Below, in pieces: positions 1 to 64,000 of a stretch of 64,000 nt of DNA. The stretch lies in NCBI GenBank assembly GCA_029959295.1, contig JASCOH010000001.1:434001-498000 (forward strand), given 5' to 3'. Every line of letters begins with the position of its first letter. Position 1 is the first letter of the stretch. A program made the position numbers and the translations under genes. The DNA comes from Flavobacteriaceae bacterium PS02334. Its GTDB lineage: Bacteria; Bacteroidota; Bacteroidia; Flavobacteriales; Flavobacteriaceae. The notes beneath the pieces are model-generated. The model was not told where the DNA came from and did no database searches. It saw only the letters and a program-made list of their open reading frames with translations.

Positions 1-545
1 TTAAAAATTTGCTTACTGCAGATGAATTTCGCTATGTTTCGAAACACAAACACGTTCCGAATGCGATTTTAATTTTGCACTCGAGAGCCTTAAAAATGGC
101 ACAGGAAAAAGGAAAAATTAACCGATACCAACAAGTTGAAATTGATAATACTTTGACGCGTTTGTGTGAGTCCATGGGAAAATGCGAACGTATTAAAAAT
201 ACAGTTTTTCCAACAACATATAGCTTATATATCAGATTCACACTTTGTCTGTTCATTATGCTATTGCCTTTCGGACTAACAAATTTGGTTGGATGGTTGC
301 AAATTCCTTTGGTAACTACTATTGCTGCGGCCTTCTTCTTGGTTGAAAAAATGGCAATCCATCTTCAAGATCCTTTTGAAAACAGACCTACAGATACGCC
401 TGTAACTACGATTTCTACAGCAATTGAAAAGAATCTGATTCAAATGGTAAATGAATTTAGAGATGAATTTGATGATACTATTGAAAAATCAGAAACTTCT
501 TTGCATCACATTCAGCCAGTTAAAAACGCTTATTTTGTTCTTTAG
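1..545 (+). CDS. Bestrophin-like anion channel protein, 3' part (cut by window start)
   Basis: The reading frame is already open at the first base, so this is the C-terminal part of a longer gene. The listed TTG near position 9 is not a credible start. The protein has two hydrophobic segments (about residues 76-92 and 99-112) followed by the DPFENRPTDTP stretch, which matches the conserved acidic DPF motif of the bacterial bestrophin/UPF0187 family of membrane anion channels. The tail is charged and cytoplasmic-looking. A strong terminator follows at 565-594. Family assignment rests on this motif and the membrane pattern. The transported ion is inference from the family. Confidence 0.75.
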   Translation, partial: KNLLTADEFRYVSKHKHVPNAILILHSRALKMAQEKGKINRYQQVEIDNTLTRLCESMGKCERIKNTVFPTTYSLYIRFTLCLFIMLLPFGLTNLVGWLQIPLVTTIAAAFFLVEKMAIHLQDPFENRPTDTPVTTISTAIEKNLIQMVNEFRDEFDDTIEKSETSLHHIQPVKNAYFVL

Positions 546-564
546 GGTTGTTTTAATGTTGCTA

Positions 565-594
565 AAAACCGGCTTCAAAAGAGCCGGTTTTTTT
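565..594 (+). terminator. Rho-independent terminator after the bestrophin-like gene
   Basis: A perfect 10-bp stem AAAACCGGCT/AGCCGGTTTT with a 7-nt loop is followed by a T run. Confidence 0.85.
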
Positions 595-682
595 TATTTT
601 TATCGAAACATTTTAACCAACCTAGACCATTATTTCTTAAAAAAAAATTACTTTTACATAAAAACTATAAACATTCCATTTT

Positions 683-1210
683 ATGAAGACAAACAATTTC
701 AAGAGTATTGCTAACAGAGCATTCTTAATTTTAGGTTTCTTATCGTTCACTTTTTTCGCATCTTGTTCAAGTGACAATGATCCTGAAGCTGTTGCAGAAA
801 AATTCTTAAACCACGTAAACAAAGGCGAATTTAAAGAAGCTAAAGAATATTGCGACGAGCAAACAGCGTCTCTAATCGGAATGATGGAGTCAATGGCTGG
901 CGATAAAACCAAAGAGCTTAAAGATCAAAACATCAAAACTGAAATTATTTCTTCTGAAGTAAAAGATGACAAAGCGACTGTAAAATACAAATCTACAGGA
1001 GGGAAAGCGGGTGCTACAACTGGTGCTGAGCAAACTTTAAATCTTGTAAAAGTAGATGGAAAATGGAAAGTGACTATCGATAAAGAAAATGCAAACAAAG
1101 AAGGAGGAGCAAAAACTCCAGAAACTGATGTTGAAGCAACTGATTCTTTAGCAACTCCAGCTGATACATTGGCTGCACCTGCTGCAGATACAGTGGTTGC
1201 TCCTAAATAA
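683..1210 (+). CDS. DUF4878-type lipoprotein
   Basis: A 175-aa protein with a lipoprotein signal peptide: a hydrophobic stretch ends in FFASCSS, with Cys28 as the probable lipidation site. The mature part (roughly residues 30-135) has the pattern of DUF4878: a helix with AEKFLNHVNKGEFKEAKEYC, then beta strands ending in VDGKWKVTIDKE. The last 40 residues are low complexity, rich in Ala, Thr, Asp and Pro, and probably unstructured. The protein should sit in the periplasmic or outer membrane leaflet. Its function is unknown. It ends just before the YiiX-like gene, so the two may be cotranscribed. Confidence 0.75.
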   Translation: MKTNNFKSIANRAFLILGFLSFTFFASCSSDNDPEAVAEKFLNHVNKGEFKEAKEYCDEQTASLIGMMESMAGDKTKELKDQNIKTEIISSEVKDDKATVKYKSTGGKAGATTGAEQTLNLVKVDGKWKVTIDKENANKEGGAKTPETDVEATDSLATPADTLAAPAADTVVAPK

Positions 1211-1243
1211 TTGCAACTCAAAAATAATTTAAAAGCATTACTA

Positions 1244-1912
1244 ATGAAGAAGATCCTCTTTTATTTAGTAATGCTTTTTCTTTTAGGATTTATTTCCTAC
1301 AAAGCTTTTTTCTACTTTGACAAAAAATCTGAACAGGCAGAAATTGTAAAAAATGAAGCTGTGACAAGGCTTTCTTCAGAAGAAATTGCACAGATTCAAG
1401 AAGGCGATTTTATCCTCAGAAGAGGTTTTGGATTCTTCAGCGATTATATTTCGAAAGAACTAAATAATGGCGAGATCGATGTGACTCATGCCGGAATTAT
1501 TACCAAAAGAAATGATTCTTTATTTGTAATTCATTCTCTTTCTTCAGATGTAACTGAAATTGACGGCTTGCAGATGCAGCCTTTGCAAGAATTTTTAAAA
1601 TATTCTTATCCTCACAAAATCATTATTACAAGATTAAAAAACGCAAATCCAGCAATGGGCTTGAAGATATCTTCTTTGGCAGAAAATTATCTGGCAAAGC
1701 ATATTCCGTTTGACCACAAAGGAAATTTTGACAATGATGAAGCGCTGTTTTGCACCGAAATGATTTGGAAAATTTTAGAAAAAGACCTTCAATGCGTAGA
1801 ATTGCCAAGCGAAGCAAAAGCCAGAAAAGATTTTTTCTTCTCAATGACGCCGATGTATGACACAAAATATTTTGACATTAAGGTAAATCAATACAAAATC
1901 AAGAATAAATAG
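1244..1912 (+). CDS. YiiX/YebB-like (NlpC/P60-related, permuted papain-fold) hydrolase
   Basis: The ATG at 1244 (MKKILFYLVMLFLL) is preferred over an upstream TTG because it opens directly on a signal or anchor segment. The protein has about 222 aa. GDFILRRG followed by VTHAGIITKR is the N-terminal Cys/His-swapped motif block of the permuted papain-like YaeF/YiiX group, with the His in THAG. FCTEMIWKILEK holds the probable nucleophile Cys, because these enzymes are circularly permuted. Members are thought to cleave amide or lipid bonds at the cell envelope, but the substrate here is unknown. The gene starts 34 nt after the lipoprotein gene. Confidence 0.7.
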   Translation: MKKILFYLVMLFLLGFISYKAFFYFDKKSEQAEIVKNEAVTRLSSEEIAQIQEGDFILRRGFGFFSDYISKELNNGEIDVTHAGIITKRNDSLFVIHSLSSDVTEIDGLQMQPLQEFLKYSYPHKIIITRLKNANPAMGLKISSLAENYLAKHIPFDHKGNFDNDEALFCTEMIWKILEKDLQCVELPSEAKARKDFFFSMTPMYDTKYFDIKVNQYKIKNK

Positions 1913-1945
1913 TATTTTTGCCATCACAAAACAAAACGAATTTAA

Positions 1946-2821
1946 ATGAAAGCATACGTATTTCCAGGTCAAGGTGCCCAATTCACAGGAATGGGAAAAG
2001 ACCTTTACGAACAATCAGCACTAGCAAAAGAATTATTCGAAAAAGCCAATGAAATCTTGGGTTTTAGAATCACAGATATCATGTTTGAAGGAACGGCAGA
2101 AGAATTAAAAGAAACAAAAGTGACGCAACCAGCAGTTTTCTTGCACTCTGTTATACTTGCAAAAACTTTAGGCGATAGCTTTCAGCCAGAAATGGTTGCA
2201 GGACATTCGCTTGGAGAATTTTCAGCATTGGTTGCCAACGGCGCTTTATCTTTTGAAGATGGATTGAAATTGGTTTCACAAAGAGCAATCGCCATGCAAA
2301 AAGCTTGTGAAATCAAGCCTTCAACGATGGCTGCCGTTTTAGGCTTAGAAGACAAAATCGTAGAAGATGTTTGCGCTTCAATCGACGGTGTTGTTGTGGC
2401 TGCAAACTACAACTGCCCGGGACAATTGGTGATTTCTGGAGAAACTTCAGCAGTGGAACAAGCTTGTGAAGCGATGAAAGCTGCAGGTGCAAAACGTGCA
2501 TTAATCTTGCCTGTTGGCGGTGCTTTCCACTCACCAATGATGGAACCAGCTAGAGAAGAATTGGCTGCTGCAATTGAAAACACAACATTTTCTGAACCAA
2601 GCTGTCCAGTATACCAAAACGTACCTGCGAGTGCGGTTTCAAGTGCTAATGAAATTAAGAAAAACTTAATTATTCAATTGACAGCTCCAGTAAAATGGAC
2701 GCAATCTGTGCAGCAAATGATTGCGGATGGAGCGACTTCTTTTACTGAAGTTGGTCCTGGAAAGGTATTGATTGGGTTGGTAAATAAAATTGATAAAAGC
2801 GTAGAAACTTTTTCTGCTTAG
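1946..2821 (+). CDS. fabD: Malonyl-CoA:ACP transacylase
   Basis: A full-length 291-aa FabD. It transfers malonate from CoA to acyl carrier protein, the entry step for type II fatty-acid elongation in the cytosol. The N-terminal FPGQGAQ motif (residues 6-12), the nucleophile elbow GHSLGE with Ser88, Arg113 in SQRAIAMQ and catalytic His195 in GGAFHSPMM are all present in their usual places. A -7-like TATTTTTG box (1913-1920) lies just upstream. A bidirectional terminator follows. No other fatty-acid synthesis gene is adjacent. Confidence 0.97.
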   Translation: MKAYVFPGQGAQFTGMGKDLYEQSALAKELFEKANEILGFRITDIMFEGTAEELKETKVTQPAVFLHSVILAKTLGDSFQPEMVAGHSLGEFSALVANGALSFEDGLKLVSQRAIAMQKACEIKPSTMAAVLGLEDKIVEDVCASIDGVVVAANYNCPGQLVISGETSAVEQACEAMKAAGAKRALILPVGGAFHSPMMEPAREELAAAIENTTFSEPSCPVYQNVPASAVSSANEIKKNLIIQLTAPVKWTQSVQQMIADGATSFTEVGPGKVLIGLVNKIDKSVETFSA

Positions 2822-2835
2822 TCAATTTATAGTAT

Positions 2836-2868
2836 AAAAAAATCCCAAGTTTAAAGCTTGGGATTTTT
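2836..2868. terminator. Bidirectional terminator between fabD and the toxin gene
   Basis: The stem AAATCCCAAG/CTTGGGATTT is flanked by A and T runs. It separates the two convergent transcripts. Confidence 0.85.
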
Positions 2869-2871
2869 TGT

Positions 2872-3198
2872 TTATAGATATTTAGCTTCTTCTGAATGAC
2901 TATTTGTGATTCCTGTAATCAGGTATTTATTTTCCTTATTTTCGAAAAAAACATACCAGACTGTCCTTGAATTGGCTTTGTAGAAAATGTATTTTGAGCC
3001 TAAATGTTTTAATTTTTTTGGAGAAGATTTGTGCTTCGTCCCTTTTAATTTTTCAGGTACTGAATCATAAATAGCTCCTACATATTTTTCCGCAGATTCT
3101 ATAAATCCGAAATATTCTTTTTTATATAAAACCTGTACTAAATCATCTAAATAAGCAATAATATTTTGGGTAAAAACTACTTCTATTTCCCCCACCAT
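2872..3198 (-). CDS. ParE/RelE-superfamily toxin-like protein
   Basis: A 108-aa basic protein with the alpha-alpha-beta order of ParE/RelE toxins. Helices bear YLDDLVQVLY and a Tyr- and Lys-rich stretch, and strands carry KYIFYKANSRTVWYVFFENKENKYLITGITNSH near the C-terminus. RelE toxins cleave mRNA on the ribosome and ParE toxins poison gyrase. Nothing visible decides between them. Its start overlaps the end of the upstream small gene by 16 nt, which is typical of an antitoxin-toxin pair transcribed together. The family call is from fold pattern and gene arrangement. Confidence 0.6.
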   Translation of the reverse strand: MVGEIEVVFTQNIIAYLDDLVQVLYKKEYFGFIESAEKYVGAIYDSVPEKLKGTKHKSSPKKLKHLGSKYIFYKANSRTVWYVFFENKENKYLITGITNSHSEEAKYL

Positions 3199-3389
3199 TC
3201 TCTTATTTTTTGAATTGATTTAGCTTTGGCTTCTTCTAATGTATATCCGTTTTCAAATTCTTTATAAAAATCGAAATTGGTTTCTTTTTCAGATTCTTCT
3301 TTTAATTTTGAAATCTGATATAAAATACTCGGTTCTTCCAGTTTTGAAAGCCATTCCATTAATTCATTTTTTCTGTATCGCGTGTCCAT
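3183..3389 (-). CDS. Probable antitoxin of the ParE/RelE-type pair
   Basis: A 68-aa helical, charged protein directly upstream of the toxin-like gene and overlapping it by 16 nt. The first part (LMEWLSKLEEPSILYQISKLKEE) resembles the N-terminal helices of small Bacteroidota antitoxins annotated as addiction-module components. The C-terminus (EAKAKSIQKIREWWGK) could wrap around the toxin. No classical ribbon-helix-helix or HTH motif is evident. The role is inferred mainly from its size and coupling to the toxin gene. Confidence 0.55.
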   Translation of the reverse strand: MDTRYRKNELMEWLSKLEEPSILYQISKLKEESEKETNFDFYKEFENGYTLEEAKAKSIQKIREWWGK

Positions 3390-3437
3390 AGCTTTTTATT
3401 TATTTCACTAATTTACAAATAATTAGACAAAAATAAA

Positions 3438-4451
3438 TTATGCTCTGATCTTTTTTTCCCATTTCCAAGCAGAATCCATCGCCTCATCTAAAGTTGATTG
3501 CGCCTTCCAGCCTAAAACAGAATTGGCTTTTTCAGTATCTGCAAATGCTTCCATGATGTCGCCTTCTCTTCTATCTACAAGTTTATAAGGCAATTTTTGA
3601 CCGCTTACTTTTTCGAAAGAATTGATGACTTCTAAAACCGTGCTTCCAGTTCCTGTCCCAATATTGAAAGTTTCAACTTTGCTCTGATTTTTCTTGTCGA
3701 TTAATCTTTTCAAGGCTACGACATGCGCTTTTGCCAAATCTACTACGTGAATATAATCGCGAATGCAAGTCCCGTCAGAGGTTGGATAATCGGATCCAAA
3801 AACAGACAATTCTTTTCTCAAGCCAATTCCGGTCTGAGTGATAAACGGTACCAAATTTTGTGGAATACCAATTGGCAATTCACCGAGTTCAGCTGACGGA
3901 TGCGCTCCGATTGGGTTAAAATATCGAAGTAAAATCGAATTAATATTAGAAACTTTTGCTACATCTTGGATAATTTCTTCGCCAATTTGTTTTGTGTTCC
4001 CGTAAGGAGAAATTGCTGGCTGGATCGAAGCGTTTTCAGTAATCGGCATCTTTTCAGCTTGCCCATAAACAGTGCAAGAAGAGCTGAAGATAAAATTAGC
4101 ATCTGTTTTTTGCTGTAATTCTTGAAGAATATAAACTAAAGCATTAATATTATTTTCATAGTATAACAACGGATTTTCTACGCTTTCACCAACCGCTTTT
4201 GAAGCTGCAAAGTGAATTACGCCAGAAACATCAGAATGCTTTTTAAAGAAATCTTGAACTGATTTTTTATCTCTTAAATCTAGTTTTTCAAACTCAGGGT
4301 GTTTTCCAGAAATTGCAACGATTCCTTTTAAAACTTCCTCAGAAGAATTAGAAAGGTTGTCAATTATTACAACATCAAAACCTTCGCTTTGCAATTCAAC
4401 TACGGTGTGAGAACCGATAAAACCTAATCCTCCTGTTACTAATACTTTCAT
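3438..4451 (-). CDS. galE: UDP-glucose 4-epimerase
   Basis: A 337-aa extended short-chain dehydrogenase. It interconverts UDP-glucose and UDP-galactose using bound NAD, feeding surface polysaccharide synthesis in the cytosol. The Rossmann motif GGLGFIGSH is at residues 7-15, the catalytic YxxxK at Tyr150/Lys154, with SSSCTVYG (123-130) just before. Length fits the family. The gene lies 42 nt downstream of a DegT aminotransferase gene on the same strand, so a small sugar-nucleotide operon is likely. A related epimerase with another UDP-sugar substrate cannot be excluded. Confidence 0.9.
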   Translation of the reverse strand: MKVLVTGGLGFIGSHTVVELQSEGFDVVIIDNLSNSSEEVLKGIVAISGKHPEFEKLDLRDKKSVQDFFKKHSDVSGVIHFAASKAVGESVENPLLYYENNINALVYILQELQQKTDANFIFSSSCTVYGQAEKMPITENASIQPAISPYGNTKQIGEEIIQDVAKVSNINSILLRYFNPIGAHPSAELGELPIGIPQNLVPFITQTGIGLRKELSVFGSDYPTSDGTCIRDYIHVVDLAKAHVVALKRLIDKKNQSKVETFNIGTGTGSTVLEVINSFEKVSGQKLPYKLVDRREGDIMEAFADTEKANSVLGWKAQSTLDEAMDSAWKWEKKIRA

Positions 4452-4493
4452 CCTTTAATTTTTATGGCGCAAAGTGCACGAATTATTATTCAA

Positions 4494-5624
4494 TTATTTT
4501 AAAAACTCTAATATAGAATCTGTAATAAATTTAATTTGTTCATCATCTAATTCAGTGTGCATTGGCAGTGAAATTACTTCTTTGACCAACTGGTTTGTTA
4601 CAGGAAAATCTTCCTCTTTGTAACGAGAATCCAAGTATGCTTTTTGGCTGTGCAACGGAATTGGGTAATAAATAGCACACGGAATTCCTTTGTCTAACAA
4701 ATGTTGCATCAAACCATCACGGTCAGCATCTACAATTCTCAACGTATATTGGTGGAAAACGTGAGAATCTCTTTCGCCAGCAATATAAGGCGTCACGATG
4801 TTTTTGTGGTTTGCCAAAGCTTGGCTGTATTTTTGAGCTGCCAATTGGCGAGCTGCATTATATTCGTCTAATTTTGGCAATTTTGCATTTAAAACCGCAG
4901 CTTGAATACTGTCTAAACGAGAATTCACGCCCACAACATCATGATGATAACGAACATACATTCCGTGATTCACGATACCGCGAAGCTTGTGCGCCAAATC
5001 ATCATCGTTTGTAAAAATCGCTCCTCCGTCTCCATAACATCCTAAGTTTTTAGAAGGGAAAAAAGATGTTGAAGCTACGTGCCCCATAACTCCTGCTTTC
5101 TTTTTCTTTCCGTCGAAATATTTATATTCTGCTCCGATTGCTTGCGCGTTATCTTCAATTACATATAAATTATGCTCAGAAGCTAGTTGCATAATCGCTT
5201 CCATATTTGCAGCTTGACCAAACAAATGAACCGGAACAATTGCCTTTGTTCTTGGCGTAATTGCTTTTTTAATTGCTTCGATAGAAATATTAAAAGTATC
5301 AATTTCCACGTCAACCAAAACCGGAGTCAATTGCAATAAAGCGATAACTTCCACAGTTGCAGCAAACGTAAAATCAGCCGTAATCACTTCGTCGCCTGGT
5401 TTTAAATCTAGCGCCATCATTGCAATTTGCAAGGCGTCAGTTCCATTGGCACAAGGAATTACGTGTTTTGCACCAAGATAATCTTCTAAACTTTTTTGGA
5501 ATTTGTGAACTTCAGGACCATTGATGTAAGTGTTGGTATCCAGAACTTCTTGAATCGAATTGTTAACCGCTTCTTTTATATTTTCGTATTGCCCTTTAAG
5601 GTCAACCATTTGAATTTTTTTCAT
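4494..5624 (-). CDS. DegT/DnrJ/EryC1/StrS-family sugar aminotransferase
   Basis: A 376-aa PLP enzyme. It very probably transaminates a keto sugar nucleotide for surface glycan synthesis. The Schiff-base Lys192 is in SFFPSKNLG, the PLP-binding Asp is in VIEDNAQ (about 156-161), and GTDAL (61-65) is the phosphate-binding part. The overall pattern resembles the WbpE/PglE type. It is the first gene of a two-gene unit with galE. The exact substrate cannot be read from sequence. The start ATG follows a plausible A-rich leader, and the divergent waaA begins about 100 nt away. Confidence 0.88.
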   Translation of the reverse strand: MKKIQMVDLKGQYENIKEAVNNSIQEVLDTNTYINGPEVHKFQKSLEDYLGAKHVIPCANGTDALQIAMMALDLKPGDEVITADFTFAATVEVIALLQLTPVLVDVEIDTFNISIEAIKKAITPRTKAIVPVHLFGQAANMEAIMQLASEHNLYVIEDNAQAIGAEYKYFDGKKKKAGVMGHVASTSFFPSKNLGCYGDGGAIFTNDDDLAHKLRGIVNHGMYVRYHHDVVGVNSRLDSIQAAVLNAKLPKLDEYNAARQLAAQKYSQALANHKNIVTPYIAGERDSHVFHQYTLRIVDADRDGLMQHLLDKGIPCAIYYPIPLHSQKAYLDSRYKEEDFPVTNQLVKEVISLPMHTELDDEQIKFITDSILEFLK

Positions 5625-5724
5625 CTAAATTTGAATTTAAAACACGCAAAATTACTAATTAAATGACGGACAACCAATGAAATTTCTAGAAACTAATGTA
5701 TTTTAGCAATTCAAAAAATGACCT

Positions 5725-6951
5725 ATGTTTTTTCTCTATAATTTGCTGGTGATTATCGCCGGATTTGCCTTAAAAATAGTCGCGCTTTTTAGTCCGAAAA
5801 TGAAACTTTTTGTAAACGGAAGAAAAAATGTATTCAAGACTTTAGCCAATAAAATCGGACCAAAAGATAAAACGATTTGGTTTCATTCTGCATCACTTGG
5901 CGAGTTTGAACAAGGACTTCCTGTAATGGAAAAGATTAGAGTTTTATATCCAAATCACAAGATTGTGCTGACTTTTTTTTCGCCTTCGGGATATGAGGTA
6001 AGAAAAAATTCCACCACGGCAGATGTAATTGTTTATCTTCCTTTAGATACAAAAAATAATGCTAGAGAGTTTCTGAAATTGGTTCATCCGGAAATGGCTT
6101 TTTTCATCAAATATGAATTTTGGCCGAATTATTTGAACGAATTAAAACAAAGAAATATCCCTACCTATTTATTTTCAGGGATTTTCAGGGAAGACCAAGT
6201 TTTCTTTAAATGGTACGGCGGCTTTTACAGAAAAGCTTTGGCTACTTTCAAAATGTTTTTTGTACAAAATGAAAGTTCAAAATTGCTCTTGCAAAAAATT
6301 GGTTTTAATAATGTAAAAGTCAATGGCGATACCCGTTTTGATCGAGTTTCAAAGATTTTGGAAAGAGACAATACTTTAGATTTTGTAGAAAAATTTAAGG
6401 ACAACAAACTAACAATCGTTGCCGGAAGCACTTGGCCAAAAGACGAAAATAATTTGGTTGATTTTATCAATTCTAATTCTTTCGGTGTAAAATTTATTTT
6501 GGCGCCACACAATGTCAAGCCAGACCAAATTGAGGATTTAAAGAAAAGCATTTCTAAAAAAGTAGTTTTATTTTCAGAAATTAAGAATAAAAACCTATCA
6601 GAATATGACGTTTTCATCATCGACACGATTGGAATTTTGACCAAAATTTATAGCTATGCTGATATTGCTTATGTTGGTGGCGGTTTTGGAACTTCTGGTT
6701 TGCATAATATTTTAGAACCCGCGACTTTTGGGATTCCGATAATTATCGGACCTAATTTTCAGAAGTTTTCTGAGGCAGTTGCTTTGGTCAATATGGGCGG
6801 TTGTGTCGCAGTGAAAAATAAAAAAAAATTGGAAGAAACGTTGGATTTCTTGATTCAGAATGATGATGAGCGATTTGAAAAAGGTCATATTTCTAAAACT
6901 TTTGTGGAAATGAATAAAAATGCAACGGAAGTTATCTTGAAAAATTTGTAA
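5725..6951 (+). CDS. waaA: 3-deoxy-D-manno-octulosonic acid (Kdo) transferase
   Basis: A 408-aa GT-B glycosyltransferase. It attaches Kdo to the lipid A precursor at the inner membrane. The N-terminal hydrophobic anchor covers about residues 3-22, the catalytic Glu60 is in HSASLGEFEQG, GDTRFDRV lies in the middle, and VGGGFGTSGLHNILEPATFGIPIIIGP forms the C-terminal nucleotide-sugar site. The first ATG (5718) runs into a stop after seven codons, so 5725 is the start. Presence of this gene agrees with a Gram-negative outer membrane. It is divergent from the aminotransferase gene. Confidence 0.93.
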   Translation: MFFLYNLLVIIAGFALKIVALFSPKMKLFVNGRKNVFKTLANKIGPKDKTIWFHSASLGEFEQGLPVMEKIRVLYPNHKIVLTFFSPSGYEVRKNSTTADVIVYLPLDTKNNAREFLKLVHPEMAFFIKYEFWPNYLNELKQRNIPTYLFSGIFREDQVFFKWYGGFYRKALATFKMFFVQNESSKLLLQKIGFNNVKVNGDTRFDRVSKILERDNTLDFVEKFKDNKLTIVAGSTWPKDENNLVDFINSNSFGVKFILAPHNVKPDQIEDLKKSISKKVVLFSEIKNKNLSEYDVFIIDTIGILTKIYSYADIAYVGGGFGTSGLHNILEPATFGIPIIIGPNFQKFSEAVALVNMGGCVAVKNKKKLEETLDFLIQNDDERFEKGHISKTFVEMNKNATEVILKNL

Positions 6952-7112
6952 AACAATACACATTTTGCTGACAACACCTTTTTTTGTATCAGTTAATTCA
7001 TACTTTTTTTATAAAAATAATAAGTTTTATAGTGTTAATAAAAATAATAATTATACTTTAGCCGAGCCTAAAAAAGTCGTCCCCGAGGCTTAACCTACAA
7101 AGAGTTCTTTCC

Positions 7113-7724
7113 ATGCTAAAGAATTATTTTATATTTTTCTTTTTTCTGCTTCTCCCCAAGGCTGGAGTTAGTTCTGCACAACAAATTGATTCTCTTTTTG
7201 TCAAAAAAACCAATCTTATTTATATTGCTCCTGAATCTAAAACCAACATTTTAGAGAAAGCATTTTACTCAGAAAATCGTATTTCAGAAACTTCTCGAAC
7301 AATGTATGTAGTTGATACCGAAATCACTATACTTGAAGGTACAAAAACAAACGGTTCAATCATTTATATAAAAAAAGAAACGAACCAAGACATTGCAGAA
7401 GCAGCACAACAGCATAAGAAAACGCAAAAAATAGCTATAAAAGGCAAGCCTGATTATGCAGAAGCGAAAATAATAGCTTATCCGTTTTCAAAAAAAGATC
7501 ATAAACAGACTGCTTCGCTTACTTTTATTGCAGCATCTTCTGGCCTTACGATTTCAAAAAATAACACCGCTAGAATACAGATAATTGCTCCACTAGTTGC
7601 CAATTTGAACTTTCAAATTAAAGAAGAAGAAAAACTTACCAAAAACCACGAAACTTACGGCCACACAAAAAGCCTTCAGTTTATCATTACTTACACCGCA
7701 TTTTCTCGTCCGCCTACGGTTTAA
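7113..7724 (+). CDS. Secreted protein of unknown function
   Basis: A 203-aa protein with a clear signal peptide (MLKNYFIFFFFLLLPKAGVSSAQQ, cleavage probably after SSA). The mature part has beta-strand-like stretches and a Lys/Glu-rich middle. I recognise no domain. It precedes the NTAIG-repeat gene on the same strand with a 120-nt gap that shows no clear terminator, so the two may belong to one transcription unit. Function is unknown. A surface or biofilm role is only a guess from the neighbour. Confidence 0.6.
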   Translation: MLKNYFIFFFFLLLPKAGVSSAQQIDSLFVKKTNLIYIAPESKTNILEKAFYSENRISETSRTMYVVDTEITILEGTKTNGSIIYIKKETNQDIAEAAQQHKKTQKIAIKGKPDYAEAKIIAYPFSKKDHKQTASLTFIAASSGLTISKNNTARIQIIAPLVANLNFQIKEEEKLTKNHETYGHTKSLQFIITYTAFSRPPTV

Positions 7725-7844
7725 TTAAATTTCACTATTGCCTGTTTGCAGAGATATTTCTTTAGCAAATTGCCATCAATTTAACTTAAAAAATTTAATT
7801 TAAACCGCCTAGTTGCTTGACCGCACAGGCACATACTAAAAAGA

Positions 7845-9089
7845 ATGAAAAAAATTATTTACACAGCAGCCTTTTTATTCGCAGGTTATATTGCGAATGC
7901 ACAAGTAGGAATCGGAACAATAACGCCTGAGACTACTTCAATGCTAGATATCACAAGCACCACCAAAGGTTTTTTGATGCCAAGAATGACAACCGGGCAA
8001 AGAACAGCTATCACATCACCTGCAACCGGACTTCAGGTTTTTGACATTACAACAAACTCAGTTTGGTATTATAATGGTGCAGTTTGGGTAAACCAGCTGC
8101 CTGATTTAAGAGCCTTAGGCACAGCAGCTAATGCTAGCCACATCACCCAAGATGCTGGTAATGGAGGCACAGGAACAAATGCAGGAACAAATGGTCAAAA
8201 TATCGGTATTGGCTATCATACTTTAAATGCTATTACTTCAGGTTTTTACAACGTAGCATTAGGTTATGAAGCATTACTTTCGAATAATTCAGGAGTCTCA
8301 AATATTGCTCAAGGATTTGAAGCTTTGAAAACTAATACTTCTGGTGCAAATAACATCGCAATAGGTACACAGGCACTTACCGCTAATACTCTTGCTAGTT
8401 TTAACATTGCCATGGGTGGAGGTGCTCTGAATAAAATTACAGGTACTGCTGCTACTTCACAACATAACACTGCTTTGGGTTACCAAGCACTTAATGTAAT
8501 GACTACAGGTATTCAAAATACGGCAATTGGTAATCAAACACTTGTTGCAACTACTTCAGGTTCACAAAATACGGTACTAGGTTATCGCGCCGGATCAAAT
8601 CTAACTTCAGGAACTGGAAATATAGCTATTGGTGCCGCAACTAGCCTTGCAACAGCAACTGGGTCAAATCAGCTGAACATTGGTAATGCTATTTTTGGTA
8701 CAGGCCTTACGGGTACAGTTGCAGCGCCAGCAGGAAATATAGGTATTGGCACAACTGCACCAGCTACCAAGCTTGCCGTTAACGGAAGTTTCAGTACTTC
8801 TGTTTCAAACCCTGCAACTTGCGGCTGTACGACAGGAAGCGGTGCTTCAACAACAAGCGCCATCCCATTAACGACAAGCCACTTTACATTAGCAGATGGA
8901 AATTTTGCATATATCCTTACGCTACCAACTGGCGCAGTTGACGGACAAACGATGATCATCAGCAGTAGAGCGACACTTACAGCAGCCATCAGTAATGCTA
9001 ATACTGCGCTTGCGGCTGACATATCTCTTACTACAGGACAGGCTTATCAGTTTGTGTATGTAAGCGGTGCGTGGTTGCGCGTGCTATAA
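7845..9089 (+). CDS. Secreted NTAIG-repeat (trimeric-adhesin head or tail-fibre-like) protein
   Basis: A 414-aa protein with signal peptide (MKKIIYTAAFLFAGYIANA). Residues 20-85 are the QVGIGTxTP...GFLMPRMTTGQR...WYYNGAVW block common in Bacteroidota surface and fibre proteins. From about residue 110 to 280 there are imperfect repeats built on NxAIGxxAL (NIAIGTQAL, NTALGYQAL, NTAIGNQTL, NTVLGYRAG), as in heads of trimeric autotransporters. A second GNIGIGTTAP block leads to a beta-rich C-terminal domain ending in FVYVSGAWLRVL. No membrane anchor or type IX sorting tail is evident. Role in adhesion or as a fibre is inference. Confidence 0.75.
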   Translation: MKKIIYTAAFLFAGYIANAQVGIGTITPETTSMLDITSTTKGFLMPRMTTGQRTAITSPATGLQVFDITTNSVWYYNGAVWVNQLPDLRALGTAANASHITQDAGNGGTGTNAGTNGQNIGIGYHTLNAITSGFYNVALGYEALLSNNSGVSNIAQGFEALKTNTSGANNIAIGTQALTANTLASFNIAMGGGALNKITGTAATSQHNTALGYQALNVMTTGIQNTAIGNQTLVATTSGSQNTVLGYRAGSNLTSGTGNIAIGAATSLATATGSNQLNIGNAIFGTGLTGTVAAPAGNIGIGTTAPATKLAVNGSFSTSVSNPATCGCTTGSGASTTSAIPLTTSHFTLADGNFAYILTLPTGAVDGQTMIISSRATLTAAISNANTALAADISLTTGQAYQFVYVSGAWLRVL

Positions 9090-9134
9090 TTTTATAGGCA
9101 ACAGTGCTTAAAAGCACTAAAGCATTTACAATCA

Positions 9135-9172
9135 AACCCAGAACCTTATTCAAGGATTCTGGGTTTTTCTTT
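9135..9172 (+). terminator. Terminator after the NTAIG-repeat gene
   Basis: The stem AACCCAGAA/TTCTGGGTT with a 13-nt loop is followed by TTTTCTTTTTT. Confidence 0.85.
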
Positions 9173-9182
9173 TTTAAGAGTC

Positions 9183-9443
9183 AAAAAAAGCCACTTATTT
9201 TTCGGTAAAAAGCTAAAAAACAGCTTTCTATCGGTAAAAGCTCTGGAAGAAGACCTTTTAAAAACTCAAATCACTGCTCTTGAAAGGGGAAATCGAGATT
9301 TTAAAGCTGAGAAGGCTGTTTTGATGCAGGTGATGGGCGGAAAAATTAAGAATCAAAATTATTATGTAAGACTTCCCTTGAATTATATAAGCAAGAATCT
9401 ATTTAAAAAGCAGAACTTTGAGATAGCTAGAAATAGTAATTAA
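9183..9443 (+). pseudogene. 5'-truncated remnant of a coiled-coil protein gene
   Basis: Directly after the terminator, a frame without any ATG near its beginning stays open to a TAA at 9441-9443. It reads like real protein: KALEEDLLKTQITALERGNR, then KAVLMQVMGG and LPLNYISKNLFKK. The first part is a short coiled coil. Its own terminator follows (9517-9550), which supports former gene status. Coiled-coil tails of this type often end Bacteroidota fibre proteins, so it may be the decayed tail of a relative of the upstream gene. The left boundary is arbitrary. No start codon or ribosome site is seen. Confidence 0.35.
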
Positions 9444-9516
9444 TAAATTTACAAAGGCAAAATTGTTTCAAGAATTCTTGAGTTTGTATTGTTTTTTTGA
9501 GGTTTATTATTTGTTT

Positions 9517-9551
9517 AAATCCCCATCGTTTTTTTATGGTGGGGATTTTTA
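9517..9551 (+). terminator. Terminator after the remnant
   Basis: The stem AAATCCCCA/TGGGGATTT is followed by a short T run. It lies about 70 nt after the remnant's stop codon and 40 nt before the next gene. Confidence 0.65.
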
Positions 9552-9589
9552 AAATTGCAACATTAATCTATAACCAATAACAAATTATC

Positions 9590-9781
9590 ATGAAAAAATC
9601 AGTTGTTTTAGGCGTAGCCGCGGGAGCAGTTGCCCTAGTAGCCACGGCATTAATAATCAAAAAATTAAATCTTGTCGATAAAATGCTTTGCAGAGCTGAC
9701 AATCTAACCGGAAAATTATCAGATTTCTGCGACGTTATTCCAAAAGGAGAAGAAAGAAACGTAAGCAAACAGTTTAAATAA
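9590..9781 (+). CDS. Small membrane-anchored protein, function unknown
   Basis: A 63-aa protein with an Ala/Val-rich N-terminal membrane segment (VVLGVAAGAVALVATALII, residues 5-23) and a charged C-terminal half (KLNLVDKMLCRADNLTGKLSDFCDVIPKG) with two Cys. It resembles in outline the YtxH-like single-span stress proteins of Bacteroidota, but no clear family match can be claimed. The gene sits alone between two strong terminators, convergent with the SRPBCC gene. Confidence 0.6.
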   Translation: MKKSVVLGVAAGAVALVATALIIKKLNLVDKMLCRADNLTGKLSDFCDVIPKGEERNVSKQFK

Positions 9782-9788
9782 AAATAAA

Positions 9789-9826
9789 AAAAGCAGTTCT
9801 AAATTTAGAACTGCTTTTTTTTTTAG
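9789..9826. terminator. Bidirectional terminator between convergent genes
   Basis: AAGCAGTTCTAAATTTAGAACTGCTT forms a long perfect stem with A and T runs on each side. Confidence 0.88.
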
Positions 9827-9827
9827 G

Positions 9828-10496
9828 TTATTTATTTTCAATAAACTCCTTAAACCTCCTGACGTCTTGTTCGACCATATTTTCAAAAATAGGATTCAAG
9901 ACTTTGGCCGCCATTTCTCCAGTCTTTTCAAAAGGAGCTCGGTAAGAAATGACAATATTCATCTTGGTGCCAAAGCTTCCATTGTCGTGAAATTCGACCT
10001 TTCCCACATTGTGTACAAAGGCATCTGCAAAAGAACGCCAGCTGATTTCTTTATTTTCAACATCTTTGATGATGGCCGCCTTCCAAGAAAGGTTGCCGAT
10101 GTCTCCAGGAATCCTTGCCTTCCACTCTGAAATTTCATCATCTATAATAGTAACACTTTCAAGATGCTTCATAAATAAGGGAAGGTTTTCGAGCTTGCGC
10201 CAAAATTGGTATACAAAATTGACGGGCTTGTTGATGGTCAAGGTTACCTTTATATTTACGTTTGAAACCTTTGGCGGTTCAAGCGTCTGCCCCGCCAGCT
10301 TATATCCCGGACAGTGACCGGTCACTCCTCTGAAAATCATAAAAGCAGAAAGCAGTGCCCTGGGATAGCTTTTAGGTTTTTTCGCCAGCGAATTATAAAG
10401 CATCAGCGAGCCTGAAAGCACCGAAACCACACGCTCGGTTTGCGAAACATTCACTTCCAGATTTTGTACTTTTTCAATTATAGTAGAGTTGCTCAT
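9828..10496 (-). CDS. DUF2892 plus SRPBCC (polyketide cyclase-like) protein
   Basis: A 222-aa two-part protein. Residues about 10-70 match the YgaP-like DUF2892 pattern (short membrane helices, then FRGVTGHCPGYKLAG with a conserved Cys). Residues about 78-220 form an SRPBCC/cyclase fold that starts with VTLTINKPVNFVYQFWRKLENLPLFMKHLESV and ends with a long helix FENMVEQDVRRFKEFIEN. Such fusions are common in Bacteroidota and are often found near stress genes. The ligand is unknown. It faces the small membrane protein gene across a shared terminator. Confidence 0.8.
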   Translation of the reverse strand: MSNSTIIEKVQNLEVNVSQTERVVSVLSGSLMLYNSLAKKPKSYPRALLSAFMIFRGVTGHCPGYKLAGQTLEPPKVSNVNIKVTLTINKPVNFVYQFWRKLENLPLFMKHLESVTIIDDEISEWKARIPGDIGNLSWKAAIIKDVENKEISWRSFADAFVHNVGKVEFHDNGSFGTKMNIVISYRAPFEKTGEMAAKVLNPIFENMVEQDVRRFKEFIENK

Positions 10497-10859
10497 AATT
10501 TAGATATATTGGTTTAATGTATGTCAAAGTCCTATTAAAGTTATAAAATCAAATAATCAATATGCGATTTTAAGAAGCTGTTAACCGTTATTTAACATTG
10601 CTAGTCTTAAAAACATAAAAAATTGTTAATCAACAAATTATAGATAAAAAAAGTAAAACACTCAAACTGCTAAACACCAAACAATTAAAAGAATTATAAT
10701 CAATAAAAAACGATTTTCAATTAACATAATTTAAAGAAATGGTCAATTGTGTAATAATTAATTAAAATACTGTAAATATTTAACAGCTATTGAATTGGAT
10801 ATTTGTAAAAGTAAAAATGGTATAATCCATTTAATTGTAAACCTAAAACCTATCACAAA
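10497..10859. other. 363-nt AT-rich intergenic region
   Basis: This divergent region is very AT-rich, with poly-A and TTAAT runs. It presumably holds the promoters for the SRPBCC gene and the lipoprotein gene. I see no ORF, repeat or stable hairpin in it. Confidence 0.5.
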
Positions 10860-11366
10860 ATGAAAAATTTAAGAATTTTAGCAATGGCTGCTTTAGCAAT
10901 CACATTAGGATCATGTTCGTCGGATGACAACAGCGACAACAACTCAGGAAGCATCGAAGGAACTTATGAGCTAAGAGAATTCAACACTTCAGCAGCAACT
11001 GATTTTAATCAAGACGGAACATCTTCAACTAACCAGATGTCAGAAACAAACTGTTATAACGACAGCCAGCTTACATTTAGATCAGACAATACATTTACAT
11101 ATGAAATTGCTTATCTTTCAGTAAACGCAGATGCCAGCTCTTCTTGTACTTCTTATGAAGTAGATGGAACTTGGTCAGCAACTAACAACACTTTGACTGC
11201 AACTTATGAAAATCTAGAAGGTGATGACGTTGTTATAAACTTTGCAAGAACAGATGACGGAAGAACATTAACTGAAACTAGAACGTTGACAAATTATCCT
11301 GATAGAAATTCAGACGGTGGTGCTGTTACTAGATTGGGAAGCGTACAGTTAGTTTTCAAAAAATAA
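10860..11366 (+). CDS. Lipocalin-like lipoprotein
   Basis: A 168-aa protein with a lipoprotein signal (AITLGSCSS, Cys20) followed by an Asp/Asn/Ser linker. The rest has the strand pattern of lipocalin-like DUF5004-type proteins: SIEGTYELREFNT at the start, QLTFRSDNTFTYE, EVDGTWSATNNTLTATYE, and VQLVFKK at the end. Three Cys in the middle (two flanking DASSS, one in ETNCYND) could form a disulfide. Location is probably the outer membrane or periplasm. Ligand and role are unknown. A terminator follows at 11392. Confidence 0.7.
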   Translation: MKNLRILAMAALAITLGSCSSDDNSDNNSGSIEGTYELREFNTSAATDFNQDGTSSTNQMSETNCYNDSQLTFRSDNTFTYEIAYLSVNADASSSCTSYEVDGTWSATNNTLTATYENLEGDDVVINFARTDDGRTLTETRTLTNYPDRNSDGGAVTRLGSVQLVFKK

Positions 11367-11391
11367 ACTATCTAATTACTCAAATACTATT

Positions 11392-11427
11392 AAACTGCTT
11401 TCCAAATCGGAAAGCGGTTTTTTTTTG
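11392..11427 (+). terminator. Terminator after the lipocalin-like gene
   Basis: The stem ACTGCTTTCC/GGAAAGCGGT (one mismatch) is followed by nine T. Confidence 0.75.
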
Positions 11428-11534
11428 TTTACTACCTAGATTTCAGAATGATATAAAATAAATTATAAATGCTATAAAATAAAATGCTGAAGGATTGATG
11501 AACTTTGAATAAATCAAACCTAAATAAACTAGTT

Positions 11535-12191
11535 ATGAAAAATTCAAATTCTACTGCTAAGAACAGTAAAGCTCCAGCTGCAAAAAGCACTGCCAGCAAG
11601 CCAAAATCTACTACTGCCGATAAAAAGTCTGCGGCATCAAAAACTGCAACAACTTCAAAAGGAACTATCAAGCCAAAAGCAAGCGCTGCTGACGGCCTGA
11701 GAGAATTGTTTGAAGACTCTTTAAAAGACATCTATTGGGCAGAAAAAGCGCTGACGAAGGCATTGCCAAAAATGGCTAAAAACGCAACTTCAGAAAACTT
11801 AAAAACTGCAATAGAAGATCACTTGAGTGTGACTAAAGAACAAGTTTCAAGACTGGAGCAGGTTTTTGAAATCATCGGAAAAAAAGCTGTTGCAAAAAAA
11901 TGCGATGCCATGGAAGGCTTGATTAAAGAAGGCGAAAGCATCATGGAAGAAACACAGCCGGGTGCTGTTCGTGATGCTGGAATTATCGCTGCTTCCCAAA
12001 AAATCGAGCATTATGAAATTGCAACTTACGGAACACTTTGCGCTTTCGCTAAAACTTTAGGTGAAGACGAAGCGGTACAGCTTTTAGAAGCAACTTTGGC
12101 TGAAGAAAAAGAAGCTGATGTGACTTTAACAGAGGCCGCTTACAACACCATCAATTTTGATGCAGCAGATGATATTGACGAGGAAGAATAA
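11535..12191 (+). CDS. YciF/YciE-family (DUF892) ferritin-like protein
   Basis: The ATG at 11535 (MKNSNSTAKNSKAP) is chosen over an upstream TTG. The product has about 218 aa. The first 55 residues are a Lys/Ala/Ser/Thr tail resembling a histone H1 tail, perhaps DNA-binding. The remainder is the DUF892 four-helix bundle: LRELFEDSLKDIYWAEKALTKALPKM, HLSVTKEQVSRLEQVFE, KIEHYEIATYGTL and LLEATLAEEKEADVTL, with Glu and His in positions expected for a di-iron site. The family is stress-induced. The gene starts a cluster with Zn-alcohol dehydrogenase, Ku and LigD. Confidence 0.85.
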   Translation: MKNSNSTAKNSKAPAAKSTASKPKSTTADKKSAASKTATTSKGTIKPKASAADGLRELFEDSLKDIYWAEKALTKALPKMAKNATSENLKTAIEDHLSVTKEQVSRLEQVFEIIGKKAVAKKCDAMEGLIKEGESIMEETQPGAVRDAGIIAASQKIEHYEIATYGTLCAFAKTLGEDEAVQLLEATLAEEKEADVTLTEAAYNTINFDAADDIDEEE

Positions 12192-12209
12192 AAACTAAAA
12201 AAAATTGCT

Positions 12210-12479
12210 ATGATGAACGACAGAAAAAACGAAGAGGACTTTGCCGAAAATGAAAAGCGTGGCATCGATAATCCCGAATTGAATAGAGATCAAAATGACG
12301 ACAAAGACAGAGATTTTGATACGGAAGCCGAGGAAGAAGATGAAAATGATGATTTCCACACAAACGGAATTGATGAGGAACATTCATTAACAGATGATGA
12401 AGACGCTGACGAAGATCCACAGCAGACAAAGCAAAATCAAGAGCGTACAGGAACTGATACAAATCCTGATCGTCAATAA
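12210..12479 (+). CDS. Highly acidic small protein
   Basis: An 89-aa protein composed almost entirely of Asp, Glu, Asn, Gln, Arg and Thr, with DTEAEEEDENDD in the middle. It has no hydrophobic core and is probably intrinsically disordered. It starts 18 nt after the YciF-like gene, so it is likely cotranscribed. I recognise no family. A partner role for the basic tail of the upstream protein is possible but untested. Confidence 0.6.
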   Translation: MMNDRKNEEDFAENEKRGIDNPELNRDQNDDKDRDFDTEAEEEDENDDFHTNGIDEEHSLTDDEDADEDPQQTKQNQERTGTDTNPDRQ

Positions 12480-12551
12480 GATTTGCAAATTACCGAAAAG
12501 TGGGGCTTGCTCCACTTTTTTTATAAACCAAAACCAACTAAATTAATAACT

Positions 12552-13709
12552 ATGAAAGCATTAGTATTTCACAAGCCAAAACACGTGAGCGTTGACACAG
12601 TCGATGACCCGACAATTGAAGAAAACAGAGATGTTATCTTAAAAGTAACTTCGACAGCCATCTGCGGATCTGATTTACACATTTACAACGGATTTTTTCC
12701 ACAGCCGAAACCGATGGTTTTGGGACATGAATTTATGGGAATCGTCGAGGAAGTCGGAAGCGGCGTCAAAAATCTGAAGAAAGGCGATCGCGTGGTCGTT
12801 CCCTTCCCTATTTCTTGCGGCACTTGCCATTTCTGCAATATGAATCTGCCTACGCACTGCGAAAGCTCTAATCCTGAGCATTATGGTCCAGAAGGTGGAT
12901 TATTAGAAGGAAAAGGCGGCGCATTGTTTGGATATACAGATTTATATGGAGGTTACAGTGGCGGTCAGGCTGAATTAGTCCGCGTTCCGTATGCAGATTT
13001 CGGACCAAGAATTATTCCTGATAATTTAACCGATGAACAGGCACTTTTTCTAACAGATATTTTCCCAACCGGATGGTCTGCGATTGACTGGGCAGAATTA
13101 AAAGGGGGTGAAACCGTAGTGATTTTTGGTGCTGGACCAGTCGGAATTATGGCAATGAAATCAGCATGGCTTCAAGGCGCTGGAAGAGTTATCGCTGTCG
13201 ATACGCAACAATACCGTCTTGATAAAGCAAAATTGGTGGCAAACGTAGAAACAATTAACGGCAAAGAAAATGATGCTGTCGAATTGATCAGACAAATGAC
13301 TGGCGGTTATGGAGCCGATGTCTGCGTTGACGCCGTTGGAATGGAAGCCGACCAAAGCTTCTTAAGCAAAGCCAAAAATTTAATTCAAGGCGAAGTCGGA
13401 ACGATGAAGGTTTTAGGCTATTGTTTTGATGCGGTTCGCCGTGGCGGAACCGTGACTGTCGTTGGCGTTTATGGTTCTCCATATGATAATTTCCCTTTAT
13501 ACCAATGGTTTGATAAAGGTGTAAAATTACGTGGCGGACAAGCTCCAGTTCACAATTATATTGATCATCTGATTGATTTGGTTGCAACAGGAAAAGTGGT
13601 TTTGGAAGACGTAATTACACACAAAGTAGCTTTATCTGAAGCTTCTAAAATGTATGACATTTTCAATAAAAAAGAAGACAACTGCGTGAAAGTCGTGTTA
13701 AAGCCTTAA
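12552..13709 (+). CDS. Zinc-dependent alcohol dehydrogenase (formaldehyde dehydrogenase-like)
   Basis: The ATG at 12552 (MKALVFHKPKHVSVD) is preferred over an upstream TTG. The product has 385 aa. The catalytic zinc site Cys-Gly-Ser-Asp-Leu-His and GHEFMG are in the first 70 residues. A structural-zinc loop with Cys in CGTCHFCNMNLPTHC follows, and the NAD-binding motif is VVIFGAGPVGIMAM. The insert GGLLEGKGGALFGYTDLYGGYSGGQAE matches the glutathione-independent formaldehyde dehydrogenase-like branch. It lies in the stress cluster before ku. The true substrate is unknown. Confidence 0.9.
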   Translation: MKALVFHKPKHVSVDTVDDPTIEENRDVILKVTSTAICGSDLHIYNGFFPQPKPMVLGHEFMGIVEEVGSGVKNLKKGDRVVVPFPISCGTCHFCNMNLPTHCESSNPEHYGPEGGLLEGKGGALFGYTDLYGGYSGGQAELVRVPYADFGPRIIPDNLTDEQALFLTDIFPTGWSAIDWAELKGGETVVIFGAGPVGIMAMKSAWLQGAGRVIAVDTQQYRLDKAKLVANVETINGKENDAVELIRQMTGGYGADVCVDAVGMEADQSFLSKAKNLIQGEVGTMKVLGYCFDAVRRGGTVTVVGVYGSPYDNFPLYQWFDKGVKLRGGQAPVHNYIDHLIDLVATGKVVLEDVITHKVALSEASKMYDIFNKKEDNCVKVVLKP

Positions 13710-13762
13710 GTTTTTATACAGAAAAATGGTAAATTTAAGAGACACTTTTTAATCTAAAACCT

Positions 13763-14551
13763 ATGAAAGCAATTTGGCGAGGAGGCATCAGCTTTGGTTT
13801 GGTCAACATTCCAATCCGACTTTACAGTGGCGCGACGACGCACAATATTGAATTGGATATGATTCGAAAGAAAGACCAATGCCAGATTCAATATGTTCGT
13901 GTCTGCAAAAAAGATGGAAAAGAAGTGCCTTGGGACGAAATTGCAAAAGGGTATAAAAAGGAAGACGGCGATTATGTAATTCTAGACAAAGCCGATTTTG
14001 CCAAAGCGATGCCTGAAAAAACGCAGACGATTGACATTTTTGAATTTGTCTTGGAGAAAGAAATTCCGTCGCAATATCTTGAAAAACCTTATATAGTAGA
14101 GCCCGCGAAGGAAGCCAAGAAAACCTATGCTTTGCTTCGCGAGGCTTTAAAAAAATCTGGAAAAGTGGGATTGGCAAAATTCGTGCTTCGAAATACAGAA
14201 CATTTGGGAATTTTAAAAGTCGAAGAAGATGCTATTTTACTAATCCAAATTCGGTTCAACCAAGATTTGCGCGATCCATCAGAAGCGAAAATTCCGGATG
14301 ACGTGAAAATTTCGAAGAAAGAATTGGATATGGCGATGTCGATTATCGATCAATTGACAGACAAATTTGAGCCTGAAAAATACAAAGACACTTATAAAGA
14401 GGAGCTGATAAAGCTAATCAAGAAGAAAGCCAAAGCCAAAGGAAAACCTGTCAAAAAAGAAGAAACGGAAGAAAAACCTAAAGCTAAAAAAGGAGCTTCT
14501 GACGATTTATTGGAACAATTGAAAGCAAGTTTAGAAGCTATAAAAAACTAA
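13763..14551 (+). CDS. ku: Ku DNA end-binding protein
   Basis: A 262-aa bacterial Ku. It forms a homodimer that encircles DNA double-strand ends and recruits LigD in non-homologous end joining. It starts with the typical MKAIWRGGISFGLVNIPIRLYS and keeps the central DKADFAKAMPEKTQTIDIFEFV and the beta-barrel strands. The C-terminal tail is rich in Lys, as in other bacterial Ku proteins. The stop lies 3 nt before the ligD start, so the two genes are translationally coupled. Confidence 0.97.
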   Translation: MKAIWRGGISFGLVNIPIRLYSGATTHNIELDMIRKKDQCQIQYVRVCKKDGKEVPWDEIAKGYKKEDGDYVILDKADFAKAMPEKTQTIDIFEFVLEKEIPSQYLEKPYIVEPAKEAKKTYALLREALKKSGKVGLAKFVLRNTEHLGILKVEEDAILLIQIRFNQDLRDPSEAKIPDDVKISKKELDMAMSIIDQLTDKFEPEKYKDTYKEELIKLIKKKAKAKGKPVKKEETEEKPKAKKGASDDLLEQLKASLEAIKN

Positions 14552-14554
14552 ATT

Positions 14555-17206
14555 ATGGCACTTGAGAAATACAACGAAAAGCGAGATTTTTCCAAAACCA
14601 AGGAACCAAAAGGAATTAAAAAAGCGTCAAAAGGAGAATTGACTTATGTAATCCAAAAGCATGATGCCTCAAGACTTCATTATGATTTTCGCTTGGAAAT
14701 TGACGGTGTTTTGGTAAGCTGGGCGGTTCCAAAAGGACCTTCTGCAAATACTTCCGACAAACGTCTGGCAGTTCAAACCGAAGATCATCCGATGGGTTAT
14801 TTTGACTTCGAAGGCACGATTCCCAAAGGCGAATATGGCGGTGGCACGGTCATGGTTTGGGACTACGGAACATATCGACCTGAAAATGCCGAAGGTGCGA
14901 TTTCTCAAGATAATAAATTGATGAAAAAACAGCTTTCGGATGGTTCTATAAAAATTATCCTGAAAGGGAAAAAACTTCAAGGCGCTTGGCATTTGGTCCA
15001 AATGAAAGGCAAGGAAAATATGTGGCTTTTGATGAAATCGAAAGATGAATTTGCCGGTGCGAAAGTAAAATTTGATGAAAATTCAGCAATTTCTGGATTG
15101 GATTTCAAAGGAATTGAAGAAAACGGAAATGTTTACAGTTCTAATAAAGGAAAAAAATTATCCAAAACGGAAGCTAAAAAAGAAATAGAAAAACAAACTG
15201 AAAAAGAATCAGAGGAAGAAAAACCAAAACTAAAATTAAAAAAAAATGATTCCGAATTTTCTGCAGAAGATTTGGCAGAAGCTGAAAAAATAAAAGGTTT
15301 TCCAGAAAATTGGCGTCCGCAGTTGGCTACTTTAGCCGAAGAACCGTTTGACAATGACGACTGGATTTTTGAAAATAAATTCGACGGTTACCGCGCTTTG
15401 GCACAAATAAAAAGCAACAAAGTGAACTTGATTTCCCGAAACGGAATTTCGTTCAATTCAAAATACAAAGAAATCGTAACTACGTTAGAAAAAGTCAGCG
15501 ATGACATGATTCTCGATGGCGAAGTCGTGGTGGAAGATTCCAAAGGGAAGAGCAATTTTCAATGGTTGCAGCATTTTGATGAAGATCCTAAAAACGGAAC
15601 TTTGAAGTTTTATGTTTTTGACATACTTTATTTTAAAGGCTATGATTTGCGAAATTTAGAATTAATCCAGAGGAAAAAAATCTTGAAAGCAGTTCTTCCA
15701 AAATTAGAGAATATCCTCTTTTCTTCGCATACAATCGGCCAGGGTTTGGAAACTTTCAAAGCGATTGAAAAATTAGGAGGCGAAGGAATCATTGCCAAAA
15801 AAAGCGCTTCGAAATATTATGAAAACAAACGTTCTAAAGATTGGCTGAAAATCAAAAACAGCAAACAGCAAGAAATGATAATCGGCGGTTTTACGGATCC
15901 AAGCGGAAGCAGAAATGGGCTTGGAGCCTTGCTTTTAGGATTTTATGAAGGCGATGATTTTATCTATTCTGGAAAAGTGGGAACTGGATTTTCTGATGAA
16001 ATTTTAAAAGAACTCCGTACTAAATTAGACAAAATCGAGCGAAAAACGGCTCCGTTCAAAACGCCACCAAAATTGAAGGGAACGCATTGGGTTTCGCCAC
16101 AATTGGTGGCTCAAATCAAATTTTCTGAATGGACCGATTCAGGAAGTCTGCGCCATCCTGTGTATATCGGCTTGCGAACTGATAAAAAAGCAGAAGATGT
16201 CATTCGGGAAAAAGAAATTGCTACAGAAAAAATCGTTTCTGAAACAAAATCCGAAGAAAAGGAAACGAAAAAAGCAGCTACAAAAACTGCTTCCGAAGGA
16301 AAAAAATCATCTGATGCTAAAAAAGAATTTTCGGATAACCAAGTTGAATTTTCAAACTTGGACAAAGTTTTCTGGCCTAAAGAAAAATATACAAAAGGAG
16401 ATGTGATCGAATATTACAACGCAATCGCCGACTACATCCTGCCCTATTTAAAAGACCGCCCGCAATCTTTATTAAGAAATCCAAACGGAATTGCGAAGCC
16501 TGGTTTTTTCCAGAAAAATGTCGAAGGCCAAGTCCCAGATTGGATCAAAACGCGCAAACTGAAGTCAAAATCTACTGGCGAAAGCATCACTTATTTGCTT
16601 TGCCAAGACCGCGATACATTATTATTTTTGGCAAATTGGGGCTGCATCGAAATCAATCCTTGGAGCAGTCGCGTTGGAACTTTGAACAATCCAGATTATA
16701 TTATTTTTGATCTGGATCCGAATGAAGCAGATATGAAAAAAATTGTCAAAACAGCTTTGACATTGAAAGAAATCCTTGATTTGCTTCAAGTTCCGGCGTA
16801 TGTAAAAACTTCTGGCGGTAAAGGAATTCACGTTTTTATTCCTGTCTTGCCAAAATATTCTTACGACCAAACTCGGGAATTCTCACATTTGGTAAGTCAA
16901 ATGGTCTTAAAAAAATTGCCAGAAATTGTGAGTTTAGAAAGAAGTCCGGCTAAAAGAAAAGGAAAGGTTTATCTTGATTTTTTACAAAACGGAAAAGGAA
17001 AAACGATGTCCAGCATTTATTCGCTACGGCCAAGAGAAGGCGCAAATGCCAGCACGCCATTAGATTGGGATGAAATTAATGACACATTAGATTTAGGAAA
17101 ATTCAATATCAAAACTATTCCAAAAAGACTTCAAGAAAAAGGCGATTTGTGGGCAAATTTCTTTGACGATGCGATCGATTTGAAAACTATTTTAGAACGA
17201 ATTTAG
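14555..17206 (+). CDS. ligD: ATP-dependent DNA ligase D (PE-ligase-polymerase)
   Basis: An 883-aa multidomain end-joining enzyme. Residues about 30-190 are the 3'-phosphoesterase, with His36, His42, Asp44 and His78 in the QKHDASRLHYDF and EDHPMGYFDF blocks. A charged linker follows (195-240). Residues about 250-555 are the ligase, with adenylated Lys275 in ENKFDGYR and the DGEVVV motif. After a second Lys/Glu linker, residues about 595-880 are the primase-type polymerase, with metal ligands Asp719 and Asp721 in IIFDLDP and SGGKGIHVFIP. Domain order PE-Lig-Pol is common in Bacteroidota. It repairs double-strand breaks together with Ku. Confidence 0.97.
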   Translation: MALEKYNEKRDFSKTKEPKGIKKASKGELTYVIQKHDASRLHYDFRLEIDGVLVSWAVPKGPSANTSDKRLAVQTEDHPMGYFDFEGTIPKGEYGGGTVMVWDYGTYRPENAEGAISQDNKLMKKQLSDGSIKIILKGKKLQGAWHLVQMKGKENMWLLMKSKDEFAGAKVKFDENSAISGLDFKGIEENGNVYSSNKGKKLSKTEAKKEIEKQTEKESEEEKPKLKLKKNDSEFSAEDLAEAEKIKGFPENWRPQLATLAEEPFDNDDWIFENKFDGYRALAQIKSNKVNLISRNGISFNSKYKEIVTTLEKVSDDMILDGEVVVEDSKGKSNFQWLQHFDEDPKNGTLKFYVFDILYFKGYDLRNLELIQRKKILKAVLPKLENILFSSHTIGQGLETFKAIEKLGGEGIIAKKSASKYYENKRSKDWLKIKNSKQQEMIIGGFTDPSGSRNGLGALLLGFYEGDDFIYSGKVGTGFSDEILKELRTKLDKIERKTAPFKTPPKLKGTHWVSPQLVAQIKFSEWTDSGSLRHPVYIGLRTDKKAEDVIREKEIATEKIVSETKSEEKETKKAATKTASEGKKSSDAKKEFSDNQVEFSNLDKVFWPKEKYTKGDVIEYYNAIADYILPYLKDRPQSLLRNPNGIAKPGFFQKNVEGQVPDWIKTRKLKSKSTGESITYLLCQDRDTLLFLANWGCIEINPWSSRVGTLNNPDYIIFDLDPNEADMKKIVKTALTLKEILDLLQVPAYVKTSGGKGIHVFIPVLPKYSYDQTREFSHLVSQMVLKKLPEIVSLERSPAKRKGKVYLDFLQNGKGKTMSSIYSLRPREGANASTPLDWDEINDTLDLGKFNIKTIPKRLQEKGDLWANFFDDAIDLKTILERI

Positions 17207-17333
17207 TAAGCTATTACTAGTCGTTTTCTCTCAATTTTGGGAAGATTTTAATAAAAATTTGATTTTTAAGTAGTATTTTTAAGTACCCTAAGAAGTTGCG
17301 GATTAAGCAATTTTAAAAAACAAATAAATCAAA

Positions 17334-20300
17334 TTGAACAAATCTACCAAATCATTCAAATTAAATAAATACGTCAGAAAAACTTTGAAAATTTTGGCGT
17401 GGATTGTCGGTTCCATCCTTGGGCTTTTCCTGTTACTAATAATTCTTATCCAGATTCCGTACTTTCAAAATCTGATAAAAGACAAGGCCGTTACTTATCT
17501 GGAAGAAAAAATAAAAACGCCCGTTTCTATCGGTAGAATTGAAATCGGCTTTCCAAAAAATGTAATTGTTGAAGATCTTTATTTTCAAAGCCAAGCTGGC
17601 GACACGCTTTTGGCAGGCGATAAAATCAAAGTCGATATCAGCCTTTTCAAGCTTTTGAGCAATACTGTCGAAATCAATTCTATTGACTTGCAAGGCGTCA
17701 CGGCGACTATAAAAAGAGATAAAGATTCTATTTTCAATTTCGATTATATTATCGACGCTTTTGCGTCAGATGAACCTAAAAAAGAAGATTCTGAACCGAT
17801 GAAATTTTCTATCAGAAACGTAAATCTTGACAAAATAAAAGTGCGCTATGAGGATGCGATTTCAAAGAATGACCTGAATGCTTATCTGGAGCATTTTGAT
17901 ACAAAAATCACCAAATTTGACTTGGATAAAATGGATTTTACTGTTCCGAAAATCAATTTGGACGGATTTAAAGTCATGCTGAAACAAGGCGAAATTGTAC
18001 AGGAAGTCGCCCAAAACACTGTCGAAGTTACAGACGAAGCTGTAAAAAATACTGATTTGAATTTAGAATTGGGAGAAATTCGACTGGCCAATATCGACGT
18101 AGGTTTTGACAATAAAGGTTCTGAGCTGAATACTGGAATCGTACTTAAAAAACTGCTCTTAAAATTCAAGGAAATCAATCTGAAAAAACAATTTATTGAT
18201 TTAGAAAGATTTGAAATTGACGGCTTAAAAGGCGGTTTGACTTTTGGCAAATTAGACAAGCCGATTGAAGTCGATGCTCCAGAATCTTTGGAAGCAACTG
18301 GGCCAAAATGGAAAGTAAAATTGAACGAAACTTCGTTGCAAAACATCGCTTTCAGATTTGACGACGAAAATTCTCCGAGAGTAAAAAAGGGAATCGATTA
18401 CAAGCATTTGAACTTAGAAAATGTAAAACTGCAGGGCGAAAAATTCTATTACAGCACTGATTCTATTTACGGAAACATTCAAGCTTTGACCGCAAAAGAC
18501 AAAAGCGGTTTGGATATTGAATCCTTGAAAACCGATTTCTTTTATGGAAAAAAAAGAGCTTCGCTTAAAAATTTATACTTAAAAACACCGCAGACTTTAG
18601 TCAAAGACGAAATCAATGTGACGTATAATGACTTGTCGAAAATCGCTGACAATTTGGGCGATTTGGGAATCGATGCTTCATTGCAAGACAGCCAAATTGG
18701 TTTCAAAGACATCTTGTTATTTGTTCCAAATTTGGAAAACCAAAATCCGTTCAAGAGCAATCCGAATGCGATTTTGTACATCAACAGCGAAGTTTCTGGA
18801 AAAGTCAGCGATATTTCAATTCCGAAATTAGAAATCAGCGGAATTGGTTCGACAGTTATTTCCGCAAGCGGAAGAATTACAGGTTTGCCAGATGTGGAAA
18901 AAGCCTATTTTGACTTGAAAATAAATCAGTTGAAATCGACTTCGAAAGACATCAATATGTTTGTGCCAAAAGGAACGATTCCGGCGAATATCCAGCTTCC
19001 TTCGCAATTGTCTTTGAATGGATTTTTCAAAGGAGGAATTTCGAATTTTAGTACAAATATGAATCTGGCGAGCAGTTTTGGAAAGGCGAAAATCAAGGCA
19101 ATTTTTGACCAAAGAAGAAAAAATTACGAAAAATATGACGCCGATGCGACGATTGATAACTTTGATATTGGCAAATTATTTAAAAATGATTCCCTCGGAA
19201 AAGTCAGCTTGAAAGCAAAAGTAAAAGGAACAGGATTGAATCCGCAGACGGCAACAGCTTCAGTTGACGGAACTTTAATCAAAGCTGAATTTAATAAATA
19301 TACTTATAAAAACTTAAAATTAAAAGGCGATATCAAAAACGGAAACTTCGACGTAACTGCCGGAATGAACGATGTCAACTTGACTTTTGACATGGTTGCC
19401 GAAGGAAATTTCAAAGGAAAATATCCTGCCGTAAAATTGAAATTGAATACCGATATTGCGGATTTGGAAAAATTGAATCTTCATGCTGGTCCGTTGAAAT
19501 TGAGAGGAAATGTTTTTGCAGATATTACCGATTCTAGCCCCGAAAATTTAAATGGAAAAGTCAGAATTTATAATTTCTTGATTGTGGATTCTAAAGAAAC
19601 TTATGCGTTGGATTCTATAAAAATCGATGCCATTTCTTCTGCGGAAAGCGACACGATTCGCATTCAGTCTCAGTTTGCAAAAGCTTTGATGACCGGAAAT
19701 TTTCAATATGACCAAATCGGGACAGCGCTGACAAATTCGATTTCAAAATATTACAATACCAATCCGACAGCTCCAAAAAAAGCGAATTTGCCACAGCAAT
19801 TTGATTTGACTTTGGTGGTAAGAGACGAACCGATTTTGATGAAATTGATGCCTGAATTGAAAAGTTTATCTCCGATAGAAATCAATGCGAGATATAACAG
19901 CGAAGGCGATTCCATTACGGTAAACGGAAAAATTCCGAAGGTAATTTATGGCACTACTGAAATTACAAATGGGCTATTGGACATTGAAACTGACGAAAAT
20001 GCGCTGATTTACAGTTTGGTAATTGATGATATAAAAAGCGGGCAAATTCACTTGCCTTACACCAGTATTTCGGGTCAAGTAGCTGAAAATAAAGTAAATT
20101 ACACCTTATTAATCCGCGATAATAAAGAGGAAGACCAATATCTTTTGGCTGGAAGTTTAAAAGCTGAAGACGGAAATACGCAAATTTCTTTAGAGCCAGA
20201 CGGATTGATTTTGAACTATGATTCTTGGGATATTGACCGTAAAAATATCGTGCAATTTGGTTCAAAAGGAATTTATGCCAACAATTTTGAATTGAGCAAC

Positions 20301-22451
20301 CAAGCAAGTTCCATCAAAATTCAATCACAATCTGAAAGGGCAAATTCTCCTTTGGATGTGACTTTGAAAGATTTTGAAATTGCTACAATCACAAGTGCAA
20401 TCCAAAAAGATACGCTTTTGGCAGGCGGAAGAATCAACGGAAATGTCTTGGTAAAAGATTTGACAAAATCGATGACTTTCACGGCTGATTTGAACGTAGA
20501 AAATTTTACTTTTAAAACAGATACCGTTGGAAATATCGCCATAAAAGTAGACAACAAAACAGCAAATACTTTAAATGCAGACGTTGCAATCACTGGCGGA
20601 GACGGAAACCAAGTGAATTTAGACGGAATTTATAGAACAGACAATTCCACTTTTGATATGAATCTTGACATTGACAAGCTGCATATGAAAAGCATCCAAG
20701 GTTTCACAATGGGAGCCATTACGCAAAGTACCGGATTTTTATCTGGAGATTTTAAAATTACGGGAAGCGCCAAAAATCCAAGCGTTATCGGAGAATTAAA
20801 GTTCAATGAAATTGGTTTAAGAGTAAAGCAGCTTGCCTCCTATTTTGATGAAATGAACGATAAAATTTCGTTTACAAACCAAGGAATTTCGTTTGACAAT
20901 TTCTCAATTTCCGATTCTGAGGATAACGAATTGGTTGTTGACGGGCGCATCTTGACTACGAATTATTCTGATTTCGGATTTGATTTGCGTGTAAACGCAG
21001 AAAATTTCAAAGCCGTAAATTCTGTGGCAAAAGACAATGATTTATATTACGGAGATTTGGTTATTGACACTAAATTAAGCGTAAAAGGAGACTTAAACAA
21101 ACCTGTTGTCAGAGGCGAATTAAGAATAAACGAAGACACCGATTTGACAATTGTTCTTCCTCAATCTGACCCTTCGATTGCTGACCGTGAAGGAATTGTG
21201 GAATTTATCGACCAAGACGGAATGCAGATTGACAAGCGTTTTGTGGTTGCAGATTCTTTAAACCAATCGCAATTCAAAGGAATGGATGTTTCAGTAAATA
21301 TCGAAATCGTGAAAGAAGCCGAATTGACGATGATTATTGACAAAGGAAACGGCGATTATTTAAACCTGAAAGGTGAAGCGCAACTGACGGGAGGCATCGA
21401 CGAATCAGGAAAAACGACTTTGACTGGGCGTTATGAATTTGACGAAGGCGCTTATGAAATGTCTTTTAATTTTATCCGAAGAAAATTCGAAATACAAAAA
21501 GGAAGCTATATTCTGTGGACTGGCGAACCGACTACAGCAGATATCAATATTACGGCAGTTTATGAAATTGAAACGGCTCCGATTGATTTGGTTGACAATC
21601 AAATTACGAGCAACAGAAATATCTTCAAGCAAAGAATTCCGTTTGAGACGTTGCTGAAAATGAACGGTGAATTATTAAAGCCCGTGATTACTTTTGATAT
21701 TGTGTTGCCAGAAGGAAACAATACCGTTTCTACGGAAGTTACCAATCTGACTAAAAGCAAATTGGCACAGCTTCGCCAAGAAGAAGGCGAACTAAATAAG
21801 CAGGTTTTTGCCTTGCTTTTGTTAGGAAGATTTATTGGAGAAGATCCGTTTTCAAGCGAAGCAGGAGGCACAAATGCCGGTTCTCTTGCACGTCAAAGCG
21901 TAAGCAAAATTCTTTCGCAACAGTTAAATAATCTGGCCGGAAGTTTGGTTCAAGGCGTGGAATTGGATTTCGATTTGCAATCTAGAGAAGATTATACGAC
22001 AGGTTCTCGTGAAGACCGAACTGACCTCAACGTCGGTCTTTCTAAGAAATTATTGAACGACAGGCTGAAAGTTACCGTCGGAAGCAGTTTTGGATTGGAA
22101 GGTCCGCAGCAAACCAATGAAGAAACGAATAACATTGCCGGCGATATTTCGGCAGATTACCAATTGACCAAAGACGGAAGATATATGATTCGCGCCTACA
22201 GAAAAAATCAATATCAAGTGGCTTTGCAAGGACAGGTAATCGAAACAGGCGTCGGTTTTATCATCACGATGGATTACAATAAATTCCGCGAGCTTTTCCA
22301 CAGAAGTGAAGAAGAAAAGAAAATTGCGCGCGAAGCCAGAGAAAAAGAGAAAAGAAAGAGAGAAAAAGAGAAAGAAGACAATGAAAAGTCGTCACAAAAA
22401 CAAGAAGAACAAACTGACAAGAATGCAAAAAAAGACAAAGACAATGAATAA
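17334..22451 (+). CDS. tamB: TamB-like translocation/assembly protein (DUF490)
   Basis: A 1705-aa protein with one N-terminal membrane helix (about residues 18-41) followed by an AsmA-type start (VTYLEEKIKTPVSIGRIEIGFP). It is then a very long run of beta strands ending in the DUF490 domain (about 1280-1640). TamB proteins bridge the periplasm and pass lipids or outer membrane proteins toward the TamA/BamA partner. The only start in frame is TTG. The first internal ATG would remove the membrane anchor, so the TTG is probably used. The C-terminal tail is Lys/Glu-rich. It overlaps tamL by 8 nt. Confidence 0.9.
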   Translation: MNKSTKSFKLNKYVRKTLKILAWIVGSILGLFLLLIILIQIPYFQNLIKDKAVTYLEEKIKTPVSIGRIEIGFPKNVIVEDLYFQSQAGDTLLAGDKIKVDISLFKLLSNTVEINSIDLQGVTATIKRDKDSIFNFDYIIDAFASDEPKKEDSEPMKFSIRNVNLDKIKVRYEDAISKNDLNAYLEHFDTKITKFDLDKMDFTVPKINLDGFKVMLKQGEIVQEVAQNTVEVTDEAVKNTDLNLELGEIRLANIDVGFDNKGSELNTGIVLKKLLLKFKEINLKKQFIDLERFEIDGLKGGLTFGKLDKPIEVDAPESLEATGPKWKVKLNETSLQNIAFRFDDENSPRVKKGIDYKHLNLENVKLQGEKFYYSTDSIYGNIQALTAKDKSGLDIESLKTDFFYGKKRASLKNLYLKTPQTLVKDEINVTYNDLSKIADNLGDLGIDASLQDSQIGFKDILLFVPNLENQNPFKSNPNAILYINSEVSGKVSDISIPKLEISGIGSTVISASGRITGLPDVEKAYFDLKINQLKSTSKDINMFVPKGTIPANIQLPSQLSLNGFFKGGISNFSTNMNLASSFGKAKIKAIFDQRRKNYEKYDADATIDNFDIGKLFKNDSLGKVSLKAKVKGTGLNPQTATASVDGTLIKAEFNKYTYKNLKLKGDIKNGNFDVTAGMNDVNLTFDMVAEGNFKGKYPAVKLKLNTDIADLEKLNLHAGPLKLRGNVFADITDSSPENLNGKVRIYNFLIVDSKETYALDSIKIDAISSAESDTIRIQSQFAKALMTGNFQYDQIGTALTNSISKYYNTNPTAPKKANLPQQFDLTLVVRDEPILMKLMPELKSLSPIEINARYNSEGDSITVNGKIPKVIYGTTEITNGLLDIETDENALIYSLVIDDIKSGQIHLPYTSISGQVAENKVNYTLLIRDNKEEDQYLLAGSLKAEDGNTQISLEPDGLILNYDSWDIDRKNIVQFGSKGIYANNFELSNQASSIKIQSQSERANSPLDVTLKDFEIATITSAIQKDTLLAGGRINGNVLVKDLTKSMTFTADLNVENFTFKTDTVGNIAIKVDNKTANTLNADVAITGGDGNQVNLDGIYRTDNSTFDMNLDIDKLHMKSIQGFTMGAITQSTGFLSGDFKITGSAKNPSVIGELKFNEIGLRVKQLASYFDEMNDKISFTNQGISFDNFSISDSEDNELVVDGRILTTNYSDFGFDLRVNAENFKAVNSVAKDNDLYYGDLVIDTKLSVKGDLNKPVVRGELRINEDTDLTIVLPQSDPSIADREGIVEFIDQDGMQIDKRFVVADSLNQSQFKGMDVSVNIEIVKEAELTMIIDKGNGDYLNLKGEAQLTGGIDESGKTTLTGRYEFDEGAYEMSFNFIRRKFEIQKGSYILWTGEPTTADINITAVYEIETAPIDLVDNQITSNRNIFKQRIPFETLLKMNGELLKPVITFDIVLPEGNNTVSTEVTNLTKSKLAQLRQEEGELNKQVFALLLLGRFIGEDPFSSEAGGTNAGSLARQSVSKILSQQLNNLAGSLVQGVELDFDLQSREDYTTGSREDRTDLNVGLSKKLLNDRLKVTVGSSFGLEGPQQTNEETNNIAGDISADYQLTKDGRYMIRAYRKNQYQVALQGQVIETGVGFIITMDYNKFRELFHRSEEEKKIAREAREKEKRKREKEKEDNEKSSQKQEEQTDKNAKKDKDNE

Positions 22452-24783
22452 AAGCGCACTATATTATCTCTGTTTTGCAACACTTTTTTTGTGTGGCTGT
22501 AGCAACTTGAAATACCTTCCTGAAGGTGATGCTTTATATGTCGGAGGCTCGGTAAAAGTGGAAGACACGACGATGTCTAAAAAAGAACGCAAGAATTTAG
22601 AGAATGAATTAGAACCTTTATTGCGTCCAAAACCAAACAGTTCCATCTTAGGATTGCGCCCGAAATTGTATTTTTATAATCTTGCCGGAGAACCTAAAAA
22701 AGACAAAGGTTTCCGTTATTGGCTCCGCAATAAAGTCGGGCAGCCGCCCGTTTTATTCAGTCAGGTTGATTTGGCCTACAATGAAAGCATTCTTCAAAAT
22801 TATGCTGAAAATAAAGGCTATTTTAAAGTAAGGACAGCTTCTGATTCTACTGGAAAAAGCAAAAACAGAAAAGTGACTGCCGAATATATCGTGCGTCCCG
22901 GAAGCCAATATAAAATCAAAAGCGTCACGTTTCCAACCGACACGACGACAACTTTGGCGAGAGATATTGCAAGATTAGGGCGAAGAAGCCGTTTGAGAGT
23001 CGGACAGCCTTATGACTTGGATAGAATTAAAACCGAAAGAGAACGCATCGACACGAGGCTGAAAGAACGAGGCTACTTTTATTTCAATCCCGATTATCTT
23101 TTGATTCAAGTCGACAGCACTGTCGGTACCAAAGAAGTTGATTTGATCGTAAAAGTGAAAGAGCAAACACCTGAAAAGGCGAAGCAGATTTATACTATTG
23201 ACCAAATTACGATTTATCCAAATTATACGCTGACAGCAAACGACAGCACAGATATTACGTCAAAATCAATTCCTGAAAAATATAAGGATTTTACCATAAT
23301 TGATACCGCAAGAACTTTTGATCCCAGAATTTATGACCGCACGCTTTATTTCCACAAAGGCGATGTTTACAATAGAACCGACCACAATCTTTCATTAAAC
23401 CGATTGGTAAATTTAGGCACTTTTAAATTTGTAAAAAATGAATTCCGTCCGTCTGATTCAATAAAAAATGCTTTGAATGCCTATTATTATCTGACGCCAC
23501 TTCCGAAGAAATCGATTCGCGTGGAAGTTTTAGCCAAAACCAATTCTGCGAATTATACAGGAACAGAATTAAATGTAAATTGGAGCAACAGAAATACTTT
23601 CAAAGGTGCTGAATTATTGACCTTGACCGGATTTGGAGGAATGGAAGTTCAAGTTTCCGGACAAAATAAAGGCTACAACGTCTTCCGTTTTGGAGGCGAG
23701 GCAAGTTTGGTATGGCCACGATTTATAGGTCCGTTCAAGATGGAATCTGGGGAAGGATTTGTGCCAAAAACAAGAGCTTTGATTGGATTTGAGCATCAAG
23801 AACGCCAAAGACTTTATACTTTAAATACTTTCAGAGGTTCGTTTGGCTATCTGTGGAAAGAAAATGCCCGAAAAGAACATCAGCTGAATGTGACCGAAAT
23901 TACTTATGTGACGTCAGGAAATGTGACCGAAGAATACCAAAGACAAATTGACGGATTTCCGGCACAGCCTGACGGAACGCCTGCGATTCCTGCCAATCCT
24001 GCACTGCAAAGAGTAATTGACAAGCAGTTGATTTTTGGCCCTACCTATTCTTATACGTATACCAATACGATGCAAAAAAGAAAAAAGAATACGATTTATT
24101 ACAAAGGAAGCTTGGATCTTTCAGCGACGATTACCGGCTTGATTATGGGAGGCGACAAGGATGATCCGAAGAAAATTTTAGGCGTTCCATTCAGCCAGTT
24201 CGCCAAAATGGAACATGAATTCCGCCACTATCATAAATTAGGAAGAGATTCTCAAATTGCCAGCAGAATCATTGCAGGCGTCGGGGTTCCTTACGGAAAT
24301 TCAGACCAGATGCCCTTTATAAAGCAATTTTTTATTGGAGGAACAAACAGCATCCGCGCCTTCAGAGCACGTTCAATCGGACCAGGAACTTTTAAAGAAA
24401 ATATTGACGCCAACTCTTTCCTGCCTGATCAATCAGGTGATTTGAAACTAGAGTTGAATACAGAATACCGCGCAAAATTATTCAGCATTGTCCACGGAGC
24501 AATCTTTGTTGATGCCGGAAATATCTGGCTGATGAACAAAGAAGATGCACGTCCTGGAGCTGAATTCACAGCAAAATTCTATGAGCAATTAGCTGTTGGA
24601 ACCGGAGCCGGCTTGCGATTTGACTTGTCGTTCTTGGTATTAAGATTAGATTTGGCTTTTCCATTAAGAAAGCCTTATCTGCCTGAGGGAGAACGCTGGG
24701 TTTTAGATAAAGTTTCTCTCGGCAATGGTGGCTGGAGAAAAGAAAATTTAGTATTTAACTTGGCAATTGGATATCCTTTTTAA
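22444..24783 (+). CDS. tamL: TamL-type BamA/TamA-family outer membrane lipoprotein
   Basis: The start is the ATG at 22444, which overlaps the tamB stop. The upstream in-frame extension is just the shadow of the Lys-rich tamB tail. The 779-aa product has a lipoprotein signal (FATLFLCGCSN). POTRA-like domains follow (QVDLAYNESILQNYAENKGYFKV; RVGQPYDLDRIKTERERIDTRLKERGYFYF). The C-terminal barrel has the family signature FFIGGTNSIRAFRARSIGP. Lipidated TamA homologues paired with TamB are known in Bacteroidota as TamL. The two genes form one operon ending at the 24808 terminator. Confidence 0.9.
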   Translation: MNKSALYYLCFATLFLCGCSNLKYLPEGDALYVGGSVKVEDTTMSKKERKNLENELEPLLRPKPNSSILGLRPKLYFYNLAGEPKKDKGFRYWLRNKVGQPPVLFSQVDLAYNESILQNYAENKGYFKVRTASDSTGKSKNRKVTAEYIVRPGSQYKIKSVTFPTDTTTTLARDIARLGRRSRLRVGQPYDLDRIKTERERIDTRLKERGYFYFNPDYLLIQVDSTVGTKEVDLIVKVKEQTPEKAKQIYTIDQITIYPNYTLTANDSTDITSKSIPEKYKDFTIIDTARTFDPRIYDRTLYFHKGDVYNRTDHNLSLNRLVNLGTFKFVKNEFRPSDSIKNALNAYYYLTPLPKKSIRVEVLAKTNSANYTGTELNVNWSNRNTFKGAELLTLTGFGGMEVQVSGQNKGYNVFRFGGEASLVWPRFIGPFKMESGEGFVPKTRALIGFEHQERQRLYTLNTFRGSFGYLWKENARKEHQLNVTEITYVTSGNVTEEYQRQIDGFPAQPDGTPAIPANPALQRVIDKQLIFGPTYSYTYTNTMQKRKKNTIYYKGSLDLSATITGLIMGGDKDDPKKILGVPFSQFAKMEHEFRHYHKLGRDSQIASRIIAGVGVPYGNSDQMPFIKQFFIGGTNSIRAFRARSIGPGTFKENIDANSFLPDQSGDLKLELNTEYRAKLFSIVHGAIFVDAGNIWLMNKEDARPGAEFTAKFYEQLAVGTGAGLRFDLSFLVLRLDLAFPLRKPYLPEGERWVLDKVSLGNGGWRKENLVFNLAIGYPF

Positions 24784-24807
24784 GGTTCCGGTTTTTGGGT
24801 TCAAGGC

Positions 24808-24848
24808 ATAAGGTAAAACTGCAAGCGATGAACTTGCAGTTTTTTTGT
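24808..24848 (+). terminator. Terminator after tamL
   Basis: The stem AACTGCAAG/CTTGCAGTT with a short loop is followed by TTTTTT. Confidence 0.8.
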
Positions 24849-24854
24849 GCTTGG

Positions 24855-25463
24855 TTAAAAAGTAAATTCTTCGATTGTATGTAAGACTTTCGGGAAGGCA
24901 TTTTCCGCTAATTGCGGCATCATAAGCCCTTCTACTCTAAAAGTTGTAATATCAGTAAGGCCTAAAAATCCTAATGTCTTTCTTAAATAGTTTTCTGTAA
25001 AATCATATTCTACCATCGGTCCTTCTGTATAAACGCCGCCAGAAGCGATGGCCAAATATACTTTTTTTCCTACGACCAAGCCTTTTGGATAGCCGTCAGC
25101 ATAGCTGAATGTAACTCCTGCCCTAGCAATATGGTCGATCCATGATTTCAAAGTAGAAGGAATTCCGAAATTATAAAGACCGATACCAATTACAATTGCA
25201 TCGGCATCAAACAATTCTTTCACAGCTTGGTCAGAAAATTGCAAAGCTTCTTTTTGTGCTGCCGTTCGAGCTTCATCTGGAGTATTAAAAGAAGTGAAAT
25301 GAACAGCTTCCAGATGAGGCAGCGGATGTTTCGCCAAATCTTTAGCAATCACTTCACTATCTGGATTATTTTCTTGTAATTTTTCAATTATAGCGTTTGA
25401 TAATTTTGTACTAAAAGAATTTTCTCCATTAATACTGCTGCTGATATTCAGAATTTTTTTCAT
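24855..25463 (-). CDS. azoR: FMN-dependent NADH:quinone reductase / azoreductase
   Basis: A 202-aa flavodoxin-like enzyme of the AzoR family. It reduces quinones and azo dyes with NADH through FMN. Visible features are NISSSINGENSFSTKLSNAIIEKL for the FMN phosphate, IGIGLYNFGIPSTLKSWIDHIARAGVTFSY for the flavin ring and dimer interface, and ASGGVYTEGPM near the C-terminal third. It is divergent from an HxlR regulator that shares a 112-nt intergenic region full of short palindromes. Control by that regulator is therefore likely. Confidence 0.9.
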   Translation of the reverse strand: MKKILNISSSINGENSFSTKLSNAIIEKLQENNPDSEVIAKDLAKHPLPHLEAVHFTSFNTPDEARTAAQKEALQFSDQAVKELFDADAIVIGIGLYNFGIPSTLKSWIDHIARAGVTFSYADGYPKGLVVGKKVYLAIASGGVYTEGPMVEYDFTENYLRKTLGFLGLTDITTFRVEGLMMPQLAENAFPKVLHTIEEFTF

Positions 25464-25508
25464 TTTTAAGTAATTTATTTGTGTGAAGGCACAAAACTAG
25501 ATACATTT

Positions 25509-25560
25509 ACTATCCAATTTATAGTACTATCCTCTCAGATAGCGCTATACTTTAGGATAG
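25509..25560. promoter_or_regulatory. Candidate HxlR operator cluster between azoR and its regulator
   Basis: This region has two direct ACTATCC copies (25509-25515, 25526-25532), an inverted GGATAG (25555-25560) and the perfect palindrome ATAGCGCTAT (25539-25548). Repeats of this kind between divergent genes fit binding by a dimeric winged-helix regulator. Binding is not shown. Confidence 0.5.
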
Positions 25561-25575
25561 CAAACAGCAAACACT

Positions 25576-25941
25576 ATGGAAGAGCAAAAAATAGAACACC
25601 ACAATCTGCAAAGTGCAGAATGCAATGCAGCGCTTTTGCCTGTCAGAGACGCCTTGGAAGTTTTAAACGGAAGGTGGAGATTGCCGATTTTAATTACATT
25701 GTCCAGCGGACCAAAACGCTTCAAGCAGATTTCAAAAGAAGTCGCCGGAATTACCGATAAGATGCTTTCAAAAGAACTGAAAGCCTTAGAAGAAAATAAA
25801 CTTTTGACCAGAAAAGTCTATGACACTTTCCCGCCAATGGTGGAATATACGCCGACAGAACATAGCAAAACATTGACGAACGTAATTTTCGCCTTAAAGG
25901 AATGGGGAGATTTGCATAGAAAAGAAATAATTGGGAAATAG
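25576..25941 (+). CDS. HxlR-family transcriptional regulator
   Basis: A 121-aa winged-helix regulator. The HxlR pattern is clear: Cys18 in AECNAALLPVRDALEVLNGRWRLPILITLSSGPKRF, then the recognition region GITDKMLSKELKALEENKLLTRKVYDTFPPMVEYTPTEHSKTL. Several family members sense quinones, aldehydes or disulfide stress through an N-terminal Cys. Its divergence from azoR suggests it controls that gene, probably repressing it until an electrophile is present. Confidence 0.92.
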   Translation: MEEQKIEHHNLQSAECNAALLPVRDALEVLNGRWRLPILITLSSGPKRFKQISKEVAGITDKMLSKELKALEENKLLTRKVYDTFPPMVEYTPTEHSKTLTNVIFALKEWGDLHRKEIIGK

Positions 25942-25945
25942 CATT

Positions 25946-26410
25946 TTATAGCTTTACATTTTTCTGTAAAAACTCAAAATATTTTTCTTTGCTTCCTTCA
26001 AAAATTTCTATTCCGTCGAGCATGTAGGCTCTTAATAAATATTCTTTTGCATTTTCAAAATCACCTGATTCAAAATACAACTGCCCTATTCGCAACATTA
26101 TAAACGGATTGGCATAGGCATTTTCTTCAATATTGCCTTTAGAATTTAAAAAATGGGGCATGGCATTTTCGTGTTCGCCTTGCATAAAATAGGCATCGCC
26201 AATTGAAGTTTCCAGCCAAAGGCTTTCTGAAAAAATATTTTGGGGTTCTGGAATCAATGCTAAAGCCTCTTTCCAAACATTGATCGCTTCTTGATATTCT
26301 TCATCATCAAAATATTCATTTCCCGATTCGCTTAACGATTCGATTTGATCTAAAATTTCTTCAGTAAGTGCTATATTTTGTCCGTTTTGAGATTTATCTG
26401 GATTGTTCAT
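25946..26410 (-). CDS. Tetratricopeptide-repeat protein
   Basis: A 154-aa protein made of about three TPR units: NEYFDDEEYQEAINVWKEALALIPEP, SIGDAYFMQGEHENAMPHFLNSKG and RIGQLYFESGDFENAKEYLLRAYMLDG. There is no signal peptide, so it is probably cytoplasmic. TPR proteins mediate protein contacts, and no partner is evident. It is convergent with the HxlR gene with only 4 nt between stops. Confidence 0.85.
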   Translation of the reverse strand: MNNPDKSQNGQNIALTEEILDQIESLSESGNEYFDDEEYQEAINVWKEALALIPEPQNIFSESLWLETSIGDAYFMQGEHENAMPHFLNSKGNIEENAYANPFIMLRIGQLYFESGDFENAKEYLLRAYMLDGIEIFEGSKEKYFEFLQKNVKL

Positions 26411-26570
26411 ATTGGTTTATTTTAGATTTTCAAAGATACAACAATCTTATTTTTTATCTTTCTTAGATAAGTCTAGCAATATTAATTGTTTGTGTAAATT
26501 ATTAAATGTTATTCGCCAATAACATAAGTATATCAGCAAATAACATTTAATTAAAAAAATATAATTTCAG

Positions 26571-26942
26571 CTATGAAAACATAGGCTTGTATTTTCCCCA
26601 ATTATCACCAATTATCAGCACATTGATTAAAAACAAAGGCAATACGATAGCAAGCCCTGATGGTTCAAAAACAATATTGTGCAGTAAAATACCGACCATT
26701 ACCGGAAGAATTACGATGGCTCCAAGCGCTCGATATTTTGGAATAATAAATAAAATTCCTCCAATGACTTCCACTGCGCCGACAAGAGGCATAAGCCAAG
26801 TTATTCTTACAAAAGCTTCCATAAGTTTCATTTGCTCCTCATTCATTTCAGGCATCGGCATGTAATTAAAGAATTTGTTGAGCCCAGCATTGATAAAAAA
26901 TAATCCGAAAAGAAGCGCAACGATAAATTTTACTGTTTTCAT
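26571..26942 (-). CDS. DoxX-family membrane protein
   Basis: A 123-aa protein with four predicted membrane helices: VALLFGLFFINAGLNKFF, ITWLMPLVGAVEVIGGILFII, GAIVILPVMVGILLHNIVF and LAIVLPLFLINVLII. The FxxAGLNKF start and the E-GGxLxxxxxxR centre are typical of DoxX/DUF417-type proteins. Function in Bacteroidota is unknown; some relatives act in thiosulfate or redox metabolism. It is a single gene with its own promoter region. Confidence 0.82.
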   Translation of the reverse strand: MKTVKFIVALLFGLFFINAGLNKFFNYMPMPEMNEEQMKLMEAFVRITWLMPLVGAVEVIGGILFIIPKYRALGAIVILPVMVGILLHNIVFEPSGLAIVLPLFLINVLIIGDNWGKYKPMFS

Positions 26943-27040
26943 GTTTTTAAAGTTTTAAGGGTTAACATTTATTGTTAAAATTAATTATTATTTGGTTCAT
27001 TTTTTTATTTTATGATATAATTTTCATCAAATATTTACTA

Positions 27041-27077
27041 AAGGCATAAAAAAAACCGCAAGAAATTTTGCGGTTTA
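27041..27077 (-). terminator. Terminator for the AsmA-like gene
   Basis: The stem AAACCGCAA/TTGCGGTTT, read on the minus strand, is followed by a T run. It lies about 110 nt beyond the stop codon. Confidence 0.78.
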
Positions 27078-27183
27078 AATTTAATAATTTTCTTTTTTTC
27101 AATAGTTATTTTTGAGTAATGGCTGCATTTTTTGCTTCTTTCTCAATCGCATTCCGCTTATTATATTTTTTTGGGAATCAAGA

Positions 27184-29673
27184 TTATTCTACCGCATTAT
27201 CCCGCGTTTTCCTACTGACCAATTTAATCTTTACTTTTCCGTCGTCGCCGTCAGTGGCTAAAAGATGTAGCACAATTCCCCTATTTCTGCGTTCTTCAAG
27301 AAGTTCTTCGTCTGTAATGTCCTTGTCATTTTTCGGATTTCTAAGTGGGACGTCGAGTGCGATATTTGTTCCCAGACCGAAAGAATAAACGCCGGCCAAG
27401 TCCATATTAAGCACGCTTGAATTGATTTTCATTGGAGAAATCGTAACCTTTTCACCACTGATATCCAATTTTCCATTAAGATTTGTGAAGGTTATCGTAT
27501 CGAGTTTTCTAAAAGGAAAAGCAAATTTACCCACACTTTTTATCGGATCAAAATTTACCAAAGCGCCTTTTCTCAAATCAAAAGCAATAGTTCCGTTCAT
27601 AGATTTTGGAATCATTTTTCCCTCATTGTTGATATTCCCTGAAAGAGAAGCTTTAGAAAAAAGAAAGCCCTTTAGATTTTTGGACGACATGGTTTCCATC
27701 CCAAAATTATTAAAGGCATGAAAAAACTTTTGGATATTGACGTTGCTCACCGTAGTGTTCATCAAAAAATGGTTGCTTGATTGGCCTTGTGCCAATTTTC
27801 CGCTGATATTCACCTGTCCGTCAGCATGATTGATGGTTGAATTGCTAATATTTATTCCTGATTCAGAAAGCAGTACGTTGGCCAAAACATTGGTCGCATA
27901 AAATTTATTGTAGTAAAATTTATCAATTTTGACCTGCATGGCTACATTGCTTTTCTCAAATAAAAAGTTCAAATTTTCAGTAATATTGCTTTTTTGAGAT
28001 TTTCTTTTGGCAATTCGTTTTGTCTTTCTTCCGCCTAAAAACCCTAAGAATTCTGCCATGTGCAACTGCGGACTTCTTACTTTCCAGTTCAAAACAATTT
28101 TCTCAGGATCGGTGTAATACAAATTCAAGAAGTTTTGAATATCGCCTTCCATGAAAACGATGCTTTTCCCGCTCTGGAGCTGTATATTTTTAATCAGCAG
28201 ATCAGATTCTGTGAATTGCAAAGCTACATTGGTATTATTAAAACGAAGGTTTCTGGGCGCGTAAGTCACATCGCCTTTTTCAACATTTATTAAGCCTGAA
28301 AATTTAGGTTTTGTGATTTCAAGATTTACAATATCAGCTCTGAATTTAAGCTCAACATTTGCATTTCCGCTAGAAAATTTAAGCAAATCAGCATCAATCG
28401 CATTGTTTAATTGCTGCAACGGAAACTTCGATTTAAAAATCCCGGTAGCAAAAGGCTTGTTGAAATCATTGATAATTGCAGAATCCATCGTGAAAGGCAT
28501 TTGCTTGTATTCGCCTTTAAAACCATACAGCTTCACAGCAGAATTTGGGTCGTCAAAACCTTTTCCTTTTATAAATTCATTGGTAAAAATTCCGTTGAAA
28601 TTGCAATTATCTACGATGCCGTCAGGAACATGAAGTCGGTTGTTCGTGACCTTCGCATTTACATAAATCAACGGATCGCCTTCCGCATTCAAGTCTCCAA
28701 CAATATCGCAGGTCACAGCAATCGGCTTTTCTAAATCAAAACGATCAAGCTGGAAACTGATATTATTAGAAAGCAGATCACTGGCTTGCTTCCAAAGAAT
28801 TTCTGCTACTTTTATATTTATTGAAAATTCAGAATTTTCTTTGCCTACGTTAAATTTTCCGCCTACATTAAAATCGTTATCGCCAATCTGCAAATCACTC
28901 GGAGCGATTGTCAAGGCTTCTTTTTCGTTATTGAAATTGATTTCCAGCTTTCCTTTTAAAACTTTTTCCTTCATGAAACTGCCGTGCTTGGTATTGAAAG
29001 CAAAACTTTTAGCAAAAGCATCTAGTTTTAAAGTTGCATTCCAACCTTCAGAAATAAAATCAATATTCCCTTTTAAATTATTAATCTGGAAATCAAAAAG
29101 CTTGTTTCGCCTTTGATTGTCGGAAATAAAATTTACGTTATCCAATTCAAAAGCTTTAATTTCTGCAAAAGAACTGCTTTCCTCATTGCCTGCTTTTTTC
29201 TCTTTTGTAGTCTTGAAAATCGCCGTATTGCTATATCCGGAAGCATCTTCGTAAAGATAAATTTGGGCATCACTGATTTGTATTTTCTTGATTTCAACCG
29301 TACCGCGCAGAAAAGCCATCGAGTTGATCGAAATATTAAAATCTTTTGATTTCAGCAACGTTTTTTTGTGATTTGCCCATTGATTGTCTTTCACGACCAC
29401 ATTATTCAAGCGCAAAGAAATCTTGGGGAAGCCTTGAAGAAATGTAGGTTCCATATCTTCTGCAGTGAATTTTCCGTTTAGATTTTCATTGATTTCAGAA
29501 GTAACTTTGGCCAGGATTTCCTTTTTATTGGTATTGATATAAAACGCCAACCCAATGTAAGCGACGATTATAAATAAAATAACGCCACAAATAATTTTTA
29601 TAGCAATCTTCATCCAGCGAGGCAGATTGTGCCTTTTATCTAGAAATTGAGAAATTATAGTAGTTTTTTGCAT
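27184..29673 (-). CDS. AsmA-like protein
   Basis: The ATG at 29673 (MQKTTIISQFLDKRHNLPRWMKIAIK) is preferred over a TTG nine codons earlier. The product has 829 aa. One N-terminal membrane helix (IICGVILFIIVAYIGLAFYI) is followed by the AsmA start (LAKVTSEINENLNGKFTAEDMEPTFLQGFPKISLRLNNVVVKD) and a long beta-strand array. The AsmA C-terminal region (GTIAFDLRKGALVNFDPIKSVGKFAFP) comes near residue 690. AsmA-clan proteins are thought to carry lipids between membranes. This is the second such protein in the window besides TamB. Confidence 0.85.
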   Translation of the reverse strand: MQKTTIISQFLDKRHNLPRWMKIAIKIICGVILFIIVAYIGLAFYINTNKKEILAKVTSEINENLNGKFTAEDMEPTFLQGFPKISLRLNNVVVKDNQWANHKKTLLKSKDFNISINSMAFLRGTVEIKKIQISDAQIYLYEDASGYSNTAIFKTTKEKKAGNEESSSFAEIKAFELDNVNFISDNQRRNKLFDFQINNLKGNIDFISEGWNATLKLDAFAKSFAFNTKHGSFMKEKVLKGKLEINFNNEKEALTIAPSDLQIGDNDFNVGGKFNVGKENSEFSINIKVAEILWKQASDLLSNNISFQLDRFDLEKPIAVTCDIVGDLNAEGDPLIYVNAKVTNNRLHVPDGIVDNCNFNGIFTNEFIKGKGFDDPNSAVKLYGFKGEYKQMPFTMDSAIINDFNKPFATGIFKSKFPLQQLNNAIDADLLKFSSGNANVELKFRADIVNLEITKPKFSGLINVEKGDVTYAPRNLRFNNTNVALQFTESDLLIKNIQLQSGKSIVFMEGDIQNFLNLYYTDPEKIVLNWKVRSPQLHMAEFLGFLGGRKTKRIAKRKSQKSNITENLNFLFEKSNVAMQVKIDKFYYNKFYATNVLANVLLSESGINISNSTINHADGQVNISGKLAQGQSSNHFLMNTTVSNVNIQKFFHAFNNFGMETMSSKNLKGFLFSKASLSGNINNEGKMIPKSMNGTIAFDLRKGALVNFDPIKSVGKFAFPFRKLDTITFTNLNGKLDISGEKVTISPMKINSSVLNMDLAGVYSFGLGTNIALDVPLRNPKNDKDITDEELLEERRNRGIVLHLLATDGDDGKVKIKLVSRKTRDNAVE

Positions 29674-29773
29674 AGGCTGGTTGCTGTGGTAGAACAACAA
29701 TTAAATTTACGAGAGAAGAATTTGGAAATGCGTATAAATGTTGTTAAAATTTGGATTTAGGAAGCAGTAAGAA

Positions 29774-29806
29774 AACAAAAAAGCTTCCAGTTTCCCGGAA
29801 GCTTCT
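29774..29806 (-). terminator. Terminator for the 29.8-30.7 kb operon
   Basis: The stem AAGCTTCC/GGAAGCTT, read on the minus strand, is followed by TTTTTTG. Confidence 0.8.
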
Positions 29807-29825
29807 CCTTAATTAATCAATAAAA

Positions 29826-30332
29826 CTAAACTGATAATTTTCCTTCAATACCGTCATCCAAAGGTTTCCCGATGATGGCGCCAACTGCGATTTTCAATAG
29901 GGAAACCATTTTGCCACTTTTTGTATCCCAGTAATAAATATAGTCTGGCTGCACTCGAAGCACCGTCAAATTCGGATCTTCTTTCCCTTCTGAGAACCAT
30001 GCTTTTGCAATCGGGCTCCATTTATCTTCAATCGTGTTTTTGTCTTTATAAATAAATGCTTTTCCAAAAACATTTAAATATTCATTGCTTGAATTCTTTG
30101 CAAAAAGCAATTGTACTTCTTCGTCTTGCTTAATTTCAAAATTCTTGTTGCTGTCTGCACCGCTCAAAAACCAGATGTTTCCGAATTCGTCTACTTCCTG
30201 CACGCTCATTGGTCGCGTTGAAAAAGGCGTGTGCGATAAATCAGTGCAAAACATGCAAACTCTTATGTCTTCAGCGAGCTTTTTCAGTTTTGAAACCGCT
30301 TCATCATTGTTTAAATTTTTATGATCTCCCAT
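29826..30332 (-). CDS. Pyridoxamine 5'-phosphate oxidase-like general stress protein
   Basis: A 168-aa split-barrel flavin-binding protein of the YdaG/general stress protein 26 type. Its features are LKKLAEDIRVCMFCTDLSHTPFSTRPMSVQEVDEFGNIWFLSGADSNKNFEI, then VQLLFAKNSSNEYLNVFGKAFI and WSPIAKAWFSEGKEDPNLTVLRVQPDYIYYWDTKSGKMV. The real PNPox catalytic set is not evident, so vitamin B6 synthesis is unlikely. A flavin- or F420-like redox role under stress is more probable. It follows the SpoIIAA-like gene after 23 nt in the same operon. Confidence 0.85.
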   Translation of the reverse strand: MGDHKNLNNDEAVSKLKKLAEDIRVCMFCTDLSHTPFSTRPMSVQEVDEFGNIWFLSGADSNKNFEIKQDEEVQLLFAKNSSNEYLNVFGKAFIYKDKNTIEDKWSPIAKAWFSEGKEDPNLTVLRVQPDYIYYWDTKSGKMVSLLKIAVGAIIGKPLDDGIEGKLSV

Positions 30333-30355
30333 GGCAATTTATTTTTAGTTGGTTT

Positions 30356-30733
30356 TTAATCTTTTACGTCAATTTTCTCTGAAGTCCACTCGATGGCTCT
30401 TTCCAAATCATTTTTTTGGAAAACTTTGAATTCGCCAGGCATGACTTTGCTGAAAACGGCCGTGAACTTGTCAACAGTTTCTGAGTCAGAAATGATTGCG
30501 GCACGGTTCCATTTGGTAATGTTTTTCATACCTAGCAAAGCGTCTTCCCACCAAGCTCCCATTGTAAATTCAGAAGGTGGCGTGTCTAGAAAAAGCATAT
30601 AATTCAGCTTCCCAGTTCTGTCTACAAGCTGTTCTACTTTTTTATGAACAATGTCGAAATCATCTTTCGTGACTTCGCCACTTGCTCTAAAACCGACCAT
30701 GTTTTCGGGTAAATTTTTAATTTGCTCTATCAT
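30356..30733 (-). CDS. SpoIIAA-like (STAS-fold) protein
   Basis: A 125-aa protein with the DUF3478/SpoIIAA-like pattern. VGFRASGEVTKDDFDIVHKKVEQLV is followed by MLFLDTPPSEFTMGAWWEDALLGMKNITKWNRAAIISDSE and the C-terminal FQKNDLERAIEWTSE. These proteins share the STAS fold of anti-sigma antagonists but usually lack the phosphorylated Ser, and many occur in stress operons. It is the first gene of a two-gene operon with a general stress flavoprotein. Confidence 0.85.
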   Translation of the reverse strand: MIEQIKNLPENMVGFRASGEVTKDDFDIVHKKVEQLVDRTGKLNYMLFLDTPPSEFTMGAWWEDALLGMKNITKWNRAAIISDSETVDKFTAVFSKVMPGEFKVFQKNDLERAIEWTSEKIDVKD

Positions 30734-30881
30734 AGCTTCGAGTAATTTTTTGGTTGTTACTCAAAGTTAGGGTCTTGCATCTGAAATTATGTTATTGATT
30801 TTATAAGAAGGTTTACATAATTTAGTAAGTCGAAATTTCTAAAGTCAGAAAGTATCATGAATACAATTCGAGAAATGTGTG

Positions 30882-31373
30882 CTATAGTTTTTTCTCCATG
30901 ATAAAATCTTCCATCAAATAGCCGTTTCCGATGTTGATGTCTTCCTCTCCTACTTTTTCAAAACCCATTTTGTTATAAAAATGAATCGCTTCATTAAAAC
31001 GGTTCACGTTTAAGGAAAGAAATTCTTGGTGATTGGCTTTTGCTTTTTCCGCGATATAATAAAGCAGCTTTTTGCCGATGCCGCTTCCTTGCGTTTCTGG
31101 AAGAATATATATTTTATGGATTTTAGTTTTGGGTTCGTCGTGATAGTCAAATTCATACGAAGCAAATCCAAGAAAATTTCCGTCTTCTTCAGCAATTATG
31201 AAATGGTGATTTTTTGTTTCAGCCTGATTTTTAAGCGCTTCCAAATCATACATCATTGAAAACATGTACTGAATTTGTTCAGAAGAAAGAATGGCTCCAT
31301 AGGTCACTGGCCACGTTTTTCCTGCAATATCTTGAATTGCCTTGTAATTATCGGTAGGTTGAATCTTGATCAT
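30882..31373 (-). CDS. GNAT-family N-acetyltransferase
   Basis: A 163-aa acetyltransferase. Motif A is complete (KIHKIYILPETQGSGIGKKLLYYIAEKAK), giving the acetyl-CoA pyrophosphate site QGSGIGKK. A typical C-terminal NRFNEAIHFYNKMGFEKVGEEDI block follows. The acceptor could be an amine, peptide N-terminus or small molecule and cannot be told from sequence. It lies 9 nt downstream of the DUF421 gene on the same strand, so cotranscription is likely. Confidence 0.88.
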   Translation of the reverse strand: MIKIQPTDNYKAIQDIAGKTWPVTYGAILSSEQIQYMFSMMYDLEALKNQAETKNHHFIIAEEDGNFLGFASYEFDYHDEPKTKIHKIYILPETQGSGIGKKLLYYIAEKAKANHQEFLSLNVNRFNEAIHFYNKMGFEKVGEEDINIGNGYLMEDFIMEKKL

Positions 31374-31382
31374 AAAACAAAA

Positions 31383-32075
31383 TTAAGCTATTCTGAGTGT
31401 TTTTATAGCTTCGACCCACTCGGTTTTTTTACAAATTTCGCAAGAAGAAGATCCCCTTTTTATTTCTTGCGTATGGGCGCAAAAGGTGCAGGCATAGATT
31501 CCGTCTTTGGAAATTGTCTTGTTTCTCTGCTCGAAAAGCTGCGGTAAAATTGGCAATCCATATTTTACATCTTCGTCTTTATAAAAGAAAACGCTGACTT
31601 CTCCAGAAGTTTCTAAATAAGCATTTTTAACTTGCCCCAAATGCTCGATGGAATACAAGCGCAATTCTGAAAAAAATTCATCTTGCGCCAGGCCTTCTTT
31701 CTTGAAACTTGCGATTGAAAATTTTCCTTCTTGTATCAGACATTTTGTTTCGCCTTCGAGCAATTTTTCAAACCACTTGAATTTTCCTGTGAGCATGGTT
31801 ACAAAACGATAGGCTACTATGATGACAAAAAAAACGGTCACCGCAGGAATGATTCCGACATCTTCATAAAACATCGGATCGCCCGCTGCAGAACCGAGCG
31901 CAATGATAATCACGGTTTCAAAAACAGAAAGTTGCTTCACGCCTCTTTTTCCGGCAAATCTCAAGGTGATCAGCAAAATGATAAACATGATGACCGACCT
32001 AAAAATTACTTCAAAAAGAAATTCATAAGGATGGTCGTTAATCAGTACCCTTTCCCATTCAAAAATATCTTGCAT
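31383..32075 (-). CDS. DUF421 (YetF-like) membrane protein
   Basis: A 230-aa protein with three N-terminal membrane helices (VIFRSVIMFIILLITLRFAG, VFETVIIIALGSAAGDPMFYED, IIPAVTVFFVIIVAYRF) and a soluble DUF421 domain (KCLIQEGKFSIASFKKEGLAQDEFFSELRLYSIEHLGQVKNAYLETSGEVSVFF). A C-terminal extension carries CTFCAHTQEIKRGSSSCEICKKTEW, a probable zinc ribbon with four Cys. Relatives in spore formers affect membrane or spore physiology, but the function here is unknown. The zinc-ribbon tail is a feature of Bacteroidota members. Confidence 0.85.
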   Translation of the reverse strand: MQDIFEWERVLINDHPYEFLFEVIFRSVIMFIILLITLRFAGKRGVKQLSVFETVIIIALGSAAGDPMFYEDVGIIPAVTVFFVIIVAYRFVTMLTGKFKWFEKLLEGETKCLIQEGKFSIASFKKEGLAQDEFFSELRLYSIEHLGQVKNAYLETSGEVSVFFYKDEDVKYGLPILPQLFEQRNKTISKDGIYACTFCAHTQEIKRGSSSCEICKKTEWVEAIKTLRIA

Positions 32076-32220
32076 ACTATTAAATTTTACTTGAATTTAC
32101 TAAATAAAATTGCTCGTTAACAAAGATTAAGAGAACTTTAATATTGCTTTAGATTGTGATGCTGGAAGCTTGTCGTAAATTTAGGTATACCAACTATTAA
32201 TTGTATTTAAACCAAAAATT

Positions 32221-32769
32221 ATGAGCAAGAAAGTAGCTATTTTAGCAACACACGGATTTGAAGAAAGCGAATTGAGATCGCCAAAAGAATATTTAGAACA
32301 GCAAGGCTGGACAGCAGATATTGTAAGCTTGAAAAGTGGCAAAATCAAAAGCTGGGCTGACGGAAATTGGGGAAAAGAATATGAAGTAAACAAAACGCTT
32401 GACGAAGTTTCTTCAAAAGATTATCACGCATTAGTTTTGCCTGGAGGCGTTATAAATCCAGATTTGTTGCGCAGGGAAGAAAAAGCCGTCTCCTTTGTAA
32501 AAGACTTTTTTGAAGAAAAAAAACCAGTTGCAGCAATTTGCCACGGACCGCAAATTTTAGTCGATGCCGATGTTTTAGATGGAAGAAATGTGACTTCATT
32601 TTTTTCTGTAAAAAATGACCTGATCAACGCGGGAGCAATTTGGGCAGACAAAGAAGTAGTCGTTGACAACGGACTCGTAACCAGCAGAAATCCAGATGAT
32701 TTGCCTGTTTTCAATAAAAAAATGGTAGAAGAAATCAAGGAAGGAAAACACGAATTGCAATCACGTTAA
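32221..32769 (+). CDS. PfpI/DJ-1-family (YhbO-like) protein
   Basis: A 182-aa class I glutamine amidotransferase-fold protein. The nucleophile elbow AAICHGPQ has Cys107 and His108, with Glu15 or Glu16 in FEESE nearby as in other PfpI proteins. The region LVLPGGVINPDLLRREEKAVSFVKDF is typical. Members are reported as stress proteins, deglycases or glyoxalases, and this assignment is debated. It is a single gene with a terminator at 32794. Confidence 0.9.
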   Translation: MSKKVAILATHGFEESELRSPKEYLEQQGWTADIVSLKSGKIKSWADGNWGKEYEVNKTLDEVSSKDYHALVLPGGVINPDLLRREEKAVSFVKDFFEEKKPVAAICHGPQILVDADVLDGRNVTSFFSVKNDLINAGAIWADKEVVVDNGLVTSRNPDDLPVFNKKMVEEIKEGKHELQSR

Positions 32770-32793
32770 TTTAGAGTTTTTTGTAATTCATGC

Positions 32794-32832
32794 GTAAGGC
32801 TTCAGCGTTAAGGCGTTGGAGCCTTACTTTTT
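32794..32832 (+). terminator. Terminator after the PfpI-like gene
   Basis: The stem GTAAGGCT/AGCCTTAC with a moderately long loop is followed by TTTTT. Confidence 0.65.
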
Positions 32833-32919
32833 GGTGAATAATTCTTAAAATTATACTAAAAAGTATAGTATTTTTTTATAGTTTTAGCTTTTTTAAAACT
32901 CAAGCTTTTATAACTAATT

Positions 32920-33855
32920 ATGTCACATCAAAAATTAAGAAAAGATAAAACTTGCTTGAATTGCAATTATGTAGTCGAAAATAAATACTGCCCAAATTGC
33001 GGTCAAGAAAATACAGAGACTCGACAGTCTTTTCATTATTTGTTTACACATTTTATAGAAGATTTGACGCATTATGATGGAAGTTTTTGGAAAACAATAA
33101 AAGCGTTATTGTTTCGACCAGGAAGACTTACTAAAGAATATTTAGAAGGCAAAAGGTTAAAATATGTTCCGCCTGTAAAACTTTATATATTCATAAGTTT
33201 TGTGACTTTTCTACTTCCCAATTTACTGCCAGATTATTCTTTTGTAAATACAAAAACTGAAATTACAGGATTGGATGAGAATAAAAAAATTCCAGAAGGA
33301 ATCACAGTAAATAATGGGCCTTCAATTAATAGTATAGAACAACTGGATTCAATTCAAAAAATTGAAAAACTATCTTGGCTAGAATATCATACTTATAAAT
33401 TTACTTTAAAAAGTAAAGGAAAAGCTAGCAAAGCAGAATCTAAAAGAGAGATTAAGGAAAATTTCAAGCATAATTTACCAAAAGTACTTTTTATTTACAT
33501 GCCATTATTTGCACTATTCTTATGGCTTTTCCATAATAAGAAAAAATGGTATTATTTTGATAGCGGTGTATTTACATTACATTATTTTAGCTTTCTACTA
33601 CTGCTTTTTACAATAAGCATGGTTTTAGAATGGCTTTCTGGATTAGTTTATAAAGGAGATGTCATTTCAGGTTTTATAGGAATTGCAACATTAGCTTATG
33701 CTTTCTTTTATTTTTTTAGAGCTCATAGCAGTTTTTTCGGTGAGAAAAAATACATTTCTCGTATTAAAGGATTAATTTTATTTTTTATCAATATCTTTTT
33801 AATTGGCATTTTTATGCTTGCCTTATTTGTATATTCAGTATACACAACACATTAA
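32920..33855 (+). CDS. DUF3667 membrane protein with N-terminal zinc ribbon
   Basis: A 311-aa protein. It opens with a four-Cys zinc ribbon (CLNCNYVVENKYCPNCGQ) and FHYLFTHFIEDLTHYDGSFWKTIKALLFRPGRLTKEYLEGKR, the DUF3667 signature. About five membrane helices follow (from KLYIFISFVTFLLPNLLP to FFINIFLIGIFMLALFVYSV). A hydrophilic loop of about 80 residues lies between helices 1 and 2. Function is unknown. It lies 12 nt before the M28 peptidase gene, so the two may be cotranscribed. Confidence 0.85.
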   Translation: MSHQKLRKDKTCLNCNYVVENKYCPNCGQENTETRQSFHYLFTHFIEDLTHYDGSFWKTIKALLFRPGRLTKEYLEGKRLKYVPPVKLYIFISFVTFLLPNLLPDYSFVNTKTEITGLDENKKIPEGITVNNGPSINSIEQLDSIQKIEKLSWLEYHTYKFTLKSKGKASKAESKREIKENFKHNLPKVLFIYMPLFALFLWLFHNKKKWYYFDSGVFTLHYFSFLLLLFTISMVLEWLSGLVYKGDVISGFIGIATLAYAFFYFFRAHSSFFGEKKYISRIKGLILFFINIFLIGIFMLALFVYSVYTTH

Positions 33856-33867
33856 TTTTTAGTTATA

Positions 33868-34869
33868 ATGAAAAAAACAATAATAACAGGCTTTTTGCTT
33901 ACGCTTGTTCTGACGAGCTGTTCTGCGCAAAAGCCCACGAAATATCTACAAACAATCAGTGCTGCAGATTTAAAAACAAATCTTTATATTATCGCTGGCG
34001 ATGACATGGAAGGCCGAAATACAGGCGAACCAGGACAGAAAAAAGCTGGAAAGTACTTGATTTCACAATATGAAAAAATGGGCATTTCTTATCCAAAAGG
34101 TGCGACTGATTTTTATCAAAAAGTACCTTCAGAATTTATGTCGCGCGCTTTCAGCCCCAAATTAAATGATTCTGAAAACATTTGGGCATTCATTGAAGGA
34201 AGTGAAAAACCAGATGAAATTTTAGTGATTTCTGCACATTATGACCACGTCGGAATGAAAAACGGCGAAGTTTATAACGGCGCCGACGATGACGGTTCAG
34301 GAACGGTAACGCTTTTAGAATTAGCAAAAGCTTTCAAAAAAGCAAAAGATGAAGGTCATGGGCCAAAACGTTCGATTTTATTTTTGCATGTAACTGGCGA
34401 AGAACACGGACTTCACGGCTCGAGATATTATTCAGAACATCCACTTTTTCCTTTGAAAAACACGATTGCTGACTTAAATATTGACATGATTGGCCGTCGC
34501 GACGACAAGCATAAAGATAATGGAAATTATGTCTATTTGATTGGTTCTGATCGCTTGAGTACCGATTTGCACACAATTTCAGAAAATGCAAACAAAAAAT
34601 ATACGAAGCTAGAATTAGATTATAAATACAACGACAGAAACGATCCTGAGAAAATCTATTATCGTTCAGACCATTATAATTTTGCAAAAAACGGAATTCC
34701 TTCCTTATTTTATTTTAACGGAGTTCATGAAGATTATCACAAAGCAAGCGATACGCCTGACAAAATCGAGTATGATTTATTGCAAAAAAGAGCGCAATTG
34801 GTTTTTGCTACGGCTTGGGAATTGGCCAATAGGAAACAGCGAATCAAGGTTGATAAAGATGGCAAATAA
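33868..34869 (+). CDS. M28-family metallopeptidase, lipoprotein
   Basis: A 333-aa zinc aminopeptidase-like protein with a lipobox (LTLVLTSCSAQ). Zinc ligands are visible in the order of family M28: ISAHYDHVG, NGADDDGSGT, HVTGEEHGLHG, LNIDMIGR, and the last His in FNGVHEDYHKASDTPDKIEYD. It probably releases N-terminal amino acids from peptides at the outer membrane or in the periplasm. A bidirectional terminator follows. Confidence 0.9.
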   Translation: MKKTIITGFLLTLVLTSCSAQKPTKYLQTISAADLKTNLYIIAGDDMEGRNTGEPGQKKAGKYLISQYEKMGISYPKGATDFYQKVPSEFMSRAFSPKLNDSENIWAFIEGSEKPDEILVISAHYDHVGMKNGEVYNGADDDGSGTVTLLELAKAFKKAKDEGHGPKRSILFLHVTGEEHGLHGSRYYSEHPLFPLKNTIADLNIDMIGRRDDKHKDNGNYVYLIGSDRLSTDLHTISENANKKYTKLELDYKYNDRNDPEKIYYRSDHYNFAKNGIPSLFYFNGVHEDYHKASDTPDKIEYDLLQKRAQLVFATAWELANRKQRIKVDKDGK

Positions 34870-34871
34870 TA

Positions 34872-34902
34872 AAAAAGCTCCGAATTTCTTCGGAGCTTTT
34901 TG
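34872..34902. terminator. Bidirectional terminator between convergent genes
   Basis: AAAGCTCCGAA/TTCGGAGCTTT with a 4-nt loop is flanked by A and T runs. Confidence 0.88.
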
Positions 34903-34905
34903 CTT

Positions 34906-35235
34906 TTATAAATTTTCTTTGACTTCTGCGCCCGGAGCATTTTTCTTAACTGACTCAATTCCATTGTCTCTTCCTGAAGTGGAAGCATACATTTGGCTTG
35001 AACCGATAATCTGCCCGTTTGTCGCTTTTAAGTTGAAATAAGTTCTGCCGTCTTTAGCTTCTTTTTTCTCAAATTTTGAATCATCTTGTGAATTTCTCTT
35101 CACCGATTCAATTCCGTTTGTGCAATTCGCCTTGCTTGAATACCCTTCGCTTGTTAGAATAATTTCACCATTTCCGGCTTTTAATACAAATTGAAATTCG
35201 TCATTCTTTCTTTTAGTAATAAGGAATGTTCCCAT
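34906..35235 (-). CDS. YegP-like protein with two DUF1508 repeats
   Basis: A 109-aa protein built from two tandem DUF1508 units: FQFVLKAGNGEIILTSEGYSSKANCTNGIESVKRNS and TYFNLKATNGQIIGSSQMYASTSGRDNGIESVKKNA. The layout agrees with E. coli YegP. The function of the family is unknown; members are common, small and cytoplasmic. It is a single gene facing the M28 peptidase gene. Confidence 0.92.
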   Translation of the reverse strand: MGTFLITKRKNDEFQFVLKAGNGEIILTSEGYSSKANCTNGIESVKRNSQDDSKFEKKEAKDGRTYFNLKATNGQIIGSSQMYASTSGRDNGIESVKKNAPGAEVKENL

Positions 35236-35352
35236 AAAAATTTAATTTAAGTGTTTATAATTTTGGCCTTTACTCTTTTCAAGCTAATTTTGGCCAAATT
35301 ACACAAATAAATATCACAAAAACAATAAAATATTAAAAAAAAATATAAAATG

Positions 35353-35607
35353 TTATGAATTTAGGTTTTCGTCCTTTATAATCTGAATTTTGCCTAATTC
35401 TACGGAATCGTGTTGTACCAAAAGAATTCCAAAAATATTAATCGGAATATCAATTTCTTCATTAGAGTTTTTAATCTCCTCAATAATGCTTTGGTAATTC
35501 AACGGATTCAAGACAATTGAATCGCCTTTATTGATTTTATGATCAAAAATATAATCTCTTAACGACTTGAAGGAAATCGGGTTTCCTATAAAAATTTGTT
35601 GTGACAT
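35353..35607 (-). CDS. Hypothetical small protein
   Basis: An 84-aa acidic protein with balanced composition (MSQQIFIGNPISFKSLRDYIFDHKINKGD...) and a clean ATG start. No signal peptide, membrane helix or known motif is visible. It sits between the YegP-like gene and a tRNA-His gene. Coding potential looks real, but no function can be assigned. Confidence 0.55.
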   Translation of the reverse strand: MSQQIFIGNPISFKSLRDYIFDHKINKGDSIVLNPLNYQSIIEEIKNSNEEIDIPINIFGILLVQHDSVELGKIQIIKDENLNS

Positions 35608-35691
35608 GATGTTTGTTTTCTTACTAATTTAATCAATATTGCTATGAATATCACGTGATTTAAGTTTTAATTAGCATTAATCAGAAAGCAA

Positions 35692-35722
35692 AAAAAAAGC
35701 TTCAGATTTCTCTGAAGCTTTG
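35692..35722 (-). terminator. Terminator after tRNA-His
   Basis: The stem AGCTTCAGA/TCTGAAGCT, read on the minus strand, is followed by a run of nine T. It lies just beyond the tRNA 3' end. Confidence 0.8.
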
Positions 35723-35729
35723 TAAAAAG

Positions 35730-35804
35730 GGTGGCTGACCGGGTTCGAACCGGCGACCCTCGGCACCACAAACCAATACTCTAACCAGCTGAGCTACAAC
35801 CACC
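35730..35804 (-). tRNA. tRNA-His (GTG)
   Basis: On the minus strand this 75-nt sequence folds into a full cloverleaf. It has a 7-bp acceptor GTGGTTG/CAGCCAC, an extra G(-1) opposite C73 as expected for histidine, D-arm AGCTCAGCTGGTTAGAGT and T-arm CCGGTTCGAACCCGG. The anticodon loop is TTGTGGT with anticodon GTG. CCA is not encoded. Confidence 0.97.
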
Positions 35805-35867
35805 ATTTGTTTAACGAGTGCAAATATACCGCAAAATTTGATTTCTGCAAATAAAAATTTCAAAAAA

Positions 35868-36584
35868 TTATACCAAATCTGCTAAGCTATTGACTGCCAA
35901 ATATCTTTCAACCGTGAATCCTTCTGCATATTCTGAATTTATGAGTCTTCCTAAGTCTTGGGCGCGATAAAGAATGCTGTCTTGGAAGTTTTTTGTAGCA
36001 ATCGGCGTAGTAGGTTCATCAGAATTTGGATCAAAAAATTGCGATTTGTATGCCATAAGCGAACTTACTTTCTTTTCCATGAAACCGGTTACGTCAACAA
36101 CGAAATCTGGCTTCAAATCTTTCCATTGGATATAATGGTATACCAATTTTGGTCGCCAAGCAGCCTGGCTGATTCCATCAATGGCAGTTTCGATTTTAAT
36201 CAATCCTGAAAGAAAACAAGCATCAGAAACCAATTTGCTTCCTTTTCCATGGTCGATATGGCGATCGTCTACAGCATTGCAGATCACAATTTCTGGACGG
36301 TATTTTCTGATCATTTTGATAACTTCCAATTGGTGCGTTTCATCATTTACAAAGAAACCATCGCGCATTGCCAGATTTTCTCTGATGGAAACTCCTAAAA
36401 TTTCGGCAGCATTTTTAGCTTCTTCATCGCGAATTTCGGCAGTTCCTCTTGTTCCTAATTCGCCTCTTGTCAAATCAACGATTCCTACTTTTTTGCCCAG
36501 CGAAACTTCCTTTGCAATCGTTGCGCCACAGCCCAATTCTACGTCATCAGGATGCGCACCAAAAAATAATATATCTAATTTCAT
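35868..36584 (-). CDS. bshB1: Bacillithiol biosynthesis deacetylase BshB1
   Basis: A 238-aa LmbE-like zinc deacetylase. It removes acetate from GlcNAc-malate, the second step of bacillithiol synthesis. The zinc motif AHPDDVE (His11, Asp13, Asp14) opens the protein, DLTRGELGTRGT follows, and DDRHIDHGKGSKLVSDACFLSGL holds the later His ligand. This length and the GELGTRGT block fit BshB1 rather than mycothiol MshB. Bacillithiol is known from Bacteroidota. No bshA or bshC is in the window. Confidence 0.93.
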   Translation of the reverse strand: MKLDILFFGAHPDDVELGCGATIAKEVSLGKKVGIVDLTRGELGTRGTAEIRDEEAKNAAEILGVSIRENLAMRDGFFVNDETHQLEVIKMIRKYRPEIVICNAVDDRHIDHGKGSKLVSDACFLSGLIKIETAIDGISQAAWRPKLVYHYIQWKDLKPDFVVDVTGFMEKKVSSLMAYKSQFFDPNSDEPTTPIATKNFQDSILYRAQDLGRLINSEYAEGFTVERYLAVNSLADLV

Positions 36585-36628
36585 TCTGTTTTGTTTGTTT
36601 ATATAAAGGTAAGAAGAAAATCACGCGA

Positions 36629-37690
36629 TCAAGCCAGTATTTTCTTCATTGTTTTTGATTTATTGACGGTCTCAAAAAATTCTTTTTCAGGATTGCTGTC
36701 TTTTGTAATCCCGCATCCGATGAAAAGATTGGCAGTCTTATCTTCTAATTTCATGCATCTTAAATTTACAAATAAATCAGAATTATCATTTTCATTTTTA
36801 GCAAAATCTTTATTCAATTCTCCTAAAAATCCAGCATAATATTCTCGATCATAGCCTTCATTTTTAAGTATAAATTCTTTAGATTCTTTTTTCGGAAGTC
36901 CGCAAACCGCAGGTGTTGGATGTAAAATTCTCAAGACCTTTTTCAAGTCCTTTGCATCTTTTAAAGTGGCAGAAATATCGGTTTTGATATGAACAATATT
37001 TCCTGCCCTAAAAGTATAAGGCTCAGAATTATTTTGCTCAGAAACAAATTCGCTTAAATTTTCTACGATAAAATCAGTCACGAATTGCTGTTCTTCTTTT
37101 TCCTTATTTTCCCAAGTGATTTCGCCTTCCTTGAAAACTTGCGTTCCGGCTAAAGCAACGGTTTTTATTTCATTAGAATTGACTTTCAGCAACTGTTCAG
37201 GAGTCGCGCCTATCCACAATCCTACTTTTGGATGAAAAAAGCAATATTTAAAAGCCGTTGGATAATTTAAAAGCAATTTTTTAAATAATAAAATTGCATC
37301 ATTATTTTCAATGGAAACTGTTTCCGTTCTAGACAAAACTACTTTCTGAAATTCTCCAGAATTAATGGCTTCAATCCCTTTTTGGACTAAATTTTCGAAG
37401 TTTTCTTTATCAGAAATACTTATTTCATCTTTTAATTTCGAAGTATCTGAATCAGAAATTCTTTCGTAGTTTTCTACTAAAACTTCAGAACTATTTTCTG
37501 GAATCAAAATAAATTTCTCTCCATCAAAAGGAGCAAAAACAAAGCCTTTTTCGGTAAAATCTTCTGTGTAATTTAAAGAATTATCCTTTTGAAACAAGCC
37601 GATAATTTGCGTTTCATTTGGTTTGGAATAAAGTACGAATGGTAACTTTCTCTCTAGTAATTTCTGGGCTTTAATGAGTAAATGGGACAT
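36629..37690 (-). CDS. menF: Isochorismate synthase
   Basis: A 353-aa chorismate-binding enzyme. It converts chorismate to isochorismate, the first step of menaquinone synthesis. Conserved blocks are FQKVVLSRTETV, WIGATPEQLLKV, VALAGTQ, HIKTDISATL, LHPTPAVCGLPKKES, REYYAGFLGEL and the acidic end NLFIGCGITKDSNPEKEFFETVNKS. It overlaps functionally with the adjacent hotdog thioesterase, another likely menaquinone gene, whose stop precedes this start by 1 nt. EntC-type siderophore use is less likely given that neighbour. Confidence 0.92.
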   Translation of the reverse strand: MSHLLIKAQKLLERKLPFVLYSKPNETQIIGLFQKDNSLNYTEDFTEKGFVFAPFDGEKFILIPENSSEVLVENYERISDSDTSKLKDEISISDKENFENLVQKGIEAINSGEFQKVVLSRTETVSIENNDAILLFKKLLLNYPTAFKYCFFHPKVGLWIGATPEQLLKVNSNEIKTVALAGTQVFKEGEITWENKEKEEQQFVTDFIVENLSEFVSEQNNSEPYTFRAGNIVHIKTDISATLKDAKDLKKVLRILHPTPAVCGLPKKESKEFILKNEGYDREYYAGFLGELNKDFAKNENDNSDLFVNLRCMKLEDKTANLFIGCGITKDSNPEKEFFETVNKSKTMKKILA

Positions 37691-37691
37691 C

Positions 37692-38117
37692 TTATTTGAT
37701 TCTGTCTAGTACAATATTCGTAATCTTGCAAAGCGAAATCAAAAGGTCGTTTTCATCTGTAATTCGAACTTCCCAAAGATGCACCATTCTGCCTTTGTGG
37801 ATGATTTTTGCGGTTCCAAAAACCGTTCCAGCGCGCTTGCTCTTAACGTGGTTTGCAGAAATTTCTATACCCCTGACTTCTTGTTTTTCTACATCGATGA
37901 ACATTAATGAAGCGGCACTTCCAACGCTTTCTGCCAAAGCCACTGAAGCGCCTCCGTGTAATAATCCCATTGGTTGGTGAACTCTTGAATTTACTGGCAT
38001 TTTGGCTTTTAAAAAACCTTGGCCAGCGTCAATAAATTCTATTTCTAAAGTTTGCATCAAGGTATTTTCGCACCACTTTTTGCAGTTTTCAAGCATTGTA
38101 TTTTTATCGAAAGCCAT
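37692..38117 (-). CDS. menI: Hotdog-fold thioesterase (likely DHNA-CoA hydrolase)
   Basis: The ATG at 38117 (MAFDKNTMLENCKKWCENTLMQTL) is chosen. The upstream extension is unlike the family. The 141-aa product is a PaaI/YbgC-type hotdog protein with the catalytic block QPMGLLHGGASVALAESVGSAAS and VRGIEISANHVKS. Cotranscription with isochorismate synthase supports 1,4-dihydroxy-2-naphthoyl-CoA hydrolysis in menaquinone synthesis. The symbol is inferred from this context. A broader acyl-CoA thioesterase role is possible. Confidence 0.8.
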   Translation of the reverse strand: MAFDKNTMLENCKKWCENTLMQTLEIEFIDAGQGFLKAKMPVNSRVHQPMGLLHGGASVALAESVGSAASLMFIDVEKQEVRGIEISANHVKSKRAGTVFGTAKIIHKGRMVHLWEVRITDENDLLISLCKITNIVLDRIK

Positions 38118-38307
38118 CCTGTTTGTTTTATATTTTTCAAAATTACGGAAAATTAACGGGTGGCTTGCCATTGTACGTTTTAGAAAAAAGTTAAAACAAG
38201 CATACTAATTTTAACATTTTTAAGTTTACATTGAAGCTAATTTCCTTTTTTAAATTTAAGCTGATTACAAAACAGATTTTTACTATTTTTACCAAAATTC
38301 AAAACCG

Positions 38308-39834
38308 ATGCGTAATTCTATTTTTTTCTTATTTTTTGTATTTGCCGTTTCATTGACTTCCTGCCGGAAAGATTTTGACTTTGAAAGAAGTTCTGGTGGT
38401 TTGCAATTTTCAAAAGATACCGTTTATTTAGACACGGTTTTTACGAATATTGGCTCAAGCACTTACACTTTAAAAGTATATAACAGAAGCAATAAGGATA
38501 TCAGCATTCCTACAATTCAGCTTGGAAAAGGGACGAATTCAAAGTACCGAATGATGATTGACGGCATGCAGGGAAATGTTGGAGCCGAAGGAAAAATCTT
38601 TAGCAATGTCGAGCTTTTGGCAAAAGACAGCCTTTATATTTTTATAGAAACTACGATTGATTACAGCGAATTTGCAAATCCTCAAGCAGAATACCTTTAC
38701 ACTGACGAAATTCAGTTTGACGCCGGCACTAATTTCCAAAAAGTAGATTTGGTAACCTTGGTTAAGGATGCGGTTTTCTTGTACCCAAATCGCGATAATG
38801 AAGGAAATTATGAGACAATTCCGGTGGGAGTTGATGAAGAAGGACAAACGGTTTCAGGTCGCGGTTTCTTTTTAGACGCTACTGAATTGAGTTGGACAGC
38901 AGAAAAGCCTTATGTAATTTATGGCTATGCGGGAGTTCCGCCGGGAGAAACCTTAAATATTGCCCCAGGCGCACGCGTTCATTTTCATGCGGGTTCTGCG
39001 CTTATTGCGTATAACGGAAGCTCAATAAAAGTAAATGGAGCGCAATCTTCGACTGAAGCTTTAGAAAATGAGGTGATTTTTGAAGGCGATCGCTTGGAAA
39101 ATTCTTTTTCTGACAGTCCGGGTCAGTGGACAGCAATTTGGCTGACGCAAGGAAGTACAGGCCATGAATTCACAAATATGACAATTAAAAATGCGACGGT
39201 TGGAATTTTGGTTTCTGGAAATTCTGGAAGCGCAACAGCTGATTTGAAATTGAAAAACGTACAGATTTATAATTCTGCAAACGCTGGAATTTTAGCGCAG
39301 ACAGGAAATATTGAAGGTGAAAATGTAGTGATCAATCTCGCCGGTTCGGCAAGTTTGTATTGCAATTATGGTGGCACTTACAATTTTACGCATTCCACTT
39401 TTAACAATAATTGGTCTGGAACACAGAAATATGCTGTGCGAATTGACAATTATGTTCAGGGTGCAACTCCAGAAACACAACCTTTGAATGCGAATTTCAC
39501 GAACTCTATAATTTTCGGATCTAATCTTTCTGCATTGTTGATTGACAAAGCTGATACGGCAAATCCGTTTAATTATATGTTTACGAAATGCCAGATAAAA
39601 CTGAGCACAGCTTCAAATGTGATGAATAATCCGCTGTATGCTTTTATGGCTGACACAGCAAATATTATACAAAACGAAACGCCTGATTTCTTAAATGCCA
39701 ACAGAAATAATTTAAGAATCGGACAAAATTCTGATGCGAAAGGATTTGGTACAAATAGCGGCGGACTTGACATTTTAGGACAAGCAAGAAACACTCCTTC
39801 TGATTTGGGAGCATATAAAGTTTCAATAGAATAA
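38308..39834 (+). CDS. Lipoprotein with right-handed beta-helix domain
   Basis: A 508-aa protein with a lipobox (FAVSLTSCRKD). The N-terminal third is beta-rich (VYLDTVFTNIGSSTYTLKVYNRSNKDISIPTIQLG), a pattern of Ig-like domains seen in Bacteroidota surface lipoproteins. From about residue 215 on, the repeated N-x-T/I turns (GHEFTNMTIKNATVGILVSGNSG, LKNVQIYNSANAGILAQTG, FTHSTFNNNW) indicate a parallel beta-helix. The C-terminus (GLDILGQARNTPSDLGAYKV) is typical of these helix-type proteins. Substrate unknown; polysaccharide binding is possible. Confidence 0.78.
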   Translation: MRNSIFFLFFVFAVSLTSCRKDFDFERSSGGLQFSKDTVYLDTVFTNIGSSTYTLKVYNRSNKDISIPTIQLGKGTNSKYRMMIDGMQGNVGAEGKIFSNVELLAKDSLYIFIETTIDYSEFANPQAEYLYTDEIQFDAGTNFQKVDLVTLVKDAVFLYPNRDNEGNYETIPVGVDEEGQTVSGRGFFLDATELSWTAEKPYVIYGYAGVPPGETLNIAPGARVHFHAGSALIAYNGSSIKVNGAQSSTEALENEVIFEGDRLENSFSDSPGQWTAIWLTQGSTGHEFTNMTIKNATVGILVSGNSGSATADLKLKNVQIYNSANAGILAQTGNIEGENVVINLAGSASLYCNYGGTYNFTHSTFNNNWSGTQKYAVRIDNYVQGATPETQPLNANFTNSIIFGSNLSALLIDKADTANPFNYMFTKCQIKLSTASNVMNNPLYAFMADTANIIQNETPDFLNANRNNLRIGQNSDAKGFGTNSGGLDILGQARNTPSDLGAYKVSIE

Positions 39835-39911
39835 TCAATTTTAGAGACATTACTTTGCCATTTTGATGATTTATTTCATAATTTTACGAAAACAAATCAA
39901 CAAACAAAATC

Positions 39912-40562
39912 ATGAAAACAAATTATTTTTATTTGGGAGCATTATTAGTATGCTTCGCTTCTTGCACTAAAAAAGAAGAAGTAAAAGTTGTAGAAAAAGA
40001 CATTGCAGTTGAAAAAGATGTTCCTTCACAAAATACTTCTTCACAACCGATGGATTCTGTGGCAATGATGAAAGCTTGGCAGGAATATGCAACTCCTGGC
40101 GAAATGCACAAAATGCTGGCAAACGACACTGGTTCATGGGACGAGGAAGTGACAATGTGGATGTCCCCTGACGGAAAACCTTCTACCTCAAAAATGACAG
40201 CCGAAACAAAAATGATTTTAGGCGGACGCTATCAAGAATCCAGACACAAAGGAACTTTTGAAGGAATGCCGTTTGAAGGAATTAGTACCGTTGCCTACAA
40301 CAATGCCTCAAAAGAATACAATTCAACTTGGATAGACAATATGGCAACCGGAATTATGGTAATGAATGGAAAATATGACGAAGCCACAAAATCAATCAAT
40401 TTTACAGGAGAATGTGTCGATCCGATGACCAAAAAAACAAAAAAAATCAGACAGGTCATGACCATGATTGATGCCAATACTCAAAAAATGGAATCCTATG
40501 ATGTAACTCCAGACGGAAAAGAATACAAAAGCATGGAGATTAAAATGACAAGGAAAAAATAA
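39912..40562 (+). CDS. DUF1579 lipoprotein
   Basis: A 216-aa protein with lipobox (LLVCFASCTKK) and a Lys/Glu/Val linker. The domain from about residue 55 on fits DUF1579: PGEMHKMLANDTGSWDEEVTMWMSPDGKPSTSKMTAETKMILGGRYQESRHKGTFEGMPFEGISTVAYNNASKEYNSTWIDNMATGIMVMNGKYDEATKSINFTGE. The fold is probably lipocalin-like. Function unknown. It is transcribed in the same direction as the preceding lipoprotein gene with a 77-nt gap. Confidence 0.85.
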   Translation: MKTNYFYLGALLVCFASCTKKEEVKVVEKDIAVEKDVPSQNTSSQPMDSVAMMKAWQEYATPGEMHKMLANDTGSWDEEVTMWMSPDGKPSTSKMTAETKMILGGRYQESRHKGTFEGMPFEGISTVAYNNASKEYNSTWIDNMATGIMVMNGKYDEATKSINFTGECVDPMTKKTKKIRQVMTMIDANTQKMESYDVTPDGKEYKSMEIKMTRKK

Positions 40563-40648
40563 TTCTTTATCCCAGAAAAACCAAAAAGACTGTCGAAAGA
40601 TGGTCTTTTTTTATTCACTAAAATGTTTTTCAACTTTTTATTTAAGAC

Positions 40649-40679
40649 TTTGACATTACGAGTTTTTGAACTAAATTTG
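40649..40679 (+). promoter_or_regulatory. Bacteroidota-type promoter for purL
   Basis: TTTG (40649-40652) and TAAATTTG (40672-40679) are separated by 19 nt. This matches the TTTG/TAnnTTTG consensus of the main sigma factor in this phylum. It lies 29 nt before the purL start. Confidence 0.7.
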
Positions 40680-40707
40680 CACCACAACAACAACTAAAAT
40701 AAATACA

Positions 40708-43700
40708 ATGATTCATTTCTTCGGAAACGAAAGCAACACCGTTTTTGCAGTTCAAACGCAAAACGAGCTTTCGGCAGAAAACATTTCAAAATTAAACTGG
40801 CTTTTTGGCAACACATATAAAATAGAAAAATCCGTCTTAGCGGATTTTTTTGTTGGTCCTCGTGCCGCAATGATTACTCCGTGGAGTACGAATGCTGTTG
40901 AGATAACTCAAAACATGACCATCGAAGGAATTATCAGAATTGAAGAATTTCAAAAAGTATCTGACGCTTTTTCTGATTTTGACCCGATGCTTTCTCAGAA
41001 ATATTCTGAATTAAATCAAGAAATTTATACCATAAATATTCAGCCTGAACCGATTCTTGAAATTGAAGATATTGCATCTTTTAATGCAAAAGAAGGTTTG
41101 GCTTTGAGCCAAGAAGAAGTAGAATATTTAGATAATTTGTCTAAAAAATTAGGCAGGAAACTAACCGATTCAGAAGTTTTTGGATTCTCTCAAGTAAATT
41201 CAGAGCACTGCCGCCACAAGATTTTCAATGGCACTTTTGTGATTGACGGTGAAGAAAAACCTTCTTCCCTATTCAAATTAATTAAAAAAACATCTTCTGA
41301 AAATCCGAATGATATTGTTTCGGCTTATAAAGATAACGTGGCTTTTGTAAAAGGTCCGAGAGTACAGCAATTTGCACCAAAATCAGCTGACAAACCAGAT
41401 TTTTACGAAACAAAAGATTTTGATTCCGTTATTTCGCTTAAAGCGGAAACACATAATTTCCCAACAACGGTAGAACCTTTTAACGGAGCTGCAACGGGTT
41501 CTGGTGGAGAAATTCGTGACCGTTTGGCGGGTGGACAAGGTTCTTTGCCATTGGCTGGAACTGCGGTTTATATGACTTCGTATTCCCGTTTGCAAGACCC
41601 GTTCGACTGCGCTCAGGGCCGTCCTTGGGAAGAAGCGATGAACGAAAGAAAATGGTTGTACCAAACACCTATGGATATCCTAATTAAGGCTTCAAACGGA
41701 GCTTCTGATTTCGGAAATAAATTCGGTCAGCCTTTGATTACTGGTTCGATTTTAACTTTTGAGCACGAAGAAAATAACCGTAAAATTGGTTACGACAAAG
41801 TAATCATGCAGGCAGGAGGAATTGGCTACGGAAAACTAGACCAAGCTATCAAAAAGAAACCGCAACCAGGAGACAAAGTTGTTCTTTTAGGCGGAGAAAA
41901 TTATAGAATCGGAATGGGCGGTGCTGCGGTTTCTTCTGCAGATACTGGCGCTTTCAGTTCTGGAATTGAATTGAATGCGATCCAGCGTTCAAATCCTGAG
42001 ATGCAAAAACGTGCTGCAAACGCCATCCGCGGATTGGTGGAAAGCGATGAAAATCCGATTGTTTCGATTCACGATCACGGTGCTGGTGGCCATTTGAACT
42101 GTCTTTCAGAATTGGTGGAAGAAACAGGCGGTTTGATCGATTTGGATAAATTACCTGTGGGCGATCCGACGCTTTCTGCAAAAGAAATCATCGGAAACGA
42201 ATCTCAAGAGAGAATGGGGTTGGTTATCGGTCAGAAAGATATCGAAACTTTGCAAAAAATTGCTGATCGTGAACGTTCGCCGATGTACCAAGTTGGTGAC
42301 GTGACCGGAAATCACCGCTTTACTTTTGAATCAAAAACTACAGGTGCAAAACCGATGGATTTTGCTTTGGAAGATATGTTCGGAAGTTCTCCAAAAGTTG
42401 TGATGACTGATACTACAATTGATAGAAAATATACAGATTTAGAATATACTCAAGAAAACTTCAAAAAGTATCTTGACCAAGTATTGCAATTGGAAGCCGT
42501 AGCTTGTAAAGACTGGTTGACGAATAAAGTGGATCGTTGTGTTGGCGGAAAAGTTGCCAAACAACAATGTGCAGGTCCGTTGCAATTGCCTTTAAATAAC
42601 GTTGGTGTGATGGCCTTGGATTATTTAGGAAAAGAAGGTGTTGCCACAACAGTTGGCCACTCGCCTATCGCTTCTTTGATTGATCCTGCTGCTGGAAGCC
42701 GAACTGCAATTGCAGAATCATTGTCGAACATTATTTGGGCTCCAATTAAAGACGGTTTGAAGGGCGTTTCGCTTTCTGCAAACTGGATGTGGGCTTGTAA
42801 AAATGAAGGCGAAGACGCTCGTTTATACGAAGCCGTTCAAAGCTGTTCCGACTTTGCTATTGAATTGGGAATCAACATCCCGACAGGAAAAGATTCGCTT
42901 TCGATGAAACAGAAATATCCTGACGGAGACGTAATTGCTCCTGGAACTGTGATTATTTCTGCAGGTGGGAATTGTACCGATATTCAAAAAGTGGTAGAGC
43001 CTGTTTTGAAGAAAAATGGTGGCAACATTTATTATATCAACCTTTCCCAAGACGATTTCAAATTAGGCGGTTCGTCTTTTGCACAGGTTTTAAATAAAAT
43101 TGGAAATGAAGTTCCTACGATTAAAAATGCAGCGACTTTCAAGACTGCTTTCAATTTAATTCAAGACTTGATTAAAGCAGATAAAATACAAGCAGGACAC
43201 GATATCGGAAGCGGTGGTTTGATCACAACTTTATTAGAAATGTGTTTTGCAGATGTAAATTTGGCAGCTGATTATGATTTGGATTTATTATGCGAAAGCG
43301 ATACCATCAAAGTATTATTTTCTGAAAATATCGGAATTGTTTTCCAAGCGGATGCTTCGGTTGAAACAGTTTTAAATGAAAATAATGTGGCGTTCTTTAA
43401 TATCGGAAAAGTAAAAGAAGGAACTACTGTTACGATTAAAAACGGAGACCAAAACCTTTCGATTAATGTGGCTGAAGCAAGAGATATTTGGTACAAGACT
43501 TCCTATTTGTTAGACAGAAAACAATCAGGCGAATTGAAAGCCAAGGAACGTTTTGACAATTTCAAAAACCAACCTTTGCAATTTACATTCCCAACACATT
43601 TCACAGGAAAAAAACCAGTTGTTGATTTTTCTAAACCAAGACCAAAAGCAGCAATTATTCGTGAAAAAGGAAGCAATTCAGAGCGAGAAATGGCAAATGC

Positions 43701-44388
43701 AATGTATTTGGCAGGTTTTGACGTAAAAGACGTCCACATGACCGATTTGATTTCAGGCCGCGAAACTTTGGAAGACATTCAGTTCATCGGAGCGGTTGGA
43801 GGTTTCTCCAACTCAGATGTTTTGGGTTCTGCAAAAGGTTGGGCTGGTGCCTTTTTATACAATGAAAAAGCAAAAACGGCGCTGGATAATTTCTTTAAAA
43901 GAGAAGATACTCTATCAGTTGGAATTTGCAATGGAGCGCAATTGTTTATGGAATTGGAATTGATCAATCCAGAGCATGAAGTTCATGGAAAATTAAGACA
44001 TAACGATTCTCACAAACATGAAAGTGGTTTTACTTCAGTTTCTATTTTAGAAAATAATTCGGTTATGTTAAGCACGTTGGCAGGAAGCACTCTTGGCGTT
44101 TGGATTTCACACGGAGAAGGAAAATTCGACTTGCCTTACACAGAAGATAAATATAATATTGTTGGGAAATACGGTTATGAAAATTATCCGGCCAATCCAA
44201 ATGGTTCTTTCTTCAACATCGCTATGATGTGCGACAAAACCGGAAGACACTTGGCGATGATGCCGCATATTGAGCGTTCGACTTTCCAATGGAACTGGGC
44301 AAATTACCCGGAAGGAAGGAACGATGAAGTTTCGCCTTGGCATGAAGCTTTTGTGAATGCTAGAAAATGGGTGGAGAATAAAAAATAA
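40708..44388 (+). CDS. purL: Phosphoribosylformylglycinamidine synthase
   Basis: A 1226-aa single-chain FGAM synthase (large type). It makes formylglycinamidine ribotide from FGAR, ATP and glutamine in purine synthesis. The N-terminal adaptor, two ATP-grasp-like synthetase halves (ETHNFPTTVEPFNGAATGSGGEIRD, IVSIHDHGAGGHLNCLSELVEETGG, LGINIPTGKDSLSMKQ) and the C-terminal amidotransferase (SVGICNGAQLFMELELI, nucleophile Cys1074; SHGEGKF; MPHIERS) are all intact. Residues 297-304 (DPFDCAQG) are an 8-residue GC-rich insert not expected in relatives (see findings). Confidence 0.97.
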   Translation: MIHFFGNESNTVFAVQTQNELSAENISKLNWLFGNTYKIEKSVLADFFVGPRAAMITPWSTNAVEITQNMTIEGIIRIEEFQKVSDAFSDFDPMLSQKYSELNQEIYTINIQPEPILEIEDIASFNAKEGLALSQEEVEYLDNLSKKLGRKLTDSEVFGFSQVNSEHCRHKIFNGTFVIDGEEKPSSLFKLIKKTSSENPNDIVSAYKDNVAFVKGPRVQQFAPKSADKPDFYETKDFDSVISLKAETHNFPTTVEPFNGAATGSGGEIRDRLAGGQGSLPLAGTAVYMTSYSRLQDPFDCAQGRPWEEAMNERKWLYQTPMDILIKASNGASDFGNKFGQPLITGSILTFEHEENNRKIGYDKVIMQAGGIGYGKLDQAIKKKPQPGDKVVLLGGENYRIGMGGAAVSSADTGAFSSGIELNAIQRSNPEMQKRAANAIRGLVESDENPIVSIHDHGAGGHLNCLSELVEETGGLIDLDKLPVGDPTLSAKEIIGNESQERMGLVIGQKDIETLQKIADRERSPMYQVGDVTGNHRFTFESKTTGAKPMDFALEDMFGSSPKVVMTDTTIDRKYTDLEYTQENFKKYLDQVLQLEAVACKDWLTNKVDRCVGGKVAKQQCAGPLQLPLNNVGVMALDYLGKEGVATTVGHSPIASLIDPAAGSRTAIAESLSNIIWAPIKDGLKGVSLSANWMWACKNEGEDARLYEAVQSCSDFAIELGINIPTGKDSLSMKQKYPDGDVIAPGTVIISAGGNCTDIQKVVEPVLKKNGGNIYYINLSQDDFKLGGSSFAQVLNKIGNEVPTIKNAATFKTAFNLIQDLIKADKIQAGHDIGSGGLITTLLEMCFADVNLAADYDLDLLCESDTIKVLFSENIGIVFQADASVETVLNENNVAFFNIGKVKEGTTVTIKNGDQNLSINVAEARDIWYKTSYLLDRKQSGELKAKERFDNFKNQPLQFTFPTHFTGKKPVVDFSKPRPKAAIIREKGSNSEREMANAMYLAGFDVKDVHMTDLISGRETLEDIQFIGAVGGFSNSDVLGSAKGWAGAFLYNEKAKTALDNFFKREDTLSVGICNGAQLFMELELINPEHEVHGKLRHNDSHKHESGFTSVSILENNSVMLSTLAGSTLGVWISHGEGKFDLPYTEDKYNIVGKYGYENYPANPNGSFFNIAMMCDKTGRHLAMMPHIERSTFQWNWANYPEGRNDEVSPWHEAFVNARKWVENKK
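41596..41619 (+). repeat. 24-bp GC-rich palindromic-repeat-like insert inside purL
   Basis: Bases 41596-41619 are 71% GC in an AT-rich gene and read in frame as DPFDCAQG between SRLQ and RPWEEAMNERK. The centre contains CTG-CGCT-CAG with CCC and GGG outside, so it can form an imperfect hairpin. The TTCGACTGCGCTCAG core resembles a repeat that I recall as common in Bacteroidota genomes. This needs a genome search. No second copy is seen in this window. Confidence 0.5.
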
Positions 44389-44400
44389 CTAAACCAAAAA

Positions 44401-45378
44401 ATGAGAAAATTATCAATATTGCTTTTGACATTTGCGTCGTTATTTACTTTGTCTTGTTCAGATTCTGATGAAACGCCAATAGTTACGCCAGAAATTCCTG
44501 AAATTGCAGACGATTTTAAACTTCTTTCAATAACATCGGAAGGGAAAATTTTTGAAATTGGAAATAATTCTGGAGAGACAACAACTATCGGGCAAATCAC
44601 GAGCGTAGCAAATTTGATTCAACTTTCGACTATTTGTCAAGTGGGTTCAAAAATTTATGCATTGGAATCTTCCTATGTTCCTGCTCCAAATATTTTAATT
44701 GTTTATGATAAATTAAGCGGTACAACTACAACACAGCAATTGGTTTTACCAGCATCTGTTTCATCGACGATGATGGATCCTTTTATTACAAATCTAGAAT
44801 ATAATGGCTCGGAAATTATTGCTATTGTAAGTGAAAATATGCCAAATGATAGTCGCCCGAATAAGATTATTTCCATAAATATTCAAAATTACCAGACTAC
44901 GGATTTAAACATTAATTTCTTTCAACGCACATTACGTTCTACAGAATTGATTGGAAATAAACTTTATATTTCTACTCATACGGAAGGACTTTTGAAAGTC
45001 GATTTGACGTTAAAAACGGTTACGGAATTACAAGCAAACGGAATTCAAATAAATGCGACGAGATTAGTAAAACTTAGCGATACAAAGTTGGGATTGATGA
45101 GATTTGGAGTACCTCAAGTTGTTAATGGCGTAAAACCTTTTGAATTTGATTTAGCAAATAATACACTTTCTGATAAATCTGCTGGAAATTACTTTGCAGT
45201 CGGAAACATAACGGGCGGAACAGTTTTTCACAATGAAAAATACTTGAATATTGTGTATAATGAAAATAATAAATTCGGAATTTTAAAAATCAATTACACA
45301 AATAACGAAAGAGAATTTGTAGAACTTGACCAAAATATCATAGGCAGTAATGCAATAATTGTTGATATTGTTCAATAG
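44401..45378 (+). CDS. Lipoprotein, probable beta-propeller
   Basis: A 325-aa protein with lipobox (FASLFTLSCSD). The rest has repeated strand-turn-strand units with G-x-K/I-Y (GSKIYALESSY, GNKLYISTHTEGLLKVDLTLKT, NEKYLNIVYNENNKFGILKINYT), which fit a six- or seven-blade propeller. No catalytic motif is visible. It starts 12 nt after the purL stop, so it may be cotranscribed, although a functional link is unlikely. It ends before a terminator at 45402. Confidence 0.7.
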   Translation: MRKLSILLLTFASLFTLSCSDSDETPIVTPEIPEIADDFKLLSITSEGKIFEIGNNSGETTTIGQITSVANLIQLSTICQVGSKIYALESSYVPAPNILIVYDKLSGTTTTQQLVLPASVSSTMMDPFITNLEYNGSEIIAIVSENMPNDSRPNKIISINIQNYQTTDLNINFFQRTLRSTELIGNKLYISTHTEGLLKVDLTLKTVTELQANGIQINATRLVKLSDTKLGLMRFGVPQVVNGVKPFEFDLANNTLSDKSAGNYFAVGNITGGTVFHNEKYLNIVYNENNKFGILKINYTNNEREFVELDQNIIGSNAIIVDIVQ

Positions 45379-45399
45379 TTACAAGTATAATTTTATAAA

Positions 45400-45430
45400 A
45401 AAAGGCTTTCGAATTGAAAGCTTTTTTTTA
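45400..45430 (+). terminator. Terminator after the propeller lipoprotein gene
   Basis: The stem AAGGCTTTC/GAAAGCTTT with a 5-nt loop is followed by eight T. Confidence 0.75.
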
Positions 45431-45443
45431 TTTCTTTACACCT

Positions 45444-45818
45444 ATGAAAACTCGAATTCGGTATTTCTTTATTATTTGTTTCGTCATCATCCTTGGACTT
45501 CTTTCCAGAAAAATTGATTTCATTCCTTTATTTGTAGGAGACATTTTATATGCAGTAATGATTTATTTCATAGTTCGATTTTTACTCATAGAATCTCCTT
45601 CAAAAAACATAGCAATACTATCAATTTCAATATGTTACACAATTGAATTCTTGCAATTGTATCAAGCTGAATGGATTTTTGAAATCAGAAATACTACTTT
45701 TGGCCATTTAGTTTTAGGGCAAGGATTTCTGTGGAGCGACCTATTGGCATATACTTTAGGAATTTTAATTTCTTATTTCTTTGAAAAAATCGTCTTAGCT
45801 TATATTACCAATTTATAG
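45444..45818 (+). CDS. DUF2809 membrane protein
   Basis: The ATG at 45444 (MKTRIRYFFIICFVIILGLLSRK) is preferred because the earlier TTG lies inside the terminator. The 124-aa product has four membrane helices and the DUF2809 marks GLLSRK, FVGDILYAVMIYFIVRFLL, SICYTIEFLQLYQAEWI and LGQGFLWSDLLAYTLGILISY. Function is unknown. Confidence 0.82.
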   Translation: MKTRIRYFFIICFVIILGLLSRKIDFIPLFVGDILYAVMIYFIVRFLLIESPSKNIAILSISICYTIEFLQLYQAEWIFEIRNTTFGHLVLGQGFLWSDLLAYTLGILISYFFEKIVLAYITNL

Positions 45819-45974
45819 CATTTTTTCTATAGCCAAATTGCTTTAAAGTCATGATTCATAAATCACTATATCATTAAATGTGAAAAGATTTATAAATATG
45901 ATTTCGGAAATGATAAAAAGATTGGTCATTTATTTATAATTTCCTATTTTGCAGGGAATTTAATTTTCTACACC

Positions 45975-47750
45975 ATGGCTTCAATTACCAGATTGTTTGA
46001 TTTTCCTTATCATCAGCAGGAAAAATATAGTATTCCAGATTCGTTAGTTACAAAACAGGACGGAAATTGGGTCAAGACCTCAACTGATGAATATCTGACA
46101 AAGGCAAATGCCGTTTCACGCGCGCTTTTGCGAATGGGAATTCAAAAAGATGATAAAATTGCAGTCATTTCTTCTAATAATAGAACCGAATGGCACATCG
46201 TTGACATTGGAATTTTACAGACCGGAGCCCAAAATGTTCCGATTTATCCCACTATTGCTGAAGAAGATTATGAATATATCTTAAACCATTCTGGTGCGAT
46301 TTACTGCTTTGTTTCCGATGAAGAAGTTTTGAAAAAAGTAAATGCTATCAAAGGAAATGTTCCAAATTTAAAGGAAGTTTTCTGTTTCAATAAAATTTCA
46401 GGCTGTAAAAGCTGGGAAGAATTATTAGAATCAGGCAAAGACGAAAGCAACCAAAGCGAAGTTGAAGCCAGAAAAGATGCTGTTACCACAGAAGATTTAG
46501 CTACAATAATTTATACGTCTGGAACTACTGGAAAACCAAAAGGCGTCATGCTTTCTCATAAAAATATCGTTTCAAATGTTTTGGGAAGTGAGAAAAGAAT
46601 TCCGTTTGTGGCAGGAAAAACAAAGGCGTTAAGCTTTCTTCCGATCTGCCATATTTTTGAAAGAATGGTCGTTTATCTCTACCAATATTATGGTGTCGGA
46701 ATTTATTTTGCTGAATCAATTGACAAACTAAGCGACAATTTAAAGGAAACTAAACCGCATGTAATTACGGCTGTTCCAAGGCTTTTAGAAAAAGTATATG
46801 ATAAAATTTATGCCAAAGGCGCTGAATTGACCGGAATCAAAAAGAAATTGTTCTTTTGGGCAATTGATTTGGGATTGAAATTTGAGCCTGACGGAAAAAA
46901 TGGCTGGTGGTATGAATTCCAATTGGGCATTGCCAGAAAACTGATTTTCAGCAAATGGAAAGAAGGTTTGGGGGGCAATTTAGACTTGATGGTTTCAGGA
47001 AGCGCAGCATTGCAGCCAAGATTGGCTCGTGTGTTTGCTGCAGCCGAAATTCCAGTTATGGAAGGCTACGGCTTGACCGAAACTTCTCCAGTAATTGCAG
47101 TAAACGACACTAGAAATCACGGATTTAAAATTGGAACTGTCGGAAAAGTAATTGACAACGTAGAAGTTAAAATTGCAGAAGACGGAGAAATCCTTTGCAA
47201 AGGCCCGAATGTGATGATGGGCTATTACAAAGACGAAGAAAAAACTAATGAAGCCATAAAAGACGGCTATTTCCACACGGGAGATATTGGCGTAATCGAC
47301 GAAGAAGGTTTCTTGAAAATTACTGACAGGAAGAAAGAAATGTTCAAGACTTCTGGAGGAAAATATATTGCACCGCAGCTGATAGAAAATGCGATGAAAC
47401 AATCTCGCTTTATTGGAGAAATTATGGTAATCGGCGATGGCGAAAAAATGCCTGCTGCTTTCATTCAGCCTGATTTTGACTTTGTAAAAGCTTGGGCAAA
47501 AAAGAAAGGAATCAGTGCTGGCTCAAACGAAGAATTGGTAGAAAACGAAGAGGTAAAGAAACGTTTCCAAGAAGAAATTGACGGAATCAACAGCAAATTC
47601 GGCCATTGGGAACAAATCAAGCGTTTTGAATTGACGCCAGATGTTTGGTCGATTGAGGGCGGGCACCTCACTCCTACTATGAAACTGAAACGTAAAAATG
47701 TCAAGGAAATTTATCAGAAATTATACGACAAGATTTACAAGCAGGCATAA
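45975..47750 (+). CDS. AMP-dependent long-chain acyl-CoA synthetase
   Basis: A 591-aa ANL-superfamily enzyme. It activates fatty acids to acyl-CoA via acyl-adenylate. The P-loop YTSGTTGKPKGVMLSHKN is at residues 180-197. FLPICHIFERMV, VMEGYGLTETSP and GYFHTGDIGVIDEEGFLKITDRKKEMFKTSGGKYIAPQLIE follow. The FadD15-like group is supported by the FERMV and GSAALQPRLARVF blocks. The terminator at 47757 is shared with the convergent slipin gene. Confidence 0.93.
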   Translation: MASITRLFDFPYHQQEKYSIPDSLVTKQDGNWVKTSTDEYLTKANAVSRALLRMGIQKDDKIAVISSNNRTEWHIVDIGILQTGAQNVPIYPTIAEEDYEYILNHSGAIYCFVSDEEVLKKVNAIKGNVPNLKEVFCFNKISGCKSWEELLESGKDESNQSEVEARKDAVTTEDLATIIYTSGTTGKPKGVMLSHKNIVSNVLGSEKRIPFVAGKTKALSFLPICHIFERMVVYLYQYYGVGIYFAESIDKLSDNLKETKPHVITAVPRLLEKVYDKIYAKGAELTGIKKKLFFWAIDLGLKFEPDGKNGWWYEFQLGIARKLIFSKWKEGLGGNLDLMVSGSAALQPRLARVFAAAEIPVMEGYGLTETSPVIAVNDTRNHGFKIGTVGKVIDNVEVKIAEDGEILCKGPNVMMGYYKDEEKTNEAIKDGYFHTGDIGVIDEEGFLKITDRKKEMFKTSGGKYIAPQLIENAMKQSRFIGEIMVIGDGEKMPAAFIQPDFDFVKAWAKKKGISAGSNEELVENEEVKKRFQEEIDGINSKFGHWEQIKRFELTPDVWSIEGGHLTPTMKLKRKNVKEIYQKLYDKIYKQA

Positions 47751-47756
47751 AAACGA

Positions 47757-47787
47757 AACCACGAATCTGAACGATTCGTGGTTTTTT
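47757..47787. terminator. Bidirectional terminator between acyl-CoA synthetase and slipin genes
   Basis: AACCACGAATC/GATTCGTGGTT with a 5-nt loop is followed by TTTT on the plus side. It ends at the slipin stop codon. Confidence 0.8.
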
Positions 47788-48883
47788 ATTTAACGAAGAT
47801 TTCCTTTAATTGACCGATGATATTGCCTCCGCCAGAAATAGTGATTTCACCAATCTTATCTGCGATTTTTTCGACATATTCCATCTCTTTCAATTTCCAA
47901 AGCATCTCGTTTTCTTCCATCAATTTTGCCGTATTTAGCAAGCTTCTTGTCGACGCCGTTTCTTCTCGTCTCATGATGCTGTTGGCTTGCGCTTTTTTCT
48001 CGGCAACCAAAACTTGGTTCATGATTTCTTTCATATCGCCTGGTAAAATGACATCTCTGATACCTGCGTCAGAAACGGCTAAACCCAAATCAGTGATTTT
48101 TGATTCTACATTTTCCAAAATTTCTTTAGCAATCGAATCTTTTTTAGTTAGCAATTCATCTAAAGTCAAGCCACCGATAAACGCTCTCAAAGCCAATTGC
48201 ATCATAACGTATAACTGCTTTTCAAAATCTTTATTATCCACCAAAGCCTTGAAAACATCAGTTACCTGGTATCTTACAAAGAAATTAACTCTCAAGCCTG
48301 CTTTGTCTTTTGTCAATAATTCTTGGCCAGAAATCTCCATTTGCTGTTGTCTGATATCTGTTGCTTTTACTTCTACAGAAATAGAATTTTGCCAAAAGTA
48401 GTACGTTCCGGCACTTACTTCTTTTACAAAAGAACCATCTATAAACAATAAGCCTGTTTCAAAGTTCATGACTTGCCATTTTCTGACATAGGCGCGCAAC
48501 TTGGCATTATCAAGCAAAGCTGTTGGAATTTCTTCTGTAATTTCAGCCTTTGACAAATCAACTTTAATAAAATCATAGTTGAAATATCCTTTCCAGAAAG
48601 CATACCTGCCTGTCATCAAAACATCTTTAAAAATACCATTTACGACATACAATGCAATTTCATTATCTGCAACTTCAACTACTTCTAGCAAAGATGCTAA
48701 TTCTTCATTTTGCAATAAAATATTCAATTCTATTGGCGCAACGAAAGATTGATTCTTTTCATAAATTTTCACTTCTTTGTTACCAAAAATCCAGAAATTA
48801 CCTTCCTGTAAAACTTTAATCAATTTTCTGTTTTCAAATACCAAACCCACTTGGTAGGCATTAATTTTTAAATTTCTAATCAT
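47786..48883 (-). CDS. Slipin (SPFH/band-7) protein of the RNA-repair type
   Basis: A 365-aa stomatin-like protein without the usual N-terminal membrane hairpin. Two related N-terminal units, INAYQVGLVFENRKLIKVLQEGNFWIFG and MNFETGLLFIDGSFVKEVSAGTYYFWQ, precede the band-7 core (ISGQELLTKDKAGLRVNFFVRYQVTDVFKALVD...LGLAVSDAGIRDVILPGDMKEIMNQVLVAEKKAQA) and a C-terminal coiled region. Slipins of this build occur with RtcB in bacterial RNA-repair operons (family knowledge). It is downstream of a structured RNA whose promoter carries the same inverted repeat as rtcB. The 48884-49166 leader shows no other feature I recognise. Confidence 0.85.
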   Translation of the reverse strand: MIRNLKINAYQVGLVFENRKLIKVLQEGNFWIFGNKEVKIYEKNQSFVAPIELNILLQNEELASLLEVVEVADNEIALYVVNGIFKDVLMTGRYAFWKGYFNYDFIKVDLSKAEITEEIPTALLDNAKLRAYVRKWQVMNFETGLLFIDGSFVKEVSAGTYYFWQNSISVEVKATDIRQQQMEISGQELLTKDKAGLRVNFFVRYQVTDVFKALVDNKDFEKQLYVMMQLALRAFIGGLTLDELLTKKDSIAKEILENVESKITDLGLAVSDAGIRDVILPGDMKEIMNQVLVAEKKAQANSIMRREETASTRSLLNTAKLMEENEMLWKLKEMEYVEKIADKIGEITISGGGNIIGQLKEIFVK

Positions 48884-49166
48884 CTTTATTTTGTTTTAAT
48901 TTGTTATTTTAATAATAAGAAAATGAATTTTCGAAATCCTCTTTCAAAAACGGGAGCTTAAATTTATTTCAGCAAGCAGCAATTGTTTTACGGTTATTTT
49001 CAAAACTATTTCTAGAAAAATCTAAAATCATTTTGTCAAACCGAAAAGAAAGACTGATGGCTTAAAAACGATTTTAAACACACAGGTTTTGTCACGAGCA
49101 TAAAATTCTTTTGGAGAACTTTATTGATTAAGACAAATCCATTTTCTTTTTTGGGCATCATTTTTT

Positions 49167-49438
49167 AAAGAGTGATGCGACTCTTTCAGGCAGATTTTGA
49201 GTCTGCAAAAACTACATCCAAAGTGTAGCCCTATTGTTCAAACCGGACTGATCCGCCGAAACGGAGTGGGATTCGAACCCACGCAAATAGAGTGCGATGA
49301 TTTTTTGGAAAACCACCAAAACCTTCAAATCAAGTTGCATAGAAAAACATGATACATTTCGGCAAAGTCTTCCACAATGGTGCTATTCAGAAACACGCAA
49401 CAGGACTTGTTTGATATTTTCAATGAACTTATTTATTT
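49167..49438 (-). ncRNA. Structured tRNA-like leader RNA upstream of slipin (YrlA-like candidate)
   Basis: Read on the minus strand from the promoter at 49445-49484. It contains a canonical T-arm (49266-49282; GTGGG-TTCGAAT-CCCAC), then acceptor-like strands TCCGTTT and CGGCGGA (six pairs, two of them G-U), a weak D-arm-like segment (49236-49248) and a closing helix ATAGGG/CTCTAT (49229-49234 with 49287-49292). The tRNA body is therefore entered through its anticodon stem, as in the tRNA-mimic module of bacterial Y RNAs. Two 5-bp/7-nt hairpins like anticodon arms follow (49212-49228, 49190-49206), then a 7-bp hairpin (49167-49186). Boundaries are estimates. Confidence 0.5.
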
Positions 49439-49444
49439 TCTGAA

Positions 49445-49451
49445 CAAAGAT
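49445..49451 (-). promoter_or_regulatory. -7-like box of the structured-RNA/slipin promoter
   Basis: ATCTTTG on the minus strand (AATCTTTG against TAnnTTTG) lies exactly 8 nt from the inverted repeat. The same box and spacing are found before rtcB. Confidence 0.55.
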
Positions 49452-49459
49452 TTTAAAAC

Positions 49460-49484
49460 CACTGCGCAATTATTCTGCGCAGTG
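49460..49484. promoter_or_regulatory. Inverted-repeat operator, copy 1 (shared with rtcB)
   Basis: A perfect 9-bp inverted repeat CACTGCGCA / TGCGCAGTG with spacer ATTATTC. It is 22 of 25 identical to copy 2 (57336-57360), in the same orientation and at the same distance from a -7-like box. It is probably the site of the WYL regulator. Confidence 0.7.
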
Positions 49485-49493
49485 AATTTAAAT

Positions 49494-49814
49494 TTATAAA
49501 AGTCCCATTCTCTTTTGATGTTCACGATCTCTTACATCAATGGCTCCAAAAGGGCTTCCCTTGAAATAACCGATGTTTACAAAACCATTTTCTTCAGTAA
49601 TCAGGGATTCTTTCTTAGTAATCGCGCCAGTATATTTAGAACCATAATTTCCCGTTAATTTCTTTGTTGCCGGATCTATATCGCCCCATTCTGGAGTCTT
49701 TCCGTTATAAATCGGCTCCACGAAATAGATAATCCCCGTCAATCTTGACTTCATTAAAAATCTTCCAGTTTCATCTGTATTGGTTAAAAATCTTTTTAAA
49801 ATGTCTGGTCTCAT
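49494..49814 (-). CDS. Hypothetical protein in the RNA-repair island
   Basis: A 106-aa protein (MRPDILKRFLTNTDETGRFL...) with several Gly/Tyr-rich beta stretches (TGIIYFVEPIYNG, GNYGSKYTGAITKKESLI) and a basic C-terminus ending RDREHQKRMGLL. No signal peptide, membrane helix or known domain is seen. It lies between the tRNA-His-like sequence and operator copy 1 on the same strand as slipin. An A-rich leader precedes the ATG. Its place suggests a part in RNA repair or sensing, but this is only positional inference. Confidence 0.6.
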   Translation of the reverse strand: MRPDILKRFLTNTDETGRFLMKSRLTGIIYFVEPIYNGKTPEWGDIDPATKKLTGNYGSKYTGAITKKESLITEENGFVNIGYFKGSPFGAIDVRDREHQKRMGLL

Positions 49815-49861
49815 AATTTTTTTCTTTTTTAATTAAACTTCATTCTGTCTGGAAAGCAGTC

Positions 49862-49896
49862 CCGAAGCTTCGGGTAAACTGCAAATTTATCCAGTT
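49862..49896 (-). other. Hairpins after the tRNA-His-like element
   Basis: Minus-strand AAACTG/CAGTTT, then the perfect palindrome CCCGAAGCTTCGGG flanked by GCAGT/ACTGC, lie between the tRNA-His-like sequence and the next start codon. These could act as a processing or attenuation structure. Confidence 0.45.
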
Positions 49897-49897
49897 T

Positions 49898-49970
49898 GGG
49901 TGTTTTCGGGAATCGAACCCTGTTCTTCGGATTCACATTCCGATATTTTACCAAATAAACTAAAAACACC
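49898..49970 (-). tRNA. Divergent tRNA-His(GTG)-like sequence
   Basis: On the minus strand, 73 nt fit a linear cloverleaf. The acceptor is GGTGTTT/AAACACC, the D-stem GTTT/AAAT with GG in its loop, the anticodon stem TCGGA/TCCGA with loop ATGTGAA (anticodon GTG), and the T-loop TTCGATT. The T-stem has only three good pairs followed by two mismatches, and the first G can pair C73 as in histidine tRNAs. It differs strongly from the normal tRNA-His at 35.7 kb. A pseudo-tRNA, decoy or specialised tRNA-like RNA is as likely as a working tRNA. Confidence 0.5.
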
Positions 49971-49976
49971 ATTCGA

Positions 49977-50032
49977 GCTCATTGGGCAATTTATTCAAGA
50001 GACAGTCGAAAAGATTGCCATTCCCAATGAGC
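49977..50032 (-). other. Long hairpin before the tRNA-His-like element
   Basis: GCTCATTGGG and CCCAATGAGC form a perfect 10-bp stem enclosing 36 nt, which can fold further (CAAT/ATTG). It ends 6 nt before the tRNA-like 5' end on the minus strand and may belong to the same RNA. Confidence 0.5.
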
Positions 50033-50071
50033 CAGTTCATTCTAGAGAACATTTTTTATTCATTTATAAGC

Positions 50072-50100
50072 ATAAAAAAAGCACCTCGTTAAAGGTGCTT
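50072..50100 (-). terminator. Terminator after the 33-aa ORF
   Basis: The stem AAGCACCT/AGGTGCTT, read on the minus strand, is followed by seven T. Confidence 0.8.
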
Positions 50101-50122
50101 CATGACATTTGATAAGATATAA

Positions 50123-50224
50123 TTATCCTATTTGCCTGAATTTATGCACCTGCATTATCTTAAATCCGAAATCAAATCTCGGGTTTGTTAATTGTGTTTT
50201 ATGGGATTTTATTTGTAAAGCCAT
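50123..50224 (-). CDS. Possible 33-aa peptide
   Basis: A short ORF (MALQIKSHKTQLTNPRFDFG...) with a perfect -7-type box TATCTTTG (50306-50313, minus strand) about 80 nt upstream and a good terminator after it. A longer in-frame version from 50320 is less likely. The peptide is basic. No family is recognised. It could also be a non-coding RNA between promoter and terminator. Confidence 0.35.
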   Translation of the reverse strand: MALQIKSHKTQLTNPRFDFGFKIMQVHKFRQIG

Positions 50225-50562
50225 TGCTTTTTTATTTTTATATTTTGAAATAATGTGTTGTCGTAATTCGTAATTACTAATTCGCAATTCTAAAATTTTC
50301 TTCGGCAAAGATAATGTCAAAAAAAAGTAACTTCCAAATATTTTTTGAAATTAAATTACTGATAATCAGATATTTAATTTTAAAATTTAAACACAGAAAT
50401 TCCTGTCCACTAATTCTAGCAGAGGTCTAAATTGTATCAAATGACTGTTTCTCATTAGATTACTTTTCAAAATTATATTTCGCTATTTTTAGTAATCATT
50501 AAACATTTTGACCATTTATTTTTTAAATTATTTTTCATTTTCATCCTTTGGAACCGCTATAA

Positions 50563-50593
50563 ACAAAAAAAGCGTCCCGATTATGGACGCTTT
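50563..50593 (-). terminator. Terminator after the 41-aa Cys-rich ORF
   Basis: The stem AAAGCGTCC/GGACGCTTT, read on the minus strand, is followed by TTTTG. Confidence 0.7.
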
Positions 50594-50617
50594 GTTGTAT
50601 TTATTTTGATTTTATAA

Positions 50618-50743
50618 CTATAGATTATACTTGAAATCATTACAATACACATCACATCCCTTGCATTCCGCAGGATATTTTCTAGCAGAACGGTCAGAAG
50701 TTTGTCTAAAAGACAGGTTGTTATGTATGCAAGTAAGTTTCAT
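50618..50743 (-). CDS. 41-aa Cys-containing small protein
   Basis: A small ORF with Cys5, Cys27, Cys30 and Cys34 (AECKGCDVYC) that could bind a metal, plus the basic stretch RQTSDRSARKYP. A perfect -7 box TACATTTG (50752-50759, minus strand) lies just upstream and a terminator lies downstream, so a transcript is well supported. No family is recognised. Confidence 0.5.
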   Translation of the reverse strand: MKLTCIHNNLSFRQTSDRSARKYPAECKGCDVYCNDFKYNL

Positions 50744-50908
50744 TTCGAAGGCAAATGTACTATTCTTTTTTATAAGAACATCATTATTTTTAACAATTGA
50801 ATACTTTTACAAAAGTCTTTTGAAATCAACTTTGTGTTTTATTTAAGAGTAATTAGCCGTAATTTTAAAGCTCATAACAAAGCATTTTTTGAACAAAATC
50901 AATCCCTA

Positions 50909-52666
50909 ATGAGCGCATCGACAAAATATTTATCAATACTTTTTTGGATACTTTTGCTAAATTCCGCCGGAGTTTCTGCGCAGCTTTTATCAACTACTTC
51001 AGAAACTAAAGAAGAAGTAAAATTTCCGGATGACTCGCTAGGAAGAAGAACGCCGAGAGGTTCGGTCAGCGGATTTTTAAAAGCAGTGTCGGAGCAGAAT
51101 TACATCCGCGCAAGCCAATATTTGTATCTGAAAAGATCCTTCAGGAAAGTAAGGGAAAGAGAACGCATTGTCAAAGTGATGCAGAATCTCTTGGATCAAA
51201 GTGGCAATATTATCCCGACATCCTTAATCAACAATAAGGAAACCGGCCAGACAGACGACGATTTAGAACCAGAATTAGACCTGGTCGGAACCGTAAAAAT
51301 AAATGGCGAGGATACTGATTTATATTTAGAAAACACTGAAAAAGCAGGCAGTCCGCCTCTGTGGGTATTCTCTTCAGAAACGGTTGACGCCATTGCTTCG
51401 GTTAAAATTGACGAGAATCTCTTGGTAAATAAAGTGCTTCCAAAAGCACTGCAAGATCGGCTTTTGGCGGGCGTCCCGATTGGGCAGTGGCTGGTAATTA
51501 TTATACTTATTGCCGCTTCCTATTTTCTATCTTGGGGAATTATTGCGCTGCTTACTTTTTTGGTTACAAAACTTTGGAGAAAAGCCAGAACAGAACCAAC
51601 ACAGGGAATTATTGAAGCGCTGTCATTGCCGATCCAGCTTTATATCGCGCTGTGGTTCTTTGTAGATTTTTCGCAACGCGTGGGAATTTCGATTATCATC
51701 CGCCAGCGTTTCAGCTATCTGACCGTGACCGTAGGAATCGTTGCCTTCTTGATGCTGCTGTGGCGGATTACCGATTTCGTAAGCGAATTCAGCAAAAACA
51801 GAATGACAGTCCGCGGGCGTGTTTCTACCATTTCCGTGATTTTATTTTTAAGAAGGACTTTTAAAGTAGCAATATTTGTCTTTGGAGGGATTGCCATTCT
51901 AGGCGCCATCGGAATTGACGTCACAACCGGACTCGCCGCACTAGGAATTGGAGGTATCGCCCTAGCCTTGGGAGCACAAAAAACTGTCGAAAATTTCGTA
52001 GGAAGCGTAACCCTAATCATTGACCAGCCCATTCGCGTAGGCGATTTCTGCAGAATAAACGATGTCAAAGGAAATGTCGAACAAATCGGAATGCGTTCTA
52101 CAAAAATAAGAACCGGAGAACGAACTGTAGTCACGATTCCAAATGGTTTGCTATCAGCCACAAACATTGAAAATTATGCTTTTCGTGACCGATTTCTTTT
52201 CAATCCGATATTAGATTTGCGTTGTGAAACTACGCCTGACCAGATCCGCTTTCTTTTAGTAGAAATCAAGTCTGTTTTAATCTCGCATCCGATGGTCAAT
52301 TCTGAAGATGCGCGCGTGCGATTCATCGGTTTTGGCACATCGTCGCTTCGCATGGAAATCAATTGCTATATTTTAGTCAGCACGCTCGATACTTCGCTGG
52401 AAGTCAAGGAAGATCTGCTATTGCGAATCATGGACATTGTTGCTGAAAGCGGTTCTGGATTTGCCTTCCCTTCGCAGACGCTTTATTTTGCACAAGATGA
52501 AGGCGTTTCTGAAGAAAAATCAAGAACAGTTGCTGAAAAAGTAAAAACTTGGAAAGAAAAGGAAGAGCTTCAAATCCCTCGCTTCCATGCTGATAAGATT
52601 ACAGAAATTGAAGATTCAATTGTGTATCCGCCAGAAGGTGCGGCTATTAATAGAAAAACGGAATAA
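50909..52666 (+). CDS. MscS-family mechanosensitive ion channel protein
   Basis: The ATG at 50909 (MSASTKYLSILFWILLLNSAGVSAQ) gives a signal peptide and is preferred over the upstream TTG. The product has 585 aa. A periplasmic domain (about 30-190) precedes four or five membrane helices. The pore helix and beta domain are typical: TTGLAALGIGGIALALGAQKTVENFVGSVTLIIDQPIRVGDFCRI, then VEQIGMRSTKIRTGERTVVTIPNGLL. Such channels release solutes during osmotic downshock. It is the only plus-strand gene inside the RNA-repair region. Confidence 0.92.
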   Translation: MSASTKYLSILFWILLLNSAGVSAQLLSTTSETKEEVKFPDDSLGRRTPRGSVSGFLKAVSEQNYIRASQYLYLKRSFRKVRERERIVKVMQNLLDQSGNIIPTSLINNKETGQTDDDLEPELDLVGTVKINGEDTDLYLENTEKAGSPPLWVFSSETVDAIASVKIDENLLVNKVLPKALQDRLLAGVPIGQWLVIIILIAASYFLSWGIIALLTFLVTKLWRKARTEPTQGIIEALSLPIQLYIALWFFVDFSQRVGISIIIRQRFSYLTVTVGIVAFLMLLWRITDFVSEFSKNRMTVRGRVSTISVILFLRRTFKVAIFVFGGIAILGAIGIDVTTGLAALGIGGIALALGAQKTVENFVGSVTLIIDQPIRVGDFCRINDVKGNVEQIGMRSTKIRTGERTVVTIPNGLLSATNIENYAFRDRFLFNPILDLRCETTPDQIRFLLVEIKSVLISHPMVNSEDARVRFIGFGTSSLRMEINCYILVSTLDTSLEVKEDLLLRIMDIVAESGSGFAFPSQTLYFAQDEGVSEEKSRTVAEKVKTWKEKEELQIPRFHADKITEIEDSIVYPPEGAAINRKTE

Positions 52667-52694
52667 AAAAACAGCCTTGATTGGCTGTTTTTTT
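52665..52694 (+). terminator. Terminator after the MscS-like gene
   Basis: The stem AAAACAGCC/GGCTGTTTT is followed by a T run. Confidence 0.82.
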
Positions 52695-52858
52695 GGGTAT
52701 AAAAGTTCATGGTATACATTCTATTTTTGTATTCAATTTACAAAATAACTTTTCTTTTAGCAGGTAATACAAGCCTTTGATGTCGGTGTAAGACGTGGGC
52801 GTGTTTAAGCTAAAGGATTTGCTTCCGGAGATGATTTGAGATTTTAGGTTTTGGATGG

Positions 52859-54733
52859 TCATTTATTTTTTGTGATAAAATCGTAAATCTCAATTGTCAA
52901 ATTTTCAATCTCTTTATTTTTAGACAAAATATCCCAAGAGAAATTTTTATTAAACACTAATTCACTCAATTCTCTTTTATTGATTATAGTCCCGAATGAA
53001 TCAGATTTTACTTCATAAGTAGATTGATTAAGAATATATATTCCCGAAATTTTACCAATTTTATTTCTTAATTCTTCTAGAAATTCTCCGACATACTTTT
53101 TTTCAAAATCAATCGAATTAACTTCTGATAGTGCCTGATTTATTTTTTGCATAATTTCATCTTTATTAGATTTAATCAATGTTTTATTGCAAAAAACGGG
53201 TAATATTTCTTTCCATATATCATTTATTAATAGATTTTCAACTTCTCGTAACTTCCATAAAATTTTTGGAATAAAATTTTCCGTTTGAGCTTCTTCAAAG
53301 GCTTTCAAGCGTTTACCTTTCTTCGTGCTTAATTTTGAATCATCTGAATCTGCTAATAAAAATATTCTATTACTTATTGCTAAAGCCTGTATATCCTTTA
53401 TTACAAGTTCCTCTTCTTCTTTTTCAAGTTCATTCTCGAAAATATAATGATCGATGTTAGAACCCGCATATTCAAAAAAAGCAAAATCTATATCCTCTTT
53501 CGGATAAAATACTTTTTTTGACTCGCAATATGATTTTAGGAATGCTTTAATATAGTTTCTATCTGAAATTCCTTCAACCCAAATGCTGCAATTAGCCATA
53601 AAAACAGATGAATTATTTACACCTAAATCTTTCAGTAGCTTATTATCCCCACGATAAACATTTTTAATTACAAATTGTTTATCATTCAAATTATTATTTT
53701 TCGGAGAAAAAGAGTAAATAGATACATAATCTTTTTCGATAATTAAGTCTAAAAAATGATTTGAATGAGTTGAAATTACGTAAACCAATTTTTTTTCTCT
53801 TAAATCTTTGTTAGATGAAATTTGTTCTAAAAACAATCTTTGCATGCCAGGATGTAAATTAAGTTCTGGCTCATCAATAAATATGAGTGAATTCGGTTTT
53901 GCCATAAAAATTTTATACATTAAAATAATTATTGCTTGTATACCATCTCCTAATTGAAATAAATTTCTAGTTTTCTTTTCTCCTTCAATATGAACACTAA
54001 TTATTTCTAGATGATTGTTACCTTTTAAGCTTTCATCCTTGTTGAATTCAGCTACTATGTCTATCTGTTTTCCACCAAAGAAATTCTTACTTATAAATTT
54101 TTCAAATTTTTCAAAAGATTCCCTAATTTCTCTTTTTGAATTTCTTGTGTTAAGAATATCCTTATATAAATGTATTCCAGTAAATACTTCAACATCAATC
54201 TTATTTAAATCGTAGTATTTATTCAATGTTTCTAAATAAATATCATTTTCTATTTTTTTATAACCCCTAATACCATCATGATTGAATAAAGAATGAGCAG
54301 TTCTTAATGTAGGTATGTAATAAATTGAATTATATTCTAAATATTTAATTAATCTTGCATACTTATCTATTTCAAATTTCTCTAAAGAATTATTTCCATA
54401 GTAACGATTTAATATTTGTACATTTTTTTCATGTATTGCAGTAATTCCAGAATCTTTTTTTAGAATCTCTAATTTCATATTATTCTGATATGTTCTAGAA
54501 TTTATTCTATTAACTGCCTCGTTATAATTATGATAGTCGAGATTATTAATTGTATTAAATTTTTTATTAGACATAAGATATCTCATAAATCTGCTTTTAC
54601 CACTATTATTAGCTCCTACAATAATATTTATAATATTAAATGAGGGAATATATTTTAAAGATTCTGTTTCGTTATACAAAAAATAATCTTGAAATATACC
54701 TGCATCTTCAAAAATTAATTCGTAAGTATTCAT
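52859..54733 (-). CDS. OLD-family ATPase/nuclease (ABC ATPase plus Toprim)
   Basis: A 624-aa protein. The P-loop GANNSGKS is at residues 40-47, the signature-like LGDGIQ at 261-266, Walker B SLIFIDEPELNLHPG at about 282-296 and the His loop at STHSNH. The C-terminal Toprim part has IWVEGISDRNY (Glu387) and LLADSDD (Asp462/Asp464). OLD proteins are DNA nucleases, and several act in phage defence (for example with GajB or PARIS partners). No second defence gene is adjacent. Composition is more AT-rich than its neighbours, which hints at transfer. Confidence 0.87.
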   Translation of the reverse strand: MNTYELIFEDAGIFQDYFLYNETESLKYIPSFNIINIIVGANNSGKSRFMRYLMSNKKFNTINNLDYHNYNEAVNRINSRTYQNNMKLEILKKDSGITAIHEKNVQILNRYYGNNSLEKFEIDKYARLIKYLEYNSIYYIPTLRTAHSLFNHDGIRGYKKIENDIYLETLNKYYDLNKIDVEVFTGIHLYKDILNTRNSKREIRESFEKFEKFISKNFFGGKQIDIVAEFNKDESLKGNNHLEIISVHIEGEKKTRNLFQLGDGIQAIIILMYKIFMAKPNSLIFIDEPELNLHPGMQRLFLEQISSNKDLREKKLVYVISTHSNHFLDLIIEKDYVSIYSFSPKNNNLNDKQFVIKNVYRGDNKLLKDLGVNNSSVFMANCSIWVEGISDRNYIKAFLKSYCESKKVFYPKEDIDFAFFEYAGSNIDHYIFENELEKEEEELVIKDIQALAISNRIFLLADSDDSKLSTKKGKRLKAFEEAQTENFIPKILWKLREVENLLINDIWKEILPVFCNKTLIKSNKDEIMQKINQALSEVNSIDFEKKYVGEFLEELRNKIGKISGIYILNQSTYEVKSDSFGTIINKRELSELVFNKNFSWDILSKNKEIENLTIEIYDFITKNK

Positions 54734-54776
54734 ATCTATATCTTATTTTACCCAATTAATAAAACCCCCATCCAAT

Positions 54777-55478
54777 TCATCTCCCATCTTTCAACACACC
54801 AGCATGCCCCTCATTAAACTTCACCGTCTCCACCAAATAATCCACTAGCAAATTTTCCCTTTTGTGCAAATATTTTTCATTCTGACCAGCTTTGATTTCC
54901 ATCAATTCCAAAACCTTTTCCTGCACGTTTAAAGGCGCAATCGGCAATAATTCGGCGAAAGCCACGGGCGGAAAACTGTTGTTTTCTATAATCCATTTTC
55001 CGGCCAAAGCCGTTCGCAACGCGTAGAAATAATTTTTCAGCTTTACTTCTTCGGCTTGGCAGGCCTCCATAAAATTCTTGGTCGTTCCCAGATAATGGTG
55101 CAGACAGGCAATAGGCGAAAAACAATCTTGTGCCAAACTTCGCATTTGGGTTACAAACGCTTCATTTTCAAAATACACCACTGGCGAATACAGCCATTCC
55201 AGCAAAGGTGCGTTTGATTTGGCCAATAACCTTACGGTTTTCCGCAAATCCCAACCAGAGCCGTCTAAATCGTCTTCGGTCATGAACTCAATCACATCCG
55301 TTTTCTCCCAAAGCGATAAGTAATACTGTAAATCGTGCTTGTATATAAACCGAATGTCATAGTCACTGTCTGGCGAAGCAAATCCCCAAGCACGGCTTCC
55401 TGATTCTACTGCAAATACTATTTCAACTTGTTTCTCTTTTTCTATTTGCTTGAGCTTTGCTATTATTTTTTCTTTCAT
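54777..55478 (-). CDS. YcgL-like (COG3541) nucleotidyltransferase
   Basis: A 233-aa protein with a DNA-polymerase-beta-type nucleotidyltransferase start: SGSRAWGFASPDSDYDIRFIY, with the GSR motif at 27-29 and the metal-binding Asp39/Asp41. The rest is helical (SPIACLHHYLGTTKNFMEACQAEEVKLKNYFYALRTALAGKWIIENN). This family is commonly found with RtcB. A role in modifying RNA ends, for example before ligation, is plausible but unproven. It lies downstream of rtcB on the same strand, after the 42-bp repeats, 7 nt after the repeat-encoded ORF. Confidence 0.82.
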   Translation of the reverse strand: MKEKIIAKLKQIEKEKQVEIVFAVESGSRAWGFASPDSDYDIRFIYKHDLQYYLSLWEKTDVIEFMTEDDLDGSGWDLRKTVRLLAKSNAPLLEWLYSPVVYFENEAFVTQMRSLAQDCFSPIACLHHYLGTTKNFMEACQAEEVKLKNYFYALRTALAGKWIIENNSFPPVAFAELLPIAPLNVQEKVLELMEIKAGQNEKYLHKRENLLVDYLVETVKFNEGHAGVLKDGR

Positions 55479-55485
55479 AAGGTTT

Positions 55486-55707
55486 TTAAGTTATTTTCTT
55501 GACTGATAGAGTTTGGCTTTGTGGCAATTGAATTAGGTTTAATACAAATCTAATTAGCAGTAAGCAGAATCTAATTCGGTTTAATACCAATCTAATTAGT
55601 AGTAAGAAGAATCTAATTTGGTTTAATACCAATCTAATTAGAAGTAAGCAGAATCTAACTTGGTTTAATACCAATCTAATTAGCAGTAAGAAAAATCTAA
55701 TTTGCAT
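55486..55707 (-). CDS. Repeat-encoded hydrophobic 73-aa ORF
   Basis: An ORF made almost wholly of 14-residue units like IRFFLLLIRLVLNQ. It starts at an ATG about 16 nt after a perfect -7 box (TACATTTG) and stops 7 nt before the nucleotidyltransferase start. The placement would allow translational coupling, but the sequence is fully explained by a 42-bp tandem repeat, so it may be non-coding. No family match. Confidence 0.3.
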   Translation of the reverse strand: MQIRFFLLLIRLVLNQVRFCLLLIRLVLNQIRFFLLLIRLVLNRIRFCLLLIRFVLNLIQLPQSQTLSVKKIT

Positions 55708-55709
55708 TT
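55525..55709. repeat. 42-bp tandem repeat, about 4.4 copies
   Basis: Units start at 55525, 55567, 55609 and 55651, with a partial fifth at 55693. The consensus centre is GGTTTAATACCAATC with AATCTAATT before and CTAATTAG after. Each unit can form a small hairpin (TTGGT/ACCAA). The period is a multiple of three and holds one frame open. The first unit is the most diverged. Confidence 0.9.
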
Positions 55710-55722
55710 AACACTTACTTCT

Positions 55723-55730
55723 CAAATGTA
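55723..55730 (-). promoter_or_regulatory. -7 box upstream of the repeat ORF and nucleotidyltransferase
   Basis: TACATTTG on the minus strand matches TAnnTTTG exactly. It lies just beyond the rtcB terminator. A -33 element is less clear. Confidence 0.5.
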
Positions 55731-55744
55731 TATAAAAAACAACC

Positions 55745-55768
55745 ACAAAAAAGCAGGTAGTTTTACCT
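55745..55768 (-). terminator. Terminator after the rtcB 3' tRNA-like element
   Basis: The stem AGGTA/TACCT, read on the minus strand, is followed by GCTTTTTTG. The stem is short but the T run is clear. Confidence 0.6.
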
Positions 55769-55877
55769 ATTCTTGTGATTGCTAAATATCCAGCTGTTTT
55801 CCCAACTTAAACTACTACGGCTTATGGGTAGCGCAGACGGATTTGAACCGCCATCTTCTGGAATCAATTATTTTATT
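55769..55877 (-). ncRNA. Permuted tRNA-like element in the rtcB 3' region (YrlA-like candidate)
   Basis: On the minus strand, starting right after the rtcB stop, the order is as follows. Stem strand TCCAG (55858-55862) comes first, then 5 linker nt and the T-arm GGCGG-TTCAAAT-CCGTC (55836-55852). TGCGCTACCCA follows, ending as a tRNA 3' end with CCA. Next are GTAG, the T8-A9 pair, the D-arm GTTT-AAGTTGGGA-AAAC (55796-55812) and stem strand CTGGA (55789-55793). CTGGA pairs TCCAG exactly. CTAC/GTAG closes the acceptor with a 9-nt loop. So the halves are permuted and the molecule exits through the anticodon stem, as in the YrlA tRNA-mimic module. Confidence 0.6.
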
Positions 55878-57299
55878 TTAATCCTCTCGGCTTCCATCAT
55901 CCGCCATTCTTACCATTTTAGGCGTAAATTTTGCCACAACATCTACCAAGTCTTCCTGCGAAGCCATGACCCTATTGATATCTTTATAAGCCATTGGCGC
56001 TTCGTCTAAACCAGCGCCAATCAGCGTCACGCCGTGGTCTTTCAAGACAGCCTGCATCTCGTTTTTGGTAATTGTTTTGATGGCTTGCGTTCGGCTCATC
56101 TGCCTTCCGGCACCATGCGAAGCGGAGTTGATGGCGTTTTCCTCGCCTTTTCCTCGCACTAGAAATCCGGGTGCGGTCATGCTTCCCGGAATGATTCCCA
56201 TCACGCCTTTTCCTGCCGGAGTTGCCCCTTTTCTATGCACGATGACTTCTTCTCCGTTCCAAACTTCCTTCCAAGCAAAATTATGGTGGTTTTCTACCTT
56301 TGCCAAAACGGTTGCTCCTAAAGCTTTTTCCATTTTAGCATGGATAATTTCGTGGCAGGCTGAAGCATAATCTCCCGCAAGATTCATCGCAATCCAATAT
56401 TCTTGGCCTAAGGAAGAATTCATATCTAAATATGCCAGATTCTTGGCAACATCAGGCAATTTGCAGACATCTTTGGCCAGCTTAGTGTAATGTCCGGCAA
56501 CGGTCGCTCCGAAACCTCTCGAACCGGAATGTGTCAGCAGCGCTACATATTTCCCTTTTGGAATATTCAAAACGGTATCGTCTTTCGCAAATTCCAAGAT
56601 TCCGAATTCCACGAAGTGATTCCCTCCGCCAGAAGAACCCAATTGCGACCAGGCCTTGTCTTTCAAATTCTTGACAAAAGAATTGGTTTCAAAATCTGGG
56701 TTTTCCAAAACCGCATGGTCCGATTTATACTGTCCGTGGAAACCGTGGCCGGCGCCAAATTTAGTATGCGCCACCAATTCTCTCTTGAACTTCGCTTCAT
56801 TGGCATAATAAAAATCTTCAGGAATATCATAAACCGACAAAGCCATTCGACAACCGATATCAACACCCACGCCATAAGGAATAATTGCATTATTTGTTGC
56901 CAGAACGCCTCCAATCGGCAATCCATACCCTTGATGCGCGTCAGGCATCAAAGCTCCGGCAACGGTTACAGGAAGCTGCATTGCGACCTTCATCTGCTTG
57001 ATGGCGCCTTCCTCAATATGATCTAAACCATAGGCAGAAAAAGCATCCGGATTTTGGTTCAAGGCAATAAAATCTTCTGGCTTTTCATTCGCTTTTTCAA
57101 TTAAGGCAATGGCAAGCTTGCTGAAAACTTTATCGTCGATATAACTTTCTGGCGCAGCTAAAATAGCTGTATAGTGTTCCATCATCTCTTCTTTTGTAAA
57201 ACCATTTCTTCCTCGGTTAATTTTCAAGGCGATCCCTAAAACAGTTCCTTCTGCATATCCTAATGCTAATAAATCGTTTCCGTTGATTGGTGTTTTCAT
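55878..57299 (-). CDS. rtcB: RtcB RNA-splicing ligase
   Basis: The ATG at 57299 (MKTPINGNDLLALG) is chosen over a TTG 24 nt earlier, which lies too near the promoter. The 473-aa product joins RNA 2',3'-cyclic phosphate or 3'-phosphate ends to 5'-OH using GTP and Mn. Metal and guanylate residues are present: Asp147 and Cys150 in GVDIGCRM, His228 in GGGNHFVE, His257 in LTHSGSRG, His338/His339 in NHHN, and the guanylated His395 in ASHGAGR. No RtcA or archease is nearby. Operator copy 2 precedes it and a tRNA-like element follows. Confidence 0.95.
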   Translation of the reverse strand: MKTPINGNDLLALGYAEGTVLGIALKINRGRNGFTKEEMMEHYTAILAAPESYIDDKVFSKLAIALIEKANEKPEDFIALNQNPDAFSAYGLDHIEEGAIKQMKVAMQLPVTVAGALMPDAHQGYGLPIGGVLATNNAIIPYGVGVDIGCRMALSVYDIPEDFYYANEAKFKRELVAHTKFGAGHGFHGQYKSDHAVLENPDFETNSFVKNLKDKAWSQLGSSGGGNHFVEFGILEFAKDDTVLNIPKGKYVALLTHSGSRGFGATVAGHYTKLAKDVCKLPDVAKNLAYLDMNSSLGQEYWIAMNLAGDYASACHEIIHAKMEKALGATVLAKVENHHNFAWKEVWNGEEVIVHRKGATPAGKGVMGIIPGSMTAPGFLVRGKGEENAINSASHGAGRQMSRTQAIKTITKNEMQAVLKDHGVTLIGAGLDEAPMAYKDINRVMASQEDLVDVVAKFTPKMVRMADDGSRED

Positions 57300-57320
57300 G
57301 TTTTCTATTTTTTGATAGTA

Positions 57321-57327
57321 CAAAGAT
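57321..57327 (-). promoter_or_regulatory. -7-like box of the rtcB promoter
   Basis: ATCTTTG on the minus strand (CATCTTTG against TAnnTTTG) lies 8 nt from operator copy 2. No good -33 TTTG is present at standard spacing, which fits a promoter that needs an activator. Confidence 0.55.
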
Positions 57328-57335
57328 GATTATGC

Positions 57336-57360
57336 TACTGCGCAATTATTTTGCGCAGTA
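57336..57360. promoter_or_regulatory. Inverted-repeat operator, copy 2 (rtcB / WYL intergenic)
   Basis: A perfect 9-bp inverted repeat TACTGCGCA / TGCGCAGTA with spacer ATTATTT. It sits between divergent rtcB and the WYL regulator gene. It is nearly identical to copy 1. Confidence 0.75.
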
Positions 57361-57405
57361 AAAAAGAATAATTACATTTAACAAAAATCTTTCAATTTTA
57401 CAGAA

Positions 57406-58416
57406 ATGTCTCAGAATAAAAACGCCTTAATCCGATACAAAACTATAGACAAATGCCTTCAAAATCAATACAGAACTTGGACATTAGAAGATTTGAGGAA
57501 TGCCTGTTCAGAAGCTTTATTTGAATATGAAGGAAAAGAAAACTCCGTAAGCAAAAGAACTACGCAATTAGATATTCAGTTGATGCGAAGTGAGAAATTA
57601 GGCTATAATGCGCCGATTGTGGTGTATGACAGAAAGTTTTACAAATATGAAGACGAAGACTATTCGATAACCGATATTCCGTTGACAGAAACGGACATTA
57701 ATGTTTTGACAGAAACCGTTTCGATGCTGAAACAATTTAAGGATTTCTCTTTATTCAGCGATGTTTCGGATATTTTGCAAAGACTGGAAGATAAGATCTA
57801 TGCCGAAAAATCGCATTCGCAACCCGTTATTTATTTGGATAAAAATGACAATTTAAAAGGACTGCATTTTTTGGATGTTTTGTACCAAGCCATCATTAAG
57901 AAGATGGTGGTCAGACTGACCTATAAATCATTCAAGTCAAGAGAAGAGCAGACATTTAACTTCCATCCTTTTATATTGAAGGAATTCAACAACAGATGGT
58001 TTTTGGTTGGAAAGAAAAAAGCATCCGCACCGGTCAGCAATTTAGCTTTGGACAGAATTGTGGCTATCGATTTTGATTTTACTCTTCCTTATGTTGAAGA
58101 AAATTTTGATGCTGAACAATTTTATAAAGATGTCATCGGAGTTACCGTAAATCAAGGAAACCGAACACAAAAAATCCAACTTTGGATTGATAGAGATAAT
58201 GCGCCATATATAATCACAAAGCCTTTTCATCATTCCCAAAAAATTGTAAACCAGGAAGAAAACGGAAGCATAATAATTAGCTTGGACTTAAAAATCAACA
58301 ATGAATTTGAAAGATTAGTTCTGGGTTTTGGCAATTGTATAAAAGTTTTATCTCCTGAAAATTTGCAAAAGCGGATGATTGAAAAGTTTCGTTTGGCATT
58401 AGAAAATTACGTTTAA
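57406..58416 (+). CDS. WYL-domain transcriptional regulator
   Basis: A 336-aa protein. An N-terminal DNA-binding part (KCLQNQYRTWTLEDLRNACSEALFEYEGKENSVSKRTTQLDIQLMRSEKLG, winged-helix-like) is followed by a WYL domain (about 160-230; VVRLTYKSFKSREEQTFNFHPFILKEFNNRWFLVGKKK) and a C-terminal WCX-type domain. WYL proteins sense nucleic acids or nucleotides. Divergence from rtcB across operator copy 2 makes it the likely controller of rtcB and, through copy 1, of the slipin unit. This replaces the RtcR activator of enterobacteria. Confidence 0.88.
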   Translation: MSQNKNALIRYKTIDKCLQNQYRTWTLEDLRNACSEALFEYEGKENSVSKRTTQLDIQLMRSEKLGYNAPIVVYDRKFYKYEDEDYSITDIPLTETDINVLTETVSMLKQFKDFSLFSDVSDILQRLEDKIYAEKSHSQPVIYLDKNDNLKGLHFLDVLYQAIIKKMVVRLTYKSFKSREEQTFNFHPFILKEFNNRWFLVGKKKASAPVSNLALDRIVAIDFDFTLPYVEENFDAEQFYKDVIGVTVNQGNRTQKIQLWIDRDNAPYIITKPFHHSQKIVNQEENGSIIISLDLKINNEFERLVLGFGNCIKVLSPENLQKRMIEKFRLALENYV

Positions 58417-58451
58417 AAATAAAGACAGCACTGAGGCTGTCTTTATTTTTA
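58414..58451. terminator. Bidirectional terminator between WYL and peroxidase genes
   Basis: AAAATAAAGACAGC/GCTGTCTTTATTTT forms a 14-bp stem with a 6-nt loop. Confidence 0.9.
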
Positions 58452-58463
58452 ATTTTATACTGC

Positions 58464-59891
58464 TTAGGCAACAGTTGCAGCAATTTCCTGCAGTGCTGAA
58501 ATGGAAGGCAGTAAAAAGTAAGCCGTTCCTCTAGTGACCACAAATTGAGGCAGAGGTCCGGTAATGACAATGTTTTTGCCGTCTTCCATTGGTATGGTAA
58601 AATTCTGGTCCATATTACTTTGCGCAAAACGATTCGCGATCAATGGATCTTGCGGCGTCTTTTTATCTCCAAAAACTGGACTGAAATTATTCATATTAAT
58701 CCAGCCATAAATAGTCTCGAACTGGCTGCTCAAATCACCACAGAGAAATAAGCCAATCAAGCCTCTGTCAGCATCTTTATCAACAGCTATTGGTGCTCCG
58801 TAAGCCATGCCGCGTCTTAAAATTCTAGGAACAAGATCAGAACCGGCAACTTCAACGCCTTCATCTCTCGGATTAGAAACCCTGGTATGCGCAGAAAAAG
58901 GACATTTCAGACCTTGCATGTCATCATTGGCCTTGTATTGAAAATCAGTGCTTTTTGAAGTGCTCTGTTCAGGATTTTCAGGAGAAAGTACCAGCGGAGA
59001 GCCATTTCGCCAGCGTCCGCACATTTTAGCGGCAAGCCATTCAACAGTATATTCTTTTGTCTTGTTCAGCTGAGGCGCTATTTTTTCTGCCTGCTCTTCT
59101 AAAAAGCTATTGAAAGCTTCGGTATTTTGATGGAGAATTCGGAAAGCGTTGTAACAGCCGTTTTTGGCAAACTTAGCTTCCGGACCAGAAAGCGGCCCCG
59201 GTATTGGGTCTGGAAGCGTGCTATATCCTATCAAAAAATTGTTCAGATCTTGCGGATCTGCTCCTGCAGGATCATCATTCATATCAGGATTATCAATCGA
59301 ATCCCTATATCTGAAATGTACATAATCATCTGGTATCAAAGGATATTGCTCTAGCCTTCCTGTTTCTGACACTAATGGTTTTAGCTCTGCCACCGCTCCC
59401 TTGCTTTTCTCGGCCGCATCTGTAATAATGGCAGCAATCTTATCCAAAGCGCCAGGATTCATGGCATAAGCATGTACTACGCAGTGCACATCTTCATTAG
59501 CAAATTTTTTATTCCACCAATTTTTAGGATCGCCATCGCCATAATCACCCAGCGACTGCTGTGCATTATTCTTATTCCAAGGTCCTTTTTTAAATGTGGC
59601 CGGAAAACTGGAGGCCTGAACATTAAGTTCGGGTTTCACGATTGCAATTCCTCCGGCGGTAAGGCCGATGTTTAGCATATACTCTGGCTTTAGCGCGCCC
59701 CAGTCTTCGGCATTTTGGAGATATGGTAAAAGATCTTTAAAAAAATCTCTGACAGCTTGAGTTTCAGTTTTTGATTTAGAAGTGAATTTAAAAAGCAGGT
59801 GCACTGAACAAGGATGCGTGTAGCCGCGAATTATGAGTCCTTGTATATCATGCAATTCGGGCACAACTGGGGGAATTTGTGTATTGGTCAT
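58464..59891 (-). CDS. DyP-like heme peroxidase
   Basis: A 475-aa protein of the dye-decolorising peroxidase superfamily. The proximal heme block CPFSAHTRVSNPRDEG has the His ligand, RILRRGMAYG follows, and GLIGLFLCGDLSSQFETIYGWINMN matches the distal part. The usual GxxDG motif is replaced by GYSTLPDP, so the catalytic Asp context is atypical. No signal peptide. It is downstream of a 150-aa gene with a 70-nt gap, probably one operon. Substrate unknown. Confidence 0.8.
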   Translation of the reverse strand: MTNTQIPPVVPELHDIQGLIIRGYTHPCSVHLLFKFTSKSKTETQAVRDFFKDLLPYLQNAEDWGALKPEYMLNIGLTAGGIAIVKPELNVQASSFPATFKKGPWNKNNAQQSLGDYGDGDPKNWWNKKFANEDVHCVVHAYAMNPGALDKIAAIITDAAEKSKGAVAELKPLVSETGRLEQYPLIPDDYVHFRYRDSIDNPDMNDDPAGADPQDLNNFLIGYSTLPDPIPGPLSGPEAKFAKNGCYNAFRILHQNTEAFNSFLEEQAEKIAPQLNKTKEYTVEWLAAKMCGRWRNGSPLVLSPENPEQSTSKSTDFQYKANDDMQGLKCPFSAHTRVSNPRDEGVEVAGSDLVPRILRRGMAYGAPIAVDKDADRGLIGLFLCGDLSSQFETIYGWINMNNFSPVFGDKKTPQDPLIANRFAQSNMDQNFTIPMEDGKNIVITGPLPQFVVTRGTAYFLLPSISALQEIAATVA

Positions 59892-59961
59892 GAAATTAAG
59901 TTTTAATTATAAAAAACAGCAGGATCAGATGATCCTGGCTGCAATTCTTATTCTTTCTTTT

Positions 59962-60414
59962 TTATTGCGGAAATGCGTCTACAATCTGCTTTACTGACTC
60001 TGGATAAGCATAATAAAGGTCTTCCGATTCGCTTAAGTTGCGCTCGTTGATAAAATTAGAAAAGATAGTATAAGTAATAGCTGCTGGATCCGTTGGAAAA
60101 TCAGCAGGCTTGTTTGACCATAATTGAATAACACCAATAAAGGCGGCTTTGATAGTATCTGAATTTTTATAAAAAGCCTCTAGATAAGAATTCATGTTTC
60201 CGTCAAATTCAGTGATTACCAATATGCCGGCTATTCCTTCGCCATTAGTATTCGGCACCAGGGCAATTCGTGCATAATGAACAATAGCCATTTTATCTAA
60301 AGAAGCCTTGGTCACAGGATTATTAAAATTTTTATAAATAAATTGTGCTTTTTCCTGCACCTCTGGGGTTTGATAAATCGGCACATACATCGTTAATGGA
60401 TTTACTGTTTGCAT
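59962..60414 (-). CDS. Conserved-looking protein partnered with the peroxidase
   Basis: A 150-aa protein with no signal peptide or membrane helix. The segment MAIVHYARIALVPNTNGEGIAGILVITEFDGNMNSYLEAFYKNS...IQLWSNKPADFP has the feel of the ferredoxin-like domain found beside or within heme peroxidases of this group. Its position upstream of the peroxidase gene on the same strand suggests a joint function. The family call is from memory of patterns and is tentative. Confidence 0.55.
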   Translation of the reverse strand: MQTVNPLTMYVPIYQTPEVQEKAQFIYKNFNNPVTKASLDKMAIVHYARIALVPNTNGEGIAGILVITEFDGNMNSYLEAFYKNSDTIKAAFIGVIQLWSNKPADFPTDPAAITYTIFSNFINERNLSESEDLYYAYPESVKQIVDAFPQ

Positions 60415-60602
60415 AATTTTAGATTTGGTTTAGTGGTTGCCTACTCTTTGATTCCGTTTTCAGCTTCGCGGGCTGTGATTGTTGCAGCAGAGTAAAGGTA
60501 AATTGTTGAATTGTATGGAGATATAGTATAAATACCTGTTTTACAATTATTTGAATATAAAATGCTAGACAGTATTTAGCATTCTAACAATTTAGAATCC
60601 TA

Positions 60603-60830
60603 TTAGCAAAAAATAAAAACGAGTAATATATTTAGCTCCAGAAATAAATTTTCAAGACCGCATTTAAAATGAAAAGGCTTCTTGAAAAACATAGCGTCTT
60701 TTGTTCTATTGCAATTTGAACATTTGAATCTAGCCTTTCCAGAGGAAGTAAAACCATGTTTGGTGAGTTTTCCTTGGCAAGAAGTACAGGTTTTTCTACC
60801 AAACCACACTTTTGATACACTAGGTTTCAT
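60603..60830 (-). pseudogene. Zinc-ribbon protein or transposase N-terminal fragment
   Basis: A 75-aa ORF. Residues 14-42 form a four-Cys zinc ribbon (CTSCQGKLTKHGFTSSGKARFKCSNC) like the N-terminus of IS1/IS1595-type transposases. The rest (FKKPFHFKCGLENLFLELNILLVFIFC) does not look like the continuation of such a protein. It is probably a broken insertion-sequence gene, although a genuine small zinc-ribbon protein is possible. No terminal repeats are seen. Confidence 0.4.
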
Positions 60831-61165
60831 TTTATTCAGTTTTAAAACATTTTAGAGCTTAAAAATAAGAAGGATGAGCATTATATTCATCCTTCTTAAA
60901 GTAAATATTATTTAATATATGTTGATTATCAGTGTGTTTTGGTTTTTGAAGACAAGAACCACATAATTGATACATTAACCTTCATCCGTGTTTACTCCTT
61001 ACCTTAATCCCTACTTTAGGCATAGTTAAGGCATACCCCGTGGTACCCAAGCAAACGCTTTATTTTTATGAAAACACATAATTAATTTGTTAAAAATTAA
61101 AAATAAACATATTTACTATGCGCGCATAATATTTTATTTTGTACATTTGAAATAACCAATTACAC
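60831..61165. other. 335-nt intergenic region before the MarR gene
   Basis: It holds a perfect 11-bp hairpin AAGAAGGATGA/TCATCCTTCTT (60867-60897) without a strong T run. Further on are the palindrome TATGCGCGCATA (61117-61128) and a perfect -7 box TACATTTG (61142-61149). Nothing else is recognised. Confidence 0.6.
61117..61149 (+). promoter_or_regulatory. MarR-gene promoter with a 12-bp palindrome
   Basis: TATGCGCGCATA (61117-61128) lies 13 nt before TACATTTG (61142-61149). A palindrome in this position fits autoregulation by the MarR protein. Confidence 0.5.
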
Positions 61166-61633
61166 ATGAAAGACAAAACGATAGACTATATTCTGAGAGC
61201 GACTTGGCAGGCTGTCGCAAGAATGTATAACGAAGAAGCAGCCAAATATGGAGCAACAATGGCGACTGGCTTCGCCTTATTGAGCCTGGACAAAGACAAA
61301 GGTTCGCCATCGACAACATTAGGCCCAAAGATGGGAATGGAAGCCACAAGTCTAACAAGAACCCTAAAGTCAATGGAAGACAAAGGGCTCATAACCAGAA
61401 AGAAAAACCCTGTTGACGGAAGAGGCGTTTTGATTCACCTCACAAAATTTGGCAAAGAAAAGAGGGAGCTTTCGAAAAACACGGTCTTGAAATTTAATGA
61501 AACCATCAGAGAACATATTTCTGAAGAGAAGCTGCAGCATTTCATCGAAGTGGCTGAAACCATCAACAACTTGATTGCTGACAAGAATATCTTCTCTGAA
61601 GACGACAAACAGATACAAACAACAAACAAATAA
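61166..61633 (+). CDS. MarR-family transcriptional regulator
   Basis: A 155-aa winged-helix protein. The pattern LGPKMGMEATSLTRTLKSMEDKGLITRKKNPVDGRGVLIHLTKFGKEKRE is the MarR recognition helix and wing. The N-terminal and C-terminal helices form the dimer part. It is 4 nt upstream of a beta-oxidation gene, so it probably controls this fatty-acid degradation unit, perhaps with an acyl-CoA ligand as in other FadR-like MarR regulators. Confidence 0.9.
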   Translation: MKDKTIDYILRATWQAVARMYNEEAAKYGATMATGFALLSLDKDKGSPSTTLGPKMGMEATSLTRTLKSMEDKGLITRKKNPVDGRGVLIHLTKFGKEKRELSKNTVLKFNETIREHISEEKLQHFIEVAETINNLIADKNIFSEDDKQIQTTNK

Positions 61634-61637
61634 TAGA

Positions 61638-64000
61638 ATGAAACGACTGATTAAAAAAGTTGCTGTCATTGGTTCGGGAATCATGGGGTCAGGCATTGCC
61701 TGCCATTTTGCAAATATCGGCGTAGAAGTTTTGCTTCTCGATATTGTGCCTCGTGAATTGACCGAAGCAGAGCAGAAAAAAGGATTGACGCTGGAAAGCA
61801 AAGTAGTAAGAAACAGAGTGGTTAACGAGCATTTGGCAAATGCCTTGAAATCGAAGCCGTCCCCTATTTACCATCCAAAGTTCGCTAGCAGAATCACAAC
61901 TGGAAATACTACGGATGACTTGGTAAAAATCTCCGATGTAGATTGGATTATCGAAGTGGTTATTGAAAGACTAGACATCAAAAAGCAAGTCTTTGAACAG
62001 ATTGAGAAATTCAGAAAACCGGGAACATTGATTACTTCAAACACGTCTGGAATCCCGATTCATTTTATGAGTGAAGGAAGAAGCGAAGACTTCCAAAAGC
62101 ACTTCTGCGGGACGCACTTCTTCAATCCAGCAAGATATTTAAAACTTTTCGAAATCATTCCCGGTCCAAAAACGTCAACAGAAGTATTGGATTTCCTAAA
62201 TGAATACGGAGAAAAATTCTTAGGAAAAACTTCTGTCGTGGCCAAAGATACTCCAGCGTTCATCGGAAACCGTATCGGAATTTTCGGAATCATGAGCATG
62301 TTCCACCAAGTGAAGGAATTAGGCCTGACGATTGAAGAAGTCGATAAATTGACTGGTCCTGTTATCGGACGACCAAAATCGGCGACTTTCAGAACCGTTG
62401 ACGTTGTCGGTTTGGATACTTTGGTGCACGTTGCCAATGGAATCTACGAAAACTGTCCCGAAGACGAAGCACACGAATTGTTCAAGCTTCCGGAATTCAT
62501 CAGCAAAATGATGGAAAACAAATGGCTTGGAAGCAAAACCGGGCAAGGCTTTTACAAAAAAGTGGACAAAGACATCTTGTCTTTAGACTTAGATACTTTA
62601 GAATACAGAACTGCTAAAAAAGCCTCTTTCGCTACTTTAGAATTGACCAAAACCATTGACAAGCCGATTAATCGCTTCAAAGTTTTAGTAAAAGGAACCG
62701 ACAAAGCGGGAGAATTCTATAGAAAAAACTTCACGGGAATGTTCGCTTATGTAGCCAACAGGGTTCCTGAAATCACAGAAGACTTATACAAGATTGACGA
62801 TGCCATGAAAGCAGGCTTCGGTTGGGAAAACGGTCCCTTTGAAATCTGGGATGCCATCGGTGTTGAAAAAGGAATAGAATTGATGAAAGCCGAAAACCTG
62901 GAACCTGCAACTTGGGTGACAGAAATGCTGGCTTCTGGAAATAAATCATTCTACACCATTAAAGACGGAGCGACGTACTATTATGACATCGCATCAAAAT
63001 CTCAAAAGAAAATTCCGGGACAAGATTCATTTATCATCTTGAACAATATCCGCGAAAGCAAAAAAGTTTGGAGCAATTCTGGTGCTGTAATTACTGATTT
63101 GGGTGACGGCATCTTAAACTTAGAATTCCAATCTAAAATGAATACCATCGGAGGCGATGTCTTACAAGGCATCAACAAAGCCATCGACTTGGCTGAAAAA
63201 GAATATGCAGGTCTGGTCATCGGTAATCAAGCGGCGAATTTCTCTGTGGGAGCCAATATCGGAATGATCTTTATGATGGCGGTTGAGCAGGAATATGATG
63301 AACTAAATATGGCTATCAAATTGTTCCAAGACACAATGATGCGTGTTCGCTATTCTGGAATTCCAGTTGTGGTTGCTCCTCACGGAATGACTTTAGGTGG
63401 CGGTTGCGAAATGAGCATGCACGCTGATAAAGTGGTCGCTGCTGCAGAAACGTATATTGGTTTAGTGGAATTTGGTGTCGGAGTAATTCCAGGCGGTGGC
63501 GGTTCTAAGGAAATGGCGTTGAGAGCCTCGGATTTATTCCGTAAAAATGACGTAGAATTAAATGTTTTGCAGGAATATTTCTTGACGGTTGCCATGGCAA
63601 AAGTTTCGACTTCTGCACACGAAGCCTTCGATTTAAGCATCTTGCAACACGGAAAAGACATCGTAGTAATCAACAAAGACAGACAGATTGCTGAAGCTAA
63701 AAAACAAGCATTGATTTTAGCCGATGCTGGATATACACAACCTATCAAAAGAAAAGACGTAAAAGTTTTAGGCAAGCAAGCTTTGGGAATGTTCTTGGTT
63801 GGAACCGACCAAATGCAAGCTGGAAGCTATATATCTGAACACGACAAGAAGATTGCTAATAAACTAGCTTATGTTATGGCTGGTGGTGATTTATCTGAAG
63901 CTACTTTGGTCACAGAACAATATTTATTGGATTTGGAAAGAGAAGCTTTCTTGAGTTTATGTACGGAGAGAAAGACTTTGGAAAGAATTCAATTTATGTT
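61638..64000 (+). CDS. fadJ: 3-hydroxyacyl-CoA dehydrogenase / enoyl-CoA hydratase (cut by window end)
   Basis: 787 codons are visible and the frame is open at the window end. The family is about 800 aa, so only a few residues are missing. The N-terminal Rossmann motif is VAVIGSGIMGSGIA, followed by TSNTSGIPI and HFFNPARYLKLFEIIPG (HAD, first half). The C-terminal part from about residue 480 is a crotonase domain with HGMTLGGGCEMSMHADKVVAAAETYIGLVEFGVGVIPGGGG. Both beta-oxidation steps are thus on one chain, with the dehydrogenase first. It follows the MarR gene in one operon. Confidence 0.92.
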   Translation, partial: MKRLIKKVAVIGSGIMGSGIACHFANIGVEVLLLDIVPRELTEAEQKKGLTLESKVVRNRVVNEHLANALKSKPSPIYHPKFASRITTGNTTDDLVKISDVDWIIEVVIERLDIKKQVFEQIEKFRKPGTLITSNTSGIPIHFMSEGRSEDFQKHFCGTHFFNPARYLKLFEIIPGPKTSTEVLDFLNEYGEKFLGKTSVVAKDTPAFIGNRIGIFGIMSMFHQVKELGLTIEEVDKLTGPVIGRPKSATFRTVDVVGLDTLVHVANGIYENCPEDEAHELFKLPEFISKMMENKWLGSKTGQGFYKKVDKDILSLDLDTLEYRTAKKASFATLELTKTIDKPINRFKVLVKGTDKAGEFYRKNFTGMFAYVANRVPEITEDLYKIDDAMKAGFGWENGPFEIWDAIGVEKGIELMKAENLEPATWVTEMLASGNKSFYTIKDGATYYYDIASKSQKKIPGQDSFIILNNIRESKKVWSNSGAVITDLGDGILNLEFQSKMNTIGGDVLQGINKAIDLAEKEYAGLVIGNQAANFSVGANIGMIFMMAVEQEYDELNMAIKLFQDTMMRVRYSGIPVVVAPHGMTLGGGCEMSMHADKVVAAAETYIGLVEFGVGVIPGGGGSKEMALRASDLFRKNDVELNVLQEYFLTVAMAKVSTSAHEAFDLSILQHGKDIVVINKDRQIAEAKKQALILADAGYTQPIKRKDVKVLGKQALGMFLVGTDQMQAGSYISEHDKKIANKLAYVMAGGDLSEATLVTEQYLLDLEREAFLSLCTERKTLERIQFM

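Follow-up and report, generated by a model that had tools for sequence, protein, structure and literature searches.

The window, a stretch of 64,000 nt from contig JASCOH010000001.1 of Flavobacteriaceae bacterium PS02334 (genome G000, 4.6 Mb), contains genes for a slipin, the RNA ligase RtcB, a nucleotidyltransferase and a WYL protein within about 10 kb, and Pfam-level matches bore out this clustering, which a sequence-only reading had described. The slipin (SPFH/Band 7) gene lies at 47786..48883 (-), with a Band_7 score of 85.6 bits. The rtcB gene occupies 55878..57299 (or 57323) (-), and we preferred the ATG at 57299 because the longer TTG start would overlap the promoter; its product matched Pfam RtcB at 279.6 bits against a curated cut-off of 27. 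The nucleotidyltransferase gene (54777..55478, (-)) matched RlaP (PF10127) at 254.1 bits, with a curated cut-off of 23, and this name fits better than the "YcgL-like" given to it before. A regulator with WYL and WCX domains is encoded at 57406..58416 (+). With RlaP and WYL genes accompanying RtcB, the locus looks the part of the RNA-repair island it had been called. For comparison we used 80 fetched Flavobacterium slipin loci.

The rtcB promoter and the promoter of an RNA ahead of the slipin gene each carry the palindromic operator CTGCGCARAATAATTGCGCAG, at 57338..57358 and 49462..49482 respectively (both (-)), so that the two shared operators noticed earlier were confirmed. Across the 4.6 Mb of the genome, the 19-mer core matched exactly at these two sites and at no other, and a reversed-pattern control gave 0 matches. 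Four more operator-like sites with 1-2 mismatches were found in the genome, and the sole 1-mismatch site lay, by eye, inside a dehydrogenase gene; with exact sites confined to the locus, we rejected a genome-wide regulon for this operator. Relatives carried the operator at 60 of 80 slipin-RNA promoters and at 14 of the 15 rtcB promoters tested. The repair arm of the locus is probably under WYL control.

Three tRNA-like elements had been reported on one strand, and all three proved real (49898-49970, 49167-49438 and 55769-55877, all (-)). What had been overlooked is that the first of these, a tRNA-His(gtg), is all that is left intact of a tRNA array behind a leader-peptide attenuator, an array seen at most related loci: tRNA genes lay upstream of the slipin at 58 of the 80 Flavobacterium loci. 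Called by ARAGORN and by the Rfam tRNA model (52 bits), the tRNA-His at 49898..49970 (-) is a genuine tRNA and a second copy, the usual tRNA-His lying at 35729; it has A37, whereas the housekeeping copy has G37. Beside it are a tRNA-Asp remnant without a T-arm (49974..50033, (-)), whose best blastn match was the Asp of relatives, and a tRNA-Pro remnant broken by a CCCGAAGCTTCGGG palindrome (49847..49894, (-)), recognized by eye against the Pro of relatives and given no match by the blastn search that identified the Asp remnant. The array in the window is thus an eroded copy with one intact tRNA-His, and the versions in relatives are fuller.

The array-distal gene (49494..49814, (-)) encodes p106, a conserved 106-aa protein without known family or fold. 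Searches of Pfam, NCBIfam, PADLOC and PHROGs returned no family, matches among PDB sequences reached only E 0.024 and 0.92, and a structure search with the AlphaFold model (pLDDT 74.6) gave no fold match with E <= 0.001. RNA-ligase genes followed the array at 20 of 62 loci, 17 of them RLIG1-type and 3 Rnl2-type.

Ahead of the array we predicted a promoter at 50306..50337 (-) (TTG ... TATCTTTG, by eye), with a -7 motif, following the Bacteroidota promoter consensus. Downstream are a leader ORF, MALQIKSHKTQLTNPRFDFGFKIMQVHKFRQIG* (50123..50224, (-)), and an intrinsic terminator, AGCACC...GGTGCT-T7 (50074..50100, (-)). Within the ORF, a GGTGC segment (50146..50150, (-)) can pair with the 5' arm of the terminator; in the window, folding gave -10.6 kcal/mol for the terminator and -17.6 for the competing antiterminator segment. 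A short ORF ending just before the terminator was found at 62 of the 63 loci with this terminator. GGTGY, which could pair with the terminator arm, was present in 61 of 62 leaders, compared with 11% in shuffles, and in 60 of 61 its phase relative to the stop codon was identical. In another genus the antiterminator/terminator pairing was changed on both sides (AGCATCTCC with GGAGAT, by eye), and in another family it was AGCGCC with AGGTGCT. By its sequence, this arrangement of leader and terminator appears typical of ribosome-mediated attenuation.

The leaders held 9.5 of 10 array amino acids, with 7.5 expected, for a ten-residue set picked after the arrays were known; residues outside the set showed no such excess (6.07 of nine, with 6.11 expected). 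With a single leader per family (15 families), the values were 9.2 vs 7.66 +/- 0.29 (0/2,000). Leader codons were skewed as well, with Leu CTN at 55% vs 31% and Arg AGG at 36% vs 7%. Leader content followed the isotypes of its own array (0 of 10,000 permutations, in a test that ignores relatedness), so that codons matched the regulated product, but the Tyr and Gln counts did not rise with the cognate tRNA.

We compared the anticodon loops of the array tRNAs with housekeeping loops, of which the sets were nearly complete for G000 and G120 and partial for G121 and G122. Counting distinct sequences, base 37 differed from housekeeping in nine isotypes and was unchanged in five. It was changed in every Asp (17/17), Pro (17/17), Phe (13/13), Gln (3/3), Glu (3/3) and Arg-tcg (1/1) sequence, and in part of the Arg-acg (14/15), His (11/16) and Leu-tag (10/18) sequences. 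Other features of the array tRNAs were mostly kept: discriminator base 73 was identical to housekeeping in 168 of 175, the T-loop and D-loop motifs were each intact in 176 of 179, and G-1:C73 was kept in all 16 array tRNA-His. Since many isotypes differ at position 37, anticodon nucleases should cut the array tRNAs less.

The second tRNA-like region, 49167-49438, had been singled out as a possible structured RNA, and it falls within a conserved one. This slipin leader RNA (49145..49414, (-)) is about 270 nt long, lies upstream of the slipin and, by eye, comprises a P1 stem, hairpins, a loop-capped tRNA-like module, an anticodon-like arm and a possible pseudoknot; the window copy is without the second capped module that relatives have. 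The free pseudoknot search was confounded by T-arms, and the anchored segments were complementary to the eye. Covariance model R1 matched 49242-49414 at 164 bits (the window sequence being among the 27 used to build it), and 36 of 62 pairs were changed on both sides among 30 sequences. No Rfam family threshold was reached by this RNA. R1 matches below about 40 bits included 6 of 20 fetched class-wide loci without a visible slipin or WYL gene, and such matches are probably often tRNA genes. Burroughs and Aravind reportedly described in 2016 SPFH/Band-7 modules for RNA repair that include a "novel tRNA-like molecule"; both would have in common a slipin, RtcB, RlaP and an RNA resembling tRNA, and the slipin RNA is probably that molecule.

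We consider it probable that the locus is an eroded copy of a two-arm Bacteroidota system against tRNA loss. In the first arm, a promoter would be followed by the leader ORF, the terminator and spare tRNA genes, often with RNA-ligase or p106-type genes, and the leader peptide would poll the amino acids served by the array. With the tRNAs complete, the ribosome would complete the leader and mask GGTGC, and the terminator would halt transcription; with one or more tRNAs cut or absent, it would stall upstream, GGTGC would pair with the terminator GCACC, and the array would be transcribed. The spare tRNAs, retaining aminoacylation features and differing at position 37, would then be cut less than housekeeping ones. 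In the second arm, the WYL protein would act via the shared operator on rtcB and on the structured RNA ahead of the slipin, RtcB would repair, and RlaP would put back lost nucleotides. The loop-capped slipin RNA is probably a scaffold, or else a bait that attracts nucleases or repair enzymes with affinity for tRNA. The array promoter showed no operator, and the two arms may therefore answer different signals. We are evenly divided on a further proposal, a "census" attenuator in which one leader polling most amino acids would sense tRNA destruction generally, and stalling would free a bank of chromosomally encoded tRNAs whose change at position 37 would protect them from the attacking nucleases, along with ligases to mend the remaining tRNAs and a capped tRNA-mimic bait on a slipin membrane scaffold.

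Some observations count against the two-arm model, including the Tyr and Gln counts. Leaders overall under-used Lys and Glu and over-used Cys, an amino acid for which the arrays yielded no tRNA. The leader frame was broken at L012, and at L226 the stop was shifted and the ORF extended into the terminator region. Base 37 was the same as housekeeping in Asn, Lys, Tyr, Ser-gct and Arg-tct, four of which are known anticodon-nuclease targets, and outside the genus Phe had A37 in 5/5 and His had G37 in 4/6 called.

We weighed three other explanations. The sequence-only reading had proposed a Bacteroidota variant of a Ro/Y-RNA-type repair operon, with WYL in place of RtcR and a nucleotidyltransferase beside or in place of RtcA. 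Part of this stood, in that RtcB, RlaP, WYL and tRNA-like RNA are clustered, with RlaP and WYL genes beside RtcB, and neither RtcA nor RtcR was matched in genome G000, which also sets the locus apart from rtcBA-RtcR systems. Ro had been noted as absent from the window, and a search of the whole genome gave no TROVE/Ro match; the YrlA covariance model reached 18.2 bits, where its gathering score is 69, and we rejected Y-RNA system membership on these two results. The Salmonella rsr-yrlBA-rtcBA operon (PMC7790460) has RtcB beside an RNA with a tRNA-like domain and is induced by tRNA fragments; RtcB lies by a tRNA-like RNA in both, whereas Ro, RtcA and RtcR had no match here and the RNA and regulator are others. 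A Ro/Y-RNA operon would also leave the array and attenuator unexplained, and we regard it as highly improbable.

Classical leader-peptide attenuators sense tRNA charging, and the leader might accordingly sense uncharged rather than broken tRNA, the array merely boosting tRNA supply in starvation or slow translation. A weak Rfam Phe_leader match at the window leader points this way (23.4 bits, below the gathering score of 55; E 0.4). However, what lies downstream is tRNAs, RNA ligases and repair neighbours, and none of the named families is biosynthetic; extra tRNA is no remedy for amino-acid shortage, and the base-37 changes stay unexplained, which makes starvation sensing unlikely. The array tRNAs could instead be decoys or phage-like mobile-element remains, unused in translation, with an incidental leader ORF. 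Array decay is in keeping with this: the leader was kept with no tRNA detected at 7 of 62 loci, which, like the single intact tRNA of the window, counts against the two-arm model. Short matches to the L063 array occurred in 1,761 phage records, but none spanned 80% of the array, and the retained discriminator, His G-1:C73 and T- and D-loop motifs and the matched contents of leader and array all argue against decoys or relics, which we judge quite unlikely. Clusters of tRNA genes whose anticodon loops are altered do occur in phages, and the case has been made that such tRNAs evade nucleases (PMC10264068); extra tRNAs with non-host anticodon loops are common to both, whereas here they sit on bacterial chromosomes, with changes concentrated at position 37 and an attenuator upstream.

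The two-arm system has partial parallels. The Anabaena trn operon (PMC10272220) is a tRNA array that stays off in normal culture and comes on when translation is under stress; it is controlled by an RHH repressor, TrcR, whose deletion raises rtcB and a slipin-family gene among others. Both systems tie a tRNA array to rtcB and a slipin-family gene, stress induction being described there and presumed here; in the present system the array stands behind a leader-peptide attenuator and not under that repressor, a WYL gene and shared operator accompany rtcB and the slipin RNA, and the array often adjoins the repair genes. RlaP encoded beside RtcB is predicted to put back the nucleotides that a cut RNA has lost so that it can be ligated, and in excerpts of PMC7824862 and PMC6514570 this adjacency occurs in phages and PrfH-RtcB contexts, with no tRNA array or attenuator. 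Titles and abstract openings in the open-licence literature yielded no leader-peptide attenuator of a tRNA array, nor these Flavobacterium arrays. Ribosome-mediated attenuators such as trp, his and phe likewise combine a leader ORF with mutually exclusive antiterminator and terminator; the leader here covers some ten amino acids or more, not one, and tRNAs lie downstream.

The locus bears on how bacteria notice that toxins or defence nucleases are cutting their tRNAs, and on how they survive the damage. To our knowledge, few sensors of such cleavage are known besides enterobacterial RtcR and cyanobacterial TrcR, and this candidate sensor is open to reporter-fusion testing. A natural tRNA set altered at one loop position may serve as a predictor of nuclease specificity. 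The locus adds a large structured RNA, under all Rfam thresholds, linked to slipins, and the model gives a possible reason for tRNA arrays at the slipin locus in Flavobacteriales.

The element following rtcB is the weakest of the three tRNA-related elements. At 55785..55855 (-), within 55769-55877, we recognized by eye a T-arm and a loop-capped acceptor-like stem. Among the 80 fetched loci, blastn located a relative of this element in four (L071, L078, L012 and L011; E <= 6e-6). L077 contains an element that resembles it by eye.

The genes that the sequence-only reading had assigned to slipin, RtcB, a nucleotidyltransferase (RlaP) and WYL were correctly called, and the island comprises genes for slipin, RlaP and RtcB, a divergently oriented WYL-WCX gene, and p106, whose 106-aa product belongs to no known family. 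Genes for an MscS channel and an OLD/AriA-like ATPase lie between the two halves of the island. That reading had also proposed a Ro-type variant; a search of the genome returned no match to TROVE, and none to RtcA or RtcR. The same genome encodes a second RtcB beside PrfH (L002, C11:608101), whose PrfH-like and TPR-like neighbours were named by eye from translations. The OLD/AriA/PtuA-like ATPase gene (52859-54733), possibly a defence gene, sits just downstream of RlaP, and a 56% identical relative comes after RlaP in the fetched locus L060. A 42-bp unit present in about 4 copies (55531-55704) lies between the post-rtcB element and RlaP.

A tRNA-His(gtg) gene at 49898-49970, called by both ARAGORN and Rfam, is additional to the housekeeping copy at 35729, and Rfam at the gathering threshold gave no match in the window apart from these two. 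What is left of the window array is this tRNA-His, an Asp remnant and, by eye, a Pro remnant. Palindromes within array tRNA remnants, CCCGAAGCTTCGGG in the window (~49859-49872) and CCCGATAGCTATCGGG in L011 (~7440-7460), are perhaps a mobile repeat.

We retained the best 80 of 173 slipin relatives from one scan, together with flanks of at most 10 kb. ARAGORN found tRNA genes upstream of slipin at 58 of these 80 loci, a count that leaves out odd calls within the slipin RNA. The array of L063 reads Asn-Arg-Arg-Lys-Asp-His-[Pro]-Tyr-Gln-Leu-Phe, with Pro recognized by similarity only. Across the 62 loci with an attenuator upstream of slipin (61 fetched and the window), ARAGORN calls plus blastn relatives, with isotype-less calls omitted, gave Asp 49, Pro 42, Arg 33, Leu 30, Tyr 29, Asn 25, His 20 and Phe 16, followed by Lys 7, Met-like 6, Ser 5, Gln 4, Ile 3 and Glu 3. 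By the same methods none of the 62 loci yielded a tRNA for Ala, Gly, Val, Thr, Cys or Trp, and 7 had the attenuator with no array tRNA detected. Cys, Trp, Gly or Ser-tga also occur in arrays from two further genera of this family and from another family. L026 (5235-5759) and L033 (5290-5791) carry extra Trp, Trp, Ala(agc) and Ser calls some 1 kb ahead of the attenuator.

Once the three short loci L083, L084 and L087 had been set aside, along with one match on the minus strand of L078 and two surplus matches in L009, the terminator, AGCACC..GGTGCT-T, was present at 63 loci (62 fetched and the window). At 62 of the 63 it was preceded by a leader ORF, 29-46 codons long and with its start codon picked by rule; the exception (L012) has a broken frame. 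In 60/62 an in-frame NNG-GTG lies close to the ORF end. In the 80 nt that precede the terminator, GGTGY is present at 61/62 loci versus 11% in shuffles, and its phase relative to the leader stop codon is identical in 60/61. At nine loci, folding energies were -14 to -22 kcal/mol for the antiterminator segment alone and -9.5 to -11.4 for the terminator alone; the whole leader end adopted the terminator fold in 8/9 and retained the antiterminator in L066. The first array tRNA starts ~16 nt beyond the terminator T run at 36 of 55 tRNA-bearing loci. Another genus has the terminator arm AGCATCTCC with GGAGAT in the leader (by eye), and another family has the arm AGCGCC with AGGTGCT in the leader. 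Among 10 further loci checked, three leaders of the other family were intact, L226 was frame-shifted, the other genus had leaders at two, and none was found at L219, L220, L231 or L232.

We compared 57 distinct leaders with a background of 346,925 codons, drawn from all ORFs at these loci that reach 200 aa. His (3.0-fold), Gln (2.2), Arg (2.0), Tyr (1.6) and Pro (1.4) were enriched, Phe and Asn stood at 1.2, Ser, Leu and Asp at ~1.0, and Lys (0.71) and Glu (0.35) were depleted. Cys was up 2.2-fold, although the arrays yielded no Cys tRNA. A set of ten amino acids (N, R, K, D, H, P, Y, Q, L and F) was chosen after the arrays had been inspected; leaders contained 9.5 of them versus 7.5 expected, and 6.07 of nine others versus 6.11 expected. 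When each of 15 families was represented by a single leader, the count out of ten was 9.2 versus 7.66 ± 0.29 (0/2,000). Codon choice was also skewed, with CTN making up 55% of Leu codons versus 31% in the background, AGG 36% of Arg codons versus 7%, and CCG 57% of Pro codons versus 19%; CTN codons should be read by tRNA-Leu(UAG). At 41 loci with at least 4 tRNAs, some groups holding only 3 to 5 loci, 10 of 12 amino acids were more frequent in the leader when the array held the cognate tRNA, the exceptions being Tyr and Gln. For 37 distinct leaders, 0 of 10,000 permutations that ignored kinship reached the leader-array match statistic.

The Anabaena trn operon is the nearest functional precedent: there, deletion of TrcR raises a silent tRNA array, rtcB and a slipin-family gene (PMC10272220). 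Whereas that array is described as controlled via TrcR, the Bacteroidota system appears to attain the same end via attenuation.

In the three genomes searched, the array tRNAs tended to score lower against the Rfam tRNA model than the remaining tRNAs, though some reached ~70 bits. Discriminator, tRNA-His and loop features were largely kept, in counts from ARAGORN calls only and thus biased toward canonical forms: the discriminator base matched housekeeping in 168/175, G-1:C73 was present in 16/16 tRNA-His, and GTTCRA and the D-loop GG each in 176/179. Position 37 differed. Counted as distinct array sequences against one to seven housekeeping sequences per isotype (nearly complete sets from G000, the window's genome, and G120, and partial sets from two others), the array has U for housekeeping A in Asp (17/17) and Glu (3/3), G for A in Phe (13/13), and A for G in Pro (17/17), Gln (3/3), Arg-acg (14/15), Arg-tcg (1/1), His (11/16) and Leu-tag (10/18); Asn, Lys, Tyr, Ser-gct and Arg-tct keep A. 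Outside the genus, where only the array base was read, every copy called had Asp U37, Pro A37, Gln A37 and Arg-acg A37, Glu had U37 in all copies but one (G37), and Phe was A37 in 5/5 and His G37 in 4/6. Alteration of position 37 with identity elements left intact would fit escape from anticodon nucleases, by analogy with phage tRNAs, for which anticodon-loop changes have been argued to serve such escape (PMC10264068).

The ~270-nt slipin RNA was found by anchored search in 80/80 sequences (79 loci and the window; L023, at a contig edge, excluded). In 30 sequences its 62 pairs were paired in 95.4% of cells versus 39-45% when slid, a structure derived from the tested alignment itself and so favoured by it; 36/62 pairs had changes on both sides. 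Relatives have two modules and the window one, each built of a T-arm, a D-arm and an acceptor-like stem capped by a loop in place of open ends, followed by an anticodon-like arm. Of L066, L069, L070, L027 and L075, the two that were read (L066 and L075) have a longer type of slipin RNA, in which an anticodon-like arm lies between the two capped modules. ARAGORN gave an odd tRNA call within the RNA at L027, L066, L070 and L075.

R1, a model of the 5' part of the slipin RNA, matched 29/295 genomes in the class, with slipin or WYL adjoining in 14 of 20 loci fetched (window included), and 63/296 in the order, where 30 genomes scored at least 45 bits. Slipin was present in 16/16 R1 regions from well-scoring genomes outside the genus, 8 with arrays of at least 5 tRNAs. 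Three genomes of two other families have the compact order WYL, RNA, slipin, RtcB, and two genomes have tRNAs between slipin and RtcB. Among the best 80 of 173 slipin relatives, RtcB or RlaP lay within 30/80 stretches and a close WYL within 15/80, many stretches stopping at contig ends or short of those genes.

The two shared operators also stood: palindromes CTGCGCARAATAATTGCGCAG lie ahead of rtcB and of the slipin leader, and the 19-mer core matches exactly in the genome at these two sites only. A degenerate 21-mer modelled on these sites and allowed 2 mismatches at most was found within 150 nt upstream of the slipin RNA in 60/80, ahead of rtcB in 14 of the 15 cases tested, and 0 times in shuffles of the RNA-upstream stretches. 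By eye, a TTTG-type -7 element usually follows the operator, and no operator was seen at the array promoter. The co-occurrence of WYL and the operator suggests that WYL may bind it.

Neighbouring genes were clustered over the 80 loci and the window, with the family taken from one representative each by Pfam. An RNase_T exonuclease cluster occurred at 41 of them, a RimK-like ATP-grasp (weak, below cut-off) 25, an RLIG1-type RNA ligase 18, p106 18 and an Rnl2 RNA ligase 6. After the array, RLIG1 was found at 17/62 loci and Rnl2 at 3/62.
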